A program made the translations under genes and the position numbers. From Pseudoleptotrichia goodfellowii (GTDB lineage: Bacteria; Fusobacteriota; Fusobacteriia; Fusobacteriales; Leptotrichiaceae), in assembly GCF_007990505.1 (NCBI RefSeq), contig NZ_AP019822.1, positions 124,001 through 188,000 of the forward strand: a stretch of DNA of 64,000 bases. Direction: 5' to 3'. Below, in pieces: positions 1 through 64,000 of this stretch. The notes under the pieces are model-generated. The model did no database searches. It had not been told where the DNA came from and saw only the letters and a program-made list of their open reading frames with translations. The first letter of the stretch is position 1, and every line of letters begins with the position of its first letter.

Positions 1-3000
1 TTTGAAAATGTGAATATAAATGAGCAGTTGGGACAATATGTCCCGTTGGATATGATAAAAGCAAAAAAAGGACTGCTCAACGGAACTCTTAACCTGAGTG
101 ACGGAAATCCTGAAAAAAAAATAAGAGCCACAGGAAGGCTCACAGTAAAAAACGGGACACTTTCTTATGATGATTATGAGGGATATATTGAAAATGCAGA
201 CGCTGTAATTGATATGAAAGGAAATGTTATAACTGTAGATGCCGTGAAAATGTTTAATAATGATCCTTTGACTTTTAAACTGAATGCCGATATTGACGAA
301 GGAAAATTAAACATAAAACTGAATGCCGTAAATACTCCTTTTGAAGAAATTTCAAGATACAAACTTCTGAAAGATGTAAAAGCTACAGGAAATGTAACGG
401 GAAATCTGAATGCCGATGTAAATACAAAAACAAAAGAAACAACATTGGACGGTAAATTTTTATCTCCCGGTATAAAACTGGGAGGATATAATTTCAGAGA
501 TATTAAAACCGGAATTACAATGAATAAAGATCAGATTTTAACAGTTGAAAATACAAGTTTTAATTTTGACGAAACTATAGGCGGCTTTAAAATAAAAGAT
601 TATGTAAGCAGCAAAAAATTCGTGTATAATGTAAAAGAAAAAAACGGCAACGGAGATTATACTATCTCAAACAGAGGTTCCGATTATGAAATTGCCGAAA
701 TAAACGGGACGGCAAAAATAGATAAAAACAATACAATAACAGGAAATTTCAATTCTAACAAAATAGACGGAAATTTTGTAATAGAGCCTTCCAAAAAACT
801 GATGACTGTAAATGCCGACGGAAAAGATTATGTTGCGGTAAAATATGGAGGACAGACATACGAAGTAAATCCCGATGTAAAAAATCTTGTGCTTAATTTC
901 GGAGAAAAAAATATACTGGAATCGGGAATGATAAATGCAAAACTTAAAGGCGGACAAAATAAATATTTTGACAGCATAAATGCAAAAATAGATATAAATA
1001 AAGGAGCATACAACGTAAATGCCGATATAAATACAGGCGGACAGACGATACATGCCAAAGGTACAACTACAAAGGAAATGTATCATTCATATACGATTAC
1101 ATCTGCAGGAAAATCGACTTTTGATGCAGCAAAATTATTAAGACAATACGGATATGATCTGAAAGGTCTTGATACAGCCAAACTGCCTATAGTGTTGAAT
1201 GCACATATAAGCGGAAAAACCGACAGCTTGGGTGGGACATATAATATATACAGCCCTTTCGGTCGTTATATTGTAGAGTATGAAAAATTGCACGCTAAGG
1301 GAAAAATAAGAAATTTGCTAAGTCTAAACTTAGACGTAAATGCTACAATGGAAGAACTGTGGTTAGGATACCAGAGATTTAAAAATGTTACAGGAGAGCT
1401 GGATATAAGAAATAATATTTTAAATATTGTCGATGTTCATAACGGAAAATTAAATGCAAAAGGACAATATAATTTAAAAACAGGAAAAATGAATATAAAT
1501 TCCGATTTAAATGATTATGTTCTTTACAATACTTCCAAACCTGAAGTCAATGTCTATGTAGACAGTATGACAATGAATCTTGACGGAAAACTTGACAATC
1601 TTTCGGGAAATATAACTTTAAATCCTGCAAAAACAACTATAAATTCTCAATATATAGGCAATACAAAAGGTATTATAGATATAAAAAACAGTGTTCTCAG
1701 TTTCAGAGATTTCGGATTGAGAGAAAACAGTGTTCAGGGGACATACGATTTGAAAACGGGACTTGCTGATATATCTCTTAATTTAAATGAACCTGATGTA
1801 CCTAAACTCTTTGAATTTAAAGATCTGACATTCGGAACTTTTTCGGTTTTAAATTTAAAAGGGGATTTGAACAAATTTGATTTGACCGGAAAGATAATTT
1901 TTGATAATATAAGTTATAAGGGATTCAAATTACCTCAAGTTGCAACTCAAATGGAATATTCTGACGGAAATGTAGACAAACTCTTTAAATACGGTACATT
2001 TGATATAGAAGAGTTTATACTTCTCGGAGATAACGGCGAAGAACTGTTTAAAACAAATACTAAGTTTGATTTGGAAAATATAGATATAGATTATAAACTG
2101 GAAAATCAGAAATTTACTTTGGATTCGGTTCAGGATTTGAAAGAAAAAGGATATAGCGGAGATATTGATTTAAACTTTATTTTTAAAGGAAGACCTGAAG
2201 ATTTCTTTACCGATGTGAAAATAGATTCTGAAAAGCTGGTACTTGGAGGCTTTCCTGTAAATAATCTTGATATAGATATTCAGGCTAATAATAAAGGACT
2301 TAATATCGGACAGTTTTATCTTGAATATGAAAACAACCCTTTACTTGTAAACGGTTATCTGGATTTTATGCCGATAAAATATAATATGTCCGTTTTGGCA
2401 AAAGACTTTAATCTGGCATTTTTAGGAGTGGGTAAAGATATAGAAAAAGCAAGCGGAATTGCCAATATAGATATTCTGTTTTCAAACGAACAGACTACAG
2501 GAAAAATACTGCTGGATAATTTTTACTATAAAACAAAAGATAAACTTACAAATGTCGAGAATATAAATGCTGACATAAATGTTATGAACAGAAAACTTAA
2601 TATTAACCGTCTTGACGGAGGATATAACGGAGGAACTTTTAAAGTCGAAGGAGATCTTGATGTTCCTGGTGTTCCGGCCGACTTTATGAGAACTAAAAGG
2701 CTCGAGTTGGGGAAATTCGAGTTAAATGCCGACTTGAATAGAGTAGGAGTGAGATACGGAAAAGATATAGATCTTGTTTTAAGTGGAGATGTTAAATTTA
2801 CCGAAAATAATTTATTCGGTAATCTGACTGTAAATTCGGGCGAAATAAGAGCAATACCGAGTTTCGGAGGCGATAAAAGCGAAAACCTTTCTGCCGAAGC
2901 TCAGGAAAAGAAATTAAAAGAAAAAACAATAGTGGAAGGTATAGTAGAAGAAGTAATAGATAAAATTGTAAAACAATATACTGTAGATATAAATTTGCAG

Positions 3001-3933
3001 TCAACGGGAGATTTGAAATTAAATATTCCGAGTATAAGTGTGGCAAATATAAGTTTACTTAAAAATATAAAAGGAGATGTAGTCGGAGGAAGTAGAATTT
3101 TCTATGATGCCGGAGATGTAAATCTTTTAGGAAGTTATACATTGAAAAAAGGATCGTTTGTACTCAATAATAATAAATTTAATTTGAAAAATGTGGAAAT
3201 AAGATTTACAGATCCGTTGGCTAAAATGTCGGAATTGAATCCTTTTATAGTTTTTGAAGCAAGTTCAAATATAAAGGGTGAAAGAATAGAAATTTCCATG
3301 AACAGCTACTTAAAAGAGGCGAATTTGACTTTTAAATCCGAATCGGGTCTTACAAAGGAACAAATTTTATCATTGCTCGCTTTTAACGAAACAGGAAAAA
3401 CAGGCGATAATCCTAACGGCTCGACACAAACCGAAACAGCATTAATAGGCTCTGCATTAAATCTTGCATTAAATCAGTTGATTTTTTCTCCGGTAACTGA
3501 TAAAATTGGGGAGACGTTGGGACTTACAAATGTATCTGTAAAAACCGATTTCAAAAAGTCGGAAGGTACAGGAAAATATAGCGGAGCGACTACTTTATAT
3601 ATACAGGACAATATATACAAAGATAAATTATTCTGGAATCTTGAAGTGAAGTTTCCTTTCCAGGCAAAAGAAAAAGAAACTAATAATTCCAATCCTTTGG
3701 GATATAATGCGTGGGTAAATTATAATGTTGCTGAAGGACTTGAATTAAGACTCGGAGGAGAAACGGTTACTAAGAGAAATAAAGATTACATAAATAACGG
3801 TGCAAGTATAAAAAACATAAAAAATGAAATGAATTACTATGTCGGTGTTGATTTTTCAGCAAGAGCCGATACATTCAGAGATTTGATAAGAAAAATATTC
3901 CGTAAAAAGAAATTAGATATTTTAACTAAATAA
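1..3933 (+). CDS. tamB: TamB-like translocation and assembly module protein, 5' end outside window
   Basis: The frame is open from base 1, so the gene begins upstream of the window and the GTG at 10 is not a real start. What is visible is over 1300 residues of repetitive beta-strand-rich sequence (alternating short hydrophobic strands with N, D and G), ending in the conserved TamB/DUF490 C-terminal region, where a ...GSYTLKKGSFVLNN segment precedes a stretch on local beta strands. TamB spans the periplasm from the inner membrane and works with Omp85 proteins in outer-membrane assembly or phospholipid transport. It lies 15 bases upstream of bamA, the usual pairing of TamB with an Omp85 gene, and is probably co-transcribed with it. 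Family assignment is firm; the exact cargo is not shown. Confidence 0.88.
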   Translation, partial: FENVNINEQLGQYVPLDMIKAKKGLLNGTLNLSDGNPEKKIRATGRLTVKNGTLSYDDYEGYIENADAVIDMKGNVITVDAVKMFNNDPLTFKLNADIDEGKLNIKLNAVNTPFEEISRYKLLKDVKATGNVTGNLNADVNTKTKETTLDGKFLSPGIKLGGYNFRDIKTGITMNKDQILTVENTSFNFDETIGGFKIKDYVSSKKFVYNVKEKNGNGDYTISNRGSDYEIAEINGTAKIDKNNTITGNFNSNKIDGNFVIEPSKKLMTVNADGKDYVAVKYGGQTYEVNPDVKNLVLNFGEKNILESGMINAKLKGGQNKYFDSINAKIDINKGAYNVNADINTGGQTIHAKGTTTKEMYHSYTITSAGKSTFDAAKLLRQYGYDLKGLDTAKLPIVLNAHISGKTDSLGGTYNIYSPFGRYIVEYEKLHAKGKIRNLLSLNLDVNATMEELWLGYQRFKNVTGELDIRNNILNIVDVHNGKLNAKGQYNLKTGKMNINSDLNDYVLYNTSKPEVNVYVDSMTMNLDGKLDNLSGNITLNPAKTTINSQYIGNTKGIIDIKNSVLSFRDFGLRENSVQGTYDLKTGLADISLNLNEPDVPKLFEFKDLTFGTFSVLNLKGDLNKFDLTGKIIFDNISYKGFKLPQVATQMEYSDGNVDKLFKYGTFDIEEFILLGDNGEELFKTNTKFDLENIDIDYKLENQKFTLDSVQDLKEKGYSGDIDLNFIFKGRPEDFFTDVKIDSEKLVLGGFPVNNLDIDIQANNKGLNIGQFYLEYENNPLLVNGYLDFMPIKYNMSVLAKDFNLAFLGVGKDIEKASGIANIDILFSNEQTTGKILLDNFYYKTKDKLTNVENINADINVMNRKLNINRLDGGYNGGTFKVEGDLDVPGVPADFMRTKRLELGKFELNADLNRVGVRYGKDIDLVLSGDVKFTENNLFGNLTVNSGEIRAIPSFGGDKSENLSAEAQEKKLKEKTIVEGIVEEVIDKIVKQYTVDINLQSTGDLKLNIPSISVANISLLKNIKGDVVGGSRIFYDAGDVNLLGSYTLKKGSFVLNNNKFNLKNVEIRFTDPLAKMSELNPFIVFEASSNIKGERIEISMNSYLKEANLTFKSESGLTKEQILSLLAFNETGKTGDNPNGSTQTETALIGSALNLALNQLIFSPVTDKIGETLGLTNVSVKTDFKKSEGTGKYSGATTLYIQDNIYKDKLFWNLEVKFPFQAKEKETNNSNPLGYNAWVNYNVAEGLELRLGGETVTKRNKDYINNGASIKNIKNEMNYYVGVDFSARADTFRDLIRKIFRKKKLDILTK

Positions 3934-3948
3934 TTCAGGGAGGAAATA

Positions 3949-6018
3949 ATGAAAAGAAAAATTTACGCTTTAATAGTAACAGCTGCACTATTTTTGTCGG
4001 TAAACGGGTTAGTAATGGCTGAAGGTAAAGATTTGAGAGTGGGGACTATACAATTTTCACATTTGAATCAGTTGCCCGAAGACTTTCTTATGGAGAAATT
4101 ACCTGTAAAATCGGGAGAAACATATTCGAATAAAAGTTTGAGTGACATATATCTGGCTTTGAAAAGACTGAGCTATATCTCAAATGTAAATGTATATCCT
4201 AAAGTTGAAGGAGATACTGTAAATCTTGTAATAGAAGTAGATGAAGCGGGGAACGCTCTTGAGCTTGCTCAAAGAGAAGAATCTGCTCAGGATTTGAGTG
4301 TGAAAACGGAATTTAAAGTATCAAGTGTTGATATATCGGGTATAAAAACTCTTAATAAAGAAGATTTTTTGAAGGATATACCGGTTAAAGTGGGAGAATA
4401 CTTTACTCCTCAGGATGCTATAAATGGAGCTGCAAAAATTTTCCAATCGGGATATTTTTCAAGTGTAGATCCTAAAGTTGACAGAAAAACAGACAATACT
4501 ATTTCCATATTATATGTAGTGGAAGAAAATCCGGCAGTACAAAATGTTACAATAAAAGGAAATACATTATTTACTCAGGATGAGTTGGTTAAAGCTTTAG
4601 GATTAAAGCAGGGAGAAGTGTTAAACGGAAATCTTCTTGATCCGGACAGAAACGGAATTATAAGACATTACAGTCAGGCAGGATACTCTCTTGCGAGAAT
4701 AGAAACAATAGCAGTAAGTCCTTCGGGGGATATTAACATAGAATTGACAGAAGGAATAGTGGATTCGGTTTCATTTAAAAAAGTATCTTCCAAAAAAGAT
4801 AATGAAAGAACGAGTGAATCTTCAGCTAATTTGAGAACAAAGCCTTATGTGTTTGAAAGATCTCAGGCTGTAAAACCGGGTGAAGTTTTTGAAACTAAAA
4901 ATGTAGAAGCTACTATAAGAGAACTTTACAGAACAGGTGTATTTACATCAATAGAACCTGTATTAAGCGGAAAAGAAAATGATCCTAATGCGAGAGTAGT
5001 AGAATTTCTTGTAGAAGAAAGACCTACAACTACTATAAACGGAAGTATATCTTACGGTACATCTGTAGGACTTGTAGGAGGAATTAAACTTTCAGACTCG
5101 AACTTCCTTGGAAAAGGACAGGAAGCCGCTTTCAATATAGAAGCATCAAATAAAGGAGATAAAACTGTTGAATTAAGTTTATTTGATCCTTGGATAAGAG
5201 GTACGGAACGTGTTCAGGGCGGAGGCTCCATATACTGGAAAGAAAGTGTTGACGACGATGCTGCATCAAATGAAGTTGAAAAAGTTAGAAAAATCGGTAC
5301 AAGATGGACTATAGGAAAAGGATTGAATGATAAAATATTTGTAAGAGGTTCGTTAAGATTTGATCATTATAAAGAGATTTTAGGGTCTAAAGAAATTAAC
5401 GATAAATATAATCTTGTAGCAGTTTCTCCGACACTTGTATATGATTCGAGAGACAATGCTTTCGCACCGACTAAAGGTATTTATTCTACATTGTCTTATG
5501 AATTCGGAGATTTGATAAGAGATTCAAGAAAATACAGTCAGTTTGAAGCTGATTTGAGAGGCTACCACAGAACATTCTTCAAAGATAAAAACGTAATGGC
5601 ATATAGAGTAGTTTGGGGATCCACAGGAAGCGGAACTCCCGAAGCATTGAGATTCAGTATAGGAGGAGCCGAAACATTAAGAGGATATGATTACGGTAAA
5701 TATGACGGATTTAATAAATTTCATGCAACAATAGAAAACAGAACACAAGTTAATAAATATATTCAATTAGTGGCATTTTTCGATATAGGTAATGCATGGC
5801 AGAATGTTACTACTGTAAACGGTAAAAAAGTATACTCTCCTAACAGAAAAGATGCAAACGGATTTAAGGATCTTAAAAAAGGTGTAGGAATCGGAGTAAG
5901 ATTAAACACACCTATCGGACCATTAAGATTTGATTACGGTTGGCCTCTTGATCCTGAAGAAAAAGGCGGAAAGAAAACAGGAGGAAAATTCTACTTCAGT
6001 TTCGGTCAGACATTCTAG
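3949..6018 (+). CDS. bamA: Outer-membrane protein assembly factor BamA (Omp85)
   Basis: The 689-residue protein has a signal peptide (residues 1-25, cleavage near VMAEG), several POTRA repeats over about residues 25-360, and a C-terminal 16-strand type barrel. The barrel contains the ETLRGYDYG motif, equivalent to the VRGF/Y loop of Omp85 proteins, and ends in phenylalanine, as outer-membrane barrels do. The ATG at 3949 has a GGGAGG ribosome site upstream. BamA inserts beta-barrel proteins into the outer membrane. It is shorter than the roughly 800-residue proteobacterial protein, so one POTRA domain may be missing or divergent. It sits between tamB and lpxD; no skp/ompH gene is present between bamA and lpxD here. 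Confidence 0.95.
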   Translation: MKRKIYALIVTAALFLSVNGLVMAEGKDLRVGTIQFSHLNQLPEDFLMEKLPVKSGETYSNKSLSDIYLALKRLSYISNVNVYPKVEGDTVNLVIEVDEAGNALELAQREESAQDLSVKTEFKVSSVDISGIKTLNKEDFLKDIPVKVGEYFTPQDAINGAAKIFQSGYFSSVDPKVDRKTDNTISILYVVEENPAVQNVTIKGNTLFTQDELVKALGLKQGEVLNGNLLDPDRNGIIRHYSQAGYSLARIETIAVSPSGDINIELTEGIVDSVSFKKVSSKKDNERTSESSANLRTKPYVFERSQAVKPGEVFETKNVEATIRELYRTGVFTSIEPVLSGKENDPNARVVEFLVEERPTTTINGSISYGTSVGLVGGIKLSDSNFLGKGQEAAFNIEASNKGDKTVELSLFDPWIRGTERVQGGGSIYWKESVDDDAASNEVEKVRKIGTRWTIGKGLNDKIFVRGSLRFDHYKEILGSKEINDKYNLVAVSPTLVYDSRDNAFAPTKGIYSTLSYEFGDLIRDSRKYSQFEADLRGYHRTFFKDKNVMAYRVVWGSTGSGTPEALRFSIGGAETLRGYDYGKYDGFNKFHATIENRTQVNKYIQLVAFFDIGNAWQNVTTVNGKKVYSPNRKDANGFKDLKKGVGIGVRLNTPIGPLRFDYGWPLDPEEKGGKKTGGKFYFSFGQTF

Positions 6019-6081
6019 TATAAATTTCACAGTCTGAACAGTTGAAAGTAAAATATACCGTTTTTAAGGAGTTGTTTCGAT

Positions 6082-7086
6082 ATGTATAATATTAAAGATG
6101 TAGCAAAATTAATAAATGGTGATATAAAAGGGAATGATAGTCTGAGTTTTATCGGGCTATCCCCTTTTTTTCAAGCAAAAGAAAATGAAATTACTTTTGC
6201 AGCCGATGAGAAAATGTTGAAAAAAATAGAAGAGTGTAAAGCAGGAGCGGTTATTGTTCCTTTTGTTGAAGGATTGCCCGAAAATAAAACTTATATAGTT
6301 GTAAAAAATAATCCGAGAGAATTGATGCCTATTCTTCTTAGTTATTTTAAACCCGAGATAAAACCCTTTGAAAAATCAAGAGAAGATTCTGCACAAATTA
6401 GTGAAGGTGCAAATATATCTCCGATAAATACTTACATCGGTCATAATGTGAAAATAGGTAAAAATACTGTAGTCTATCCTAATGTTTCCATATTTGAAGG
6501 AGCTGAAATAGGAGATAACTGTATTATTTACTCCAATGTTACAATAAGAGAGTTTACGAAAATAGGAAACGGATCTATAATACAGCCAGGGGCAGTTATA
6601 GGATCGGACGGATTCGGATTTATAAAAGTAAACGGAAATAATGTGAAAATCGAGCAGATAGGAAAAGTTATAATAGAAGAAGAAGTCGAAATAGGTGCAA
6701 ATACCTGTGTAGACAGAGGTACTATAGGGGATACGGTTATAAAAAAAGGAACTAAAATAGATAATCTTGTCCACATAGCTCACAATGATATAATCGGAGA
6801 AAATTGCTTTATTGTAGCACAGACGGGTATTTCTGGAAGCGTAGAAGTAGGTAATAATACTACTCTTGCAGGACAGGTCGGAGTAGCAGGGCATCTGAAA
6901 ATAGGAAATAATGTTGTAATTGCTGCAAGATCGGGAGTTACAAATAATGTTCCCGACGGAAAACAAATGTCGGGATATCCTTTGAGAGATCATATGGAAG
7001 ATTTGAGAATAAAAATGGCAATGGGAAAAGTTCCCGAATTGGTTAAAAAGTTCAGAAAATTTGAAAAAGAAATGGGAAAAGACTGA
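6082..7086 (+). CDS. lpxD: UDP-3-O-acylglucosamine N-acyltransferase LpxD
   Basis: This 334-residue enzyme adds the second acyl chain in lipid A synthesis, in the cytoplasm. An N-terminal uridine-binding domain (about residues 1-100) is followed by a left-handed beta helix of hexapeptide repeats (residues 110-290, many [IV]G-x4 units such as IGHNVKIGKNTVVYPNVSIF). The helix contains the catalytic histidine region VHIAHNDIIGENC. AAGGAG lies 9 bases before the ATG. The gene follows bamA by 63 bases and probably belongs to the same outer-membrane operon. It implies that the organism makes lipopolysaccharide. Confidence 0.95.
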   Translation: MYNIKDVAKLINGDIKGNDSLSFIGLSPFFQAKENEITFAADEKMLKKIEECKAGAVIVPFVEGLPENKTYIVVKNNPRELMPILLSYFKPEIKPFEKSREDSAQISEGANISPINTYIGHNVKIGKNTVVYPNVSIFEGAEIGDNCIIYSNVTIREFTKIGNGSIIQPGAVIGSDGFGFIKVNGNNVKIEQIGKVIIEEEVEIGANTCVDRGTIGDTVIKKGTKIDNLVHIAHNDIIGENCFIVAQTGISGSVEVGNNTTLAGQVGVAGHLKIGNNVVIAARSGVTNNVPDGKQMSGYPLRDHMEDLRIKMAMGKVPELVKKFRKFEKEMGKD

Positions 7087-7165
7087 TTTAGTAAAAGTAA
7101 TGTTGAAATTTTTATGTATATATAAAATGTTTGGAAAAGACATTACAGTTATAAATTAATTATGC

Positions 7166-7194
7166 TTGACTTGTTATTTTAAATAATGTAAAAT
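7166..7194 (+). promoter_or_regulatory. Sigma-70-type promoter for the lipoprotein gene
   Basis: TTGACT (7166-7171) and TAAAAT (7189-7194) are separated by 17 bases, 35 bases upstream of the lipoprotein start. It is the first recognisable promoter after lpxD, where no clear terminator is seen. Confidence 0.65.
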
Positions 7195-7228
7195 TAAATA
7201 ATAAAATATAAAAGATAGGAGCCGGGAA

Positions 7229-7870
7229 ATGAAGAAATTGTTATTGGGCGTTTTGATGTTTATTTTGGTGATCAGTTGCGGTGAAAAACCTGAAACTGTA
7301 GTATCAAAATTTATAGACAATATAAAAGAAAAAAAGTTTGATGAAGCTTCAAAATATTCCGTAAATAAAGATTTTAGAAAAGATTTGAAATTGGAATATA
7401 ATAATAAAATGCAGCAGCTTTTTTTTGAAACTCTATTTGAAAATATCAAATATGAAATAGTAGGTAAAGAAAAACAGGGAGATATGACAATAGTTACAGT
7501 TTCGGTTGAGAATGTAGATGTTCAGAAAGTATTTTTAATGATATATCAGGCATTATTAAAAGATACATTTTCTGAAAACAGTGCACCGAATATAGAAGAT
7601 GAATTTAAAAAAATACTTGAGTCAAAAGATGTACCGAAACAGAAAAATACTACAAAATTTGTAGTTGTAAAAACAAAAGAAGGAAACAAAGTAAATGTAA
7701 CAGCTGAAAATATAGATGTATTGTTCGGGAAAATAAATACAACGTTCTCCAATTTGAATACTTTGGGAGCGGATACTGATGATGAAAATGATACACAGGT
7801 TCGTCAGGAAGGACCGAGTGCAGGGAAAGATCAGAAATTGACCGAGCCGAAGTTGGATAATAATAAGTAA
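7229..7870 (+). CDS. Predicted lipoprotein of unknown function
   Basis: The 213-residue product starts with a short hydrophobic signal ending in LVISCGEKPE, a clear lipobox with the lipidated cysteine at about residue 17. The mature part is charged and begins with a segment (ETVVSKFIDNIKEKKFDEAS) that looks like the helical start of DUF4878/NTF2-like lipoproteins. The C-terminal 40 residues are low-complexity and hydrophilic (DTDDENDTQVRQEGP). It has its own promoter and is followed by a hairpin repeat. I do not recognise a specific function; an envelope-associated role is inferred only from the lipobox. Confidence 0.8.
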   Translation: MKKLLLGVLMFILVISCGEKPETVVSKFIDNIKEKKFDEASKYSVNKDFRKDLKLEYNNKMQQLFFETLFENIKYEIVGKEKQGDMTIVTVSVENVDVQKVFLMIYQALLKDTFSENSAPNIEDEFKKILESKDVPKQKNTTKFVVVKTKEGNKVNVTAENIDVLFGKINTTFSNLNTLGADTDDENDTQVRQEGPSAGKDQKLTEPKLDNNK

Positions 7871-7876
7871 TGCAAT

Positions 7877-7960
7877 AAATGAGGATTGTTGTTATCCTCA
7901 TACTCCCGCCGTTTATGCAGTTTTTTGACTGTGTTGATCACGAGAATGCGGGAGTTTTTT
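7877..7960 (+). repeat. Dispersed palindromic repeat, copy 1, also a likely terminator
   Basis: GAGGAT (7881-7886) pairs with ATCCTC (7894-7899), and ACTCCCGC (7902-7909) pairs with GCGGGAGT (7948-7955) across a 38-base loop, followed by six T residues. The ends and the order of the two hairpins match an inverted copy at 9902-9980. Downstream of the lipoprotein gene it can act as a terminator. Confidence 0.7.
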
Positions 7961-7986
7961 GATAAAAAATAAGAAAAGGATGGAAA

Positions 7987-8931
7987 ATGAAAGAGAAATC
8001 AAAATTAATAAGGGGCACAAGTAAATGTGCAAGATTTTTTGTTTGCGATACCACACAAATTGTGCAGGAAAGTAAAGATATACATAATCTAGATCCTGTT
8101 GCGACAACATTATTCGGAAAACTTCTCACAATAACTGCAATTATGGGGAAAGATTTAAAAGGAGAAAACGATCTGATTACTTTAAGAGTGTCGGGAGACG
8201 GTCCTTATGGCAGTATGCTTGCCACGGGAAATAAAAAAGGCGAAGTAAAAGGATATACAGGAACATTGGAAGAAGAAAAACTGAATAAAATAATAAATGA
8301 AAAAGGTAAATTTATAACTGATGAGACCGGACAAGTGAGATTTTTAGGGAACGGAACTTTGCAGGTAATAAAAGATATGGGATTAAAAGAGCCTTTTGTA
8401 GGATTGACACAGCTCGACGGAGAAGATATTGCCGATACGATGGCTCATTATTTTCTGATTTCCGAGCAGATAAAATCGGTAGTTACTTTAGGAGTAAAAC
8501 TTACTGCCAACGGTAATGTGAAAAAAGCCGGAGGGTATGTCGTTCAGCTGCTTCCGGGAGTGGAAGAAAGGTTTATAGATAAACTGGAAGATAAATTAAG
8601 ACAAATAAGAAGTATTACTGAACTTCTTTCGGGAGGATTTTCTCCTGAAAGAATTGTCGAACTTCTATATGAAGATATATCGGCTGTTGAAGATGAAGCG
8701 GAAATGTCCGGAGCTCATGTTAAAAAATATGTTGAAGATTATGAAATCCTCGAAGAATCAACATTGGAATATAAATGCAACTGTACAAAAGAAAAATTTT
8801 ATAAAGGAATAATTACTTTAGGAAAAAAAGAAATAAATCAGATACTTGAAGAAGAAGGAAAAATTCAGGTAGAATGTCATTTCTGCGGTAAAAAATATAC
8901 ATTTGAAAAAGATGATTTTAAAAATATGTAA
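7987..8931 (+). CDS. hslO: Redox-regulated chaperone Hsp33
   Basis: At 314 residues it is close to the usual Hsp33 length. The C-terminal zinc-binding redox switch is complete: CNC in YKCNCTKEKF and CHFC in VECHFCGKKY give the CxC...CxxC pattern. N-terminal family motifs are also seen (DGPYG around residues 70-75, a GGYVVQLLPG segment in the middle). Under oxidative unfolding stress the cysteines release zinc and the protein becomes a holdase in the cytoplasm. The ATG at 7987 has AAAAGGA upstream. It starts a short run with ddl and luxS, though a repeat lies before luxS. Confidence 0.96.
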   Translation: MKEKSKLIRGTSKCARFFVCDTTQIVQESKDIHNLDPVATTLFGKLLTITAIMGKDLKGENDLITLRVSGDGPYGSMLATGNKKGEVKGYTGTLEEEKLNKIINEKGKFITDETGQVRFLGNGTLQVIKDMGLKEPFVGLTQLDGEDIADTMAHYFLISEQIKSVVTLGVKLTANGNVKKAGGYVVQLLPGVEERFIDKLEDKLRQIRSITELLSGGFSPERIVELLYEDISAVEDEAEMSGAHVKKYVEDYEILEESTLEYKCNCTKEKFYKGIITLGKKEINQILEEEGKIQVECHFCGKKYTFEKDDFKNM

Positions 8932-8957
8932 AATAAATTACGAAAGGGATGTTCAGA

Positions 8958-9887
8958 ATGTCTAAATTATTAAAAGTAGGAGTTATAAGCGGAGGAGTGT
9001 CGACCGAAAGAGATGTTTCTCTGAATACAGGAAGGGAAATTGTTAAAAATTTAAATAGAGAGAAATATGAAGTCTTTGACATTGTAATAAATTCTGAAAA
9101 TGAAGTTTTTGAAAAGTTGAAAGATTTAAATTTGGATTTTGTATATATAGCATTACATGGAGCTTTTGGAGAGGACGGAAGGATACAGGCGATTCTTGAA
9201 AGTCTCGGAATAGCTTACGGAGGTCCGGGAGTGATGTCGAGTTCTGTCTGTATGGATAAAGAACTCACGAAAAAAATAGTAGCTACATACGGTGTGAGAG
9301 TAGCAAAAGGATTGAGTGTAAGAAGAGGGGAAACTGCGGATTTTAAAACGATAAGCGAAAAATTGGGAAAAAGAATAATCGTAAAGCCTAATTCAGGAGG
9401 ATCGAGTATAGGAGTAAGCTTCGTAGAAAGCGAAGAACAGTTACAGGAAGCTCTAAAGCTTGTATTTACAATGGATAAGGAAGCTCTTGTAGAAGAAGTT
9501 TTGAGCGGTACTGAAATCAGTGTTCCCGTTATCGACGGAAAAGTATATCCGACACTTAAAATAGAAGCTGTAGCGGGAGAATACTTTGACTATAAGTCTA
9601 AATATTCTGACGGAGGAGCAAGAGAATTTGTATTTGAATTTGAAAAAGAAATACAGCAGGAAATTGATAAATTTGCCTATGACAGCTATTATGCAATGAA
9701 ATGTGAAGGATTTTCCAGAGTGGATTTTATGGTAGTAGGAGATAAGCCTTATTTTATGGAAGTGAATACATTGCCGGGAATGACTGCTGCGAGCCTGCTT
9801 CCCAAAAGTACAGCTTCAAAAGGATACAGTTACAGTGAAACATTGGATTTATTGATAGAGGCTTCAATGAAAGTGGATAGGAAATAA
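8958..9887 (+). CDS. ddl: D-alanine--D-alanine ligase
   Basis: This ATP-grasp enzyme (309 residues) makes the D-Ala-D-Ala dipeptide for peptidoglycan. It has the N-terminal GGVSTERDVSLNTG loop, the HGAFGEDG motif, the KPNSGGSSIGV ATP-grasp segment and the C-terminal RVDFMV...EVNTLPGMT active-site region. An ATG nine bases earlier (8949) is directly against the AAAGGG ribosome site, so the ATG at 8958, nine bases from that site, is chosen as start. It follows hslO by 26 bases. Confidence 0.95.
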   Translation: MSKLLKVGVISGGVSTERDVSLNTGREIVKNLNREKYEVFDIVINSENEVFEKLKDLNLDFVYIALHGAFGEDGRIQAILESLGIAYGGPGVMSSSVCMDKELTKKIVATYGVRVAKGLSVRRGETADFKTISEKLGKRIIVKPNSGGSSIGVSFVESEEQLQEALKLVFTMDKEALVEEVLSGTEISVPVIDGKVYPTLKIEAVAGEYFDYKSKYSDGGAREFVFEFEKEIQQEIDKFAYDSYYAMKCEGFSRVDFMVVGDKPYFMEVNTLPGMTAASLLPKSTASKGYSYSETLDLLIEASMKVDRK

Positions 9888-9901
9888 GATATAAGAAAAT
9901 A

Positions 9902-9980
9902 TCCCCGCATTTTCGGAGTCGACGAAGTCGCGTAGAACGCGGGTAGCGGGAGTATGAGGGCGACAATGAACCCTCATGAA
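9902..9980 (-). repeat. Dispersed palindromic repeat, copy 2 (inverted)
   Basis: Read on the minus strand, this has the same plan as 7877-7960: an ATGAGGG...CCCTCAT hairpin (9954-9959 with 9971-9976), then ACTCCCGC (complement of 9946-9953), a 37-base middle and a GCGGGGA end (9902-9908). The hairpin stems and spacing agree with copy 1, while the middle differs. It lies between ddl and luxS. Confidence 0.65.
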
Positions 9981-9991
9981 AAGAGGAAAGG

Positions 9992-10480
9992 ATGATAAAT
10001 ATGGAAAGAATAGCAAGTTTTCAAGTGGATCATATAAGACTTAATAGAGGACTTTATGTATCGAGAATAGATGAAGTAAACGGAAATTATTTAACAAGTT
10101 TTGATATAAGAATGAAACTTCCTAATAGAGAGCCTGTAATCAACATAGCCGAATTACATACAATGGAACATTTGGGAGCGACATTTTTGAGAAATCATCC
10201 TGTTTGGAAAAATGAAATTGTATATTTCGGTCCTATGGGATGCAGAACAGGATTCTACCTTATTTTAAAAGGGAAACTTGAATCAAAAGATATAATTGAT
10301 TTGATGAAAGAATTGTATAAATTTATGGCGGAATTTGAAGGGGCAATTCCCGGTGCAACGGCAATAGAGTGCGGAAATTACTTGGATCAGAATTTACCTA
10401 TGGCAAAGTTTGAAGCTAAAAAATATTTGGAAGAAACATTGAATAATTTGAAGGAAGAGAATTTGAATTATCCTGAATAG
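9992..10480 (+). CDS. luxS: S-ribosylhomocysteine lyase LuxS
   Basis: The 162-residue protein has the metal-binding HTMEH motif (IAELHTMEHLGATF) and the downstream active-site GPMGCRTGFYL with the catalytic cysteine. It splits S-ribosylhomocysteine into homocysteine and DPD, the precursor of autoinducer-2, so it serves both the methyl cycle and possible quorum signalling. Two starts are possible: ATG 9992 (five bases after AGAGG) or ATG 10001 (three residues shorter). A palindromic repeat lies just upstream and could influence the transcript. Confidence 0.96.
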   Translation: MINMERIASFQVDHIRLNRGLYVSRIDEVNGNYLTSFDIRMKLPNREPVINIAELHTMEHLGATFLRNHPVWKNEIVYFGPMGCRTGFYLILKGKLESKDIIDLMKELYKFMAEFEGAIPGATAIECGNYLDQNLPMAKFEAKKYLEETLNNLKEENLNYPE

Positions 10481-10483
10481 AAT

Positions 10484-10507
10484 CAAGCTTTTTTTGAAAA
10501 AAGCTTG
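10484..10507 (+). terminator. Hairpin after luxS
   Basis: CAAGCTTTTTT (10484-10494) pairs with AAAAAAGCTTG (10497-10507). It is a nearly perfect short stem four bases after the luxS stop. The T-run lies inside the stem rather than after it, so its strength as a terminator is uncertain. Confidence 0.5.
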
Positions 10508-10525
10508 GCAAAAAACTGAACAACT

Positions 10526-10623
10526 CAATTTTTTCTAAAATCAAAAGCAATGAATTTAATTATAAAAACAAAATGAGATGTTTTTATTACATTAAATTCA
10601 TCGCTTTTTCAAAGAAAAAATTG
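10526..10623. repeat. 98-base imperfect inverted repeat
   Basis: CAATTTTTTCT (10526-10536) is the exact reverse complement of 10613-10623, and ATGAATTTAAT (10550-10560) of 10591-10601, with an AGC/GCT match between. The whole can fold into one long stem-loop. It could be a decayed miniature element; no target duplication is obvious. Confidence 0.5.
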
Positions 10624-10643
10624 AATGTTGTCAGATAGAAAAA

Positions 10644-10786
10644 ATGAAAGAAGGAGAAAAATACGATATTGTATTAGAAAAATAAAAAATTTGGATAAAG
10701 TTATTTATATTTCTAATTCGATAGATGTTGAATTAGATAAAAATTTGTTGAATAAATTTAGGGAAAACAGGATTGAAGTTGAATAA
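10644..10786 (+). pseudogene. Remnant of a small gene, frameshifted
   Basis: An ATG at 10644 opens MKEGEKYDIVLEK and stops at TAA. Adding one A in the run at that stop would continue in frame as IKNLDKVIYISNSIDVELDK and end at the TAA of 10784-10786. This suggests a one-base loss in an A-run. There is no good ribosome site. The product, about 47 residues when repaired, is not recognised. Confidence 0.3.
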
Positions 10787-10800
10787 TTTGAGGAAAAGAG

Positions 10801-11508
10801 ATGATTTTATTGAAAAAGATGATAATTTTGTTTTTAGCAGTTTTTTCGTTATCATTTTCATTTGAACTGAAAAAGGAGAATTTTGAAGTTACGAAAAATA
10901 AAAATATTAAAATAACTCAAGAAGAAATAAAAAATATAAGTTTTGATGTTATTGAAAAAATAAATCAGAACTTAATTGAAAGAAATGAAACAAAAAATAA
11001 AATGATAAAATACAGTGAAACAAGGAATTTGACAACTAATAAAGAAAATTTTAAAGTTAGTTATCCTGATATTTTGCTGAATGAAAAAATTGCTGAAAAA
11101 ACAATAATTGAAATAAAAAAAATTAATTTTAATTCAAAAAACAAATTGGAAGTTACATATGAGGAAAGAGTTCCTAATATGTTTGATATCATGTTTTCAG
11201 AAGAGTTGAATAAATTATTGGAAGATAAGATAAAGGAAAAATTCGGTTATAAATTAGATGAAGAAAAAATCGAAAAATTATCTATTGAAGAAAAAAATAA
11301 ATTGAATATAATAATTTTATCTGTAACCAGAGAAGAAATGCTTAAAAGATTGGAAACTGATAAATTTAAATATATAGTTAGTAAAACTAAAGCAATTTTT
11401 AAAAAAGGAAACGGGAAATGGGAACTTAAAGATGAAGAAACCTTGGATATTGAAAACTTTGATATTCCATTTCTTAAAATGAAAGAAGGAAATAATGAAA
11501 ATAATTGA
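10801..11508 (+). CDS. Secreted or envelope protein of unknown function
   Basis: The 235-residue product begins with a typical signal peptide (MILLKKMIILFLAVFSLSFS, cleavage near FSFEL). The rest is very rich in lysine and glutamate with alternating helices and strands; no family motif is recognised. GAGGAAAAG lies just before the ATG. The last 14 bases overlap the start of tatD, so the two are translationally coupled and co-transcribed. Export across the inner membrane is inferred; the function is unknown. Confidence 0.75.
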   Translation: MILLKKMIILFLAVFSLSFSFELKKENFEVTKNKNIKITQEEIKNISFDVIEKINQNLIERNETKNKMIKYSETRNLTTNKENFKVSYPDILLNEKIAEKTIIEIKKINFNSKNKLEVTYEERVPNMFDIMFSEELNKLLEDKIKEKFGYKLDEEKIEKLSIEEKNKLNIIILSVTREEMLKRLETDKFKYIVSKTKAIFKKGNGKWELKDEETLDIENFDIPFLKMKEGNNENN

Positions 11509-12253
11509 TACGCATACTCATATATACGATGAGCGTTTTGAAGAGGATTTTGATACTGTCATGAAGAATATAGAAGAACAGATGGAAGGCATTGTCAGTA
11601 TCGGATTTGATCCGGAAAGCTCTAAAAAGAGCATAGAACTTGCCAATAAATATTCTTTTGTTCATGCGGTAATAGGAGTGCATCCTGTAGATATAAAAAA
11701 ATACAATGATGAAGTAGAAAAAGAATTGGAAAAACTGGCTTTTACAGAAAAAAAAGTTGTAGCAATAGGGGAAATAGGGCTTGATTATCATTGGATGGAG
11801 GATCCTGAAGAAGTCCAGAAAGAAGGTTTCAGAAAGCAGATAGAACTTGCTGAAAGAGTGAAGCTTCCTATTGTAATTCATACGAGAGAAGCACTTCAGG
11901 ATACCCTTGATATTTTGAGGGAATATAAGAATGTCGGAGGAATTTTGCATTGCTATCCCGGATCTTATGAAGCTGCAAATCCTTTTCTAGACAGATATTA
12001 CATAGGAGTAGGAGGGACTGTAACTTTTAAAAATAACAAAAAAACAAAAGAGCTTGTGAAAGAGCTTTCCCTTGATAAAATCGTACTTGAAACTGACTGC
12101 CCTTATTTAACACCTGTTCCTTTCAGAGGAAAGAGAAACGAGCCTGTTTATACAAAATATGTAGCTGAAGAAATAGCAAGGATAAAAGAAATATCAGTTG
12201 AAGAAGTAATAAATATTACTACGGAAAACGCAAAAAAAATATACGGTATATAA
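11495..12253 (+). CDS. tatD: TatD family metal-dependent hydrolase (DNase)
   Basis: This 252-residue TIM-barrel protein has the metal-binding motifs of the TatD family: DTHTH near the N-terminus (residues 4-8), GEIGLDYHW around residue 91, HTREA around 129, HCYPG around 152 and ETDCPYLTP around 203. TatD proteins are 3'-5' exonucleases acting on DNA and RNA. GGAAATA precedes the ATG, which lies inside the end of the preceding secreted-protein gene. Confidence 0.93.
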   Translation: MKIIDTHTHIYDERFEEDFDTVMKNIEEQMEGIVSIGFDPESSKKSIELANKYSFVHAVIGVHPVDIKKYNDEVEKELEKLAFTEKKVVAIGEIGLDYHWMEDPEEVQKEGFRKQIELAERVKLPIVIHTREALQDTLDILREYKNVGGILHCYPGSYEAANPFLDRYYIGVGGTVTFKNNKKTKELVKELSLDKIVLETDCPYLTPVPFRGKRNEPVYTKYVAEEIARIKEISVEEVINITTENAKKIYGI

Positions 12254-12360
12254 TTAACAGAAAGTAATTTTAGGGATTATTGCACTTTGATTAAAGGCTG
12301 ATAAAGTATAAAATATTTGAAAATTTTTGACGGATTATACTTTGTCTAAGGGAGAAATTT

Positions 12361-12726
12361 ATGGAAATATACGGAATAGGTACCGATATTATAGAAATAA
12401 GCAGAATAAAAGAAGCTCTTCACAGAACGGAATCTTTTAAGAAAAAAGTATACACTGAAAAAGAAATAGAGTATATAGAAAAAAAGAAAAATCCTTATGC
12501 AAGTTTTGCAGGGAGATTTGCCGGAAAAGAAGCTGTTTCTAAAGCATTGGGAACAGGAGTAAGGGGATTTTCTTTAAAAGATGTAGAGATTTTAAATAAC
12601 GAATTGGGGAAGCCTGATGTTATACTGTATAATGAATTGCTTAATATTGCAAAAGATATGAAAATACAGATAAGTATATCACACAGTAAAGAATACGCAG
12701 TTTCTACAGTAATTATTTACAAGTAA
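12361..12726 (+). CDS. acpS: Holo-acyl carrier protein synthase
   Basis: The 121-residue protein transfers 4'-phosphopantetheine from CoA to acyl carrier protein. It has the family's GIGTDIIEISRI start (magnesium-binding aspartate at residue 8), FAGRFAGKEAVSKALGTG with the catalytic glutamate, and the C-terminal ISISHSKEYAVSTVI. Length is typical. The preceding 107 bases hold an AAAGTATA/TATACTTT inverted repeat (about 12305-12343) but no convincing promoter. Confidence 0.95.
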   Translation: MEIYGIGTDIIEISRIKEALHRTESFKKKVYTEKEIEYIEKKKNPYASFAGRFAGKEAVSKALGTGVRGFSLKDVEILNNELGKPDVILYNELLNIAKDMKIQISISHSKEYAVSTVIIYK

Positions 12727-12747
12727 AACGGATTTTGGGAGAAAGTT

Positions 12748-14001
12748 ATGTTAAAAAAAATTTTAGAAAAAAAAATAATAAAAATAGTATTGTTTACTTT
12801 AATATTTACAGTAGGAAGTTTATCTTTTGCTGTAGATAAGGTAAAAATTGAGTATTTTGGAAGAAAAGACTGTAAAAATTGTGCAAATTTGGAAAGGTTT
12901 TTAGAGAAGCTTTCAAGTGAGAGAAATGACTTTGAATATGTAGAGTATAAAATTGACGAAAATAAAGAAAATAAAAGCTTTTTTGACGAAGTTACAACAA
13001 AATTGAAACTCGTAAAAGGGACGCCTGTAATTTATATAAATGAAAATATTATACAGGGATTCAATACTCCCGAAACTACAGGACAGGAAATTATAAAACT
13101 AATAGATAGCGGGAAGACAAAAAACTCAATTCCTTCTTTGGAAGAATATGTAAAAAACGGGAAATATACAAATATAAGTAATAACGGAGCAGTCTGTGAA
13201 GGGGACGGAGTCTGTGAAATACCGGGATTTACAAAAGATGCTTCCAAACAGGTAATTGTAAATATTCCGTTTATAAATAAAAGCATCGATTTGACTGATT
13301 ATTCGCTGCCTGTGATGTCTTTGATTTTAGGAACTGTAGACGGTTTCAATCCTTGTGCAATGTGGGTTCTTGTGTTATTTTTGACTGCACTTATTGCTGT
13401 GGGAAGTAAAACAAAAATGTTCAGAGTAGCAGGATTATTTATTCTTGCCGAAGCGGTTATGTATTTTCTCATACTTAATGCGTGGCTTTATACGTGGGAT
13501 TTTGTCGGGCTTGATAAATGGATCACACCGATTGTCGGTATTGTCGGTATAATCGGAGGACTGTTCTTTATAAGAAATTATATGAAAAAAGGTGATGAAT
13601 TGTCATGCGAAGTAACAGACTTTAAAAAACGGGCTAAAATATCCAATCAGATAAAAGATATAGCGAATAAGCCTTTTACAATATTGACTGCTCTCGGAAT
13701 AATCGGACTTGCATTATCTGTAAATGTAATAGAGTTCGCATGCTCTGTGGGAATACCTCAGACTTACACGAAAATACTGCAAATAAACAATATCTCTTTT
13801 GTGCAGCGACAGCTTTACACTTTTATATATATTATAGGGTATATGATAGACGATATAATAGTGTTCGGTCTTGCATTACTTAGTGTAAATAAACTCCAGC
13901 TCACAACAAAATACTCTAAATGGGTAAATCTGTTTGGTGGGATATTAATGGTTATTTTGGGATTGATATTGCTCTTGAAGCCGAGTTTGTTGGTTGTTTA
14001 G
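12748..14001 (+). CDS. Thioredoxin-like domain fused to a CcdA/DsbD-type membrane protein
   Basis: This 417-residue protein starts with a signal or anchor (residues 1-28). A glutaredoxin/thioredoxin-like domain follows, with a CKNC active site (Cys42, Cys45) and a cis-proline TPVIYI motif. A linker holds another cysteine pair (CEGDGVC, near residue 148). The C-terminal half has about six membrane segments with the two conserved cysteines of the CcdA/DsbD family (FNPCAMWVL and EFACSVG). In that family the membrane cysteines carry electrons from cytoplasmic thioredoxin to the periplasm. The layout suggests a self-contained thiol relay. It lies 21 bases after acpS and is followed by a terminator. 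Confidence 0.85.
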   Translation: MLKKILEKKIIKIVLFTLIFTVGSLSFAVDKVKIEYFGRKDCKNCANLERFLEKLSSERNDFEYVEYKIDENKENKSFFDEVTTKLKLVKGTPVIYINENIIQGFNTPETTGQEIIKLIDSGKTKNSIPSLEEYVKNGKYTNISNNGAVCEGDGVCEIPGFTKDASKQVIVNIPFINKSIDLTDYSLPVMSLILGTVDGFNPCAMWVLVLFLTALIAVGSKTKMFRVAGLFILAEAVMYFLILNAWLYTWDFVGLDKWITPIVGIVGIIGGLFFIRNYMKKGDELSCEVTDFKKRAKISNQIKDIANKPFTILTALGIIGLALSVNVIEFACSVGIPQTYTKILQINNISFVQRQLYTFIYIIGYMIDDIIVFGLALLSVNKLQLTTKYSKWVNLFGGILMVILGLILLLKPSLLVV

Positions 14002-14043
14002 AGAATGCTTAAATGAAAACTTGTTAATATCAAATTTTATTGA

Positions 14044-14110
14044 TTTAGAAAAAATAAGGCTGTATTAAGATGGGATTTTTCCGTTTTTACGGCTTTTTTT
14101 ATTTCTAAAT
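14044..14110 (+). terminator. Long imperfect terminator hairpin
   Basis: TTTAGAAAAAATAAGGCTGT (14044-14063) pairs imperfectly with ACGGCTTTTTTTATTTCTAAA (from 14089). An inner CCGT/ACGG stem is followed by seven T residues. It ends the acpS transcript and separates it from the PTS operon. Confidence 0.65.
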
Positions 14111-14186
14111 TTATTGCTTTTAAATATAATTTCAAATAAAAGCAAAAAGAAAAATCTTTTCACTAAAATTTGAAAAATTACAAATC

Positions 14187-14214
14187 TTGAAAAAAACGAA
14201 ATTTAGGATATATT
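14187..14214 (+). promoter_or_regulatory. Candidate promoter of the PTS/mannosidase operon
   Basis: TTGAAA (14187-14192) and TATATT (14209-14214) are 16 bases apart, with the start codon about 23 bases further on. A TATTAT two bases later is an alternative -10. No RNA antiterminator hairpin of the BglG type is obvious in the short leader. Confidence 0.45.
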
Positions 14215-14236
14215 ATATTAATACAGGGAGAAAGAT

Positions 14237-16315
14237 ATGGTAAAAAAAAGACATTTTGAAATTATTAACTTGATGATAAATTCTAAAAATGGAATTACGA
14301 TAAGAAATATTGCCGATTTGTATAATATGACCGAAAGAAGTATTCGCTACGATATTGATGAGTTGAACATATTTTTTAAAGAGAAAAATTGTAGAAATAT
14401 TATTGAGATTAATAATAATAAATTAAAAATTTTGTATGTCAAAAAGGAAATTGAAAAAATCATTTATAAGATTAGTATTGAAGAATATTATTTATCCGAA
14501 GAAGAGAGAATAAATGTACTTTCTTATGAAGTATTTTTATTGAAAAATGAGTTTATTTTACAGTATTTCAGTAAAAAATATAATTTGAGCAAAACGACAA
14601 TAAGATATTCACTCAAAGAAGTGAACCATATTGTTAGGGAATATAATTTAACAATTGATATGAGTAACAAAGGATATAAAGTTGTAGGAAATGAAGTAAA
14701 TATAAGAAAATATATAATAAATATATTGAGAAAATATTTGAAAATCATAAAAGAAAAAAATACGGAATATAATCCTTATACAAATATTATAGAGCAATTT
14801 TTATCAAAAAATGATATGGAATTTTTTAAAGTATTAGTTGGGAAAATTTTAAATAAAACAGGGAAAACTGTAAGTGATGAAGCTTTTGAAACACTGCAGT
14901 TATTTCTTTTGACTTCGGTAGTAAGAAATGAAAAAAATCTGAAAATAAAAGAAGATGTAGAAAATAAGCTATTCCTTTCAAAAACGACTGAATTTATTGA
15001 AATACAGGAAATTTTGAAAAAAATAAAAAATATAGAAGAAAAAGATATTTATTATTTTGTTGATTTTTTTCTGGGTTCATATTCATATAATCCAGACTAT
15101 TCTTATTTTTTAAACTGGGTCTTAATGGAAAGTCTGATAGAACAGTTTTTAGTAGAGTTAAGCAAGGAGTTAAAAATAAATCTTGTTACAGATATAATTT
15201 TAAGAAAAGAATTACTTAATCATTTAAAGCCCGCAATTTACAGAATGAAAAATAAATTTAAATTGACGGAAAGCGTATTAAAAGAGGTAAAGGAGCAATA
15301 TTCAGATTTGTATAATAAGACTACTTTAAGTTTAAAAGTGATTTCCGATTTTGTAAATATACCTTTTGATGAAGATGAGGCAGCATTTATAACGATTATG
15401 GTGCAAAGAGCCGTAACAAGAAACAGTCAGTCTGTATTGTCCAAAAAAGAACCTGATATATTAATTGTTTGCGGTTTAGGTTACAGCAGCTCGAGGTTTT
15501 TATATGAAAATATAAATAATCAGTTTCAGGTAAATATAATTGATATTATTCCGTTTAATCAACTGGAAAATTATAATTATCTGAAAAAGGCCGATATCAT
15601 TATATCAACGTTGGATTTCAGTTTGGACGGCATTGATGTGATAACTGTCAATCCGATAATGAATAATAATGATATTGTAAAATTAAAGAATTATGGATTA
15701 ACAGAAAGAAAAAACAAAATAAAACTTTCGGAATTGATAAGTTTTGTAAAAAATATTTCTGATGAAAAAGAATTAAAAAAAAGACTGATAAAGAATTTCG
15801 GAGAAAATATCTATGATGATACGGAAAAGAAAAAAGATGACAAAAAAAGTTTTGTAAATTTGCTGTCCGAAGAAAATATTAAGTTAAATACAGAAGTCAC
15901 AAATTTAAACGAACTTATAGAATTTACAGGACAGGTAATGATTAATTCGGGACTTGTAAAGGAAGATTACATCGAGGAGTTAAAAAATCAAATTGCTCAA
16001 TACGGTAAATATATTTTAATAGGAGAAAAAACGATTTTGCCTCACGGCCAACTTTTGAAAAATGTTAAGAAGACAGGTTTTTCCCTAATAACGTTAAAAG
16101 AAGGAATAGATTTTTTCGGCAGTGAAGTAAAAATTGTAATATGTCTTGCTTCACGGCATACAGAAGAGCATTTACAGGCTATTCTTGAATTAAATGGATA
16201 TTTAAAAAATTCCGATTTTGAAAAAGAATTGTTAAATAAAAAAACATCGAAAGAAGTAATGGATTATCTAAAAATTTTAAATAAGCAGGAGAGTAAAAAT
16301 GAAAAATTTTATTGA
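14237..16315 (+). CDS. PRD-containing PTS transcriptional regulator (LicR/MtlR/BglG type)
   Basis: The 692-residue protein has N-terminal helix-turn-helix domains (residues 1-130), two PTS regulation domains (about 185-400), an EIIB-like domain with the phosphocysteine motif LIVCGLGYSSSRFL (near residue 415) and a C-terminal EIIA-like domain with ILPHGQLL (near residue 598). Proteins of this design activate sugar operons and are controlled by phosphorylation from the PTS. The gene overlaps the following EIIA gene by 17 bases, so it heads the operon and is very likely the local activator. The related E. coli mng locus instead uses a GntR-type repressor. Confidence 0.9.
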   Translation: MVKKRHFEIINLMINSKNGITIRNIADLYNMTERSIRYDIDELNIFFKEKNCRNIIEINNNKLKILYVKKEIEKIIYKISIEEYYLSEEERINVLSYEVFLLKNEFILQYFSKKYNLSKTTIRYSLKEVNHIVREYNLTIDMSNKGYKVVGNEVNIRKYIINILRKYLKIIKEKNTEYNPYTNIIEQFLSKNDMEFFKVLVGKILNKTGKTVSDEAFETLQLFLLTSVVRNEKNLKIKEDVENKLFLSKTTEFIEIQEILKKIKNIEEKDIYYFVDFFLGSYSYNPDYSYFLNWVLMESLIEQFLVELSKELKINLVTDIILRKELLNHLKPAIYRMKNKFKLTESVLKEVKEQYSDLYNKTTLSLKVISDFVNIPFDEDEAAFITIMVQRAVTRNSQSVLSKKEPDILIVCGLGYSSSRFLYENINNQFQVNIIDIIPFNQLENYNYLKKADIIISTLDFSLDGIDVITVNPIMNNNDIVKLKNYGLTERKNKIKLSELISFVKNISDEKELKKRLIKNFGENIYDDTEKKKDDKKSFVNLLSEENIKLNTEVTNLNELIEFTGQVMINSGLVKEDYIEELKNQIAQYGKYILIGEKTILPHGQLLKNVKKTGFSLITLKEGIDFFGSEVKIVICLASRHTEEHLQAILELNGYLKNSDFEKELLNKKTSKEVMDYLKILNKQESKNEKFY

Positions 16316-16733
16316 TATAAATAATATGGTTTTAGATTTAGAAACTGAAGATAAAAATCTGATAATAAATAAAATGGTAGAAACAATTCTCGAAAAAAAT
16401 CTAATTGATAAGGAAAAATTTATTAGAGATGTTTTGAAAAGGGAGGAAACTGAAAATACTGTTGTAGGGTTTAAAGTAGCAATTCCTCATGGAAAATCGG
16501 AATATATAAAATCTCCACAAATAGTATTTGCCAAATTAAAAAAGGAAATTTTTTGGGGGGATCCTGAAGAAAAAGTAAAATATATATTTTTGCTGGGAGT
16601 TCCTGCAGCTTCGGCAGGAGAGCATATTGAAATTCTGATGAAATTATCGAAAAAAATACTTGATGGAAAATTTAGGGAAAAACTGGAAAATACAAACGAT
16701 AAAAAAGAGTTATTAAAAATTATTTTAGAATAG
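16299..16733 (+). CDS. PTS fructose/mannitol-family EIIA component
   Basis: This 144-residue single domain has the EIIA phosphorylation site in VAIPHGKSEY (His64), preceded by the REETENTVVGFKVAIPHG block typical of the fructose family. It takes phosphate from HPr and passes it to EIIB. AGGAG is upstream within the end of the regulator gene, which it overlaps by 17 bases. EIIB follows 13 bases later. Confidence 0.93.
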   Translation: MKNFIDINNMVLDLETEDKNLIINKMVETILEKNLIDKEKFIRDVLKREETENTVVGFKVAIPHGKSEYIKSPQIVFAKLKKEIFWGDPEEKVKYIFLLGVPAASAGEHIEILMKLSKKILDGKFREKLENTNDKKELLKIILE

Positions 16734-16746
16734 AGGAGATGAAATT

Positions 16747-17055
16747 ATGAAAAAAATTGTGGCAGTTTGTGCATGTCCGATGGGCCTGGCACATACATTT
16801 ATGGCGGCGGATTCTTTGGAAAAGGCTGCAAAAGAATTAGGAGTAGAAATTAAAATAGAAACTCAGGGAGCGGACGGAGTTCAAAATGAATTGACAAAAA
16901 AAGACATTACCGAAGCAGATGCGGTTATTTTAGCGTTGGCTATTACACCACAGGGCATGGAACGTTTTGAGGATTGTGATCCTTATGAAATAACTTTAAA
17001 AGAGGCTATTCGTGGGGGAAAAGAAATTCTGGAAGAAATAGTAAGTGAATTATAG
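16747..17055 (+). CDS. PTS fructose-family EIIB component
   Basis: The 102-residue protein has the fructose-type EIIB signature CACPMGLAHT, where Cys10 is the phosphorylated residue, and the PQGMERF segment. It phosphorylates the sugar carried by EIIC. It is short and complete as a separate polypeptide; in E. coli MngA the A, B and C domains are fused. GAGGAG lies upstream of the ATG. Confidence 0.94.
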   Translation: MKKIVAVCACPMGLAHTFMAADSLEKAAKELGVEIKIETQGADGVQNELTKKDITEADAVILALAITPQGMERFEDCDPYEITLKEAIRGGKEILEEIVSEL

Positions 17056-17124
17056 TATAAAAAATGAAATAAAAAATAAACAGCAGGTATGTAACAATAC
17101 TTGACTTAAAGAGGAGGTACCGAA

Positions 17125-18306
17125 ATGGCTCAATTAAAAAGAAGAAAAAACAGTTTTTGGCAGGAGTTTTACAAACATCTTATGACAGGGATATCCTATA
17201 TGATACCCGTATTAATAATGGGAGGACTTATCGGAGCATTTTCACAGGTTATTCCTTATGTCATATTTAAAATAGAACCGAATGTTTCTATTTTGGATGC
17301 TATAAAAACAGGCCAATACACAGGAATGAACTTACAGTTATTGAAACTTGCCTCACTTATGGAAAGTTTCGGATTTACATTGTTTGGTTTTGCAATCCCT
17401 ATGTTTGCAGCGTTTGTCGCTAATTCTATAGGTGGGAAAACTGCATTAGCGGCAGGATTTATAGGAGGATATGTAGCAAATAAGCCGATTTCTGTTGTCG
17501 GAATGGTAGATGGGGCATGGGATAAAATCACTCCCGTTCCTTCAGGATTTTTAGGAGCATTTATTGTTGCTGTGATAATAGGGTATTTTGTTAAATATTT
17601 AAATAAAAATATCAATTTACCGAAAAATTGGTTGGCATTTAAGTCGACGTTCTTAATTCCTTTATTGGCTTCGTTATTTTGTATGGTAGTAATGGTATTT
17701 GTTATAACTCCGTTAGGAGGTTGGATAAATTTACAAATTAGAGCATTGTTGGAAGCAGCAGGAGCAGCAGGACAATTTGCTTATGCTCTTGTATTATCTG
17801 CAACTACAGCTTTCGACTTAGGAGGTCCTGTCAATAAAGCAGCAGGTTTTGTAGCTTTGGGATTTACAACAGAAAAGGTTCTGCCTATTACTGCAAGAAC
17901 AATAGCTATAGTAACACCGTCAATAGGTTTGGGGCTTTCGACTTTGATAGACAGAAAACTTGTAGGAAGAAGAGTATATAACAGTGAATTTTATGATGCA
18001 GGAAAAACATCAATTTTCTTGGCATTTATGGGAATTTCTGAAGGAGCAATACCGTTTGCTTTGGAAAATCCGGGATTTACTATACCATTGTATGTTGTAT
18101 CATCTGTGATAGGAGCATTTTCAGGCATAGCTTTGGGAGCGGTACAATGGTTTCCTGAATCTGCAATATGGGCATGGCCTCTTGTAAAAAATCTTCATTC
18201 TTATATTTTGGGAATAGCTATAGGTTCTGTTATAATAGCGGTATGTAATGTTTTATACAGAAATAAATTAATAAAAGACGGAAAGTTGGAAATCGATGAG
18301 TATTAA
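17125..18306 (+). CDS. PTS fructose-family EIIC permease
   Basis: This 393-residue membrane protein begins LMTGISYMIPVLIMGGLIGA, the standard start of fructose-family EIIC domains, and has about nine to ten hydrophobic segments. The conserved GPVNKAAG and GISEGAIPFA motifs of this family are present. It imports and, with EIIB, phosphorylates its sugar. A GAGGAGG ribosome site precedes the ATG. The last 11 bases overlap the alpha-mannosidase gene. The coupling with a GH38 enzyme points to 2-O-alpha-mannosylglycerate or another mannoside as substrate (inference). Confidence 0.92.
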   Translation: MAQLKRRKNSFWQEFYKHLMTGISYMIPVLIMGGLIGAFSQVIPYVIFKIEPNVSILDAIKTGQYTGMNLQLLKLASLMESFGFTLFGFAIPMFAAFVANSIGGKTALAAGFIGGYVANKPISVVGMVDGAWDKITPVPSGFLGAFIVAVIIGYFVKYLNKNINLPKNWLAFKSTFLIPLLASLFCMVVMVFVITPLGGWINLQIRALLEAAGAAGQFAYALVLSATTAFDLGGPVNKAAGFVALGFTTEKVLPITARTIAIVTPSIGLGLSTLIDRKLVGRRVYNSEFYDAGKTSIFLAFMGISEGAIPFALENPGFTIPLYVVSSVIGAFSGIALGAVQWFPESAIWAWPLVKNLHSYILGIAIGSVIIAVCNVLYRNKLIKDGKLEIDEY

Positions 18307-21010
18307 TAAAGAAAAAAAATATAATTTTCCTGTTATTCCTCATACTCATTGGGATAGAGAGTGGTATTTTACCACTTCTCGTTCCAAAATATATTCTTTA
18401 AATCACTTTAAGGAAATATTTGATGTTTTAGAGGATAACGATAATTTTAAACATTTTTTGCTGGATGCACAGTTGTCAATTATAGATGACTATCTGGAAT
18501 TTCATCCTTATGATGAAGAAAGAATAAAAAGGCTGGTTTCAAAAGGTAAGCTTATAATAGGTCCTTGGTATACACAGACAGATCAAATGGTAATAAGTGG
18601 TGAGTCTATCATAAGAAATCTTTATTACGGGATCGAAAGGGCAAAATATTTCGGTAATTATATGAAAACAGGATATATGCCCGATTCTTTCGGGCAGTCT
18701 GCTCAAATGCCTCAAATTCTTAACGGATTTGATATAAATTATAATACTTTTAAAAGAGGGCTTAGTGATAATCATTATCTTAAAAATGAATTTTATTGGG
18801 AAGCTCCTGATGGAAGCAAAGTATTTAATATGTATTTGGATAGATACGGTAATTTTGTTTATTTTACTTCAGAAGAAGGCAGTTTAAATAATTTAATAAA
18901 AAAGTTAAAAGAAGAAACTGACAGAAGATCACTTGTAGGAACTTTGACATTGTATAACGGAGAGGATCAGAGACCTATCAGAAAAAATCTTCCTGAAATT
19001 ATAGAAAAACTTAATAAACTTCATTCTGACAGTAATTTTTATATGTCAACTATTGATGAAGTAATGAAAAAAACAGAAAATAACGGTTTTCATTATGACA
19101 CAGTCAAAGGAGAAATGACAGCAGGGCAGTTTAGCAGAGTTCATAAATCTATTTATTCTACAAGAGCTGATTTAAAAATAAAGAATAATAAAAATGAAAA
19201 TTATATTGTAAATATAGCAGAACCTTTGAATACGATAGCGTATAAACTTGGATTTCAATATGAAAATAAAGTATTTGAAAAGGTATGGAAATTAATGGCT
19301 GAAAATGCAGCACATGACAGTATAGGTATGTGTAATTCTGATAAGACAAATAAAAGTATAGAATACAGATGCGATACTGTAAAATCATTGACTGAAAATT
19401 TAGTTGAGTTGAAAATGAGAGAGATAGGGTCAAGTATTCCCGAAAAGGATATTTTTCAATTTCAAGTTTATAATCTTTTACCTTATGAAAGAAGCGGTAT
19501 ATTAAAGGCAGAAATTTTTACTCCGTCTATTGAATTTGAAATTTGTGATACAGATGATAATGTCTATGAAATAGAGATATTAAAGAGTGAAAAACTTGCC
19601 GAGAGAATAAAAAATAAAATGAAGTCTGAAGTAGGCTTTAATACTAATGATAATCCTCGTTGGATAAAAGAAAATGTGGAAATATATAAGACTGAAGTTT
19701 TAATTTATATCAAAAATTTGCATCCTATGGGATATAAGACTTTATTTATAAGAGAAAAAAGTTTGAAAATTAGCAAAAGTAGTATAGAAAAGAATAATGT
19801 TGTTGAAAACGAAAATTTAAAAGTTACTGTTTGTGAAAATGGCTCAATAATTATAAAAAATAAAAAAGAAAACTTTGAGAGAAAAGGTTTTCTGATTTTG
19901 GAAAATTCCGGAGATGAAGGAGATACTTATGATTATTCCGAACCTTATAAGGACAGAATTATAACTAGTGAAAATTCAACTATAGAAGTACTTGAAATAA
20001 AAAATAATTCATTATTACATGAAATAAAATATTCTTTAAAAATGAATATTCCTTATAATCTAAAAATGAGAAAGAAAAATGAAGATGAAGTTATAAATGA
20101 GTTTTTCGTTACTTTATCTTTAGAAAAAGAAAGTTTTTTATTAAAGGTTGATATTGAAGTTGAAAATAAAGCGATAGAACATAGAACGAGAGTTTTATTT
20201 AAGACTGAAATAGAAAGTAAAGAATCTATAGCCGATCAGCAATTCGGGATTATAAAAAGACCTGTTTATTTGCCGGAAGTTGAAAATTGGCGAGAAAATG
20301 GCTGGAATGAAAAACCTCGAACGATAGAGGCTATGCAGTCGTTTGTCAGTCTTTCGGATAAATGCGGAACAGTCAGTATTATGACTGATTGTGTCAGGGA
20401 ATATCAGGTTATAGGAGAAAAGTACGATATGATAGCTCTTACTTTATTCCGTTCAGTGCCTGAAATGGGAAAAGCCGATTTGCAGGACAGACCGGGAAGA
20501 GCTTCGGGAATGGCTGATTATCTTACTCCTGACGCAAGATTACTGAAAAAACTGAATTTTAATTTTGCAATTTTTATTTCTAAAAATGAATTTTCTGCGT
20601 CGGATATGACAAATTTATCTAAGGAATATTTAACACCTTTTCAGTATTATCAAGCCGCCGAATTTAAAAATGTGGATATTTTTTTCTTAATGAATAAACC
20701 TGAAATTCAATCAACGCCTTTTAGTTATTCATTATTTTCATTTGAAAATAAAGATTGTGTGCTAAGCACAGTCAAAAAAGCTGAAAAAGAAGACGGTTTA
20801 ATCATAAGAATTTATAATCCTGACGATGTAAAAATAACTGACTTTTCAATGATATATAATGAAAAATTTAATAAAGTCGATTTAGTAAAATTTAATGAGG
20901 AAACGATAATGGATAAAATAGATTTTTCTTATGAAGAAATAGACGGGAAAAATCGGATAAGAGTAAAAAATGTCAAAACTTGTCAGGCTTTGACGGTTAG
21001 GGTGAAGTAA
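18296..21010 (+). CDS. mngB: GH38 alpha-mannosidase, MngB-like
   Basis: The 904-residue enzyme has the GH38 zinc site start IPHTHWDREWYF (about residues 15-26) and the nucleophile region GYMPDSFGQSAQMPQ near residue 125, where the aspartate of PDSFG is catalytic. The length and the C-terminal beta-sandwich fit bacterial GH38 enzymes such as E. coli MngB. MngB hydrolyses 6-phosphomannosyl-glycerate after PTS uptake. No signal peptide is seen, so it acts in the cytoplasm on the phosphorylated import product. The overlap with EIIC shows translational coupling. Other mannosides remain possible. Confidence 0.9.
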   Translation: MSINKEKKYNFPVIPHTHWDREWYFTTSRSKIYSLNHFKEIFDVLEDNDNFKHFLLDAQLSIIDDYLEFHPYDEERIKRLVSKGKLIIGPWYTQTDQMVISGESIIRNLYYGIERAKYFGNYMKTGYMPDSFGQSAQMPQILNGFDINYNTFKRGLSDNHYLKNEFYWEAPDGSKVFNMYLDRYGNFVYFTSEEGSLNNLIKKLKEETDRRSLVGTLTLYNGEDQRPIRKNLPEIIEKLNKLHSDSNFYMSTIDEVMKKTENNGFHYDTVKGEMTAGQFSRVHKSIYSTRADLKIKNNKNENYIVNIAEPLNTIAYKLGFQYENKVFEKVWKLMAENAAHDSIGMCNSDKTNKSIEYRCDTVKSLTENLVELKMREIGSSIPEKDIFQFQVYNLLPYERSGILKAEIFTPSIEFEICDTDDNVYEIEILKSEKLAERIKNKMKSEVGFNTNDNPRWIKENVEIYKTEVLIYIKNLHPMGYKTLFIREKSLKISKSSIEKNNVVENENLKVTVCENGSIIIKNKKENFERKGFLILENSGDEGDTYDYSEPYKDRIITSENSTIEVLEIKNNSLLHEIKYSLKMNIPYNLKMRKKNEDEVINEFFVTLSLEKESFLLKVDIEVENKAIEHRTRVLFKTEIESKESIADQQFGIIKRPVYLPEVENWRENGWNEKPRTIEAMQSFVSLSDKCGTVSIMTDCVREYQVIGEKYDMIALTLFRSVPEMGKADLQDRPGRASGMADYLTPDARLLKKLNFNFAIFISKNEFSASDMTNLSKEYLTPFQYYQAAEFKNVDIFFLMNKPEIQSTPFSYSLFSFENKDCVLSTVKKAEKEDGLIIRIYNPDDVKITDFSMIYNEKFNKVDLVKFNEETIMDKIDFSYEEIDGKNRIRVKNVKTCQALTVRVK

Positions 21011-21012
21011 GA

Positions 21013-21054
21013 AAATTTCTTCTTGATAAACAGAATTATCAAGGAGAAATTTTT
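21013..21054. terminator. Bidirectional terminator between mngB-like gene and methyltransferase
   Basis: AAATTTCTTCTTGATAA (21013-21029) pairs with TTATCAAGGAGAAATTT (21036-21052) with a six-base loop. T-runs are on both sides when read in each direction, so it can serve the rightward operon and the leftward methyltransferase. Confidence 0.85.
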
Positions 21055-21066
21055 AAATATATCGAA

Positions 21067-21816
21067 TTATTTTCTAAATACAAATAAATACTCATGTGCT
21101 ATCAATAAAAAATTATATTTTACACTATTTGTTTTCCAAAAACCCGTAGCTTTACAATTATGTTGTTCTTTAATAATAATTTCTTTTGTTTTAAAGCCTA
21201 CGCTTTCAAAAATTTTCATTACTTCAAAGCTCATTGGGATAATATGTCCTTTTTGTCTTATATCTCCCATTAAAACAGCACAAAATTTATTTTTTTTCAA
21301 TACACGATAACTTTCTTCTGCAACTTTTTTCATTTCAACTAAAAAATCTTTTACTTTTAAATGAGATAAATCATTTTCAATAGTTTCACTATATTGAATA
21401 ATATTTGCATAAGGTGGATGAGTACAAATAAAATCAATACTTTCATTTGAGATAAAATCTAAATTTCTGGCATCCCCTTTACAAATCTTGACTTTTCCCG
21501 AATTTTCATATTCAAAATTGCATTTTTCTTTACAACGATTAAGAGCTTCATCGTTAACATCAATACCTATAATATTTCTGTTTAATAATTTAGCTTCAAC
21601 TAATGTTGTTCCGCCTCCTGCAAATTGATCAAGAATTAAATCATTTTCATTTGAGTATCTTAATAATAAATTTCTAGGTATATAAGGAGACCAGTTACCA
21701 CGATATTTTGCATCATGAGTACCCCATTTTCCTCTATTAGGAAAACTCCAAACAGTGTTCATCTCCAATTCAAAATTTTCAGGTTCTGACTTTTTTATAA
21801 ATTTTTTCTTTCCCAT
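21067..21816 (-). CDS. Site-specific DNA methyltransferase (N4-cytosine/N6-adenine class)
   Basis: The product (249 residues from the ATG at 21816; a GTG nine bases earlier is less well placed against AGGTGAGG) has a SAM-binding motif LDQFAGGGTTLVEAKLL (near residue 65) followed by a THPPY catalytic motif (near residue 133). The (S/D/N/T)PPY form with T-H before PPY and the order motif I then motif IV suggest a cytosine-N4 or adenine-N6 enzyme. It is transcribed divergently from a Dam-family methyltransferase and a likely endonuclease, so it probably protects one strand of an asymmetric site. Exact base specificity cannot be read from the sequence. Confidence 0.85.
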   Translation of the reverse strand: MGKKKFIKKSEPENFELEMNTVWSFPNRGKWGTHDAKYRGNWSPYIPRNLLLRYSNENDLILDQFAGGGTTLVEAKLLNRNIIGIDVNDEALNRCKEKCNFEYENSGKVKICKGDARNLDFISNESIDFICTHPPYANIIQYSETIENDLSHLKVKDFLVEMKKVAEESYRVLKKNKFCAVLMGDIRQKGHIIPMSFEVMKIFESVGFKTKEIIIKEQHNCKATGFWKTNSVKYNFLLIAHEYLFVFRK

Positions 21817-21908
21817 ATACCTCACCTTATTTTATATTTTTTAAAAATTATACATTATTTTATTTTTTAAATCAATAATAAATTCAAAATTAATTTATTT
21901 CTATTTTC

Positions 21909-21937
21909 TTTACTAAATTGTAAAAATATAATATAAT
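21909..21937 (+). promoter_or_regulatory. Promoter of the Dam-family methyltransferase and endonuclease
   Basis: TTTACT (21909-21914) and TATAAT (21932-21937) are 17 bases apart, 30 bases before the GTG start of the methyltransferase. A second overlapping TATAAT starts at 21927. Confidence 0.65.
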
Positions 21938-21966
21938 ATTAAAAAAATAATGGAAGGAGGAAGAAT

Positions 21967-22818
21967 GTGGTAAAAAATATTTTGCTCAGCCCTATTTTAA
22001 AATGGGTTGGTGGAAAAAGACAATTATTACCTGAAATTATACCTTTAGTAAATAAGAAATATTCAAGATACGTTGAGCCGTTTGTCGGGGGAGGAGCAGT
22101 TTTATTTGAATTACAGCCAAAAAAGGCAATTATCAATGATCTGAATAAAGAACTGATAAATGTTTATTTAACAGTTAAAGATTTTCCGGAAGAACTTATA
22201 AATCAATTGGAAAAACACAATAAGAATAATGCCGAAGATTATTTTTATGATCTTAGAAATAAAGATAGAGATATAGATTATAATAAATTAACAAATATTG
22301 AAAAGGCAGCAAGAATAATTTATTTGAATAAAACTTGTTATAACGGATTATATAGAGTAAATTCTGCAGGACAGTTTAATACTCCTTACGGTAAATATAA
22401 AAATCCGAATATTGTTAATGAAACCGTTATTAGAGCTATGTCAATATATTTCAGAAGTTCTGATATAGATATTAGAAATAGTGATTATAGAGAAGTTTTA
22501 AAAGGCTTAAGAAAAGGAGCATTTGTATATTTAGATCCTCCTTATATGCCTATTTCATCTTCTTCCTCTTTTACAGGTTATACAGAAAATGGGTTTTCAT
22601 ATCAAGAACAGAAAGAGTTGAAAAATGAATGTGATGAGCTTATTAAAAAAGGAATAACATTTTTACAATCAAATTCTGATTGTGAAGAAATTAGAGATTT
22701 GTATAGAGAAAAAGACGGTTATAAAATAAAGACTGTTCAGGCAAAAAGAAATATAAATAGTAAAGGAAACAAAAGAGGAGAAATTAATGAGGTGTTGATT
22801 TACCATGATAAAAAATAA
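21967..22818 (+). CDS. Dam/DpnM-family N6-adenine DNA methyltransferase
   Basis: This 283-residue D12-class methyltransferase has the N-terminal SPILKWVGGKRQLL motif, SAM motif EPFVGGGAVLFE (residues 37-48) and the catalytic DPPY (190-193). Such enzymes methylate adenine, often in GATC-like sites. The start is GTG at 21967, six bases after GGAAGGAGG; an ATG two bases earlier leads straight to a stop. It overlaps the next gene by 14 bases, forming an M-R operon. Its site is probably the one cut by the downstream nuclease. Confidence 0.92.
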   Translation: MVKNILLSPILKWVGGKRQLLPEIIPLVNKKYSRYVEPFVGGGAVLFELQPKKAIINDLNKELINVYLTVKDFPEELINQLEKHNKNNAEDYFYDLRNKDRDIDYNKLTNIEKAARIIYLNKTCYNGLYRVNSAGQFNTPYGKYKNPNIVNETVIRAMSIYFRSSDIDIRNSDYREVLKGLRKGAFVYLDPPYMPISSSSSFTGYTENGFSYQEQKELKNECDELIKKGITFLQSNSDCEEIRDLYREKDGYKIKTVQAKRNINSKGNKRGEINEVLIYHDKK

Positions 22819-24106
22819 TTATACTGCAAATGAAGCTTGGAAAGAATTAATAAATAAATATAATATTTTAGAAGAAATTAAGAAAAAAGGTTTTTACAAT
22901 ATAAAAGCAGAACAGATTAAAGAATTTAAAGAACCGAGATTAATGGCAAAATGGGATAGCAGTGCTTCATTACCTTCAGTGTTACAAGATAACAAAATTA
23001 ATATGTTGCCTGATAGCCGAAATTCATATATTATCGGGAATTTTAGTCTTTATGAGAAGCTTCCCGAATTAAAAGAAAGTGTAACTAAAATGGCTAAAAT
23101 AGAAGTTCCTGAATATGAAACGATCGATATAAACAATATCACTTCTGAAGCTAATGCAATAAATATTTTAGCAATATCAGGTATTCTCGAAGATTTTTTA
23201 AACACAAGTCAAAATGTGATGACTTTTAATGGAAGAATGGGAACAGGTATATTTAATTTTAAAGTTAATACTTTTAAAAACATAAAACAGAAAGTAGAAG
23301 TTAATAATGCTCAATGTGAAATTGACGGAGGATTTGAAAATGAGAATTCAGTGATTATTATGGAAGCAAAGAATGTTATACATGAAGATTTTCATATAAG
23401 ACAACTTTATTATCCTTATAGATTATGGAAAAATAGAGTAAGTAAACCTATTAGATTGGTATTTTCTATTTATTCAAACAAAATTTATAGATTGTTTGAA
23501 TATCGATTTAATAATTTTGAAGATTATTCATCTATTGAATTGGTAAACTCTAAAAATTATTCTTTACAGGATACTGAAATAACAATAGAAGATTTAAAAA
23601 AAGTGAAGTCTAAATTACAAATAAAAACAGATGATAACAAAAATGATGTGAAAACTCCATTTGTTCAAGCAGATTCAATGGATAGAGTTGTATCATTATT
23701 AGAAAATTTGTATGAAAATCCAATGACAAAATTTGAAATAGCTGAACTTATGAATTTTGAAGAAAGACAATCAGATTATTATTTTAACGCAGGTAAATAT
23801 CTTGGATTATTTGAAAAAGGAGAAAATAAATTAAGAAAATTAACAACATTGGGAAATAAAATTTTTAAATTAAGCTACAAAGAAAGACAGTTAAAATTAG
23901 TTGAATTGATTTTAGAGCATCGAATTTTTAATGAACTTTTTGATACAATAATTAAAACAGGGGAATTTCCTGATAAAGAAGAAGTAATGAATAAAATGTA
24001 TAAATTAAATATTTGTGAATCAAGAGAAACTATATCAAGAAGAGCAGGTTCTGTTTTAGGGTGGTTAAAATGGATATTTGAATTGACAAGGTTAAATTAT
24101 AAATAA
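22805..24106 (+). CDS. Probable type II restriction endonuclease
   Basis: The 433-residue protein is coupled to the methyltransferase gene by a 14-base overlap. A PD-(D/E)XK-like centre is visible: EID (172-174) followed by MEAKN (186-190), with E187 and K189 as the expected catalytic pair. The C-terminal 150 residues look like winged-helix DNA-binding domains (SLLENLYENPMTKFEIAELM and a second unit ending SRRAGSVLGWLKWI). Endonucleases with this layout occur in modification-restriction operons. No recognition site can be assigned; the function rests on the context and the motif. Confidence 0.75.
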   Translation: MIKNNYTANEAWKELINKYNILEEIKKKGFYNIKAEQIKEFKEPRLMAKWDSSASLPSVLQDNKINMLPDSRNSYIIGNFSLYEKLPELKESVTKMAKIEVPEYETIDINNITSEANAINILAISGILEDFLNTSQNVMTFNGRMGTGIFNFKVNTFKNIKQKVEVNNAQCEIDGGFENENSVIIMEAKNVIHEDFHIRQLYYPYRLWKNRVSKPIRLVFSIYSNKIYRLFEYRFNNFEDYSSIELVNSKNYSLQDTEITIEDLKKVKSKLQIKTDDNKNDVKTPFVQADSMDRVVSLLENLYENPMTKFEIAELMNFEERQSDYYFNAGKYLGLFEKGENKLRKLTTLGNKIFKLSYKERQLKLVELILEHRIFNELFDTIIKTGEFPDKEEVMNKMYKLNICESRETISRRAGSVLGWLKWIFELTRLNYK

Positions 24107-24161
24107 AAGAATATGAGTAAATTTCACAGTTTTAAAGTATTTTTTATTTATTAAAAATAAT

Positions 24162-24189
24162 TGACAAATCCCGAAATTATGATATGCTT
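24162..24189 (+). promoter_or_regulatory. Promoter of the eutJ-like gene
   Basis: TTGACA (24162-24167) is followed after 16 bases by TATGCT (24184-24189), with a TGA extended -10 element just before it. The start codon lies about 48 bases downstream. Confidence 0.7.
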
Positions 24190-24236
24190 ATACATATTTT
24201 AAAAAATATAACAAAATTTAAAAAGCAGGAGAGAAG

Positions 24237-25070
24237 ATGAGCAAAAAAATAACATACGATTATTGCAATAAATTAGTAAAAGAATTTGAAAAAGTTGTAA
24301 AAAACCCTATAAAAGAAAGATCATCCTTTTATTATACAGGAGTAGATTTGGGGACCTCTTGTGTAGTTATAGCCGTATTGGATGAGAATAAAAGACCTGT
24401 TGCAGGGGCATACAGATATGCTAGTGTTGTAAAAGACGGAATGGTAGTGGATTATGTGGGAGCGGTGAGGATAGTAAGAGAACTTAAAGAGGAAATAGAA
24501 AATAAACTGGGAGTTACATTGACTTATGCGGCAGCGGCAATTCCTCCTGGAACTGACAAATTAGACGGGGGAGCCGTTAAAAATGTTGTGGAAGCGGCAG
24601 GCTTTGAATTAACATACCTTTCAGATGAGTCCACAGCAGCCAACGAAGTATTGCAAATTAAAAATGGAGTTATTGTAGATGTAGGAGGAGGGACTACAGG
24701 AATATCTGTGTTTAAAGACGGAAAAGTAGTGTATATTGCCGATGAACCTACAGGAGGGACGCATTTTTCTCTTGTAATAGCGGGAGCATACCGAATGCCT
24801 TTTGAAGAAGCGGAACTCTTTAAAAGAAATAAGAAAAATTATAACGAAGTTTTCGGGCTTTTAGTTCCGGTAATTGAGAAGGTGGCTTCAATAATCGAAA
24901 CGCATATAAAAGACTACAAAATAGAAGAAATTTGTCTTGTAGGAGGAACAACGTGTCTTGATGAGATAGAAAAAATTATTGAAAATAAAACAGGGATAAA
25001 AACAACAAAACCTAAAAACCCTATGTTTGTTACTCCTTTGGGAATTGCATTGAGTTGTAAACAGAAATAA
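24237..25070 (+). CDS. eutJ: EutJ-like actin/Hsp70-fold ATPase
   Basis: The 277-residue protein has the ATPase fold of the EutJ family: phosphate-binding VDLGTSCVVIAVLD (near residue 38), a second GVIVDVGGGTTGISVF loop (near residue 142) and the adenosine motif CLVGGTTCLDEIE. EutJ is a putative chaperone of ethanolamine-utilisation enzymes and microcompartments. No other eut or microcompartment gene is nearby; the gene stands alone between its own promoter and a terminator. Start supported by CAGGAGAG. Confidence 0.88.
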   Translation: MSKKITYDYCNKLVKEFEKVVKNPIKERSSFYYTGVDLGTSCVVIAVLDENKRPVAGAYRYASVVKDGMVVDYVGAVRIVRELKEEIENKLGVTLTYAAAAIPPGTDKLDGGAVKNVVEAAGFELTYLSDESTAANEVLQIKNGVIVDVGGGTTGISVFKDGKVVYIADEPTGGTHFSLVIAGAYRMPFEEAELFKRNKKNYNEVFGLLVPVIEKVASIIETHIKDYKIEEICLVGGTTCLDEIEKIIENKTGIKTTKPKNPMFVTPLGIALSCKQK

Positions 25071-25076
25071 AAAAAC

Positions 25077-25104
25077 AACGAGAGCTTTAATTTGCTCTCG
25101 TTTT
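25077..25104. terminator. Bidirectional terminator
   Basis: AACGAGAGC (25077-25085) pairs with GCTCTCGTT (25094-25102), with T-rich tails in both directions. It separates the eutJ-like gene from the leftward acetyltransferase. Confidence 0.88.
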
Positions 25105-25112
25105 AATTAAAT

Positions 25113-25631
25113 TTACACAAAATCATACCTGTAAACAATCTCATTAAAATAAAAATCTTCTATTTTATCTTTTATAATTATGTTTGTATCTTTAAATCCC
25201 ATATGTTCGTAAAATTTTCGTGCATTTTCATTTTTATCGACTACTTTCAGAAATACTGAATTATAGCAATGTCTGTATTGAAGTTCGGACAGAGCTCTTA
25301 ATATTAAAGTTTTTCCTATGTTCCGTTTTTGATAATCGGGTAAAATATTTATTGCATAAATTTCGCCCAATGTATCAAAGTTTTTATCACGACTTTTTCC
25401 CCAAATTATATCGCCGGTAATTTTTTTCTCAAATTCGGCAACAAAGGCAAAACTCCTTTTATTTACAATCATATCGTTAAATCTTTTTATCCAGAGATCA
25501 GTCGATAAATTATTTAAAAAATCTTGAGAGAAAATATTTTTATATGTACTCTTCCATGCCGAAACATGAACCAAAGCCATTTTTTCTACATCTTTCAATT
25601 CGGCAGGTCTTATAATCACACTATTCATCAA
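25113..25631 (-). CDS. GNAT family N-acetyltransferase
   Basis: The 172-residue protein has the acetyl-CoA-binding core of GNAT enzymes: INILPDYQKRNIGKTLI (motif A, Q-x-x-x-x-G) and a C-terminal NENARKFYEHMGFK segment. The start resembles ribosomal or small-molecule acetyltransferases (IRPAELKDVEKMALVHV). The acceptor is unknown. Its ATG overlaps the stop of the phosphatase gene by four bases (ATGA), so the two are coupled. Confidence 0.88.
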   Translation of the reverse strand: MMNSVIIRPAELKDVEKMALVHVSAWKSTYKNIFSQDFLNNLSTDLWIKRFNDMIVNKRSFAFVAEFEKKITGDIIWGKSRDKNFDTLGEIYAINILPDYQKRNIGKTLILRALSELQYRHCYNSVFLKVVDKNENARKFYEHMGFKDTNIIIKDKIEDFYFNEIVYRYDFV

Positions 25632-26098
25632 ATCTCCATATTGAAATCATATTTCTTTATAAATGACAGCAATGCTTCACAGCCTTTTACAACATCTTCA
25701 TAAGTTGTATCAAAATCGCCTGTATACCAAGGGTCGAGAATATCTCTATCCTCTCCTGCGTATTCGAGTAAACGCTGAAGTCTTCCCGAATAACGATTTC
25801 TCAAAAACCTTTCTATATTTTCAATATTGCTCTGATCCATACCGATAATATAATTAACCGATAAATCGTCATCATTCAAAATTCTGGAGTACATTCCGAC
25901 AGTGCTGATGCCCTCTTTTGCAAGACGCTCACGAGTTCCCTTGTGAACAGGATTTCCGTGCTCCCAGGAGCTTGTAGCAGCCGAATCTATATAAATCTGA
26001 TGACTTAAACCTTCATTATCTACCATTTTTCTGAAAACGGCTTCTGCCATAGGTGAACGGCAAATGTTTCCTAAGCAGACAAATAAAACCTGTACCAT
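25628..26098 (-). CDS. Low-molecular-weight protein-tyrosine phosphatase
   Basis: This 156-residue enzyme has the N-terminal P-loop CLGNICRSPMAEAVF (Cys8 nucleophile, arginine in the CX5R motif) and the general-acid loop DPWYTGDFDTTYE near residue 118. It removes phosphate from tyrosine residues or acts on small phosphoesters. Its stop overlaps the GNAT start. In bacteria such enzymes often regulate envelope polysaccharides, but no kinase partner is seen here. Confidence 0.93.
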   Translation of the reverse strand: MVQVLFVCLGNICRSPMAEAVFRKMVDNEGLSHQIYIDSAATSSWEHGNPVHKGTRERLAKEGISTVGMYSRILNDDDLSVNYIIGMDQSNIENIERFLRNRYSGRLQRLLEYAGEDRDILDPWYTGDFDTTYEDVVKGCEALLSFIKKYDFNMEI

Positions 26099-26124
26099 TT
26101 TAAATATTCTCCTTCTGTTTTTAT

Positions 26125-27774
26125 TTATAATTCAAAATCGTTTTCATAATACAAAATCTGATTGACATTGTTTTGCATAAATCTTATTTTGTCTTCCAGT
26201 TCTTCGGATATTAACGGAGTCTTTATGCTTGTTAATGTTTCTTTCAAAGATTTTTTCAGTTTGAGATTCTCCACTTTATATTTATCGAGTTTCAAATCTT
26301 TCGCCATAGTTTCTACGGATTTTTCAAGAGAACCGATTTCATCAATCAGATTGATATTTACAGCTTCACTCCCCAACCAAACTCTTCCTCCTGCAATTTT
26401 TTCCAGCTCTTTTTCGGACATTCCTCTGGCTGCGATTACGTGAGATTTGAACTCGGAATAAACTTCGTTCATTGTATGAATGATTTTTTCTTTCGACTCT
26501 TCACTTAATGTTTCAAAAATATTAAAAATATCAAATCCTTTACCTTTTTCAAATCCTTCTATATTGACATCTATTTTATTTAAAGTTTCTGAAAGTTCGG
26601 GATACATTAAGACAACACCGATTGAGCCTGTAAGAGTCATACTGTCGGCAAATATTTTCTTTCCTGCCGAAGCGATATAATATCCACCGCTGGCACAGAC
26701 ATCTCCCATAGAAATATATATCGGTACATCCAATTTTTTTAATTTCTGATGTATTTTTTCAGCTTCCAGAGCACTTCCGCCGGGAGAATTTATTCTTAAA
26801 ACAAGACCTTTCAGATTTTTTATATCTTCAAGTTTATCAAGTTTTTCACAGACATTTTTGTATGTAATATTGACTTTGTTAGATTTTTTAGGCTCAATAA
26901 TACCTTCAATATTTATAATCGCTATCGTGTCTTTGCTTTTATTCTTTTTCTCTTTATAAATCGACAGATAATCTTCAAAAGAAACAGTATCTTCTTTATA
27001 ATTTATCCCGATTTCTTCGTAGTCAGCTACTCCGTCAATTAATTTTGATTCCAGTGCTTTATCCGTACCAACGAAAATAAAATCTCCGTTTAATATTTCG
27101 TTTTCAATATTAACTCCCCTTTTATTTTCAACAGATTTTATAAAATTTCGAAATAAACTTTCCTTTATATTTAAAATAGACTGTTTTTTCTCAGGAGACA
27201 TTTTATCATGACTGTAATTCTCTCCTGCCACTTTGTAATCTCCGATATGGAGAATATTCATTTTTATTCCGAACTTTGCCAAAAAAGATTTCCAGTAAGG
27301 CTCTTTATACTCATATCCTCTGAAACAGACGGTCGATTGTCTTGTGTTAAGCATAAAGACTTTACTTGCAACCATAGCATATCTGTATTTTCTTTCGTCG
27401 AAAAATGTTCCTATTGCAACAAGTTCCTTACTTTTTCTTATTTCATCAAAAATTTCCGAAAGTTCTTCCCATTTTGCTAACGGTAAGTTTAATTTATCAA
27501 CGTCTATTATTATTTTTTTGACATCTTTATCAGTTGTTAAACTTTTCAGTCCCTGTAAAACCTCGTAATATGAGATTTTACTGTTTATTTCCACAGCAGC
27601 TCCCATTTCATCTTCTTTTACGTCGGACACATCGAAAACAACCGTTTTTGCATCTTTCTTGGAAATTTCCTTTTTCTTTTTACCTTTCAGTAATTTTTTG
27701 TAAATAATGATACCTATAACCAGATATAAGGCTACAGTTAGTAATACCTGTATAATCGTGTTTAAAATAAACAT
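26125..27774 (-). CDS. sppA: Signal peptide peptidase SppA, 67K type
   Basis: At 549 residues this is the long, two-domain SppA. A single N-terminal membrane anchor (residues 5-25) is followed by two ClpP-like domains. The first carries the catalytic lysine in IGDYKVAGENYSHD and the second the nucleophilic serine in SMGDVCASGGYYIASA, with RINSPGGSALEAE in front. It degrades cleaved signal peptides in the inner membrane. A leftward promoter lies at 27810-27839. Confidence 0.93.
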   Translation of the reverse strand: MFILNTIIQVLLTVALYLVIGIIIYKKLLKGKKKKEISKKDAKTVVFDVSDVKEDEMGAAVEINSKISYYEVLQGLKSLTTDKDVKKIIIDVDKLNLPLAKWEELSEIFDEIRKSKELVAIGTFFDERKYRYAMVASKVFMLNTRQSTVCFRGYEYKEPYWKSFLAKFGIKMNILHIGDYKVAGENYSHDKMSPEKKQSILNIKESLFRNFIKSVENKRGVNIENEILNGDFIFVGTDKALESKLIDGVADYEEIGINYKEDTVSFEDYLSIYKEKKNKSKDTIAIINIEGIIEPKKSNKVNITYKNVCEKLDKLEDIKNLKGLVLRINSPGGSALEAEKIHQKLKKLDVPIYISMGDVCASGGYYIASAGKKIFADSMTLTGSIGVVLMYPELSETLNKIDVNIEGFEKGKGFDIFNIFETLSEESKEKIIHTMNEVYSEFKSHVIAARGMSEKELEKIAGGRVWLGSEAVNINLIDEIGSLEKSVETMAKDLKLDKYKVENLKLKKSLKETLTSIKTPLISEELEDKIRFMQNNVNQILYYENDFEL

Positions 27775-27809
27775 TATTTTCCCCTCCCTTAATATATGTT
27801 TGTAATTTA

Positions 27810-27839
27810 ATTATAGCAAATAAAGGGGGAATATATCAA
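27810..27839 (-). promoter_or_regulatory. Promoter of sppA
   Basis: On the minus strand TTGATA (27839-27834) and TATAAT (27815-27810) are 18 bases apart with a TGC extended -10. It is 36 bases upstream of the sppA start. Confidence 0.7.
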
Positions 27840-27857
27840 TATAAAGAAAGCAATATT

Positions 27858-27902
27858 TTAAAAAAATTCCCGAAATTCGGAAATCGCTGAAAATTCAGGG
27901 AA
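27858..27902 (-). terminator. Terminator after the sirtuin gene
   Basis: On the minus strand TTCCCTGAATTTT...GAATTTCGGGAA (27902-27867) forms an imperfect hairpin followed by seven T residues. It ends the pyrD-sirtuin transcript before the sppA promoter. Confidence 0.75.
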
Positions 27903-27942
27903 CAGAAGTCGAAAACAGGAATAAGTCTTAATTTAAAATATT

Positions 27943-28686
27943 TTATTTTAATTGTTTAAAAACCTCTCCGATACGGTCATGAATAACTAAATTTGCATAA
28001 TTATCCTGAAAAGTTTCAGATTTATTAATTAGTATGAGATTTTTACCTCTAAAATACTGTATTAATGAAGCAGCAGGATAGACAACAAGGGAAGTTCCGC
28101 CGATAATAAGAGTATCCGCTCGGGATAAATGCCGAATGGCTTCATCAAAGACCGACATATCGGGAGTTTCTTCATATAGTGTTACATCGGGCTTTATAAT
28201 ACCGTTACATTCGGGACAGTGAGGAATACCGTTGTGATACAATTCCAAAAATTCTTCCAAATTGTATTTTTTCCCGCAATCTATACAAGTATTTTTATCA
28301 ACTGAACCATGCAATTTCAATACTTTTCGGCTTCCCGCCTTTTCATGCAGACAGTCGATATTTTGAGTAATTACTGCAGAAAGTTTCTCCTGTTGCTCAA
28401 GTTTTGCCAAATAATAATGGGCAAAATTCGGCTCGGCATCGGGATAAATCAAATGAGTTTTGTAAAATTGATAAAATTCTTCGGGATATTTCAAGTACAT
28501 AGTGTGAGAAACCAACTGCTCCGGAGAAAAATGTCTGTTAATCTTTATGCTGTAAAGACCGTCGGCACTTCTGAAGTCGGGAATACCTGATTCTGTAGAT
28601 ACTCCCGCTCCTCCGAAAAATACTGTTTTTTTACTTTCATCTATTATTTTTTGAAGTTGATTTATTTTATCCATAACTTTCTCCAA
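27943..28686 (-). CDS. cobB: NAD-dependent protein deacylase (sirtuin, CobB-like)
   Basis: The 247-residue protein shows all sirtuin motifs: FFGGAGVSTESGIPDFRS for NAD binding (residues 24-41), TQNIDCLHEKAG, the catalytic HGS, and a zinc site of CIDC and CPEC. It removes acetyl or related acyl groups from lysines, consuming NAD. It lies one base downstream of pyrD and is probably co-transcribed with it. Confidence 0.94.
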   Translation of the reverse strand: MEKVMDKINQLQKIIDESKKTVFFGGAGVSTESGIPDFRSADGLYSIKINRHFSPEQLVSHTMYLKYPEEFYQFYKTHLIYPDAEPNFAHYYLAKLEQQEKLSAVITQNIDCLHEKAGSRKVLKLHGSVDKNTCIDCGKKYNLEEFLELYHNGIPHCPECNGIIKPDVTLYEETPDMSVFDEAIRHLSRADTLIIGGTSLVVYPAASLIQYFRGKNLILINKSETFQDNYANLVIHDRIGEVFKQLK

Positions 28687-28687
28687 T

Positions 28688-29620
28688 TTATAAATATTTC
28701 AATTTTCCTCTAAAATCATTAAGAGTTTTGTAACCTTTTTCGTCCATTATTTCTTTCAACTCACGGGTAATTCTTGAAAATACTTCAGGGCCTTCTTTTT
28801 GCAAAGCAGTTCCTATCTGAACGAGACTCGCACCGCAAAGAATATGCTCAAAAGCATCCCGTCCTGTCAGTATTCCTCCTGTACCTATAATCTGTATAGT
28901 CGGATTCAGCCTTTGATAAAAGGCATGAACATTGGCAAGGGCTGTGGGTTTGATATATTCTCCGCCGATACCGCCGAATCCCTGTTTAGGCTTTATAACA
29001 ACATACTCGTCATTAATTACAAGACCGTTTCCTATGCTGTTAATACAGTTTACAAATGTTAAGGGAAATTTATTGAAAACTTTGGCAGCTTCGTCAAAAT
29101 GAACAATATCAAAGTAAGGAGGCAGTTTAACTCCCAGAAGCTTTTTGAAATATTCAAATACTTCATTCAGTAATTTTTCCGTAGCTTCCAAATCATAAGC
29201 TGTTTGAGGTTTGCCGGGAACATTGGGACAGGAAAGATTTAACTCTGTCAATCCGTTGAAATCACTTTCATAAACTTTTTTCAGCAATGTATGAATTTCT
29301 TCCGAAGACAGTCCTGTCAAAGATAGGAAAAATGTACGATCAGGATGAGTTTTCTGTAATTCCAGTAAATAATCTAAATAATAGTCAATCCCCAAATTAG
29401 GCAAACCCATAGAATTTATACACCCTAATTTTGTGTCGTAATAACGGGGAAGAGGATTTCCTTCGCGGGGATTTAACGTGGCACTTTTTGTAACAAAAGC
29501 TCCCGCGTCGGAGTTTATAATCTGCTCCAGTTCATTACGGTCGTAACAGTAAACACCTGCCGCATTCATAAGGCAATTTTCAAATTCATAATTTCCGATA
29601 GTTGTTTTTGTTGATGACAT
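28688..29620 (-). CDS. pyrD: Dihydroorotate dehydrogenase, class 1A (fumarate-type)
   Basis: The 310-residue flavoprotein matches class 1A enzymes: [16 protein letters not shown] near residue 45, NSMGLPNLG, and the active-site cysteine in [11 protein letters not shown] (near residue 130), with the FMN-binding IIGTGGI and [11 protein letters not shown] at the C-terminus. Class 1A enzymes are cytoplasmic and can use fumarate as electron acceptor, which suits an anaerobe. No pyrK partner is adjacent, consistent with class 1A. No other pyrimidine genes are close. Confidence 0.93.
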
Positions 29621-29638
29621 TGCAAACCTCCTGTGATT

Positions 29639-30130
29639 CTATTTTAATTCTTTTTTTGCTTGTAAAAGTTCTCCGATATATTTACTTTTCGGAGTGTCAT
29701 TTCCATGTATTTTTACCGTTCCTTCAATATCCGAAACATTACTGTATCTTGAATAAATCCATTTGTTTTTATCTGCTATTTTTTTAATATTTTCATTTTC
29801 GACTGCTGAAATTTCTATTATTTCAATATTTCCGTAAAATTTTTCTTTTTCAAAAAAAGTTAAAGCATTTGCAAGAGCGGGACCGTCATATTTTTCAATA
29901 ATAAATGTCAGTTTATTTGATTTGTAAAGAGCGATATACAAATCTTTTCCGAAATCCTTATCTTTCTTTCCTCCAAAAAGTGTATTTGCCAATTTTCCTC
30001 TACTTTTAGTTCCTGTGATTATAAGGTGTTCATAATCATTATCGGGAATTGCGATTACAATTTTATCCAAAGCTGAAAAGGACAATGAGCCTACGATTAA
30101 AAATAAAAATAATAATATAAGTTTTTTCAT
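29639..30130 (-). CDS. Secreted protein of unknown function
   Basis: The 163-residue product has a clear signal peptide (MKKLILLFLFLIVGSLSFSA). The mature protein is about 145 residues of mixed alpha/beta sequence (KIVIAIPDNDYEHLIITGTK at its start) without cysteines or a family motif that I recognise. AAAGGAGAATT precedes the ATG. It lies just upstream of pyrD on the same strand. Export is inferred from the signal; function unknown. Confidence 0.75.
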   Translation of the reverse strand: MKKLILLFLFLIVGSLSFSALDKIVIAIPDNDYEHLIITGTKSRGKLANTLFGGKKDKDFGKDLYIALYKSNKLTFIIEKYDGPALANALTFFEKEKFYGNIEIIEISAVENENIKKIADKNKWIYSRYSNVSDIEGTVKIHGNDTPKSKYIGELLQAKKELK

Positions 30131-30157
30131 AATAATTCTCCTTTAAAAATTAATTAT

Positions 30158-30598
30158 TTAATAAAAATATTTGTTTCTTTGAAAATTTACTATTTCATAT
30201 TCAATTCCTTCAGAATCTTTAAAGAAAAAGGCATAATAATCCTTGCAGTATTCTATATAATATTGGGGAGGCTGAACTATAGCTGCCGGAATTTCCAAAA
30301 TTTTTTGGTATAGAATATCAACCTCTTCTTTAGTTTCCACATGAAAAGCTAAATGGTGCAAGGCTCCCGGTTTTCTTTGGTTAACAGCTTCATGTGCATA
30401 TTGTAGACGCTCATTCACAATTCCGAAAGAAAAATTTTTATTATGATACTCGATAATTTTATACTCATGTTCTGGCACATCGGTATATTCTTTTAGAGAT
30501 AAATCAAATCCGATAATCGGGAGCAGTTTATCATAAAATTTCTCCGCACGGTTAATATCTTTCACAGTTATATGAATATGATCAATTTTAGGATTCAT
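30158..30598 (-). CDS. VOC (glyoxalase/bleomycin resistance) family protein
   Basis: From the ATG at 30598 (AGGAGCCCC upstream) the product is 146 residues; the longer reading frame upstream is rich in F, Y and C and is not coding-like. It begins MNPKIDHIHITVKDINRAEK, a standard VOC fold start with a metal-ligand histidine. Later LHHLAFHVETKEEVD and a C-terminal EGIEYEIVNF give further ligand positions. Such proteins are metal-dependent lyases, dioxygenases or resistance proteins; the substrate is unknown. Confidence 0.88.
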   Translation of the reverse strand: MNPKIDHIHITVKDINRAEKFYDKLLPIIGFDLSLKEYTDVPEHEYKIIEYHNKNFSFGIVNERLQYAHEAVNQRKPGALHHLAFHVETKEEVDILYQKILEIPAAIVQPPQYYIEYCKDYYAFFFKDSEGIEYEIVNFQRNKYFY

Positions 30599-30648
30599 AT
30601 CGGGGCTCCTTTTAATAGCAATTAAGTAGATAAATTGAAAATAATTGT

Positions 30649-31080
30649 TTACAGAGTCAATATAAAAACAAACACAAAAAACATGAATATTAAAATGGAA
30701 ATCGCAAATATAAAAGCACAGAAAAGAATACCTATGATTATTAATATCCAAAAAATATAACCTATAATTTTCCAAATTGATATTCTTTTTTTTGAATTAA
30801 CTTTAGGAAGCTCTCGCAATTGTTGATAATAGTTCTTAAAATACTTTGCTATATATCCGTAAAATCGGTTGTTTATATAAATTGCAAGTTCTTCGCCGGT
30901 GTGAAATTTAATATAAACAAATTTACCTTCATGATTTTTTTTAAGTATTTTATATCTTTTAAAAGAATCGAAATTTAATTTTTTCCATTTCATAAAACCT
31001 GTAAGAATATATAAATTTCCAAAACAGGAAAAAATTCTTTTATCTTCATATTTTCCCGCTATTACTGTATTTAATTTCAT
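30649..31080 (-). CDS. Membrane-anchored protein of unknown function
   Basis: The ATG at 31080 is chosen because AAAGGA lies just before it; an upstream ATG at 31098 would place that site inside the gene. The 143-residue product has a basic, tyrosine- and lysine-rich N-terminal domain of about 95 residues and one or two long hydrophobic helices at the C-terminus (from ISIWKIIGYIFWILIIIGI to the end). No family is recognised. The topology suggests a cytoplasmic domain tethered by a C-terminal hairpin. Confidence 0.6.
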   Translation of the reverse strand: MKLNTVIAGKYEDKRIFSCFGNLYILTGFMKWKKLNFDSFKRYKILKKNHEGKFVYIKFHTGEELAIYINNRFYGYIAKYFKNYYQQLRELPKVNSKKRISIWKIIGYIFWILIIIGILFCAFIFAISILIFMFFVFVFILTL

Positions 31081-31233
31081 ATTTTTTCCTTTTAACAACA
31101 GTTTTATTTATATCTTTATATTAGCAGAAATAAAAAGTAATTACAAGAAAAAATCTTTTCAAAAAATTAAATGAAAGTACAAAAAAATATGGTATAATTT
31201 AACAGAAATAAAAAGTGAGAAATATAAAAGGCT

Positions 31234-31283
31234 GTCTTAAATATAAAATGATAAAAAATTATTAATTTAAGACAATTTTTATT
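31234..31283. terminator. Terminator-like hairpin at the end of the OmpA remnant
   Basis: GTCTTAAAT (31234-31242) pairs with ATTTAAGAC (31265-31273). T-rich sequence follows in the plus direction (31276-31283) and TTTT in the minus direction. A TGG-TATAAT element (31190-31198) precedes it on the plus strand, but without a good -35. Confidence 0.55.
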
Positions 31284-31620
31284 TATTATCAAAAAAAATA
31301 CTTTTAAAAATAACCTGTATTCTTCTGTTGTTATATCGTCCCTATACAGTTTATTAGTATCTGCAGGTTCTTTGTCTCCCTTTGCCGAAATTTTATCTAA
31401 AATAATACTTTCATCCAATCCGTTTTCTCTCAAAAACTTATAAAAATTTTCGGCTCTCTTTAAAGAAAGACGGTCTTTATCCTTTTCTTCAGAGTCTGTA
31501 TGACCTATAATTTCCACAGTGATAATATTTTTTAAACGCAGAATTTTAAAGAAATCTTTTAAATTGTGGAGAAGTAGAAGATTTCTCATCAAAAAAATAA
31601 GCTGTATTCTTTATTGTAAC
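31279..31620 (-). pseudogene. Decayed OmpA-like peptidoglycan-binding domain
   Basis: Three reading frames on the minus strand together give one OmpA C-terminal domain. The first piece reads TIKNTAYFFDEKSS (about 31617-31575), the second VEIIGHTDSEEKDKDRLSLK...RAENFYKFL...ISAKGDKEP (to about 31345), and the third GRYNNRRIQVIFKS ending at 31279. The GHTDS, RA and GR..NRR elements are the hallmarks of the family. At least two frameshifts and an in-frame TAG separate them, and the barrel or signal part is missing. It is a non-functional remnant. Confidence 0.75.
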
Positions 31621-31638
31621 TATAATTTATGGTATAAT
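31610..31638 (+). promoter_or_regulatory. Promoter of the type I R-M locus
   Basis: An extended -10 TGG-TATAAT (31630-31638) has a weak TTTATT -35 17 bases upstream. It leaves a leader of about 85 bases before hsdM. Confidence 0.5.
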
Positions 31639-31729
31639 ATTGAATAAAACTTAAAAAAATAGAAAGATAAAAAATTTTTAAATGATAAAATTTAAGATGG
31701 AAAATGAATAAAATAAAGCAGGAGGAAAA

Positions 31730-33310
31730 ATGGAGAATAATTCAAAAGAATCTAAAGAAGGAATACAAAGATCGGAATTACATCGTAAGATATGGTCTAT
31801 TGCAGATGAAGTACGTGGAGCTGTAGACGGATGGGATTTTAAACAGTATGTACTAGGCATACTGTTTTACAGATTTATCTCAGAAAATATGGTAACTTTT
31901 TTTAATTCTGCCGAGCATGAGGCGGGAGATTTGGAGTTTGATTACTCAAAAATAAGTGATGAAGAAGCTGAAAGAGATTTCAGACCTAATACTGTGGAAG
32001 ATAAAGGATTTTTTATTTTGCCGAGTCAGTTATTTGAAAATGTAGTAAAAAATGCTGCAAAAAATGAGAATTTGAATACCGACTTAGCCAATATTTTTAA
32101 ATCTATAGAAGCCAGTGCAATCGGGTTTGCTTCGGAAAATGATATTAAAGGATTATTTGAAGATGTAGACACTACAAGTAACCGATTGGGCGGAACTGTT
32201 GCCGAGAAAAATAAAAGATTGACAGATATTTTGACAGGGATTTCGGAAATAAACTTCGGGAAATTTGAAGAAAATGACATAGATGCGTTCGGAGATGCTT
32301 ATGAATATTTGATCTCAAATTATGCAAGTAACGCAGGAAAGTCGGGAGGAGAATTTTTTACTCCTCAAACGGTTTCAAAATTATTGGCAAGACTTGTAAT
32401 GGAAGGGAAAACAAGTATTAATAAAGTGTATGATCCGACTTGTGGAAGCGGTTCGTTACTACTGCAAATGAAAAAGCAGTTTGAAGAACATATTATAGAC
32501 GAAGGATTTTTCGGACAGGAAATAAATATGACCAACTTTAACCTTGCCCGTATGAATATGTTTCTGCATAATATAAACTATAATAATTTTTCGATTAAGC
32601 GAGGAGATACTCTACTTAATCCACTGCATAGCGAAGAGAAACCCTTTGATGCTATTGTTTCCAATCCTCCATACTCGATTAAATGGATAGGGGACGGAGA
32701 TCCTACACTTATAAATGATGAGCGTTTTGCACCTGCAGGAAAGTTAGCACCTAAGTCTTATGCGGATTATGCTTTTATTATGCATTCTTTAAGTTATCTC
32801 TCAAGTAAAGGACGGGCAGCTATAGTATGCTTTCCGGGCATTTTCTATCGTAAAGGAGCGGAACAGACTATTCGCAAATATCTTGTAGATAATAACTTTA
32901 TAGACTGTGTTATACAACTTCCTGAAAATCTGTTTTTTGGAACATCTATCGCTACATGTATTTTAGTTATGGCAAAAAATAAAACTGAAAACAAAGTGTT
33001 ATTTATAGATGCGAGTAAAGAGTTTAAGAAAGAAACAAATAACAATATTTTGGAAGAGAAAAATATAGAAAATATTGTTGAAGAATTTAAAAACAGGTCT
33101 GATAAAGAGTATTTTTCAAGATACGTAGACAAGAGTGAAATTGAAGAAAATGACTACAATCTTTCGGTTTCTACATATGTGGAAAAAGAAGATACAAGGG
33201 AAATAATTGATATAAAAGTTTTAAATAAAGAGATTGAAGAAACGGTAATAAAAATTGACGCTTTAAGAGCTTCTATAAATGAAATAGTAAAGGAGCTTGA
33301 AGATGAGTAA
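31730..33310 (+). CDS. hsdM: Type I restriction-modification methyltransferase subunit HsdM
   Basis: The 526-residue protein has an N-terminal HsdM helical domain (residues 10-160), a SAM-binding motif DPTCGSGSL (235-243) and the catalytic NPPY (312-315) of N6-adenine methyltransferases. Together with HsdS it methylates the target; with HsdR it forms the restriction complex. CAGGAGGAA precedes the ATG. It overlaps the rhuM-like gene by eight bases and heads the operon hsdM-rhuM-hsdS-hsdR. Confidence 0.96.
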
Positions 33311-34310
33311 TGAAATAATTATTTATAATACAGATGACGGAAAATCTAAAATAGAGCTTCATCTTGAAAATAATACTGTTTGGCTGAATCAGATGGAGTT
33401 AGCAGAGCTTTTTCAAACGAGTAAGCAAAATATAAGTAAACATATAAAAGCTATTTTTGATGACGGAGAATTGGAGAAAAAAGTGGTTGTCAACTATAAG
33501 TTGATAACCACTCAACACGGTGCAATAGAAGGAAAAACACAAACTAAAGAGGTGGCATATTATAATCTGGATATGATACTTGCAATAGGTTATCGTGTGC
33601 GTTCTCCACGTGGAATACAGTTCAGAAATTATGCTTCGACTATTTTGAAAGAATATTTGATAAAAGGCTTTGCTATGAATGATGAAAGGTTAAAAGAATT
33701 TGGCGGAGGTACTTATTTTAAAGAGCTCTTAGAACGTATTCGGGATATTCGTTCAAGCGAAAAAGTATTTTATCGTCAGGTATTAGATTTATTTGCGACA
33801 AGTATTGATTATAATTCAAAGAGCGATGAAGCCAAAAAGTTTTTTGCAACGGTGCAAAATAAGATACATTATGCAATTCATCATAATACAGCGAGTGAAC
33901 TGGTATACGATAGAGTAGATGCCGAAAAAGAATTTATGGGATTGACTTCTTTTAAAGGGAATCTGCCAACAAAAAAAGAGGCAGAAACTGCGAAAAACTA
34001 TCTTTCAGAGAAAGAATTAAGAGGTCTTAATCAACTCGTTTCGGGATATTTGGATTTTGCCGAAAGACAGGCGGAAAGAGAAATACAGATGACAATGAAA
34101 GACTGGATAAATCATGTGGATAACATATTAAAAGCTACGGGCGAGGATTTGCTGGAAGGTAACGGTAAAATTACAAGGCAGAAAATGAAAGAAAAAGTAA
34201 ATGAAGAATATAAGAAATTTCAGCAGAAAACTCTTTCACAAGTGGAAAAAGATTATTTGAAGGAGATAAAGGAGATTGAGAAGAGGGTAAAAGAAAAAGA
34301 GAAACGATAA
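33303..34310 (+). CDS. RhuM-family protein within the type I locus
   Basis: The start is the ATG at 33303, seven bases after AAGGAG; a TTG six bases earlier is less likely. The 335-residue protein has the RhuM N-terminus ([23 protein letters not shown], a helix-turn-helix-like segment near residue 35) and the [19 protein letters not shown] block. The C-terminus is a charged coiled coil. RhuM genes are common in type I R-M and defence loci, but their role is not established. It overlaps the end of hsdM. Confidence 0.9.
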
Positions 34311-34376
34311 AATGTATAAATTGGAAAATTAAATAATAAAAAAATAAAGCAATTTTTTAAAATGTTAAAATTTTTA

Positions 34377-34405
34377 TTGACAATAATATATAATTTATAT
34401 ATAAT
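34377..34405 (+). promoter_or_regulatory. Consensus promoter of a small RNA
   Basis: TTGACA (34377-34382) and TATAAT (34400-34405) are both perfect matches with exactly 17 bases between. Transcription should start near 34412. It lies between the rhuM-like gene and hsdS. Confidence 0.85.
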
Positions 34406-34411
34406 ATTTGT

Positions 34412-34482
34412 AAGTGATAGGCTCAATTCTACGAGAGGCGAGCAGAACCCTTACAATTCTACGAGAGGCGTAAGGGTTTTTT
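34412..34482 (+). ncRNA. Twin-hairpin small RNA with identical loops
   Basis: The predicted transcript is about 70 nt. Two hairpins have different stems but the same 15-base loop, AATTCTACGAGAGGC. Hairpin 1 is closed by GCTC/GAGC (34421-34424 with 34440-34443) and hairpin 2 by AACCCTTAC/GTAAGGGTT (34446-34454 with 34470-34478). The 17-base direct repeat CAATTCTACGAGAGGCG starts at 34424 and 34454. Hairpin 2 is also the intrinsic terminator. The RNA is followed at once by the C-terminal remnant of an Abi-family gene, like the arrangement at 59.3 kb, so it may be an RNA antitoxin. Confidence 0.7.
34446..34482 (+). terminator. Intrinsic terminator of the twin-hairpin RNA
   Basis: AACCCTTAC pairs with GTAAGGGTT and is followed by six T residues (34477-34482). 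Confidence 0.88.
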
Positions 34483-34484
34483 GT

Positions 34485-34673
34485 TTATTAGCAATATTAA
34501 AACTATTTTTATTGAAATAGGATTTCGATTCTTTAAAAAGAAAATTTAAGAAATATTTGGAAAGATTGGAAATAGATCTTTCTGATAATCAGGAGGCTTT
34601 TAAAAAGATAAAAACAAGCAGATTAAAACTTCCTTTAGATTGGGAATATATTTTAAATATAATTTGGAAATAA
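34485..34673 (+). pseudogene. C-terminal remnant of an Abi_2/AbiF-like gene
   Basis: The frame reads LLAILKLFLLK, an in-frame TAG at 34518, then DFDSLKRKFKKYLERLEIDL and on to LKLPLDWEYILNIIWK before TAA (34671-34673). This order (hydrophobic helix, charged helix, and a final P-x-x-W-E block) is like the C-terminus of Abi_2 family proteins. There is no start codon, and about 240 expected N-terminal residues are absent. It begins three bases after the small RNA's T-run, which suggests a deletion that spared the RNA. The family assignment is by pattern only. Confidence 0.5.
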
Positions 34674-34725
34674 GAAAATTTTGTTTTATAAAAAGATAAT
34701 AATCAAAATATAGCGAGGCTTAAAA

Positions 34726-35943
34726 ATGACTAAAATAGAAAAATTATTAAAGAATGAAAAAGTGGAGTGGAAGAAATTGGGGGAAGTTTGTGAGATAGTA
34801 AAAGGAAAGCAATTTAATAAAAGAGATATGTTAGAAGAGTCTTTATATCCAGTGATAAATGGAGGGATATTACCATCTGGATATATTGAAGTGTTTAATC
34901 AAGAAGCTAATACAATTACAATTTCTCAAGGAGGAGCCTCAGCTGGATATGTAAATTTTATAGAAAATAGATTTTGGTTGGGAGCACATGCTTATGCTAT
35001 TATTCCAAGAGAAAAAATCTTAAAAAGATATGTTTATCATTTTCTTAAAATGAATCAAGAGAAGCTGCAAGAAAGGCAAGAAGGGGCAGGAATTCCCAGT
35101 ATAGCAAAATCTGTTTTAGAAAATTTAGAAATCCCAATTCCTTCATTGGAAACTCAGGAAAAAATTGTAAAAATACTTGACAAATTCACAAATTATGTTA
35201 CTGAATTACAATCTGAATTACAATCTGAATTACAATCGAGAACTAAACAATACAATTATTATAGAGATAAGTTGCTTAGTGAACAGTATTTGAATAAGAT
35301 TTCTGAGAAGATTGATAAATTTGAAGATAAAGAATACAAATTAAGAGTTACTACTCTTGGAGAAATTGGTGAAATAAAAATGTGTAAAAGAATTTTAAAA
35401 GAACAAACTTCTACAAAGGGAACAGTTCCTTTTTATAAAATAGGGACTTTTGGAAAAAAAGCAGATTCATTTATTTCACGAGAAATTTTTGAAGAATACA
35501 AAAAAAAGTATAGTTATCCCAAAAAAGGAGAAGTATTAATTTCTGCAAGTGGAACAATAGGAAGAACTGTTATTTTTGATGGTGAAGATTGTTATTTTCA
35601 GGATAGTAATATTGTTTGGCTTTCGCATAATGAAAGTAAAGTTTTGAATAAATATTTATATTACTATTATCAAATAGTTAATTGGAATCCTTCAAGTGGA
35701 GGGACTATAAAAAGAATGTATAATTATAATTTAGTTAATATGAAAATATTTTTACCACCGATAGAAATTCAAGATAAAGTAGTAAAAGTTTTGGATAAAT
35801 TTCAAGAATTATTGAAAGACACAAAAGGATTATTGCCACAAGAAATAGAACAAAGACAAAAACAATATGAATATTATCGTGAGAAGCTATTGACTTTTGA
35901 CGAAAAATGTGGTAACACACACACACACACACACACACAATAA
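34726..35943 (+). CDS. hsdS: Type I restriction specificity subunit HsdS, phase-variable end
   Basis: The 405-residue protein has two target-recognition domains: one from KVEWKKLGEVCEI (residue 14) to about 145, the second from LRVTTLGEIGEIK (about 206) to about 345. Each is followed by a conserved helical spacer (PSLETQEKIVKILDKF; PPIEIQDKVVKVLDKF). The central spacer contains three ELQS repeats (35203-35238). The reading frame ends inside and just after a (AC)12 tract (35915-35938), giving a THTHTHTHTQ tail. Loss of one CA unit, or gain of two, would fuse it in frame with the third recognition domain at 36000-36554. GAGG lies upstream of the ATG. Confidence 0.93.
   Translation: MTKIEKLLKNEKVEWKKLGEVCEIVKGKQFNKRDMLEESLYPVINGGILPSGYIEVFNQEANTITISQGGASAGYVNFIENRFWLGAHAYAIIPREKILKRYVYHFLKMNQEKLQERQEGAGIPSIAKSVLENLEIPIPSLETQEKIVKILDKFTNYVTELQSELQSELQSRTKQYNYYRDKLLSEQYLNKISEKIDKFEDKEYKLRVTTLGEIGEIKMCKRILKEQTSTKGTVPFYKIGTFGKKADSFISREIFEEYKKKYSYPKKGEVLISASGTIGRTVIFDGEDCYFQDSNIVWLSHNESKVLNKYLYYYYQIVNWNPSSGGTIKRMYNYNLVNMKIFLPPIEIQDKVVKVLDKFQELLKDTKGLLPQEIEQRQKQYEYYREKLLTFDEKCGNTHTHTHTQ
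35203..35238 (+). repeat. Three 12-base repeats in the hsdS spacer (ELQS)3
   Basis: GAATTACAATCT occurs at 35203, 35215 and, with one change at the last base, 35227. It encodes ELQS three times. In EcoR124 a 12-base repeat coding TAEL at the same place varies in number and changes the spacing of the recognised sequence. Confidence 0.9.
35915..35938 (+). repeat. Dinucleotide tract (AC)12 in hsdS
   Basis: Twelve perfect AC units lie at the 3' end of hsdS. At the present length the frame stops at 35941-35943. The frame leading into the third recognition domain is open from just after the stop at 35913 through the tract to 36554. Slippage by one unit down or two up would connect the two. Confidence 0.95.
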
Positions 35944-36554
35944 TTCCTAATAATTTCTTTAATTTATTAAAAGAAGCGACAGAGATTATTGAAATTGATT
36001 TGTTTGAAAAAGTAGAGTGGAAGAAGTTGGGGGAGATAATAGATTATGAACAACCTACAAAGTACATCGTAAATTCCACTCAATATGATAATAAATTTAA
36101 AATACCTGTCTTAACTGCAGGTCAAACATTTATTCTTGGATACACCAATGAAATAGAGGGGATTTATAAAGCTAGTAAAGAAAATCCTGTTATAATATTT
36201 GATGATTTTACAGCTAGTAATCATTGGGTTGATTTTGAATTTAAGGTTAAATCATCAGCAATGAAAATTTTAAAATCTAAAAACCAATTTGTAAATCTTA
36301 GATATTGTTATCATTATATAAAAACTATAAATTTTGATGTTACAGAACATAAGAGAATATGGATATCAAAATATTCACAATTAGAAATCCCAATCCCTCC
36401 ATTGGAAACTCAGGAAAAGGTTGTGAAAATCCTCGATAAATTCGATACTTTAATAAACGATTTATCCCAAGGGTTACCGAAAGAAATAGAATTAAGACAG
36501 AATCAATATGAATATTATAGGGAAAAATTATTGGATTTTCCAAAAGAAAATTAA
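35940..36554 (+). CDS. Third HsdS target-recognition domain (half specificity subunit)
   Basis: The frame is open from the CA tract onward (IIPNNFFNLLKEATEIIEID), then enters a half HsdS starting FEKVEWKKLGEI. One recognition domain of about 130 residues is followed by the conserved spacer IPPLETQEKVVKILDKF and QNQYEYYREKLL. The first possible start on its own is a TTG at 36000 without a clear ribosome site, so independent expression looks weak. It is best read as a C-terminal extension of the upstream HsdS that is switched on by slippage, though a separately made half subunit is possible. Confidence 0.8.
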   Translation: MIPNNFFNLLKEATEIIEIDLFEKVEWKKLGEIIDYEQPTKYIVNSTQYDNKFKIPVLTAGQTFILGYTNEIEGIYKASKENPVIIFDDFTASNHWVDFEFKVKSSAMKILKSKNQFVNLRYCYHYIKTINFDVTEHKRIWISKYSQLEIPIPPLETQEKVVKILDKFDTLINDLSQGLPKEIELRQNQYEYYREKLLDFPKEN

Positions 36555-36607
36555 TTTTGAAGATAAAATGCAGAAAAATATATTTTTATAAATAAAAAGG
36601 AGTAAAC

Positions 36608-39600
36608 ATGTCGGAAGAAGTAGCAAAGTATAATATATCAGCAATTGCTGAGATGACAAACGGAATTATTTTAGCTAATTATAAAAAGGATGATCATATA
36701 CAGGAACCGGGTTTTCAAACTGAAACGCAGTTAGAAAATGATATGATAAAAAATCTTGTATCGCAGGGTTACGAAAAACTTGAAGCAACTTCAAATGAGG
36801 ATTTATACAAAAATTTGAAAGTTCAAATAGAAAGATTGAATAAAGTAACATTTACACAGGAAGAGTGGAGACGTTTTTTAGTTGAATATTTAGATGCTCC
36901 CAATGATGGTATGACTGAAAAAACACGTAAAATTCAGGAAAATCATATTTATGATTTTATATTTGATGACGGGCATTTGAAAAATATTAAAATTATAGAT
37001 AAAGAAAATATCCATAATAATATTTTGCAGGTCGTACATCAGATAAATCAGAAAGGAAAACATAATAATCGTTACGATGTAACTGTTCTTGTGAACGGGT
37101 TGCCCCTTGTGCATATAGAATTGAAAAAGCGGGGAGTAAATATTCATGAAGCTTTCAATCAAATTCACAGATACAGTAAGGAAAGTTTTAATGCGGAAAA
37201 TTCACTATACAAATATGTACAGATATTTGTGATTTCCAACGGAACTTATACCAGATATTTTGCGAATACGACAGCTCAAAGTAAAAATAATTATGAATTT
37301 ACTTGCGAATGGGCAGATGCCAAAAACAAAGTAATTAGAGATTTGGAGGACTTTACAAAAACATTTTTTGAAAGACGTACAATTCTTGAAGTTTTGACAA
37401 AATATTGTGTATTTGATGCGAGCAATACTTTGCTTATAATGAGACCTTATCAAATAGCGGCGACTGAACGTATTTTGTGGAAGATAAAGTCGAGCTATGA
37501 AAGTAAAAAGGCAGGGAAAACAGAAGCAGGGGGATTTATCTGGCATACTACGGGGTCGGGGAAGACACTTACTTCATTTAAAACGGCAAGGCTGGCAACC
37601 GAGCTTGATTATATTGATAAAGTCTTTTTTGTAGTTGACAGAAAAGATTTGGATTATCAGACAATGAAGGAGTATCAAAAGTTTCAGCCTGACAGTGTAA
37701 ACGGAAGTAAAGATACCAAAGAACTTAAAAGAAGTATAGAAAAACAGGATAATAAAATAGTCGTTACTACAATTCAAAAGCTAAATGAATTTGTGAAGAA
37801 AAATCCTAATCATGAAATATACGGTAAACATTGTGTTCTTATTTATGACGAGTGTCATCGTTCTCAGTTCGGAGATGCTCAAAAAAATATAAGAAAAGCG
37901 TTTAAATATTATTATCAGTTCGGATTTACAGGTACACCGATATTTCCGGAAAATTCATTAGGCGGAGATACTACTTCGGGAGTATTCGGGGCACAATTAC
38001 ACAGTTATGTTATTACAGATGCTATTCGTGACGGGAAAGTACTGAAATTTAAAGTTGATTATAATAATATCAGTGCGAAGTTTAAATCTGCAGAGACTGA
38101 AACAGACGAAAAAGAACTGAAAAAACTTGAAAGAAAGATGCTGCTTCATCCTGATAGAATTTCCGAGATTACTAGACATATTTTAAGAGTTTTTGATGTT
38201 AAGACTCATCGTAATGAATTATACAGCGTGAAGCAACGTCAATTAAGTGGCTTTAATGCAATGTTTGCAGTTCAAAGTGTAGAAGCGGCGAAACTTTATT
38301 ATGAAGAATTTCAAAAACAGCAGGAAAATTTGTCTGAAGAAAAAAGGCTGAAAGTAGCTACAATATACAGTTTTTCTGCTAATGAAGAACAGACTGCTAT
38401 TGGAGAAATTTTTGAAGAAAATTTTGAACCGAATGCTTTGGATTCCACTGCAAAAGAGTTTTTGGAAAAGGTAATAAATGATTATAACGGATATTTTAAA
38501 ACGAATTTTTCAACTAACGGAAATGAATTTCAGAATTATTATAAAGATTTGTCAAAAAAAGTAAAAAATAAAGAAATTGATTTATTAATAGTAGTCGGAA
38601 TGTTTTTAACAGGATTTGATGCTCCAACTTTAAACACGTTATTTGTTGATAAAAATCTGAGATATCACGGATTAATTCAGGCTTTTTCAAGAACAAACCG
38701 TATTTTGAATAAAGTCAAAACTTTCGGAAATATTGTATGTTTCAGAAATTTGGAAAAAGCAACACAGGACGCTATAAAGACGTTTGGAGATGAAAACAGT
38801 GTAAATATTATTTTAGAGAAAAGTTATGAGGAATATATTAACGGATTTAAAGATGAGGAAACGGGAAAAACAGTCAAAGGATATACTGATATATGTAAAG
38901 AAATTATTGAAAAATTCCCTGAGCCTACAGAAATTGTCCTTGAAGCTGATAAAAAAGAATTTGTTCAATTGTTCGGAGAACTTTTAAAATCTCAAAATAT
39001 ACTTAGAAATTTTGATGAATTTGAGAACTTTGAAAGTGGAATATCCGACAGACAAATGCAGGATATGAAAAGTGTCTATGTCGATATAAGAGAAGAAATA
39101 CTAAATTCAAAATCACAAGAAAATAGCAGTAACAGTTCACAAATTGATTTTTCCGATGTTGAGTTTCAGATTGATTTATTGAAAACGGATGAGATTAATT
39201 TAGATTATATTTTGACTTTGATATTGGAAAAATCTAAAGAAAGTGAGGATATAGAATCTTTGAAATCCGAAATTCGGAGAGTTATCCGTTCGAGCCTTGG
39301 GACACGGGCTAAAGAGGAGCTTATTATAGAGTTTATTAATAAAACGAAGTTATCCGAACTGAAAAACAATAGCGATATTCTTGAATCTTTTTATAAATAT
39401 GCGAAAAAAGAAAGAGAAGCAAAAATTGATGAATTAGTGAATGAAGAAAAATTGAAAGATGATTCCAGGAGATTTATTAAAAAGTCTATTGATAAAGGAT
39501 GCGTGGAATATGCAGGATCAGAACTCGACAGTATATTACCACCGACTTCCCGTAGGCAGGGAGCTCGCGAGGCTAAAAAACTTAGTGTTTTAGAAAAAAT

Positions 39601-39634
39601 TAGAAAGATTGTTGAGGTTTTTGTGGGGGTTTAG
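36608..39634 (+). CDS. hsdR: Type I restriction endonuclease subunit HsdR
   Basis: The 1008-residue protein has an N-terminal PD-(D/E)XK nuclease (D157 in RYDVTVLV, E171 and K173 in IELKKR), a Walker A motif TTGSGKT (314-320), a DECH box (414-417), GFTGTP, and the helicase QAFSRTNR motif near residue 695. The C-terminus (ILPPTSRRQGAREAKKLSVL) is the region that binds the methyltransferase core. It translocates DNA and cuts away from the site. AAAAGGAG precedes the ATG. A decayed copy of its last 250 bases lies at 40038-40288. Confidence 0.96.
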   Translation: MSEEVAKYNISAIAEMTNGIILANYKKDDHIQEPGFQTETQLENDMIKNLVSQGYEKLEATSNEDLYKNLKVQIERLNKVTFTQEEWRRFLVEYLDAPNDGMTEKTRKIQENHIYDFIFDDGHLKNIKIIDKENIHNNILQVVHQINQKGKHNNRYDVTVLVNGLPLVHIELKKRGVNIHEAFNQIHRYSKESFNAENSLYKYVQIFVISNGTYTRYFANTTAQSKNNYEFTCEWADAKNKVIRDLEDFTKTFFERRTILEVLTKYCVFDASNTLLIMRPYQIAATERILWKIKSSYESKKAGKTEAGGFIWHTTGSGKTLTSFKTARLATELDYIDKVFFVVDRKDLDYQTMKEYQKFQPDSVNGSKDTKELKRSIEKQDNKIVVTTIQKLNEFVKKNPNHEIYGKHCVLIYDECHRSQFGDAQKNIRKAFKYYYQFGFTGTPIFPENSLGGDTTSGVFGAQLHSYVITDAIRDGKVLKFKVDYNNISAKFKSAETETDEKELKKLERKMLLHPDRISEITRHILRVFDVKTHRNELYSVKQRQLSGFNAMFAVQSVEAAKLYYEEFQKQQENLSEEKRLKVATIYSFSANEEQTAIGEIFEENFEPNALDSTAKEFLEKVINDYNGYFKTNFSTNGNEFQNYYKDLSKKVKNKEIDLLIVVGMFLTGFDAPTLNTLFVDKNLRYHGLIQAFSRTNRILNKVKTFGNIVCFRNLEKATQDAIKTFGDENSVNIILEKSYEEYINGFKDEETGKTVKGYTDICKEIIEKFPEPTEIVLEADKKEFVQLFGELLKSQNILRNFDEFENFESGISDRQMQDMKSVYVDIREEILNSKSQENSSNSSQIDFSDVEFQIDLLKTDEINLDYILTLILEKSKESEDIESLKSEIRRVIRSSLGTRAKEELIIEFINKTKLSELKNNSDILESFYKYAKKEREAKIDELVNEEKLKDDSRRFIKKSIDKGCVEYAGSELDSILPPTSRRQGAREAKKLSVLEKIRKIVEVFVGV

Positions 39635-39720
39635 AAAGAGAAGTAAATAATTATATTAACTAACTCAATAAAATCAACTATGTACTTTGGAGATTATTTT
39701 TTTCTCACTGCCTAAAATAG

Positions 39721-39748
39721 TTGACATTTTTCGAAAAAGTGCTATAAT
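39721..39748 (+). promoter_or_regulatory. Strong promoter P1 of the small RNA at 39.75 kb
   Basis: TTGACA (39721-39726) and TATAAT (39743-39748) are 16 bases apart, with a TGC extended -10. The expected start is near 39755. Confidence 0.85.
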
Positions 39749-39754
39749 ATACGT

Positions 39755-39838
39755 ACCTATAGGGCAAACCCCAAAGGGTAACTTATTAAAGAAATAAAAT
39801 TTGTGAACATAAAAGGCTGGTGTTTTCCAGTCTTTTTT
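39755..39838 (+). ncRNA. Candidate antitoxin small RNA
   Basis: About 84 nt from P1 to a hairpin (GGCTGG 39815-39820 with CCAGTC 39827-39832) followed by six T residues. It also has an ACCC-CAAA-GGGT hairpin (39768-39779). TTATTAAAGAAATA (39783-39796) and TTTGTGAA (39800-39807) are exact reverse complements of 39868-39881 and 39856-39863 in the leader of the downstream small peptide, reaching its ribosome binding site. It could act in trans as antitoxin or form a long stem in a read-through transcript. Confidence 0.6.
39811..39838 (+). terminator. Terminator of the small RNA
   Basis: GGCTGG pairs with CCAGTC (one G-U) with a six-base loop and TTTTTT at 39833-39838. Confidence 0.75.
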
Positions 39839-39846
39839 GTTATAAT
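39838..39846 (+). promoter_or_regulatory. Possible second promoter P2 for the peptide mRNA
   Basis: TGT-TATAAT is an extended -10 immediately after the small RNA's terminator. No good -35 is present. It would give an mRNA leader of about 40 bases. Confidence 0.35.
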
Positions 39847-39893
39847 TTTGTTGGCTTCACAAAGCCATATTTCTTTAATAAAGAGGTACTGCA

Positions 39894-39950
39894 ATGCTTA
39901 AAATAGCAGCTGTACTGATTTTTCTTTTAATCAGTTACAATTTATTTTAA
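39894..39950 (+). CDS. 18-residue hydrophobic peptide, candidate type I toxin (Ibs-like)
   Basis: The frame encodes MLKIAAVLIFLLISYNLF, with AAGAGG seven bases before the ATG. It is a single short membrane-spanning helix with a basic start. The length and the LLIS-aromatic end resemble the Ibs toxins of E. coli (18-19 residues, type I toxin-antitoxin). Its leader is complementary over 14 plus 8 bases to the small RNA just upstream. Downstream are an ACCC-UUCG-GGGT hairpin (39964-39975) and a terminator. No convincing antisense promoter was found, so the RNA upstream is the likelier regulator. Toxicity is inferred. Confidence 0.55.
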   Translation: MLKIAAVLIFLLISYNLF

Positions 39951-39963
39951 TCATCAGACCTCA

Positions 39964-40012
39964 ACCCTTCGGGGTAAAAAACTTTCATGATATAAAAGCC
40001 GTGATTTTTTTT
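39964..40012 (+). terminator. UUCG hairpin and terminator of the peptide mRNA
   Basis: ACCC-TTCG-GGGT (39964-39975) is a stable tetraloop hairpin. TCATG (39985-39989) pairs with CGTGA (40000-40004) and is followed by eight T residues. Confidence 0.6.
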
Positions 40013-40037
40013 AATTTTGAAAAAATAAAATTATTTT

Positions 40038-40288
40038 AATCTTTTTATAAATATACAAAAAAGAAAGAGAAGCAAAAATCGATAAGTTAGTGAACGAAGA
40101 AAAATTGAAAGAGAATTCCAAGAGATTTATTAAAAAGTCTATTGATAAAAGGTAAGTGGAATAATGAGGATCGGAACTCAACAATATATTACCGTCGACT
40201 TCCCGTAGGCAGAGAGCTCGTGAGGCTAAAAATTCAATATTTTAGAAAAAATCAGAAAGATTGTTGAGGTTTTTGTGGGAGCTTAGAA
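40038..40288 (+). pseudogene. Duplicated, decayed 3' end of hsdR
   Basis: The sequence follows hsdR bases 39384-39637 closely, including GACTTCCCGTAGGCAG (39543-39558 and 40198-40213) and GTTGAGGTTTTTGTGGG near the stop. Point changes and a small insertion near 40152 (after TCTATTGATAAAAGG) break the frame. The two copies bracket the small RNA and peptide module. Confidence 0.9.
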
Positions 40289-40317
40289 AAAAGACATTGA
40301 TGGGGCTGTCTTTTTTT
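40287..40317 (+). terminator. Terminator after the hsdR copy
   Basis: AAAAAAGACA (40287-40296) pairs with TGTCTTTTTT (40307-40316), with a ten-base loop. It separates the R-M region from the leftward nuclease gene. Confidence 0.75.
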
Positions 40318-40334
40318 AGATTTTCCAGTTAAAA

Positions 40335-41354
40335 TTAACTAGATTTTTTTGATAAAAAATTTATCCACTTTTTTATATTTTTTGGAATAATGTTTTGAAT
40401 TTTTAAATCTTTATTTTGAACAAAATGATATAAATTTTCAGATGTGATTTCTTTTATGTAATTTTTATGTTGTTCTTTAGAGAAAGTAACTTTTCCTTTA
40501 GTAGTCAAAATATAAACTTCATTATTATCGTTAATAAGATGTTCATAGTTTTTAGTTTCTAAATTAATCTCTCCGTTTTTAACTTGAATATAAGCAGTTT
40601 TTCCGGTTTTATAATTTAATAAAACACATTCATATAACTCTGTGGAATTTTTATTAGTTGAAGGTATACAAATATATCCTTTTTTATAGAATAAATACAT
40701 ACAAACTAAATCTTCACAATCAGAAGGAGATAAATAATTAAAAAAAGTTTCACAATCATTTTCAAAATTATCAAAATTGTATTTTTTATCTTTTATATTT
40801 TTTTCATCTATCAATCTATTATATTCAAGTTTGGAAAATTCAGGTATACCTTTTTTATGAATTTTCTGTAATGTTCTTCCTCTAATAAATGCAGTAGTTA
40901 AACTTCCAGGAATAGAACTTTCATCTCCAATTTTAATCCAATCAATTGAGTTTATATAGTTTGCTGCATCTTTATTTAAATATTCCTCTTCATAACAGTA
41001 ATTATATTTGCTATTTTCCTTTACCTTTCCTAAAAAATAAATTCCCCTATCTCTAATCCAAATTAAATCTCCAAATTTTACAGAATTTGCTAAATTTCTC
41101 ACACAGTTTATATCTTTATATAGTTGTTTTTTATATTTATTATAAAAATTTTCGTAATCATTGAAATTTTTAATAAGATTTCTCTTATTTTTTATTTCTT
41201 CAAATTTTCGACTATCTCCTTTTGAAAGTCTTTCTAAATCTTTATCCAATAAACTCCAACCTATAGCAGCTGTTCTTTTTTCTATAAGAAAAGGAGCAAT
41301 ACTTTGCCCATCTGATGAGGCTGTATTTGTCTGTAATCTCCATATATTAGTCAT
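40335..41354 (-). CDS. Putative PD-(D/E)XK (Mrr-like) nuclease of the defence island
   Basis: The ATG at 41354 follows GGAGG; an earlier in-frame ATG (41387) lacks one. The 339-residue product has an N-terminal domain (IWRLQTNTASSDGQSIAPFL; GDLIWIRDRGIYFLGKV) that looks like a PUA/EVE-type reader fold. The C-terminal part has SPSDCEDLVCMYLFYKKGY and TAYIQVKNGEI, an E-D...Q-V-K arrangement typical of Mrr-like nucleases. This design occurs in modification-dependent restriction enzymes. The reader specificity is unknown. It lies opposite to hsdR and beyond guaA. Confidence 0.65.
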   Translation of the reverse strand: MTNIWRLQTNTASSDGQSIAPFLIEKRTAAIGWSLLDKDLERLSKGDSRKFEEIKNKRNLIKNFNDYENFYNKYKKQLYKDINCVRNLANSVKFGDLIWIRDRGIYFLGKVKENSKYNYCYEEEYLNKDAANYINSIDWIKIGDESSIPGSLTTAFIRGRTLQKIHKKGIPEFSKLEYNRLIDEKNIKDKKYNFDNFENDCETFFNYLSPSDCEDLVCMYLFYKKGYICIPSTNKNSTELYECVLLNYKTGKTAYIQVKNGEINLETKNYEHLINDNNEVYILTTKGKVTFSKEQHKNYIKEITSENLYHFVQNKDLKIQNIIPKNIKKWINFLSKKSS

Positions 41355-41391
41355 AAATCCTCCATATTTATTTTTTGAATTCTGCATAGCT

Positions 41392-41523
41392 TCAAAAGCC
41401 AGAAAGATATAATGTCATCACAAAAGTTAAATCTTTTGATTCATTAATAACTACATGTGATGAAGTCGTTTCTTCAAAGCTTTTTATTGTTTTTTCAATT
41501 GCTGTCGAAAGTGTTACTCCCAC
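41392..41523 (-). other. Small open frame between guaA and the nuclease, doubtful
   Basis: A 43-codon frame starts at a GTG overlapping the last bases of guaA and reads [20 protein letters not shown]... to a TGA at 41392. It has no clear ribosome site. It fills most of the gap between the two genes and could be a remnant or a coincidental frame. Confidence 0.2.
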
Positions 41524-43058
41524 TCTATAGTTCCAGGCGGCTTAGAAGAAATATCATACACAATTCTGTTGATTCCGTTCACTTTGTTTATGATTTTGTT
41601 CGACACGTCCTCTAAAAACTCGTAAGGCAGTTTTGACCATGTGGCAGTCATAAAGTCGATAGTATTTACCGAACGGATAGCAGCCACATATTCGTATGTT
41701 CGCTGATCGCCCATAACTCCTACGGTTTTCACAGGAAGTAGGGTTACGAAAGCCTGATCCACTTTATTATAAAGCCCTTGAGCCATAAGTTCGTTTATAA
41801 AAATGTCATCAGCCTCCTGCAAGATTTTTACTTTGTCGGGAGTAACCTCTCCGATAACTCTTATCCCCAGTCCCGGTCCCGGAAACGGATGTCTGTTTAT
41901 AATAGTGTCGGGCAATCCCAACTCGTGTCCGACTTTTCTCACTTCATCTTTAAACAGCTCTTTCAAAGGTTCGAGCAACTCAAATTGCAAATCTTCGGGC
42001 AAGCCTCCTACATTGTGGTGAGATTTTATAGTATGCGAAGGGCCCTTTATAGACTGGGACTCAATTACGTCAGGATAAATAGTCCCCTGTGCCAAGAATT
42101 TCGCTCCTTCCTTTCCTTTGAGTTTTCTGATTTCTTCGTTAAAGACTTGGATAAATTCATTTCCGATGATTTTTCTTTTGGCTTCAGGCTCATCTACGCC
42201 TTTCAGTTTATTTAAAAATCTGTCTTTGGCATCAACGAAAACAATATTGAGATCAAAATGTTCTTTGTAATATTCGAGGACTTTCTTGCCTTCATCTTTT
42301 CTCAAAAGCCCTGTATCCACAAACATACAAGTGAGCTGTTTTCCTATTGCATTGTTTATAAGGACGGCGGCAACCGACGAGTCCACTCCTCCTGAAAGAG
42401 CGAGTAGTACATGTTCATTTCCTACAGTTTCTTTTATCGATTTTGCTTTTTCTTCGATAAATCCTGCGATTTTCCAGTTTTTTTCACATTTGCAGATGTT
42501 GAATATAAAGTTGGAAATTATTTCCGTTCCGCACTCAGAATGAACAACTTCCGGGTGAAATTGCAAGGCATAAATGCCGTTATTGTTAGTAATAGCGGCG
42601 ATTGACGAATCGGTTTCAGCGATTATTTCAAAACCGTCGGGAAGTACTGTAATATGGTCATTGTGACTCATCCAAATACTTGAAGTTTTGGGAATGTCCG
42701 AAAGTAAAGGATTCTGTCCGTCGATTACTTCCAATATTGCCTTTCCGAATTCACGTGATTCGGCTTTCTCGACTTTTCCGCCGTTCAGATGAGTTATGAG
42801 CTGCATTCCGTAGCAAATACCGAGTATAGGTATTCCCAAATTAAAGACAGCTTTGTCTACAGTAGGAGAGTCCTTTTCGTAAACAGAAGCGGGACCACCT
42901 GAAAAGATTATTCCTCTGACTTTCTCTTTTCCGCTTTTAATTTTCTCAATGTCAATAACAGGTACAATTTCGCAGTAAACTTCCATTTCTCTGATTCTTC
43001 TCGCAATAAGCTGACTGTATTGAGAGCCGAAATCTACAATTAAAATTTTCTCTTTCAC
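41514..43058 (-). CDS. guaA: GMP synthase (glutamine-hydrolysing)
   Basis: The GTG at 43058, six bases after AGAGGTG, gives the normal 514-residue enzyme beginning [17 protein letters not shown]; the upstream extension is not part of the family. The glutaminase domain has the nucleophile in GICYGMQL and FHPEVVHSE. The ATP pyrophosphatase domain has [12 protein letters not shown], and the dimer domain ends [10 protein letters not shown]. It aminates XMP to GMP. A single-gene transcript with its own promoter is likely. Confidence 0.96.
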
Positions 43059-43100
43059 AATTTCACCTCTTTTTATATGATAATTATTGATTTTTAATAA

Positions 43101-43129
43101 ATTATATATTATTTTACGGGATAAATCAA
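43101..43129 (-). promoter_or_regulatory. Promoter of guaA
   Basis: On the minus strand TTGATT (43129-43124) and TATAAT (43106-43101) are 17 bases apart, about 43 bases upstream of the GTG. No purine riboswitch fold is seen in the short leader. Confidence 0.7.
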
Positions 43130-43134
43130 TATAA

Positions 43135-43181
43135 ATTAAAAAATCGGGCAATAACCGAAAATGTTGATTTTACCCGATTTT
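43135..43181 (-). terminator. Terminator of the ABC transporter operon
   Basis: AAATCGGG (complement of 43173-43180) pairs with CCCGATTT (complement of 43141-43148), followed by a T-run on the minus strand. Confidence 0.8.
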
Positions 43182-43186
43182 ACAAA

Positions 43187-44257
43187 TTATGTCATTATTT
43201 TAGTTTTATCTTCTCCGTCGTCTTCAAAAATGAAGTAATCAAGAACTTTCAATCTTACTTCTTCTCCGACTTTCAGAGTATCGTATGTAGAAGCTCTTGC
43301 AGTAACTCTTAAAATGTTGCCGTTACCTACTTCCACTCTCAAGTCGTTACAGTCTCCCAAGTAAAATTTGGAAAATACTTTTCCTTTTATCTCTCCGTCA
43401 TCGGAAAGAATAACATTTTCAGGACGGATAGCCACTATGACATTTCCGTTCAGGTCACTTTTATTAGGCAAAGTCTGACCGTCACTGTCATTTAAAAGTA
43501 TATTTCCGTCTTGAACTTTTCCCTTTATAAAGTCGACTTTTCCGACAAAGTTTGCAACAAATATATTATTAGGACGGGAATAAATTTCCTGAGGAGTCCC
43601 TATTTGTTGGATTTCCCCTTTGTTAATCAAAACTATTCTGTCGCTCATAGTCATTGCTTCTATCTGATCGTGAGTTACGTAAATAACTGTGATTTTAAGT
43701 TTTTTAGTTATTTCTTTTATTTCGTATCTCATTTCTTCTCTTAATTTGGCATCCAGGTTGGATAGAGGTTCGTCCAGTAAGAGTATTTCGGGCTGTGCTA
43801 CCAAAGCTCTTCCCAAAGCTACCCTTTGCTGCTGTCCTCCTGACAACTCCGAAGGAAATCTGTCTTTGTACTGCTCCAAATGGACTATTTTAAGAGCTTT
43901 ATTTACTTTTTCTTCTATTTCGCTTTTACTTGCCTTTTTTATTTTCAAAGGGTAAGCAATATTATTGTATACATTCATATGAGGCCAAACCGCATAAGAC
44001 TGAAATACCATTCCTATTTCTCTTTTTTCGGGAGATACAAAGCTGTCTTTTCCTGAAACGATTCTGTCTCCTATATAAACTTCTCCGCTACTCGGTTTTT
44101 CAAAACCTGCTATCAATCTCAACATAGTAGTTTTACCGCAACCCGACGGACCTAAAAGCGTTATAAATTCTCCGTCTTCAAATTTCTGATTGAACTCCTG
44201 TAAAACCTGTACGTTTCCAAATGATTTTGTTACTCCTGTTATTGTTACCGAAGCCAT
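43187..44257 (-). CDS. ABC transporter ATP-binding protein (FbpC/PotA-like)
   Basis: The 356-residue ATPase has Walker A GPSGCGKTT (near residue 38), the Q-loop FQSYAVWPHM, the signature ELSGGQQQRVALGRAL, Walker B ILLLDEPLSNLDA and a TOBE domain in the last 110 residues. QSYAVWPHMNVYNN is common in iron(III)-type (FbpC/AfuC) subunits. It powers the permease encoded 15 bases upstream. The substrate could be ferric iron or another oxyanion or organic ligand. Confidence 0.93.
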   Translation of the reverse strand: MASVTITGVTKSFGNVQVLQEFNQKFEDGEFITLLGPSGCGKTTMLRLIAGFEKPSSGEVYIGDRIVSGKDSFVSPEKREIGMVFQSYAVWPHMNVYNNIAYPLKIKKASKSEIEEKVNKALKIVHLEQYKDRFPSELSGGQQQRVALGRALVAQPEILLLDEPLSNLDAKLREEMRYEIKEITKKLKITVIYVTHDQIEAMTMSDRIVLINKGEIQQIGTPQEIYSRPNNIFVANFVGKVDFIKGKVQDGNILLNDSDGQTLPNKSDLNGNVIVAIRPENVILSDDGEIKGKVFSKFYLGDCNDLRVEVGNGNILRVTARASTYDTLKVGEEVRLKVLDYFIFEDDGEDKTKIMT

Positions 44258-44272
44258 ATTTTTCCTCCTGCT

Positions 44273-45955
44273 CTAAATTGAAAATTGTCCTTTTGTAAGT
44301 TTGCTTAAAAGATAGTTTACTGCAATTACGAAGATTAAAATAGCCGTCGCAAGAGCACTCGCTACCTGTTGACTGTGGTAAGTCTGATAAATATATAATT
44401 CATAACCGATAGTTTTCGTTTGTGACGAATAAAGCAGTGTTGACATTGTCAATTCGTAGAACGACGGCATGAATATAAGGAAAAATCCTGCCACAATACT
44501 CGCTCCTATTAGAGGAAGAGTTACGTCTTTCAGCATACGGAGCCAGTCTGCTCCCGATATTTGAGCCGCTTCTTCCAGTGAAGGATGGACCTGACTCATT
44601 GCCGAAACTACCGTTCTCATTCCCATAAGCATGTATTTTATCATGTATGCTATTATCATTATTGTCAAAGTGTTGTAAATATTGATTTTGAATTTACCGC
44701 TCATGGATATTATAAGTGCCAGAGCTATTGTAACACTCGGTGTCCCCGAACCTAAAGTTATAAGGAAATCGGGTATTCTTTTTCCTTTTACGTTTGTTCT
44801 CTGCAATAAGTACGCCATTATACATGAAATCATAATTCCGAAGAATGCCGCTGCAAGTCCTGCTATTATACTGTTTTTAGTGGAACTTAGGATAGAAGCT
44901 CTTGAAAATACTTTTTCCCACGCACTTAAAGACATATTTGACAGACCTAAAGGTTTTCCCATATTTACAGTGAAAGAAGTCAATGCTACTGTTATAAAAG
45001 GCAATATTACTACGAAAAACGAGAAAACTGAAATTATTATTGTTATAGGTAATCTCCATTTTCCAAGCTCAACTATATTAGGTCTTGTAGATTTTCCGCT
45101 CATTGTTATATATTGTCTTTTTCCTATTACGAAAGTCGTAATATACAAAACGATATTTGCGATTACCATTAGAAATACCGCTAAAACCATTGCGTCGTTC
45201 AGTCCTTCTTCGGAACCAATATGCACAAAGTCAATAATACGTGTAGTTACAGTGTAAATCTGTCCCGGTGCCCCGATAATCGAAGGAATACCGAATGCCG
45301 AAGCTGAAGCTACGAAAACAAGCAGTCCTGCCGCTATTATACTCGGAGTCATCATAGGTATAGTTATCGTCATTAAAGTTTTAAGAGGAGAAGCTCCCGA
45401 TATTTTTGAAGCTTCTTCCAATGACGGATCCATTTTTTCCATTGCTCTTGATATTGTTATAAAGGCGTAAGGGTAATAAAAACACGTAAGAACCCAGACG
45501 ATTCCTCCAACTGTGTAAATATTGAAGGGTGCTTTGGATAAACTGAAAACCTGCATAAGAAATTTATTTAAAATTCCCGCATTGGGGTTCAACAGTCTTA
45601 ACCAAGCCATAGCACCTACATAAGGAGGTACCATATATGTAGTAACAAACAAAGTTCTGAAAAACTTTTTGCCATACATGTCAGTTCTTCCTACTAAAAA
45701 TGCTAACGGGAATGCCAGTACAACTCCGAAAACAGTTGTCAATCCCGAAATGACGAGTGTATTTATCAGTGCAGTCCAGTTTAAATCGTAAGTATAAACT
45801 CTTTTAAATGATTCAAACGAGAAACTTCCTTTAGGAAATAAAGAACGAATTAATAAATAGGATAGGGGAAGAACTTCAAATATTACCAAAAAAGCTACAA
45901 CTGCCAGTATAACTATCCATTTTATATCTATGTTATATTTTTTTCTGCCTGTCAT
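44273..45955 (-). CDS. ABC transporter permease with two fused membrane domains (FbpB-like)
   Basis: The 560-residue protein has about 12 membrane segments in two homologous halves. Each half carries an EAA loop (DPSLEEASKISGASPLKTLMTI and HPSLEEAAQISGADWLRMLK) that contacts the ATPase. The fused layout is typical of FbpB/AfuB iron(III) permeases. It lies between the binding protein and the ATPase genes in one leftward operon. Confidence 0.93.
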   Translation of the reverse strand: MTGRKKYNIDIKWIVILAVVAFLVIFEVLPLSYLLIRSLFPKGSFSFESFKRVYTYDLNWTALINTLVISGLTTVFGVVLAFPLAFLVGRTDMYGKKFFRTLFVTTYMVPPYVGAMAWLRLLNPNAGILNKFLMQVFSLSKAPFNIYTVGGIVWVLTCFYYPYAFITISRAMEKMDPSLEEASKISGASPLKTLMTITIPMMTPSIIAAGLLVFVASASAFGIPSIIGAPGQIYTVTTRIIDFVHIGSEEGLNDAMVLAVFLMVIANIVLYITTFVIGKRQYITMSGKSTRPNIVELGKWRLPITIIISVFSFFVVILPFITVALTSFTVNMGKPLGLSNMSLSAWEKVFSRASILSSTKNSIIAGLAAAFFGIMISCIMAYLLQRTNVKGKRIPDFLITLGSGTPSVTIALALIISMSGKFKINIYNTLTIMIIAYMIKYMLMGMRTVVSAMSQVHPSLEEAAQISGADWLRMLKDVTLPLIGASIVAGFFLIFMPSFYELTMSTLLYSSQTKTIGYELYIYQTYHSQQVASALATAILIFVIAVNYLLSKLTKGQFSI

Positions 45956-45986
45956 TTTTCCTCTCTTTTCCGAAATTAAGTTTTAA

Positions 45987-47039
45987 TTATTTTTTAGCTT
46001 TTGTTATGTGTTTTTCAAATATTTGACGTAAATTTTCTCTGTCATGGTAAGTTTTATCCCAATTTATAGGCATAGCCGCTTTTAATATTTCAGGAGTAGC
46101 CAATGCATCGAAAGGTGCTTTTTCAGGATTTTTCAATACTGAGTGCATCCAACCTTCAACTATAGCTTCCTGTCCTGCAGGAGATAAGAACCAGTCAGTC
46201 AAAGCTTCAGCCGCTTTTATGTTTTTATTAGGCGACATATCTTCTTTTATAGTCATTATTGTACTTGGAATAGCTATTATCCCGTCAGTAGGATAAATTA
46301 CTTCAAGTTTTGATCCTTCTTCCTGTCTTTTTTTCAAAATGGATTCTTCCAATATCATGATTTCTGCAGCTTCTCCTGTTTCCAATTTTGTAACTGCAAC
46401 AGATCCGGATTCCACAACTGCGTTTTGTTTGGACAGACTTTCAAAATATCCTTCTCCGTATTTGTCTGTCAATGCAGATACGGCTGCTAAAGCTGTTCCT
46501 GATTTTAAAGGATCAGGAATGGAAATTTTTCCTTTTAAGCTTTCTTTTTTAGCAAAATCGTCAAAAGTCAAAGCCAAGTCTTCTTTTTTGTATTTGTCGG
46601 GATTGTAAGCCAACACCATATTTAATATACGAACAGGATACCAGTATCCTTCTTTGTCATATTCCAATGCAAGGTTTTCAGCATTTTTAGATAAGTAAGC
46701 ATGTAAAACACCTTTTTCTTTTAATTCTAAAGAATATGAAGGTTCAGCAACCATAAGCATATCCGCACCTATTTTATTTGCCTGCATTTCTGCTACTATT
46801 TTTGATTGAAGTGTTCCTGTTCCGCCTTGGAAAAATTCTACTTCCAAATTAGGAAATTCTTTTTTCAGTTTTTCTTTTACGTTATCAATAATATCTTCAT
46901 ACATGGAAGTATAGATAACGATTTTTCCTTTTATTTCAGCATTTTTTCCGTCAGAGGCAGCCGAGTCGCCTTTCTTTCCGCAAGATGTTAAAATCAACAT
47001 TACTAAAGCTAATGATAGCAATAAAAATTTCTTTTTCAT
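45987..47039 (-). CDS. ABC transporter substrate-binding lipoprotein (FbpA-like)
   Basis: The 350-residue protein begins with a signal ending LILTSCGKKG, a lipobox with cysteine at residue 20. The mature part is a type 2 periplasmic binding fold (KIVIYTSMYEDIIDNVKEKL, EFFQGGTGTLQSKI, AYNPDKYKKEDL). This matches the ferric-iron family of binding proteins, although the iron-ligand tyrosine pair is not obvious, so another ligand is possible. It is first in the operon and has a promoter at 47082-47109. Confidence 0.9.
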   Translation of the reverse strand: MKKKFLLLSLALVMLILTSCGKKGDSAASDGKNAEIKGKIVIYTSMYEDIIDNVKEKLKKEFPNLEVEFFQGGTGTLQSKIVAEMQANKIGADMLMVAEPSYSLELKEKGVLHAYLSKNAENLALEYDKEGYWYPVRILNMVLAYNPDKYKKEDLALTFDDFAKKESLKGKISIPDPLKSGTALAAVSALTDKYGEGYFESLSKQNAVVESGSVAVTKLETGEAAEIMILEESILKKRQEEGSKLEVIYPTDGIIAIPSTIMTIKEDMSPNKNIKAAEALTDWFLSPAGQEAIVEGWMHSVLKNPEKAPFDALATPEILKAAMPINWDKTYHDRENLRQIFEKHITKAKK

Positions 47040-47081
47040 GTTCTTTCCTTCTCTCTAAAAATATATGTTCTTTATATATAT

Positions 47082-47109
47082 ATTTTACCTTAATAATTTT
47101 AAAAGTCAA
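47082..47109 (-). promoter_or_regulatory. Promoter of the ABC transporter operon
   Basis: On the minus strand TTGACT (47109-47104) and TAAAAT (47087-47082) are 16 bases apart, 43 bases before the binding-protein start. A Fur-like 19-base palindrome is not clear. Confidence 0.65.
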
Positions 47110-47120
47110 TATAATTTTTT

Positions 47121-47218
47121 ATCTACTTTTTTAAGAAAAAATTAGTAAAAAATAACCGACCAAAATTTTATCTACTTTTTTCTTAAAAAAGTAGCAAAAA
47201 ACAACCGACTAAAATTTT
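47121..47218. repeat. Two tandem 49-base repeats with hairpins
   Basis: Copies at 47121-47169 and 47170-47218 share ATCTACTTTTTT at the start and ACCGAC-AAAATTTT at the end. Copy 2 forms a perfect hairpin CTACTTTTTT-CTT-AAAAAAGTAG (47172-47194); copy 1 has one mismatch in the same stem. Confidence 0.8.
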
Positions 47219-47344
47219 ACTAACTCGAAATAACTCACTCCACTATAAAAACAACAAACTCGCTTCGGATTAAAAATCCTCGCTCAAACAGTTGTTTTTA
47301 TAACGTTCTGTATCGTATTTCTCGAAGTAAAATTTTAATGTCGG
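47205..47344. repeat. 140-base inverted repeat, MITE-like
   Basis: CCGACTAAAATTTTACT at 47205 is matched by the reverse complement of AGTAAAATTTTAATGTCGG ending at 47344. CTATAAAAACAAC (47243-47255) is matched, apart from its second base, by GTTGTTTTTATAA (47291-47303). The loop has a further GGATT/AATCC hairpin. No gene is inside. The gap 47110-47510 otherwise holds a weak hairpin with T-rich tail at 47416-47440. Confidence 0.7.
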
Positions 47345-47510
47345 GGATAATTTTAGAAGATATTTGGGAATGTATATTTATTAAAGAAATAAAGATTATT
47401 AAATATTAGTAAATGGACTATTATTTTTTAGTCTTTATTTTTTGTTAGAAATGGGAAATGTTTTCGGGAAAATCGATTCGGGCTTATTTAATATTCCTAA
47501 ATTTTTAAAC

Positions 47511-47539
47511 TTGAAAAATACAAAATATTGTGATATATT
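47511..47539 (+). promoter_or_regulatory. Promoter of nrdDG
   Basis: TTGAAA (47511-47516) and TATATT (47534-47539) are 17 bases apart with a TGA extended -10. NrdR box 1 covers the spacer. Confidence 0.75.
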
Positions 47540-47564
47540 TAAAAAAAGAAACAATATATAGTGT
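47518..47564 (+). promoter_or_regulatory. Pair of NrdR boxes
   Basis: Box 2 (47549-47564, AAACAATATATAGTGT) matches the NrdR consensus ACACWATATATWGTGT at 15 of 16 positions. Box 1 (47518-47533, ATACAAAATATTGTGA) matches at 13 of 16. They start 31 bases apart, about three helical turns, as known NrdR box pairs do. Box 1 lies between -35 and -10 and box 2 just after the -10, so binding should repress. Confidence 0.85.
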
Positions 47565-47653
47565 TTTTGGAAGAGAAATAACACTTTGATTTAATATAAA
47601 ACAGAGGGGATAAAAGGGAAAAATTGAAATACATAAATCGGGAGGAAACACCA

Positions 47654-49777
47654 ATGCAAATATCGGGAACGTTAAAAAATATAATTGACGGGATAGTAAC
47701 TGTCGAGAAAAATGATATAAACAATGAAAATGCCAATATGTCATCAATGACTCCGGCAGGGCAGATGATGAGATTTGCAAGTGAAGTGTCCAAAATGTAT
47801 GCCTTGGAAAATTTGATTTCTCCAAAGTTTGCAGAGGCTCACCAAAAAGGAGAAATTCATATACATGACCTTGATTATTATCCGAGTAAAACTACTACAT
47901 GTCTTCAGTATGATCTGGCAGATATGTTTGAGCACGGTTTTCAGACAAAACACGGATACATCAGAGAGGCTAAAAGCATAAGTACATATGCTACTCTTGC
48001 CACTATAATTTTCCAGACAAATCAGAACGAGCAACACGGCGGACAAGCTATACCTGCATTTGATTTTTATATGGCTAAAGGAGTACTTAAGTCATTCAGA
48101 AGACATTTCCGATACAGAATATTGAGCTTTTTATCTCTCGATTATGTAGATGAAACAAACAAAAAAGTAAAAGCGTTCATAAATGAAAATATACATACAA
48201 TATTGCCTGACGACAGTGTTGCAGGTAAAATTTCCGAACACTTTAATATTGAAAAAACTCAGATTAAAAGGCTGATTGAAATTGCCTATGACGATACAAG
48301 ATTGGAAACTTATCAGGCAATGGAAGGATTTTTACACAATCTGAATACAATGCACTCAAGAGGAGGAAATCAGGTAGTATTTTCGTCGATTAATTACGGA
48401 ACGGACTTTTCCGAAGAAGGCAGAATGGTGATTCGTGAACTTTTAAAAGCTACCGAAGACGGACTGGGAAAAAGAGAAACTCCGATATTTCCTATACAGA
48501 TTTTTAAGGTAAAAGAGGGATTGAGCTATTCCGAAGAAGATTATAAATTTGCAATGGAAAATATTGAAAAAATAGACGATATGTTGAATGGAAAAATAAA
48601 ATTTAAAACACCTAATTTCGACTTGTTGTTACTCGCATGCAGAACTACAAGCAGAAGACTGTTTCCGAATTTTCTGTTTTTGGACACTTCATTCAATAGC
48701 CATGAAAAATGGGATATTAACGATCCGATGAAATACAAATACGAAGTGGCTACGATGGGTTGCCGAACGAGGGTTTTTGAAAATCTGAACGGAGAAAAAA
48801 GCAGTTTAGGACGGGGAAATCTGTCTTTTACAAGTATAAATTTTCCGAGAATAGCAATAGAAACAAGAAAAAAAATAGAAAATGTAGTAAACACGATGAC
48901 TTTCGGCAGTGAGCAGGAAAAAGAGGATAAAAAAAATGAAATGCTGAAAAAAGAATTTCAATCAAAAGTAAAAGAAAAAACCTATCTTGTGGCTGAACAG
49001 CTTCTTGAAAGATACAGATTTCAGCAAACAGCTCTGGCAAAGCAATTTCCTTTTATGAGAGCAAATAACCTTTGGAAAGGTATGGGAGAAGTTGATCAGA
49101 ACAGCGAGCTGTATGATGCACTGAATACAGGCTCTTTAAGTATAGGATTTGTAGGAGGTGCCAATGCCATGTATGCTTTGTTTGATGCAGAGCATGGAAG
49201 CAGTGAGATTGCATATGATACTCTTTACGAAACAGTGGAAATGATGAATGAAATAGCCGAAGAATTAAGAAAAACCTATAAACTGAATTATTCTATACTG
49301 GCAACGCCTGCAGAAAGTCTGGCGGGAAGATTTTTGAAAATTGATAAAAAAGAGTTCGGGGAGATAGAAAATGTAACGGATAAAGACTATTATGTAAATT
49401 CTTTTCATATTGATGTGAGAAATAAAGTAGGAGTATTTGAAAAGATAAAAAAAGAAGCTCCTTTTCATAAGTTGACAAGCGGAGGTCATATCACGTATGT
49501 GGAACTGGACGGAGAAGCGAGAAAAAATATAGGAGTTATACTTAAAATAGTAAAAACTATGAAAGACAGCGGAATAGGATACGGTTCTATAAATCATCCT
49601 GTGGACAGATGCAGAACATGCGGAACTGAAACGATAATAGACGACAAATGTCCTGTTTGCGGAAGTCACGATATTTCCAAAATAAGAAGAATTACGGGAT
49701 ATCTGACAGGAGATTTGGACTGTTGGAACAGTGCAAAAAAAGCCGAGGAAAAAGACAGAGTAAAACACGGGCTGTAG
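47654..49777 (+). CDS. nrdD: Anaerobic ribonucleoside-triphosphate reductase
   Basis: The ATG at 47654, eight bases after GGAGG, is preferred over a TTG at 47624. The 707-residue class III reductase makes deoxynucleotides without oxygen. The middle has the active-site cysteine region (LACRTTSRRLFPNF; MGCRTRVFEN). The C-terminus has the zinc site CRTCG...CPVCG and the glycyl radical loop RITGYL. No ATP-cone is obvious at the N-terminus, where many NrdD have one. It is activated by NrdG encoded 31 bases downstream. Confidence 0.95.
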   Translation: MQISGTLKNIIDGIVTVEKNDINNENANMSSMTPAGQMMRFASEVSKMYALENLISPKFAEAHQKGEIHIHDLDYYPSKTTTCLQYDLADMFEHGFQTKHGYIREAKSISTYATLATIIFQTNQNEQHGGQAIPAFDFYMAKGVLKSFRRHFRYRILSFLSLDYVDETNKKVKAFINENIHTILPDDSVAGKISEHFNIEKTQIKRLIEIAYDDTRLETYQAMEGFLHNLNTMHSRGGNQVVFSSINYGTDFSEEGRMVIRELLKATEDGLGKRETPIFPIQIFKVKEGLSYSEEDYKFAMENIEKIDDMLNGKIKFKTPNFDLLLLACRTTSRRLFPNFLFLDTSFNSHEKWDINDPMKYKYEVATMGCRTRVFENLNGEKSSLGRGNLSFTSINFPRIAIETRKKIENVVNTMTFGSEQEKEDKKNEMLKKEFQSKVKEKTYLVAEQLLERYRFQQTALAKQFPFMRANNLWKGMGEVDQNSELYDALNTGSLSIGFVGGANAMYALFDAEHGSSEIAYDTLYETVEMMNEIAEELRKTYKLNYSILATPAESLAGRFLKIDKKEFGEIENVTDKDYYVNSFHIDVRNKVGVFEKIKKEAPFHKLTSGGHITYVELDGEARKNIGVILKIVKTMKDSGIGYGSINHPVDRCRTCGTETIIDDKCPVCGSHDISKIRRITGYLTGDLDCWNSAKKAEEKDRVKHGL

Positions 49778-49808
49778 TCATAGTAAGTGATAAAGGAAAG
49801 GGATTTTT

Positions 49809-50357
49809 ATGGACAGCAAAGATAAAAAAAATGATTTTACTTTGAGAATTTTAAAAATTTTTAAAGAAACAATAGTAGACGGAGTAGGATTCAGATATTC
49901 TTTGTATTTTGCCGGATGTATACATAAATGTCCGGGGTGTCATAATGAAAAATCATGGAATCCTGATAATGGAGAGCTTGTAAGCTACGAAATGTTGCAG
50001 GAGATTGCCGATGAGATAAATAAAAATTCTATACTTGACGGTATTACGATAAGCGGAGGAGATCCTTTATTTAATCCTGTAGATATGCTTAAAGTTTTGA
50101 AGTTTTTAAAAGAGAAAACAGGAAAAAACATTTGGCTTTATACGGGTTATACTTTGGAAAATATAAAGTCGGACAAGGATAGAAGTAAATGTTTGGAATA
50201 TATAGATGTACTGGTTGACGGGCCTTTCATCAAGCAATTATACGCTCCTGACTTGGAATTTAGAGGAAGCAGTAATCAGAGAATTATTAAAAAATCAGAG
50301 TTTGAAAAATATTCCTGTGAAAAAAATACGCAGCCTCAAAATGTGTATGTTCAATAA
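49809..50357 (+). CDS. nrdG: Anaerobic ribonucleotide reductase activating protein
   Basis: The 182-residue radical-SAM enzyme has its cluster motif CIHKCPGCHN (CX3CX2C near residue 36) and the glycine-rich SGGDPLFNP segment that contacts SAM. It generates the glycyl radical on NrdD. AAAGGGA precedes the ATG. It is co-transcribed with nrdD and therefore under the NrdR boxes. Confidence 0.95.
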   Translation: MDSKDKKNDFTLRILKIFKETIVDGVGFRYSLYFAGCIHKCPGCHNEKSWNPDNGELVSYEMLQEIADEINKNSILDGITISGGDPLFNPVDMLKVLKFLKEKTGKNIWLYTGYTLENIKSDKDRSKCLEYIDVLVDGPFIKQLYAPDLEFRGSSNQRIIKKSEFEKYSCEKNTQPQNVYVQ

Positions 50358-50390
50358 AGCAGCCTAATAATAGTGATTTTAACGGATAAT

Positions 50391-50412
50391 CAGGGGGACT
50401 TCCCCCTGAAAT
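50391..50412 (+). terminator. Terminator after nrdG
   Basis: CAGGGGGA (50391-50398) pairs with TCCCCCTG (50401-50408); an AAATTTTAT tail follows. The gene on the other strand ends 30 bases further on. Confidence 0.6.
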
Positions 50413-50438
50413 TTTATATTGGTATTAAATTATCCAAA

Positions 50439-50786
50439 TTACCCATTCCCCACAACTTCCAAATAAACAATTTTATTATTTTCTATTTTGAAATAGTCTG
50501 TTCCTGTGAGAGTAAACAGTTCTCCATTTTTTTTACATACAACTCCCCAGTTGACCTGTTTCAGCTTGTCTTCTGAAATAACTGTCGTCCAAAGATGTTT
50601 TGCTTCTTCATTTCTTCCGAAAAAAGTTTTAAAAAAAGAAATAATATTGTCTTTTCCTTTTATTTCGGGCATATTATTCAGTTTGATGACTGTATCATCT
50701 GAAAAAAGACTGCATAATTTCAAAAGTACATTTTCATCAGTTACTGCAGGATCAGATAAAGAAAAATAACTGTCTGTAATATCCGT
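50439..50786 (-). CDS. SnoaL/NTF2-like protein, possibly with a lost ATG start
   Basis: The product is about 115 residues of NTF2-like sequence (FSDDTVIKLNNMPEIKGKDN, then HLWTTVISEDKLKQVNWGV and a final beta hairpin). The frame opens directly after a stop, with ACG at 50786-50784 eight bases after a strong AAGGAGG. A T to C change of an original ATG would explain this. The next in-frame start is a TTG at 50723, which would cut off 21 residues, part of the first helix. Either ACG initiation or loss of function is possible. Confidence 0.6.
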   Translation of the reverse strand, partial: TDITDSYFSLSDPAVTDENVLLKLCSLFSDDTVIKLNNMPEIKGKDNIISFFKTFFGRNEEAKHLWTTVISEDKLKQVNWGVVCKKNGELFTLTGTDYFKIENNKIVYLEVVGNG

Positions 50787-50825
50787 TTAAAATCCCTCCT
50801 TAATAATTCGGAAATTATTGAATAA

Positions 50826-50854
50826 TTGAATTATAACATTAAAATTGTTATAAT
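50826..50854 (+). promoter_or_regulatory. Promoter and operator of the ArsR-type regulator gene
   Basis: TTGAAT (50826-50831) and TATAAT (50849-50854) are 17 bases apart. A perfect inverted repeat ATTATAACA (50830-50838) / TGTTATAAT (50846-50854) fills the spacer and the -10, a classic place for an autorepressor. Confidence 0.75.
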
Positions 50855-50893
50855 GTCAGTATGATTTAAAGAGTTGAAAGGAGAAAATATACA

Positions 50894-51214
50894 ATGGATA
50901 AGTTACTTCATCCGAATATAGAAGATGTTACTTTAGAGGGACTTCTGCATGCTTTAAGTGATCCGATAAGACTGGAAATATTCAGAAGACTGTACAGTTC
51001 CGAAGAAGAAGGGAAATGCGGATGTTTTGTCGATTTAGGTAAAAAGAATAATCTTTCTCATCATTTCAAGGTTTTAAGAGAAAGCGGAGTTATTAAAGTG
51101 AGGATAGACGGAAGAAACAGATTTATTTCTACGAGAAAAGATGAGATAAATAAGAAGTTTCCGGGACTATTATCTTCTATTTATAACGGATGTGAAGAAA
51201 ACAAACTTTTATAA
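50894..51214 (+). CDS. ArsR-family winged-helix regulator
   Basis: The 106-residue protein has the ArsR fold: LLHALSDPIRLEIFRRL (helices 1-2), NNLSHHFKVLRESGVIKV (recognition helix) and a beta wing with DGRNRFIS. A CGCFVDL segment with two cysteines (near residue 43) might sense metals or oxidation, but a full metal site is not proven. The operator just upstream suggests autorepression. sfsA follows by 12 bases and is likely in the same transcript. Confidence 0.9.
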   Translation: MDKLLHPNIEDVTLEGLLHALSDPIRLEIFRRLYSSEEEGKCGCFVDLGKKNNLSHHFKVLRESGVIKVRIDGRNRFISTRKDEINKKFPGLLSSIYNGCEENKLL

Positions 51215-51226
51215 AAGGAAAAATAA

Positions 51227-51970
51227 ATGAAAAGCAAAAACGGAAGTAATACAAACATTTATACAATAGACTATGATGAAACAGTTATTTTCAAAGAGAG
51301 AATAACAAGATTTACGGTAACTTTCGATTTTAAAGAAAAGTCGGAAAATAATGAAAGTGAAAATTTGGCTCATTTACATGATTCGGGGAGGCTTACAGAA
51401 CTGCTCGTGAAAGGAAACGAACTTCTTATAAAAAAAGCTGAAAATGAGAACAGAAAGACAAAATGGGATGTTATAGGAGTAAAAGTCGATGATGAAACAG
51501 TCCTTATAAATACTGCTTATCATAGATATATTGCCGAATCAATACTGAAAAATGAAAAACTTTCTCCGCTCGGAAAAATTAAAAATATAAAGCCTGAAGT
51601 CAAATATAATAAAAGTCGTATTGATTTTTATCTGGAAACTGAAAAGGAAAAAATTTATCTTGAAGTAAAAGGCTGTACCCTTATAGAAGATAAAGTCGCA
51701 ACTTTTCCGGGAGCACCCTCTGTCCGTGCGGTAAAGCATTTGAACGAACTTATGGAATTGAAAAAAGAAGGATTCAGAGCGGCAGTACTTATTCTTGTGT
51801 TCAGAAAATCCGATGTTTTCAGACCGAGACATGAAACAGACAAAGATTTTGCCGAAACTTTTTATGAAGCAAAAAGAAAAGGTGTGGAAATTTATCCGAT
51901 GTTGTTGAGTTACAAAAATAAAAATATTCGTTTTGAAAAAAAATTGAGAATCTTAAGAAAAAGTTTTTGA
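51227..51970 (+). CDS. sfsA: Sugar fermentation stimulation protein SfsA
   Basis: The 247-residue protein fits the SfsA family: an N-terminal OB-like part with LAHLHDSGRLTELL and a C-terminal nuclease-like fold with SRIDFYL, IYLEVKGCTL and FPGAPSVRAVKHLNEL. The D...E-x-K arrangement resembles PD-(D/E)XK enzymes. SfsA was named from effects on maltose metabolism; its biochemical role is uncertain. It probably shares the ArsR gene's promoter and ends at a hairpin. Confidence 0.93.
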   Translation: MKSKNGSNTNIYTIDYDETVIFKERITRFTVTFDFKEKSENNESENLAHLHDSGRLTELLVKGNELLIKKAENENRKTKWDVIGVKVDDETVLINTAYHRYIAESILKNEKLSPLGKIKNIKPEVKYNKSRIDFYLETEKEKIYLEVKGCTLIEDKVATFPGAPSVRAVKHLNELMELKKEGFRAAVLILVFRKSDVFRPRHETDKDFAETFYEAKRKGVEIYPMLLSYKNKNIRFEKKLRILRKSF

Positions 51971-51975
51971 TTGAA

Positions 51976-52010
51976 AAAGCTCTAAAAATAAAGGTTTGAG
52001 CTTTATTTTT
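51976..52010 (+). terminator. Terminator after sfsA
   Basis: AAAGCTC (51976-51982) pairs with GAGCTTT (51998-52004), followed by ATTTTT. Confidence 0.7.
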
Positions 52011-52023
52011 CTGTCGTTTAAGA

Positions 52024-52052
52024 TTGAACTATATAAAAAACTATGTTATAAT
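52024..52052 (+). promoter_or_regulatory. Promoter of the yajC-to-smpB operon
   Basis: TTGAAC (52024-52029) and TATAAT (52047-52052) are 17 bases apart with a TGT extended -10. Confidence 0.78.
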
Positions 52053-52088
52053 ACAAAACAGAAATATTATTTTTAGAAGGAGAAGAAG

Positions 52089-52346
52089 ATGAATTATTTT
52101 CAGATGGTTATAATATATATTGTAATAATGGCAGTTGTACTTGGACCGACTTATTTTACAAACAAAAAGAAAAAACAGAAACAACAGGAAATGATAAATT
52201 CTTTGAAAGCAGGAGATAAAATAACTACAATCGGCGGTATAAAAGGAACTGTAGTAGAAGTGTTGACAGATACTGTTGAAATTAAAATTGATAAAACTGC
52301 AAGAATGACTATATTGAAAAGTGCTGTTTCAAGCGTTTCAAAATAA
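52089..52346 (+). CDS. yajC: Preprotein translocase subunit YajC
   Basis: This 85-residue protein has one N-terminal membrane helix (residues 5-22) followed by a basic NKKKKQKQQEMINSLKAGDK segment and the conserved TTIGGIKGTVVEV domain. YajC associates with SecDF at the Sec translocon. AGAAGGAGAAG precedes the ATG. secD and secF are not in the window. Confidence 0.93.
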   Translation: MNYFQMVIIYIVIMAVVLGPTYFTNKKKKQKQQEMINSLKAGDKITTIGGIKGTVVEVLTDTVEIKIDKTARMTILKSAVSSVSK

Positions 52347-52424
52347 TGTGTTGAAAATTTCGTTGGATTTAAAAATCGTGTAATTATCTCTGACAAGTAA
52401 ATGAAATAAAACACAGGAGGAAAA

Positions 52425-53489
52425 ATGAAAAGAATTTTTATATTAATGTTACTTTTAATAAGTACAGTAGTATTTTCAGAGACTTTGGAGAAAGTAACAT
52501 ACAGAAACGGAGTATATACTGCAACATTTAAAGAAAAGAGGAAAATAAACGTCAGTGCTACTTTTAATCAGAGTCAGTCGGTATTGGCATTAGACTTTCA
52601 AAATGTAACTGTAAAAGACGGGATACCTAATAATTTAAGAGTGAATGATCAATATGTGGACAATGTAAGTATTACCGAAGTAGCAGGGATTTCTACTATT
52701 TCATTTTATTTGAAAGCGGGAACACAATACAGAATTGTAACCAGAAACGGAGAAGTTCAGGTTACATTCAGCGGACAAAATAATAACAGTAACAGTGTTG
52801 TAAAAAATCAGCCTTCAAAAAATCAGAATACTCAATCAGGTAAAAAGAAAAAATATACTATTGTTGTGGATCCGGGACACGGAGGAAAAGATTCGGGAGC
52901 CTTAGGAAACGGATACAGAGAAAAAGATTTTGCATTGGCGATAGGACTAAAATTGGCGAATAATCTGAAAAAAGATTATAACGTTATAATGACAAGAAGT
53001 ACAGACGTATTTATACCGTTACAGACAAGAGCCAAAATAGCCAATGATGCAAATGCGGATTTCTTTGTAAGTATTCACTTAAATTCGGGAGGTGCTTCGG
53101 CAAATGGAGCGGAAGCTTTCTATTATTCTAAAAAAGAATCGGCTTATGCTGCCGAAGTTGCAAAATTTGAAAACAGTGTAGACAGTAACTACAAAGACAT
53201 ACCGCTTTCGGATTTCATAATAAATGATATTTTTTACAGAATAAATCAGCAGAAAAGTGCTGCAGTGGCAACAGATGCTTTGGACAGTATAATTTCCAAT
53301 TTCGGGCTAAGACGTAGAGGTGTTTACGGAGCAAACTTTGCGGTGTTACGTGGAACAAATGCACCTGCCATACTTGTAGAAGTAGGATTTATAACAAGTT
53401 ACGGAGATATAGATCAGTATTTAAGCGAGTCAGGAAAAGAACGTCTTGCAGCGGGAATTGCCAATGCAATAAGAAAACATTTCAATTAG
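52425..53489 (+). CDS. N-acetylmuramoyl-L-alanine amidase (AMIN + Amidase_3)
   Basis: The 354-residue protein has a signal peptide (to VVFSET), an AMIN domain (about residues 22-110) for envelope targeting, a low-complexity linker and an Amidase_3 domain. Its zinc residues lie in VVDPGHGGKDSGA (histidine near 151), the REKDFAL glutamate and SIHLNS, with a C-terminal LVEVGFIT glutamate. It cleaves the septal peptidoglycan stem in the periplasm, like AmiC. AGGAGG precedes the start. Confidence 0.93.
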   Translation: MKRIFILMLLLISTVVFSETLEKVTYRNGVYTATFKEKRKINVSATFNQSQSVLALDFQNVTVKDGIPNNLRVNDQYVDNVSITEVAGISTISFYLKAGTQYRIVTRNGEVQVTFSGQNNNSNSVVKNQPSKNQNTQSGKKKKYTIVVDPGHGGKDSGALGNGYREKDFALAIGLKLANNLKKDYNVIMTRSTDVFIPLQTRAKIANDANADFFVSIHLNSGGASANGAEAFYYSKKESAYAAEVAKFENSVDSNYKDIPLSDFIINDIFYRINQQKSAAVATDALDSIISNFGLRRRGVYGANFAVLRGTNAPAILVEVGFITSYGDIDQYLSESGKERLAAGIANAIRKHFN

Positions 53490-53530
53490 TAAAAACGGGA
53501 AATGTTAAAAACTGAAAATGAGGTGTAAAC

Positions 53531-54076
53531 ATGGGGAACGGAGTAAAAACTGGCAGTCAAAGTGAAAAAATCAAAGGTTTTTTCAAGAAAAACCTTTTGC
53601 TGATGATACTTGTTTTATTGTCTGCAGGAGCAATAACTGCGAATTATTATGATAAAAAAAATTCTCAAACTATAAACGTTACTGTAGATCCGAAACTTAT
53701 GGAAAAGTCTTCATCAAGTGCGGAGCAAACTCAGAAAATCAATATTTTTGTATATGATCCGGCTTCAAAAACCGTAGAAAGTAAGGAAGTTTCCATTCCT
53801 AAGCAGCTTAATATTATTGAAGGAGATTTTATTAATGAAATAATTAAAGATTCTCCTTATATAACAAAGGATATGAAATTTCAAAATGCATATACTTTAA
53901 ATATGGATGACAAAAATACGACTATTGTTAAACTGAGTTCGCAATTTGCAGGATTGAAGTCGGATAAAGTTTTATTTGATGGATTTTCTCAAGCAGTAAC
54001 ACAGACAATAATGAAAAATTTTCCTAATGTGCAGGCAGTTGTTATACAAATAGACGGAGAAACTACGGCTCAATAG
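53531..54076 (+). CDS. GerMN-domain membrane-anchored protein
   Basis: The 181-residue product has a cytoplasmic basic start, one membrane helix (residues 25-40) and an extracytoplasmic domain of GerMN type (INIFVYDPASKTVESKEVSI; TYTLNMDDK-like strands; KVLFDGFSQAVTQTIMKNFPN). GerMN domains are found in envelope and spore proteins and often accompany amidases. It follows the amidase by 41 bases. Confidence 0.75.
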   Translation: MGNGVKTGSQSEKIKGFFKKNLLLMILVLLSAGAITANYYDKKNSQTINVTVDPKLMEKSSSSAEQTQKINIFVYDPASKTVESKEVSIPKQLNIIEGDFINEIIKDSPYITKDMKFQNAYTLNMDDKNTTIVKLSSQFAGLKSDKVLFDGFSQAVTQTIMKNFPNVQAVVIQIDGETTAQ

Positions 54077-54094
54077 AAAACAGGGGGTACATTT

Positions 54095-54673
54095 ATGGGA
54101 ATAAATATAGATAAAATAAAGACAAATGTGAAAAAATATCTTGATGAGAAAAGGTACAGACATGTAGAAAGAGTTGCAGCAGCAGCAAAAGAACTTGCTG
54201 AAATATATAATGTTCCGGCAGAAGATGCTGTTGCAGCGGCTTATCTTCACGATGTTGCCAAATTTTTTGAAATTACGAAGATGATTGATCTGGTAAGGGG
54301 AAAATATCCCGAAGTTGAAAATAAAATGTCTCAGACTACAGCTATCCTGCACGGTTTTGCAGGGGCCGAGTTTATAAGAAATAATTACGACCTGTTCGGA
54401 ATAGATAATGAAGAAATTTTGGATGCAGTAAAATATCATACTATCGGAAGCGAAAATATGAGTACTCTTTCAAAAATTATCTATCTTGCCGATGCCATAG
54501 AATCGGGAAGAACGTGGGACGGTGTGGAAAAAGCAAGAGAACTTGCCAAAAAAGATTTGGATAAGGCTTTGATATACGAGATAAAAACAAAACTGGAATA
54601 TTTGCTGTCAATAGAAAATATTATACATCCGAATATTATTTTATTCAGAAACTCTTTAATTTATAAAGGATAA
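54095..54673 (+). CDS. yqeK: HD-domain hydrolase YqeK family
   Basis: The 192-residue protein has the HD metal site: RHVERVAAAAKELAEIY with the first histidine (residue 22), AAYLHDVAKFFE with HD, and KYHTIGSENMSTLSKIIYLADAIESGR with later ligands. YqeK enzymes hydrolyse diadenosine tetraphosphate. In many bacteria the gene lies beside nadD, but here it is between gerMN and rnr. GGGGGT precedes the ATG. Confidence 0.9.
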   Translation: MGINIDKIKTNVKKYLDEKRYRHVERVAAAAKELAEIYNVPAEDAVAAAYLHDVAKFFEITKMIDLVRGKYPEVENKMSQTTAILHGFAGAEFIRNNYDLFGIDNEEILDAVKYHTIGSENMSTLSKIIYLADAIESGRTWDGVEKARELAKKDLDKALIYEIKTKLEYLLSIENIIHPNIILFRNSLIYKG

Positions 54674-54685
54674 CAAGGAGAGTAA

Positions 54686-56806
54686 ATGAAAGAACTTATT
54701 TATTTAAAAAAGTTACTCGAAGACCATGAACTGACATTTCAAGAAATAATCCAAATGTTGGAATGGACTCCGAAAAAAAGAAAACTATATAAACAGATAC
54801 TTTCTTCATGGGAAGATGAAGGTGAGATTTATTTAAAAAGAAACGGTAAATATACTCTTCCTGAAAAAGCCGGACTGATTAAAGGAGAAATATCCATTAC
54901 AGGCGGTAATTTCGGATTTTTGGATGTGGTCGGAGAAAACAGCATTTTTATTCCCGGCCACTATTTAAATACTGCTATGAACGGAGATACTGTTTTAGTC
55001 AGAATTCTTAAAGAAAACGGAAATTCGGATAAAAGCCGTGAAGGAGAAGTTTATAAAGTTGTAAAAAGAGCGAGAGACGTAATCGTCGGGATTTTTGAAC
55101 ATAATTTGAGCTTCGGATTTGTAAGACCGAGAAATTCGGGAAGGGATATTTATGTTTCCAAAAAGAAAATAAGAGGTGCCAAAACAGGAAATTTGGTTGC
55201 AGTCAAAATTTATTTCTGGGGAGATGAAGAGAAAAAACCCGAAGGAGAGATTGTCAGTATTTTAGGAAATCCTGAAGATACTGAAGCATTAATATCGGCT
55301 CTTCTTATAAATAACGGTATACAGGAAAAGTTTCCCAACGAAGTAATTAAGGAAACGGGGAAAATAGATGACGATTTTTCCGATGAAATCGAAAAAAGAA
55401 AAGATTTAAGACACCTTGATATTATTACTATAGACGGATCCGATGCCAAAGATTTGGACGATGCCGTTTATGTGGAAAAAACTGAAACAGGGTATAAACT
55501 TATTATAAGTATAGCCGATGTTTCCTATTATGTAAAAAATGGAAGTGAACTTGATAAGGAAGCCTTAAAAAGAGGAAATTCAATATATCTTGTAGATAGG
55601 GTAATCCCTATGCTACCGAGAAAACTTTCAAATAATCTGTGTTCGTTAAATCCCAATGAAGATAAACTCACATTTTCCGTAGAAATAGACTTTGACAATA
55701 ACGGAAAAGTTGTAAAAAACGATTTTTACAAATCGGTTATAAAGTCCAAGTACAGAATGACTTATTCGGGAGTGAATGAAATATTTGAAGGAAACGGAGA
55801 ACTTATAAAAAAATATTCTAAAATATATGAAATGCTTCAAAATATGCTTTCCCTTTCAAAAACAATAAGAAATATTAAAAAGCGTCGTGGGAGCATTGAT
55901 TTTGAATTGCCTGAAATAAAAGTAGTTCTTGATGAAAATAAACTTGTTCAGGATATTGTACTGCGTTCGAGAGGGGAAGCTGAAAGACTGATAGAAGACT
56001 TTATGGTTGCAGCAAACGAGGTCGTAGCGGAAAAACTTTTCTGGGAAGAAATTCCGGCTATTTACAGGGTTCATGAAGATCCCGATAAAGCAAAAATAAG
56101 TGCATTAAACGAGTCACTGATAAAATTCGGCTATCACTTGAAAAATACCAACGAACTTCATCCCGGAAAATTTCAGACGATAATAGAAAAAACGACAGGA
56201 CTTCCTGAAGGGTACTTGATACATAAATTGATTTTAAGAGCTATGCAGAGAGCCAGATATTCTAATAAAAACTTGGGGCATTTCGGACTTGCTTCCAAAT
56301 ATTATCTGCATTTTACTTCGCCGATAAGAAGATATTCGGATCTTGTAGTACATAGAATGCTTGAAAAATCTATTACGAAGTTTATGAAAGAAAAAGAAAA
56401 ACAGGCTTATTCGGAAAATCTTGACATTGTTGCATCAACTATTTCCAAAACAGAAAGAGTTGCTGATAAACTTGAAGAAGACAGTGTTAAAATAAAGTTG
56501 ATAGAATATATGCAGGATAAAATCGGAAATGTTTATATTGGAAGACTTAGCGGTATGAATAAAAATAAAGTTTTTATGGAATTGGAAAATCACATTGAAG
56601 TAGTTTACAATGTTTTGACTTCAAGAGATGACTTTATATATGATGAAGAAAACTTTAAAATTACCGATACAAAAACAGGGGAATTCTACACAATGGGGAA
56701 TACTTTGAAAGTCATTATTACAGGGGCATCCTATCAGAAAATGGAAATAGAAGTAATACCTTACAGAGAGAAAACAGCTGAAATACTGCCTGAAACTGAA
56801 GAATAA
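54686..56806 (+). CDS. rnr: Ribonuclease R
   Basis: The 706-residue exoribonuclease has an N-terminal winged helix, cold-shock domains, the RNB catalytic core with DGSDAKDLDDAV (the four-aspartate site near residue 255) and a C-terminal S1 domain. It degrades structured RNA 3'-5' and, with tmRNA and SmpB, removes non-stop mRNA. smpB follows 21 bases later and ssrA is 2.1 kb downstream, a functional grouping. Confidence 0.95.
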   Translation: MKELIYLKKLLEDHELTFQEIIQMLEWTPKKRKLYKQILSSWEDEGEIYLKRNGKYTLPEKAGLIKGEISITGGNFGFLDVVGENSIFIPGHYLNTAMNGDTVLVRILKENGNSDKSREGEVYKVVKRARDVIVGIFEHNLSFGFVRPRNSGRDIYVSKKKIRGAKTGNLVAVKIYFWGDEEKKPEGEIVSILGNPEDTEALISALLINNGIQEKFPNEVIKETGKIDDDFSDEIEKRKDLRHLDIITIDGSDAKDLDDAVYVEKTETGYKLIISIADVSYYVKNGSELDKEALKRGNSIYLVDRVIPMLPRKLSNNLCSLNPNEDKLTFSVEIDFDNNGKVVKNDFYKSVIKSKYRMTYSGVNEIFEGNGELIKKYSKIYEMLQNMLSLSKTIRNIKKRRGSIDFELPEIKVVLDENKLVQDIVLRSRGEAERLIEDFMVAANEVVAEKLFWEEIPAIYRVHEDPDKAKISALNESLIKFGYHLKNTNELHPGKFQTIIEKTTGLPEGYLIHKLILRAMQRARYSNKNLGHFGLASKYYLHFTSPIRRYSDLVVHRMLEKSITKFMKEKEKQAYSENLDIVASTISKTERVADKLEEDSVKIKLIEYMQDKIGNVYIGRLSGMNKNKVFMELENHIEVVYNVLTSRDDFIYDEENFKITDTKTGEFYTMGNTLKVIITGASYQKMEIEVIPYREKTAEILPETEE

Positions 56807-56827
56807 CAGGCTAAAGGAGGGAAGGAA

Positions 56828-57274
56828 ATGGTATTAGCGAGAAATAAAAAGGCTTTTCATGATTATTTTATAGAAGACAAACTGGAAGCGGGAATAGAGC
56901 TTGTAGGGACTGAAGTGAAGTCCGTAAAAGCCGGAAAAACAAGTATAAAAGAAAGTTTTATAAGAATAATAAAAAACGAAGTTTTTATAATGAATATGCA
57001 TATTACTCCTTATGAGTTCGGAAATATTAATAATTTGCCCGAATCGAGAGTGAGGAAGCTCCTTTTAAACAGAAAAGAAATAGAAAAATGGGCATCTAAA
57101 ATGAAAGAACAGGGATATACGATTATTCCTTTATCGGTATATACAAAGAAAAGACTCGTAAAAATGGAGATAGGTCTTGCCAAAGGGAAAAAACTCCATG
57201 ACAAAAGAGAGAGTTTGAAAAGAAAAGATCAGGAAAAAGATATGAAAAAAATTCAGAAAAACTTCGGGAGATAA
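56828..57274 (+). CDS. smpB: SsrA-binding protein SmpB
   Basis: The 148-residue protein shows the SmpB pattern: NKKAFHDYFIEDKLEAGIEL, LVGTEVKSVKAGKTSIKESF, and the C-terminal GKKLHDKRESLKRKDQEKD tail that enters the ribosomal A site. It binds tmRNA and rescues stalled ribosomes. AAAGGAGG precedes the ATG. Only two bases separate it from the next gene. Confidence 0.96.
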   Translation: MVLARNKKAFHDYFIEDKLEAGIELVGTEVKSVKAGKTSIKESFIRIIKNEVFIMNMHITPYEFGNINNLPESRVRKLLLNRKEIEKWASKMKEQGYTIIPLSVYTKKRLVKMEIGLAKGKKLHDKRESLKRKDQEKDMKKIQKNFGR

Positions 57275-57276
57275 TA

Positions 57277-58152
57277 ATGAGAAAACTAAGTAATGACGAT
57301 AAAGCTAAAATCGCAGCTTTTGCGACAATATTTTTCTGGTCGTCTTCATTTATGTTTATAAAAATAGCACTTAACTATTACGATTCGATGACATTATCTG
57401 TATTGAGATATATAATATCATCTTTCGTGTTAATATTTTATATGATAATGAAAAAAATGAGAATGCCTGAATTGAAAGATATTCCCATTTTTTTCTGTTC
57501 AGGATTTACAGGATTTGCCTTATACATGATAACTTTGAATAAAGGACTGACTACTCTGTCTTCAAGTACTGTGAGTGTCATAATGGCATTTGCACCTATA
57601 CTTACGTCCGTACTGTCGGTTATATTTTTAAAGGAAAAGATAAATTTGTACGGCTGGATTTGTATTTTTGTGTCATTTGCGGGAATAGCGGTTTTAATGT
57701 TGTGGGAAGGAGTTCTTTCGGTTAATGAAGGTGTCTTTTTAATTTTGACTTCGGCACTTCTTTTGGCAATATACAATATTATCCAGAAAAAATTAATGAG
57801 AAGATATACAGCCTCCGAAGCCACGACTTACAGTATTTTTACGGGAACGATTTTACTCGTACTTTACTCTCCGAAGTCTGCAATGGAAATATTTCATATG
57901 AGTTCGGCAGGATTTATTATTGTTTTTTATCTGGCGGTTTTTGTAGGAGTCGTAGGTTATATTCTCTGGAGTAAAGCACTTTCCCTCGCTGAAAATACTG
58001 GAGAAATTGCAAATTTACTGTTTTTAAATCCTTTTATAGCTACTATAATGGGAATAATAATTTTGCATGAAAAACTTACAATACCTACAATTATCGGAGG
58101 AACGATGATTTTGTCGGGGATATTGGGATATAATAAGTTTAAAGGAAAGTAG
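57277..58152 (+). CDS. EamA/DMT-family transporter
   Basis: The 291-residue protein has ten hydrophobic segments in two EamA repeats (FWSSSFMFIKIALNYYDSMT at the start and FLNPFIATIMGIIILHEKLT near the end). It resembles the second transporter at 62197 over its whole length. Substrates of the family include amino acids and nucleotide metabolites; none can be assigned. It follows smpB directly and is likely the operon's last gene. Confidence 0.9.
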   Translation: MRKLSNDDKAKIAAFATIFFWSSSFMFIKIALNYYDSMTLSVLRYIISSFVLIFYMIMKKMRMPELKDIPIFFCSGFTGFALYMITLNKGLTTLSSSTVSVIMAFAPILTSVLSVIFLKEKINLYGWICIFVSFAGIAVLMLWEGVLSVNEGVFLILTSALLLAIYNIIQKKLMRRYTASEATTYSIFTGTILLVLYSPKSAMEIFHMSSAGFIIVFYLAVFVGVVGYILWSKALSLAENTGEIANLLFLNPFIATIMGIIILHEKLTIPTIIGGTMILSGILGYNKFKGK

Positions 58153-58198
58153 CGGAGAAAGACAAGTATATTTTGATTTGGCTGAAATTTTAATGACT

Positions 58199-58226
58199 TT
58201 GATGTTAAACGAAAAAGTGCTATAAT
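58199..58226 (+). promoter_or_regulatory. Promoter of the fic gene
   Basis: TTGATG (58199-58204) and TATAAT (58221-58226) are 16 bases apart with a TGC extended -10. The AAAGTGCTATAAT string here is the same as that at 39736-39748. Confidence 0.7.
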
Positions 58227-58252
58227 TATACTAAATTATTATAAAGGATAGA

Positions 58253-58867
58253 ATGCAGATGTCTAAATATGATTGGAAAGATAATGAGCTTAAAAGAATG
58301 GTTTCAGAAAAAGAAGAAGAGCTGCTAAGTAAAAAAAGAGCAAAAGAACTGTATGATAAAAAAATTATGGAAAACTTTGAAGTCGGTACATTTAAAGGAT
58401 TACAGCAGATACACGAGTATTTATTTAAGGATATATTTGAAGATGCGGGAAAAATAAGAGAAAAAAATTTTTCCAAAGGGGGGGTCAGATTTGCTTCAGC
58501 AATTTTTTTAAAAGATAATCTGAAAACACTTGATAAAATACCTGAAAGTACTTTTGAAAATATTATTGATAAATATGTCGAAATGAATATACTTCATCCT
58601 TTTAATGAAGGAAACGGTAGAAGTATGAGAATATGGTTTGACAGAATGTTTATAAAAAATCTCGGTATATGTATTGACTGGTCAAAAATAAACCCTGCAG
58701 AATATTTACAGGCAATGGAGCAATCCCCTGTTAATACTTTGGAGTTGAGAACTCTGCTCGAAAAAAATATTACAAAAGACATTGATAACAGAGAAATTTA
58801 TATGCATGGAATTAATCAAAGCTACAAATATGAGAATATGTATGAATATGATATTGAAAAAATTTAA
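58253..58867 (+). CDS. Fic-family AMP transferase
   Basis: The 204-residue protein has the complete Fic catalytic loop HPFNEGNGRSMR (near residue 118) and the upstream GGVRFA segment of the flap. It would transfer AMP, or another group, to a target hydroxyl. No inhibitory (S/T)xxxE(G/N) helix is obvious in the protein or next to it, and no separate antitoxin gene is seen. The start is ATG 58253, or 58259 with better spacing from AAAGGA. The end of the gene carries the tmRNA promoter. Confidence 0.9.
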   Translation: MQMSKYDWKDNELKRMVSEKEEELLSKKRAKELYDKKIMENFEVGTFKGLQQIHEYLFKDIFEDAGKIREKNFSKGGVRFASAIFLKDNLKTLDKIPESTFENIIDKYVEMNILHPFNEGNGRSMRIWFDRMFIKNLGICIDWSKINPAEYLQAMEQSPVNTLELRTLLEKNITKDIDNREIYMHGINQSYKYENMYEYDIEKI

Positions 58868-58882
58868 TATTTATGGTAAAAT
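58854..58882 (+). promoter_or_regulatory. Promoter of ssrA
   Basis: TTGAAA (58854-58859) and TAAAAT (58877-58882) are 17 bases apart with a TGG extended -10. The -35 lies within the last codons of fic. Confidence 0.7.
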
Positions 58883-58918
58883 TGTAATAGAAAAGTTTCC
58901 AAAAAAGTAATTAATTAC

Positions 58919-59257
58919 GGGAATGTTTTGGTTTCGACAGGATAGGAAGCCTGTTATCGGCAAGTAAGCGGGAGCTTTAAAATCCAACTTAAATATAATC
59001 GGAAACGATAATTACGCATTAGCTGCCTAAGTCGCAGCTCGTCATTGTAAGGAATTGCCGTTTTTCTTTCAGATGACGTCATTATTAACGGCTTACTCGA
59101 ATGTATGATTATGTCATTGGAGGACAACTTATAATCTCGCTGTCGGACTTTTGTCCGCTTAATATCCGGCAGTTAAAGCGTTAAACGGACTAAACTTGTA
59201 GATGATAGTAGGAACTTTGTATTTTGGACACGGGTTCGATTCCCGTCATTTCCACCA
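58919..59257 (+). ncRNA. ssrA: Transfer-messenger RNA
   Basis: The 5' end GGGAATG (58919-58925) pairs with CATTTCC (59247-59253) next to the encoded ACCA end. GGTTTCGACAGG and GGGTTCGATTCCCGTC (59232-59247) are the diagnostic tmRNA and T-arm sequences. The tag frame starts with GGA at 59001 and encodes GNDNYALAA, ending at TAA 59028-59030. It works with SmpB (56828) and RNase R (54686). Confidence 0.96.
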
Positions 59258-59335
59258 AAATGAGATGAAATAATTGAGAATTTATATTATTTAGGAGAAA
59301 ATCTCTAAGTTTTGAAGATTATTTTTAAATTTTTA

Positions 59336-59364
59336 TTGATTTTTATAAATAAATAATGTATAAT
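59336..59364 (+). promoter_or_regulatory. Promoter of the small RNA upstream of the AbiF-like gene
   Basis: TTGATT (59336-59341) and TATAAT (59359-59364) are 17 bases apart. The start should be near 59371. Confidence 0.8.
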
Positions 59365-59370
59365 TTATTA

Positions 59371-59425
59371 TATCAAACCCCCTACAAACTATAAATTGTT
59401 TTTATAGTTCGTGTAGGGTTTTTAT
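59371..59425 (+). ncRNA. Candidate AbiF-associated RNA antitoxin
   Basis: The predicted transcript of about 55 nt is nearly all one hairpin. CCCTACA (59380-59386) pairs with TGTAGGG (59412-59418), a CG bulge follows, then AACTATAAA (59387-59395) pairs with TTTATAGTT (59401-59409) with a TTGTT loop. A T-rich tail ends it 15 bases before the Abi gene. AbiF-type toxins are reported to have a conserved non-coding RNA antitoxin upstream, and this position fits. Confidence 0.6.
59380..59425 (+). terminator. Terminator/attenuator before the AbiF-like gene
   Basis: The hairpin described for the small RNA is followed by TTTTTATTT. It would limit read-through into the Abi gene. Confidence 0.75.
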
Positions 59426-59439
59426 TTATGGAGTTAATT

Positions 59440-60331
59440 ATGAATAAAAAATATTTGGAAATTTCAGAACAAATAGAACTTTTTAGAAGTCGCGGTATGA
59501 TTGTAGAAAATAAAGAAAAAGCCGCAGAAAAATTGGTTTTTATAAATTATTATAAAATAAAAGAAGCCTCATTACCGTTTTTACATAATGGAATGTATGA
59601 AAAAAATACGAAATTTGGGGATATTGTTTTTAGATTTTATGAAGATAGAAATTTGAGATTATATTTTTTGAGAATTGTTGAAAAGATAGAAGTATCGTTG
59701 AAAACTAATTTTTCAAGAATATTAGGTAGAGAATTTGAAGATACAGGATATTTGGATTTTAAAAAATGGACAGATTCTGAAGAATATTGTAAGCATTTAT
59801 AAGCAGAAAGAGTTTTTTAGAAGAATAGATAAAAACATTAAGCAGTCAAAAAACAAATTAATACAAGAATATAAGAATCAAAGCGAAATTCCTGTATGGT
59901 TAATAGTAGATGTTTTAACTTTTGGAGAAATATTGAATTTATATAAATTAATGAAAAAAGAATATAAAGAAGAAATAGCTGAAAATCATAATATAACAGC
60001 TTCTATTTTTGTGTCATGGTTAGAAAATATAAATTTAATCAGAAATTTATCTGCCTATAATTCAAATGTATTAGATATTTTATTTAGAACAAAACCTAAG
60101 ATATTAAATAGATGGAAAGATAAAATAATAGTAAATGAAAAGAATAACAGATCAGTTGATAAAATTTGCAAAACAATTTTGATAATGGAACATTTGATAA
60201 TGAATATAAATAAAGATTTTCCCGGTAATGCAGTAAGAAATTGCTTAATGAGATTATACAAAAGAGACAAAAGAATTTTAAAACAAACAGGATTTAAAAC
60301 AATAGAAAGTATCAAAGAAATAAAAATATAG
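59440..60331 (+). pseudogene. Abi_2/AbiF-like abortive infection gene, frameshifted and lacking the HEPN histidine
   Basis: The start is ATG 59440, six bases after GGAG. The first part (121 codons) ends at TAA 59800-59802. Dropping one T from the TTT at 59796-59798 would continue as KHYKQKEFFRRIDKNIKQS in the frame that runs to 60331, giving about 296 residues, the usual size for the family. The N-terminus has the Abi_2 block INYYKIKEASLPF, and the middle SEIPVWLIVDVLTFGEI. The HEPN motif expected as RNxxAH reads RNLSAY, so the catalytic histidine is tyrosine. Both changes suggest an inactive toxin, unless the frameshift is programmed or an assembly error. Confidence 0.8.
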
Positions 60332-60339
60332 AGATTTTT

Positions 60340-60368
60340 GGGGGACTTATTCCCCCTGTTTTATTTGT
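60340..60368 (+). terminator. Terminator after the AbiF-like gene
   Basis: GGGGGA (60340-60345) pairs with TCCCCC (60351-60356), followed by TGTTTTATTTG. Confidence 0.7.
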
Positions 60369-60921
60369 TTTTATAAGGACAACTAACCAAATGATCATCT
60401 ATAATTCCTATTGCCTGTAAAAAAGAATAGATAATTGTAGAGCCTACAAATTTAAAACCTCTTTTTTTGAGGTCTTTGCTTATTTTATCGGATAATTCAC
60501 TTGTGGCAGGAACTTCCGACAAAGTTTTCCAATTGTTTATAATTCTTTTATTATCGGTAAAATTCCAGATATAATCGGAAAATGATCCGAATTCTTTTTG
60601 GACTTTCATAAATGCAATCGCATTTGTTACTGCAGAATAAATTTTAAGCCTGTTTCTTATAATTCCTTCATTTTGAAGAAGCTCGTTAAGTTTATTTTCG
60701 TCATATTCTGCTATTTTTTTATAATCAAAATCATCAAAAGCCTTTCTGAAATTTTCTCTTTTCTGTAATATTGTGTTCCAACTCAGTCCCGCTTGAAAGC
60801 CTTCGAGAATAAGCATTTCAAAGATATAGCCGTCATCATGGGAAGGCACCCCCCATTCAGTATCATGATAGAGAATGTCTTTTTCCCCTTTTGCCCAGCC
60901 GCAACGATTATTATTTTCCAT
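60361..60921 (-). CDS. tag: DNA-3-methyladenine glycosylase I
   Basis: The 186-residue enzyme has the Tag motifs: CGWAKGEKDILYHDTEWGVP at the N-terminus, LEGFQAGLSWNTILQKRENF, and IIRNRLKIYSAVTNA. The zinc ligands include Cys near the start and the C-terminal H and C in DHLVSCPY. It removes 3-methyladenine from alkylated DNA. It lies downstream of, and on the same strand as, the flavin-fold gene, 15 bases away. Confidence 0.95.
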   Translation of the reverse strand: MENNNRCGWAKGEKDILYHDTEWGVPSHDDGYIFEMLILEGFQAGLSWNTILQKRENFRKAFDDFDYKKIAEYDENKLNELLQNEGIIRNRLKIYSAVTNAIAFMKVQKEFGSFSDYIWNFTDNKRIINNWKTLSEVPATSELSDKISKDLKKRGFKFVGSTIIYSFLQAIGIIDDHLVSCPYKNK

Positions 60922-60936
60922 AAATTACCGCTTTCA

Positions 60937-61353
60937 TTATAGTTTTAATTTGTGAACTTCCTGATTTTCCAGAGTTACAGTTACTTCTGAAAGGGGAATT
61001 TCAAATAAATCGAGATTATCTCCGAAATTATCGATTATAAATTCCATTTTCGGATTTTTAGCCACAAACGCTTCTTTTACATCATAAACAGTTTTTTCAC
61101 TTTTTTTAATAATTCCCTGAGCTCTCACATATTTACTTTCATTTTTAGGAACAGTAGTAAAAGCTACATGACTGTTTGATGCAAATTCCTCTATCTTTTT
61201 ACTGTTTTTCGCAGAACCGAAAAATAAAGCTTTAGAATCTCCACAGTAGAAAAAATTCGTAATTCTTACATTCGGAATATCGTTTACAGATGTTGCCAGA
61301 GCTATTTGAGCCTGATCTTTCATAATAGTTTCAAATTCTTTTTTTATGTCCAT
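60937..61353 (-). CDS. Pyridoxamine 5'-phosphate oxidase-like (split-barrel) protein
   Basis: The 138-residue protein has the split-barrel start MDIKKEFETIMKDQAQIALA, the NVRITNFFY strand and FFGSAKNSKKIEEFASN, typical of FMN-binding PNPOx-like proteins. These bind flavin, F420 or haem; the cofactor cannot be told here. It faces a WYL regulator across a 93-base gap with a leftward promoter, and is probably co-transcribed with tag. Confidence 0.88.
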   Translation of the reverse strand: MDIKKEFETIMKDQAQIALATSVNDIPNVRITNFFYCGDSKALFFGSAKNSKKIEEFASNSHVAFTTVPKNESKYVRAQGIIKKSEKTVYDVKEAFVAKNPKMEFIIDNFGDNLDLFEIPLSEVTVTLENQEVHKLKL

Positions 61354-61380
61354 TTTTTTTATCCTTTCTTTTTCAATATT

Positions 61381-61418
61381 TTTATAGTATAATACTAAAT
61401 AGTGACAATTTATGTCAA
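61381..61418 (-). promoter_or_regulatory. Divergent promoter region with two palindromes
   Basis: On the minus strand TTGACA (61418-61413) and TATTAT (61394-61389) are 18 bases apart. TAGTATAATACTA (61386-61398) and TGACAATTTATGTCA (61403-61417) are inverted repeats over these elements, likely operators for the WYL regulator. Confidence 0.6.
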
Positions 61419-61446
61419 TTTTATAAAAATATTTTCAGGAGAAGTT

Positions 61447-62106
61447 ATGACTAAGTCCGAAAGAATAAACGATATGATAATTTTTCTCAGTAAAAAAAAT
61501 TATTTTAATTTGAAAGATATAACTGAAAGATACAGTATTTCCAAAAGAACAGCATTAAGAGATGTTCAGTCGCTTGAAAAATTAGGACTTGCAATCTATT
61601 CGGAAGTAGGTCGTTACGGTAAATACAAAGTTTTAAATAACAAACTTTTATCGCCTGTCATGTTTACTGCTGACGAGATTTCAGCTCTGTATTTCGGAAT
61701 GCTTACACTCGATGCCTATGAAATGTGCCCTCTTAATTTGAATAAGGATAAATTAAAAGAAAAATTTGAAGCATGTCTGTCAAAAAAACAGTCGGAAAAA
61801 ATTTTTATGATAGAGAAAATAATGAAAACGGAAATGAAAAAAAGTAATGAAAACAGTCGGATTTTAAAAGACATTGTCGAAGCGATAACTGAAAATAAGG
61901 TTTGTAAAATAAGTTATAAAGGAAATGAGAAAAAAGAAGAAGTACAGTTTTTGGGAGTATTTGCAAAACAGGGATGTTGGAATGCAAAAGTTCTCAGTTA
62001 TAAAAACGGTAAAAATAAAGTTTTGAAGTGTAATAAAATAATTTCTGTTGAAAAAACGGATATAAAGCCTTTTAAAACTTTGGAAGAAATTATCGTAGGA
62101 TTGTAA
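61447..62106 (+). CDS. HTH and WYL-domain transcriptional regulator
   Basis: The ATG at 61447, after AGGAG, gives 219 residues; an upstream ATG at 61402 lies in the promoter region. The N-terminus is a DeoR-like helix-turn-helix (NYFNLKDITERYSISKRTALRDV). The C-terminal half is a short WYL-type ligand-sensing domain. It probably controls the divergent flavin-fold and tag genes and perhaps itself through the palindromes in the shared intergenic region. Confidence 0.85.
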   Translation: MTKSERINDMIIFLSKKNYFNLKDITERYSISKRTALRDVQSLEKLGLAIYSEVGRYGKYKVLNNKLLSPVMFTADEISALYFGMLTLDAYEMCPLNLNKDKLKEKFEACLSKKQSEKIFMIEKIMKTEMKKSNENSRILKDIVEAITENKVCKISYKGNEKKEEVQFLGVFAKQGCWNAKVLSYKNGKNKVLKCNKIISVEKTDIKPFKTLEEIIVGL

Positions 62107-62196
62107 AGATTTTCGGAGTGAATAAATTTTTATAGAAAATTATGTTTAAAATTGTTATAATAGGTTGTAAAAAAGGAGCTGAGGGAAGGGATAAAA

Positions 62197-63087
62197 GTGA
62201 AGAAAATTAATCTGAAGTTTGATAATAACAGAAAAGCGGAATTGTTGGCTTTTATTACTGTCTTCTTTTGGGCGGTATCGGTAGTTTTTACAAAAGTGGG
62301 AACAGAATATTATGATTCGACAACTTTGGCAGTTTTGAGATATTCATTTGCATTTTTGATGTTAGTAATATTTATGGTAGTAAAAAAGATAAAATTACCG
62401 AAATTAAAAGACTTTCCGATGTTTTTTCTGGCAGGCGGAGTAGGAATAGCTTTCCATATGATTACTTTTAATAAAGGAGTGAGTACGTTAAGTTCTGCTA
62501 CTTCAAGTATATTGTTGGCATGTACGCCTATTTTTACTTCGGTATTATCGGTGATTTTTTTGAAAGAAAAAATAAACTTATACTGCTGGATTTCCATTTT
62601 TATTTCTTTTTCGGGAATAATCGTGCTTACTTTATGGGAAGGAGTGTTTTCATTTAATGAAGGGATTTTCTGGATGCTTCTTGCGGCTTTTTTGCTCGCA
62701 GTATATAACATAATGCAAAAAAGTTTTTCGGACAAATATTCGGGAACGGAAGCTACTATATACAGTATATCTGCAGGTGCGATTGTGCTGATGGTTTATT
62801 CTCCGGGCTCTTTAAGAGAAATTCCGAAAATGAATATAAATCAGTTTTCAGTAATATTTTTTATGGCTTTTCTGGCAACGGTAGTAGCTTATATTTGTTG
62901 GGGAAAAGCATTGGAAATGGCTGACAGTGCGGGAGAAATAGCAAATTTTATGTTTTTGGGACCTTTTATATCCACTTTAACAGGAATAATTTTTTTGAAC
63001 GAAAAGCTCATGTTATCCACAATCGTAGGAGGAATACTTATTTTAATAGGAATAACAGGCTTTAATAAATTTAAACAGACGAAATAA
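62197..63087 (+). CDS. EamA/DMT-family transporter, paralogue
   Basis: The 296-residue, ten-helix protein starts with GTG at 62197, six bases after GGGAAGGG. It is very similar to the transporter at 57277: FWAVSVVFTKVGTEYYDSTT and SVLSVIFLKEKINLYCWISI correspond to segments in that protein. The pair looks like a duplication within 5 kb. It precedes a phosphonate-type binding protein by 28 bases, so they may be co-transcribed; the substrate is unknown. Confidence 0.9.
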   Translation: MKKINLKFDNNRKAELLAFITVFFWAVSVVFTKVGTEYYDSTTLAVLRYSFAFLMLVIFMVVKKIKLPKLKDFPMFFLAGGVGIAFHMITFNKGVSTLSSATSSILLACTPIFTSVLSVIFLKEKINLYCWISIFISFSGIIVLTLWEGVFSFNEGIFWMLLAAFLLAVYNIMQKSFSDKYSGTEATIYSISAGAIVLMVYSPGSLREIPKMNINQFSVIFFMAFLATVVAYICWGKALEMADSAGEIANFMFLGPFISTLTGIIFLNEKLMLSTIVGGILILIGITGFNKFKQTK

Positions 63088-63115
63088 AATACTTAAATGT
63101 GAGGAGACAGAAAAG

Positions 63116-64000
63116 ATGAAAAAAAATTTTTGGAAAATAATTGTAATTGTTTTAATGTCAATAATATTAATAAGTTGTGGGAAGAAAGCTAAAAATGATG
63201 TTATAAAAATAGTGTTTTTACCTAACGAATCAAACGAATCTCTTAAAAAATCCCGTGAGGAATTTGCTGCGGCTATACAAAAAGCTACAGGAAAAAAAGT
63301 TGAAATCGTAACTACTACAGATTATAACATAGCATTGGAAAGTATAATTTCGGGAAAAGCTCAAATAGCATATATAGGTGCTGAAACTTATCTCAGTGCC
63401 AACGAAAGAAGTAAAGATGTTCAGGCAGTTCTCACAAATTCCGGAGAAAGCGGAACTTTAAAAGATGCTTTGTATTACAGTTTTATAGCTGTCAGAGGAG
63501 AAGATGTCGATAAGTATAAAACTGACGGAAACTATGATTTGAAAAAAATAAACGGAAAAGTAATGGCATTTGTTACGAATACTTCCACATCGGGATTTGT
63601 AATACCTGCAAAGGCTATAGTAAAAGAATTCGGATTAAAAGATACAGATGAAGTGTTACAGGAAGGAAAAGTTTTTTCAAAAGTCATTTTCGGAAGTTCT
63701 CATCCGGGAACACAGGTAACTTTGTTTAAGGGAGATGCCGATGTTGCGACATTTGCTATTCCGAAGGCTTTTACGATATACGAACTGATTGGAGGGGAAG
63801 AAAATAAAGTCGGAGCAACTTACAAAGTAAAACAGGGAGCTATAGCACCTTTCGGAGATTATGCAGGTAAAAGCTTTACTGTAATAAAATCCATAGCCGT
63901 ACCTAACGGGCCTATTGTGTTCAATGTAAAAACTCTTTCAAAGGAAGATCAGGAAAAAATAAAAAAAGGACTTTTATCTAAAGAGGTAACTGATAATCCT
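63116..64000 (+). CDS. Phosphonate/phosphite-type ABC binding lipoprotein (PhnD-like), 3' end outside window
   Basis: An ATG at 63116 after GAGGAGA opens a frame that runs off the window after 295 codons. The signal ends in ILISCGKKA, a lipobox with cysteine at residue 21. The mature part has the PhnD pattern: VFLPNESNESLKKSREEFAA, the YIGAETYL and SGFVIPA segments, and GSSHPGTQVTLFKGDADVA. It captures phosphonate, phosphite or a related oxyanion outside the membrane. ATPase and permease genes would be expected downstream. Confidence 0.9.
   Translation, partial: MKKNFWKIIVIVLMSIILISCGKKAKNDVIKIVFLPNESNESLKKSREEFAAAIQKATGKKVEIVTTTDYNIALESIISGKAQIAYIGAETYLSANERSKDVQAVLTNSGESGTLKDALYYSFIAVRGEDVDKYKTDGNYDLKKINGKVMAFVTNTSTSGFVIPAKAIVKEFGLKDTDEVLQEGKVFSKVIFGSSHPGTQVTLFKGDADVATFAIPKAFTIYELIGGEENKVGATYKVKQGAIAPFGDYAGKSFTVIKSIAVPNGPIVFNVKTLSKEDQEKIKKGLLSKEVTDNP

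Follow-up and report, generated by a model that had tools for sequence, protein, structure and literature searches.

In this study, we analyzed a window of 64,000 nt of Pseudoleptotrichia goodfellowii DNA, in which a compact unit with all elements on the + strand was recognized by sequence inspection at 39721–40012. Its first element is a promoter (39721–39748, +) that matches the consensus in 12 of 12 positions, with TTGACA at 39721–39726, a 16-nt spacer, TATAAT at 39743–39748 and a TG before the −10, and that is kept at the same place in relatives. It is followed by a predicted antitoxin sRNA of ~84 nt (39755–39838, +), the assignment of which is based on promoter, terminator, predicted fold and a family covariance model. 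The sRNA 5′ region (39755–39779, +) is predicted to form a GGG/CCC hairpin, and such a C/G-rich hairpin was seen again in most units of the family. Two antisense blocks come next: block 1, TTATTAAAGAAATA (39783–39796, +), is complementary in 14 of 14 positions to the leader of the downstream mRNA directly 5′ of its Shine-Dalgarno (SD) sequence, and this complementarity covaries; block 2, TTTGTGAA (39800–39807, +), is complementary in 8 of 8 positions to the loop of the mRNA 5′ hairpin and is present again in relatives with a different sequence. The sRNA ends with an intrinsic terminator (39811–39838, +), a GGCTGG TGTTTT CCAGTC hairpin with T6, the stem of which covaries.

The T run of this terminator is abutted by the extended −10 of the toxin mRNA, TGTTATAAT (39838–39846, +), which is kept in relatives. 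The toxin-mRNA leader of ~45 nt extends from a 5′-terminal hairpin (39852–39867, +; TGGCTT CACA AAGCCA), with a stem covarying in 29 units, to the SD sequence AGAGG (39882–39886, +) of an 18-codon open reading frame (ORF). On the loop side of the hairpin lies the target of block 2 (39856–39863, +), and the 14-nt target of block 1 (39868–39881, +) ends at the SD. The ORF (39894–39950, +) encodes MLKIAAVLIFLLISYNLF, a predicted membrane toxin of 18 aa with homologues in relatives. The 3′-untranslated region (UTR) contains an anti-SD, CAGACCTC (39955–39962, +), which pairs with GAGGT(A)CTG over the SD and start region (39883–39891), a tetraloop hairpin ACCC UUCG GGGT (39964–39975, +) that is kept behind the peptide gene, often as CCCUUAGGG, and a probable mRNA terminator according to the predicted fold (39987–40012, +). 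The promoter, the ~84-nt RNA, both exact blocks and the peptide ORF had been proposed in a first-pass annotation, and each was recovered in the sequence at these positions. In Leptotrichia, the sRNA 5′ hairpin (39764–39776 in the window) and the mRNA 3′ hairpin (39964–39975) read CCCUAAGGG and CCCUUAGGG, which are exact complements, so that a second kissing contact would be possible.

The unit sits between hsdR (36608–39634) and a degenerate copy of the hsdR 3′ end. The 3′ end at 39381–39637 is repeated at 40035–40289 as a remnant of ~88% identity downstream of the unit, which is thus flanked by two hsdR tails. Positions 31730–39634 constitute a restriction locus of type I, in which hsdM and hsdS are separated by a RhuM-family gene (33297–34310) and a second, partial hsdS (36000–36554) is present. 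A gene for a 350-aa protein (40335–41387, −) without Pfam match adjoins the unit. For the hsdR homologues found in Leptotrichia, no unit was listed beside them.

The window unit belongs to a family not described before, with copies in oral and gut relatives of Leptotrichia. In BLAST searches with the window DNA, the source genome proved to contain more copies, and 26 of 60 relatives gave matches. A covariance model of the unit, built from 29 units, detected units in 24 of 33 Leptotrichiaceae-like genomes and, among 98 genomes of the phylum beyond this family, was positive in only one, a member of the Fusobacteriaceae. With E-values up to 1e-4, 83 units were obtained from 22 genomes of the family, with a maximum of 9 per genome. 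Hosts include Leptotrichia and Sebaldella beside the source genome of 2.29 Mb, which carries 7 units, one of them split by a transposase insert. Units are located on chromosomes, in a prophage and on the two plasmids of Sebaldella termitidis; tandem arrays contain up to 6 of them, spaced by ~290 bp. As the collection of units required a terminator/−10 motif and an ORF, the conservation of these two features is partly selected for, whereas pairing was not selected for. The exact collection scan for the terminator/−10 junction found nothing beyond Leptotrichia and one viral contig, and the E. coli genomes searched contained no match to the unit. At the Rfam gathering score, tmRNA alone matched within the window; relaxed thresholds gave only weak matches (e.g., 22.7 bits versus a cut-off of 50), none of them credible.

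The surroundings of other copies were also inspected. Copy 2 of this genome lies inside a prophage: the region shares 4424 consecutive 24-mers with an IMG/VR contig on which terminase and portal genes are located. A degenerate copy at 1067732 has a phage integrase on one side and another hsdR on the other. ParA is the neighbour of one unit of genome G028, and a PemK/MazF gene lies near one of the plasmid copies of S. termitidis. This genomic context would suit a genome-guarding or element-stabilising use, and carriage in prophage, plasmids, arrays and next to ParA resembles that of addiction modules. Two copies of this genome (L003 and L006) look disabled by ATT instead of a start codon and by a premature stop. 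At three loci (L018, L024 and L017), the sRNA gene is retained and the peptide gene downstream of it is degraded or missing. Hardly any toxin gene was wholly devoid of a matching sRNA in this search, which was anchored mostly on the sRNA; such a scarcity is expected of addiction modules.

For 56 units, pairing of each sRNA with its own leader was compared with pairing between units. Cognate duplexes reached a mean of −23.8 kcal/mol versus −11.5 kcal/mol for non-cognate ones (z = −26.6), and none of 200,000 permutations was as good. This preference of the sRNAs for their own leaders was seen with 25 units and then with 56. Since non-cognate duplexes within a genome average only −11.2 kcal/mol, base composition is excluded as the cause. 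In the in-register helix, 12 positions are 86–100% paired with 2–4 Watson-Crick types each, and covariation was also detected in the stems of the mRNA 5′ hairpin and of the sRNA terminator. Poor in-place pairing was found for unit L127 of G023 (−9.1 kcal/mol) and unit L138 of G010 (−14.2 kcal/mol). In the Fusobacteriaceae genome (G046), two units follow the same RNA plan with a 35-aa peptide and form duplexes of −34.6 and −37.5 kcal/mol. These two units (L120) encode near-identical peptides and differ in their 14-nt codes, which suggests use of the RNA plan with another toxin.

On the basis of complementarity and covariation, together with conserved signals and a peptide under purifying selection, we conclude that the unit is probably a type I toxin-antitoxin system with a tandem, co-directional layout, to which we assign a probability of roughly 0.86. 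The first-pass annotation had already proposed such a system, and the proposal held up in that pairing is kept in paralogs and relatives with compensatory changes. Type I toxins are small hydrophobic proteins under 60 aa, and the peptides of the window and its relatives are of this kind. Pairing of the RNA with the toxin mRNA, a further feature of the type, is indicated by covariation over 56 units together with the registered pairs, and the predicted sRNA is flanked by a conserved consensus promoter and a conserved terminator, signals that a distinct small RNA would need.

A second layer of control is suggested by the mRNA itself. In almost every unit, an anti-SD lies in the 3′ UTR, within 35 nt of its start, and complements the region from SD to start, CACCUCUACUCCUC with GAGGUAGUGAGAUG in Leptotrichia and AUUCCUC with GAGGAAU in Sebaldella; compensatory cases include UCACUC with GAGUGA and AUUCCCC with GGGGGAU. 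This fold-back is better in cognates, both overall (0 of 100,000 permutations) and within genus groups (9 of 20,000); the signal needed a window including the start codon, and a shorter SD window gave none. In Leptotrichia alone, cognates had no fold-back advantage (−14.0 versus −14.5) because SD and anti-SD hardly vary there. The predicted openness of the SD rises from 0.14 in the full-length mRNA to 0.42 without the 3′ UTR, and with a threshold of 0.2, removal of the 3′ UTR opens the SD more in 27 of 53 units and less in 0. The full-length toxin mRNA is thus predicted to be translationally closed by the anti-SD. In the window copy, a local hairpin (39868–39890) shuts the SD even after 3′ truncation (0.01 unpaired), unlike in most relatives; it is possibly a transient lock as in aapA3.

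The peptide comprises 18 aa in the window, 18–21 aa in most relatives and 35 aa in G046; Sebaldella peptides have 18–19 aa, e.g., MTRLLVVIILYMVITKVLH. For the proposed system, conservation of the peptide was a check named in advance, and the groups with enough members proved to be under purifying selection: three peptide groups, each with at least 9 distinct coding sequences, show pN/pS values of 0.27–0.59, indicative of translation and of protein-level selection. The group to which the window peptide belongs, with pN/pS 1.5 and no sign of purifying selection, consists of three sequences, too few to inform. Four family members of 20–21 aa had no match in Pfam and NCBIfam; the 18-aa window peptide falls under the 20-residue limit of this search. 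The tiny membrane peptide is probably a self-toxin. Alternatively, the RNA circuit could be the same and the peptide non-toxic, i.e., a small membrane protein that serves in housekeeping or stress and is silenced by the adjacent sRNA. Toxicity is a prediction, and several peptide classes, including the 35-aa peptide of G046, are found on one control platform. We nevertheless consider a non-toxic peptide unlikely, as arrays, carriage on plasmids and in a prophage, and a double translation lock are typical of toxins and not of useful small proteins.

Several displaced partners bear on whether the sRNA acts as a free molecule. In a tandem array of G027 (L019/L047; C1 581196–583161), duplexes are strong crosswise (−30.4 and −26.1 kcal/mol) and weak in place (−12.3 and −11.4 kcal/mol); the two units, ~1.8 kb apart, have exchanged antitoxins. 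In the genome studied here (G000, C1 894161–895700; L005 and L011), the sRNA at 894169 pairs with the leader at 895525 at −32.8 kcal/mol over a distance of 1.36 kb, with a segment that contains a Y2 (IS91-like) transposase in between. At L015 (G009, C1 2220878–2224029), a mobile insertion lies inside the sRNA terminator, with the matching sRNA beyond the insert. Displaced and swapped partners favour action in trans, although recent insertions could preserve complementarity by inertia. A cis-acting leader would instead consist of a single transcript that starts at the upstream promoter and includes both segments, and its inverted repeat would fold on itself as an attenuator or RNA thermometer to control the small peptide gene, with no free sRNA. 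Both segments are on one strand, and pairing in cis would covary equally; however, in nearly all units the segments are separated by a T-run terminator followed by an extended −10, and partners are still matched across inserts and when swapped within the array. A purely cis-acting leader is therefore improbable in our judgement.

At the window locus, the duplex has an energy of −22.6 kcal/mol, which dinucleotide shuffling equalled in 10 of 20,000 sequences. This energy was also equalled by 27 of 2552 pairs of the same geometry over the AT-rich window (~1%), real hairpins among them. Because shuffles and window background reach this value, the window locus alone is suggestive only. The family-wide covariation puts the window pairing far beyond chance. 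Hence, chance complementarity in AT-rich DNA beside a random short hydrophobic ORF, for which the 1-in-2000 shuffling result and the window background would speak, can be dismissed for practical purposes, as it is refuted by the permutation test and by covariation in dozens of paralogs and relatives.

For the preferred reading as a type I toxin-antitoxin system, the following course of events is proposed. The strong promoter would constantly provide the short antitoxin RNA, and the weaker extended −10 directly behind the sRNA terminator would give rise to a toxin mRNA opening with a stable hairpin. The full-length mRNA would be closed at birth by the 3′ UTR anti-SD on SD and start, and removal of this lock, e.g., by 3′ trimming, would make the SD accessible. 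The antitoxin RNA could then dock on the 5′ hairpin loop via its 7–8-nt block, after which the ~14-nt block would zip against the SD; the resulting duplex would block ribosome entry and probably invite cleavage by RNase III. If the unit or the sRNA is lost, the mRNA would be freed and the 18-aa hydrophobic peptide would harm the membrane. RNA reading through from the sRNA promoter would presumably be silenced in cis, since one RNA would carry both partners.

Ibs peptides comprise 18–19 mostly hydrophobic residues and occur in several copies per genome. The peptide of the window had been called Ibs-like in the first-pass annotation, which is justified by size and hydrophobicity alone; these and the multiple copies per genome are shared, and the gene layout is unlike Ibs/Sib, where Sib is antisense to the ibs ORF itself on the opposite strand, whereas the window RNA lies upstream on the same strand. 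With aapA/IsoA and hok/Sok, the family shares a small hydrophobic peptide and, as predicted, antisense RNA control. In aapA and hok mRNAs, the SD is masked by a long-distance 5′–3′ interaction and becomes accessible only after trimming of the 3′ end, and aapA has a 5′-terminal stem-loop (PMC6733600); the window family is predicted to share the stem-loop with aapA as well as the SD-hiding interaction. IsoA and Sok, however, are encoded on the opposite strand, overlapping the toxin gene, whereas the window sRNA is encoded upstream on the same strand without overlap and is complementary to its target in only two short blocks. In tisB/IstR-1, zorO/OrzO, shoB/OhsC and dinQ/AgrB, the antitoxin gene is adjacent with limited pairing in the mRNA leader (PMC4147584). 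The window unit likewise has its antitoxin gene beside and not opposite the toxin gene, and limited leader pairing. These systems are divergent with long leaders and pairing away from the start; in the window, genes are co-directional, the leader has ~45 nt and pairing abuts the SD.

Fst (par) resembles the unit in that short direct antisense blocks lie close to the start of the toxin, both RNAs contain hairpins and copies are carried on plasmids. RNA I and RNA II of Lpt/Fst are convergent (PMC5608710), whereas the window genes are co-directional, and the peptides differ. In type III ToxIN, which has been reported in Fusobacteria (PMC4147584), the antitoxin RNA also precedes the toxin gene on the same strand, and a terminator separates the two. 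There, repeat RNAs bind a nuclease toxin, while the window unit encodes a tiny peptide as predicted toxin, and its RNA pairs with the mRNA; no tandem repeats were found in 39755–39838.

In the literature covered, which was partial and included the reviews in PMC4147584, no type I system was found for which an antitoxin gene upstream of and co-directional with the toxin gene has been described. According to a paper from 2025, type I systems were known only from Proteobacteria, Firmicutes and Tenericutes, and the paper claims the first cyanobacterial one (PMC12390103). A literature search for type I systems with Leptotrichia or Fusobacteria found no report. A new type I toxin-antitoxin family with a co-directional layout not found described is the best reading of the sequence data. 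Beyond this, we lean towards a co-directional type I addiction platform specific to Fusobacteriota. Its RNA chassis, made up of a promoter, a docking hairpin, a barcode of ~14 nt and a fold-back lock, would be conserved and combined with exchangeable toxic peptides; tandem arrays would diversify orthogonal barcodes by compensatory change, and partners could be swapped or separated with control kept.

Owing to the co-directional layout, searches for opposite-strand RNAs would miss the family. If the reading is true, the family adds Fusobacteriota to the phyla with type I systems, and its dozens of members are distributed over chromosomes, plasmids and a prophage. The many paralogs, each with a pairing code of its own, would represent a natural experiment on the divergence of RNA–RNA specificity, and the paralog set would offer ready orthogonal riboregulators.
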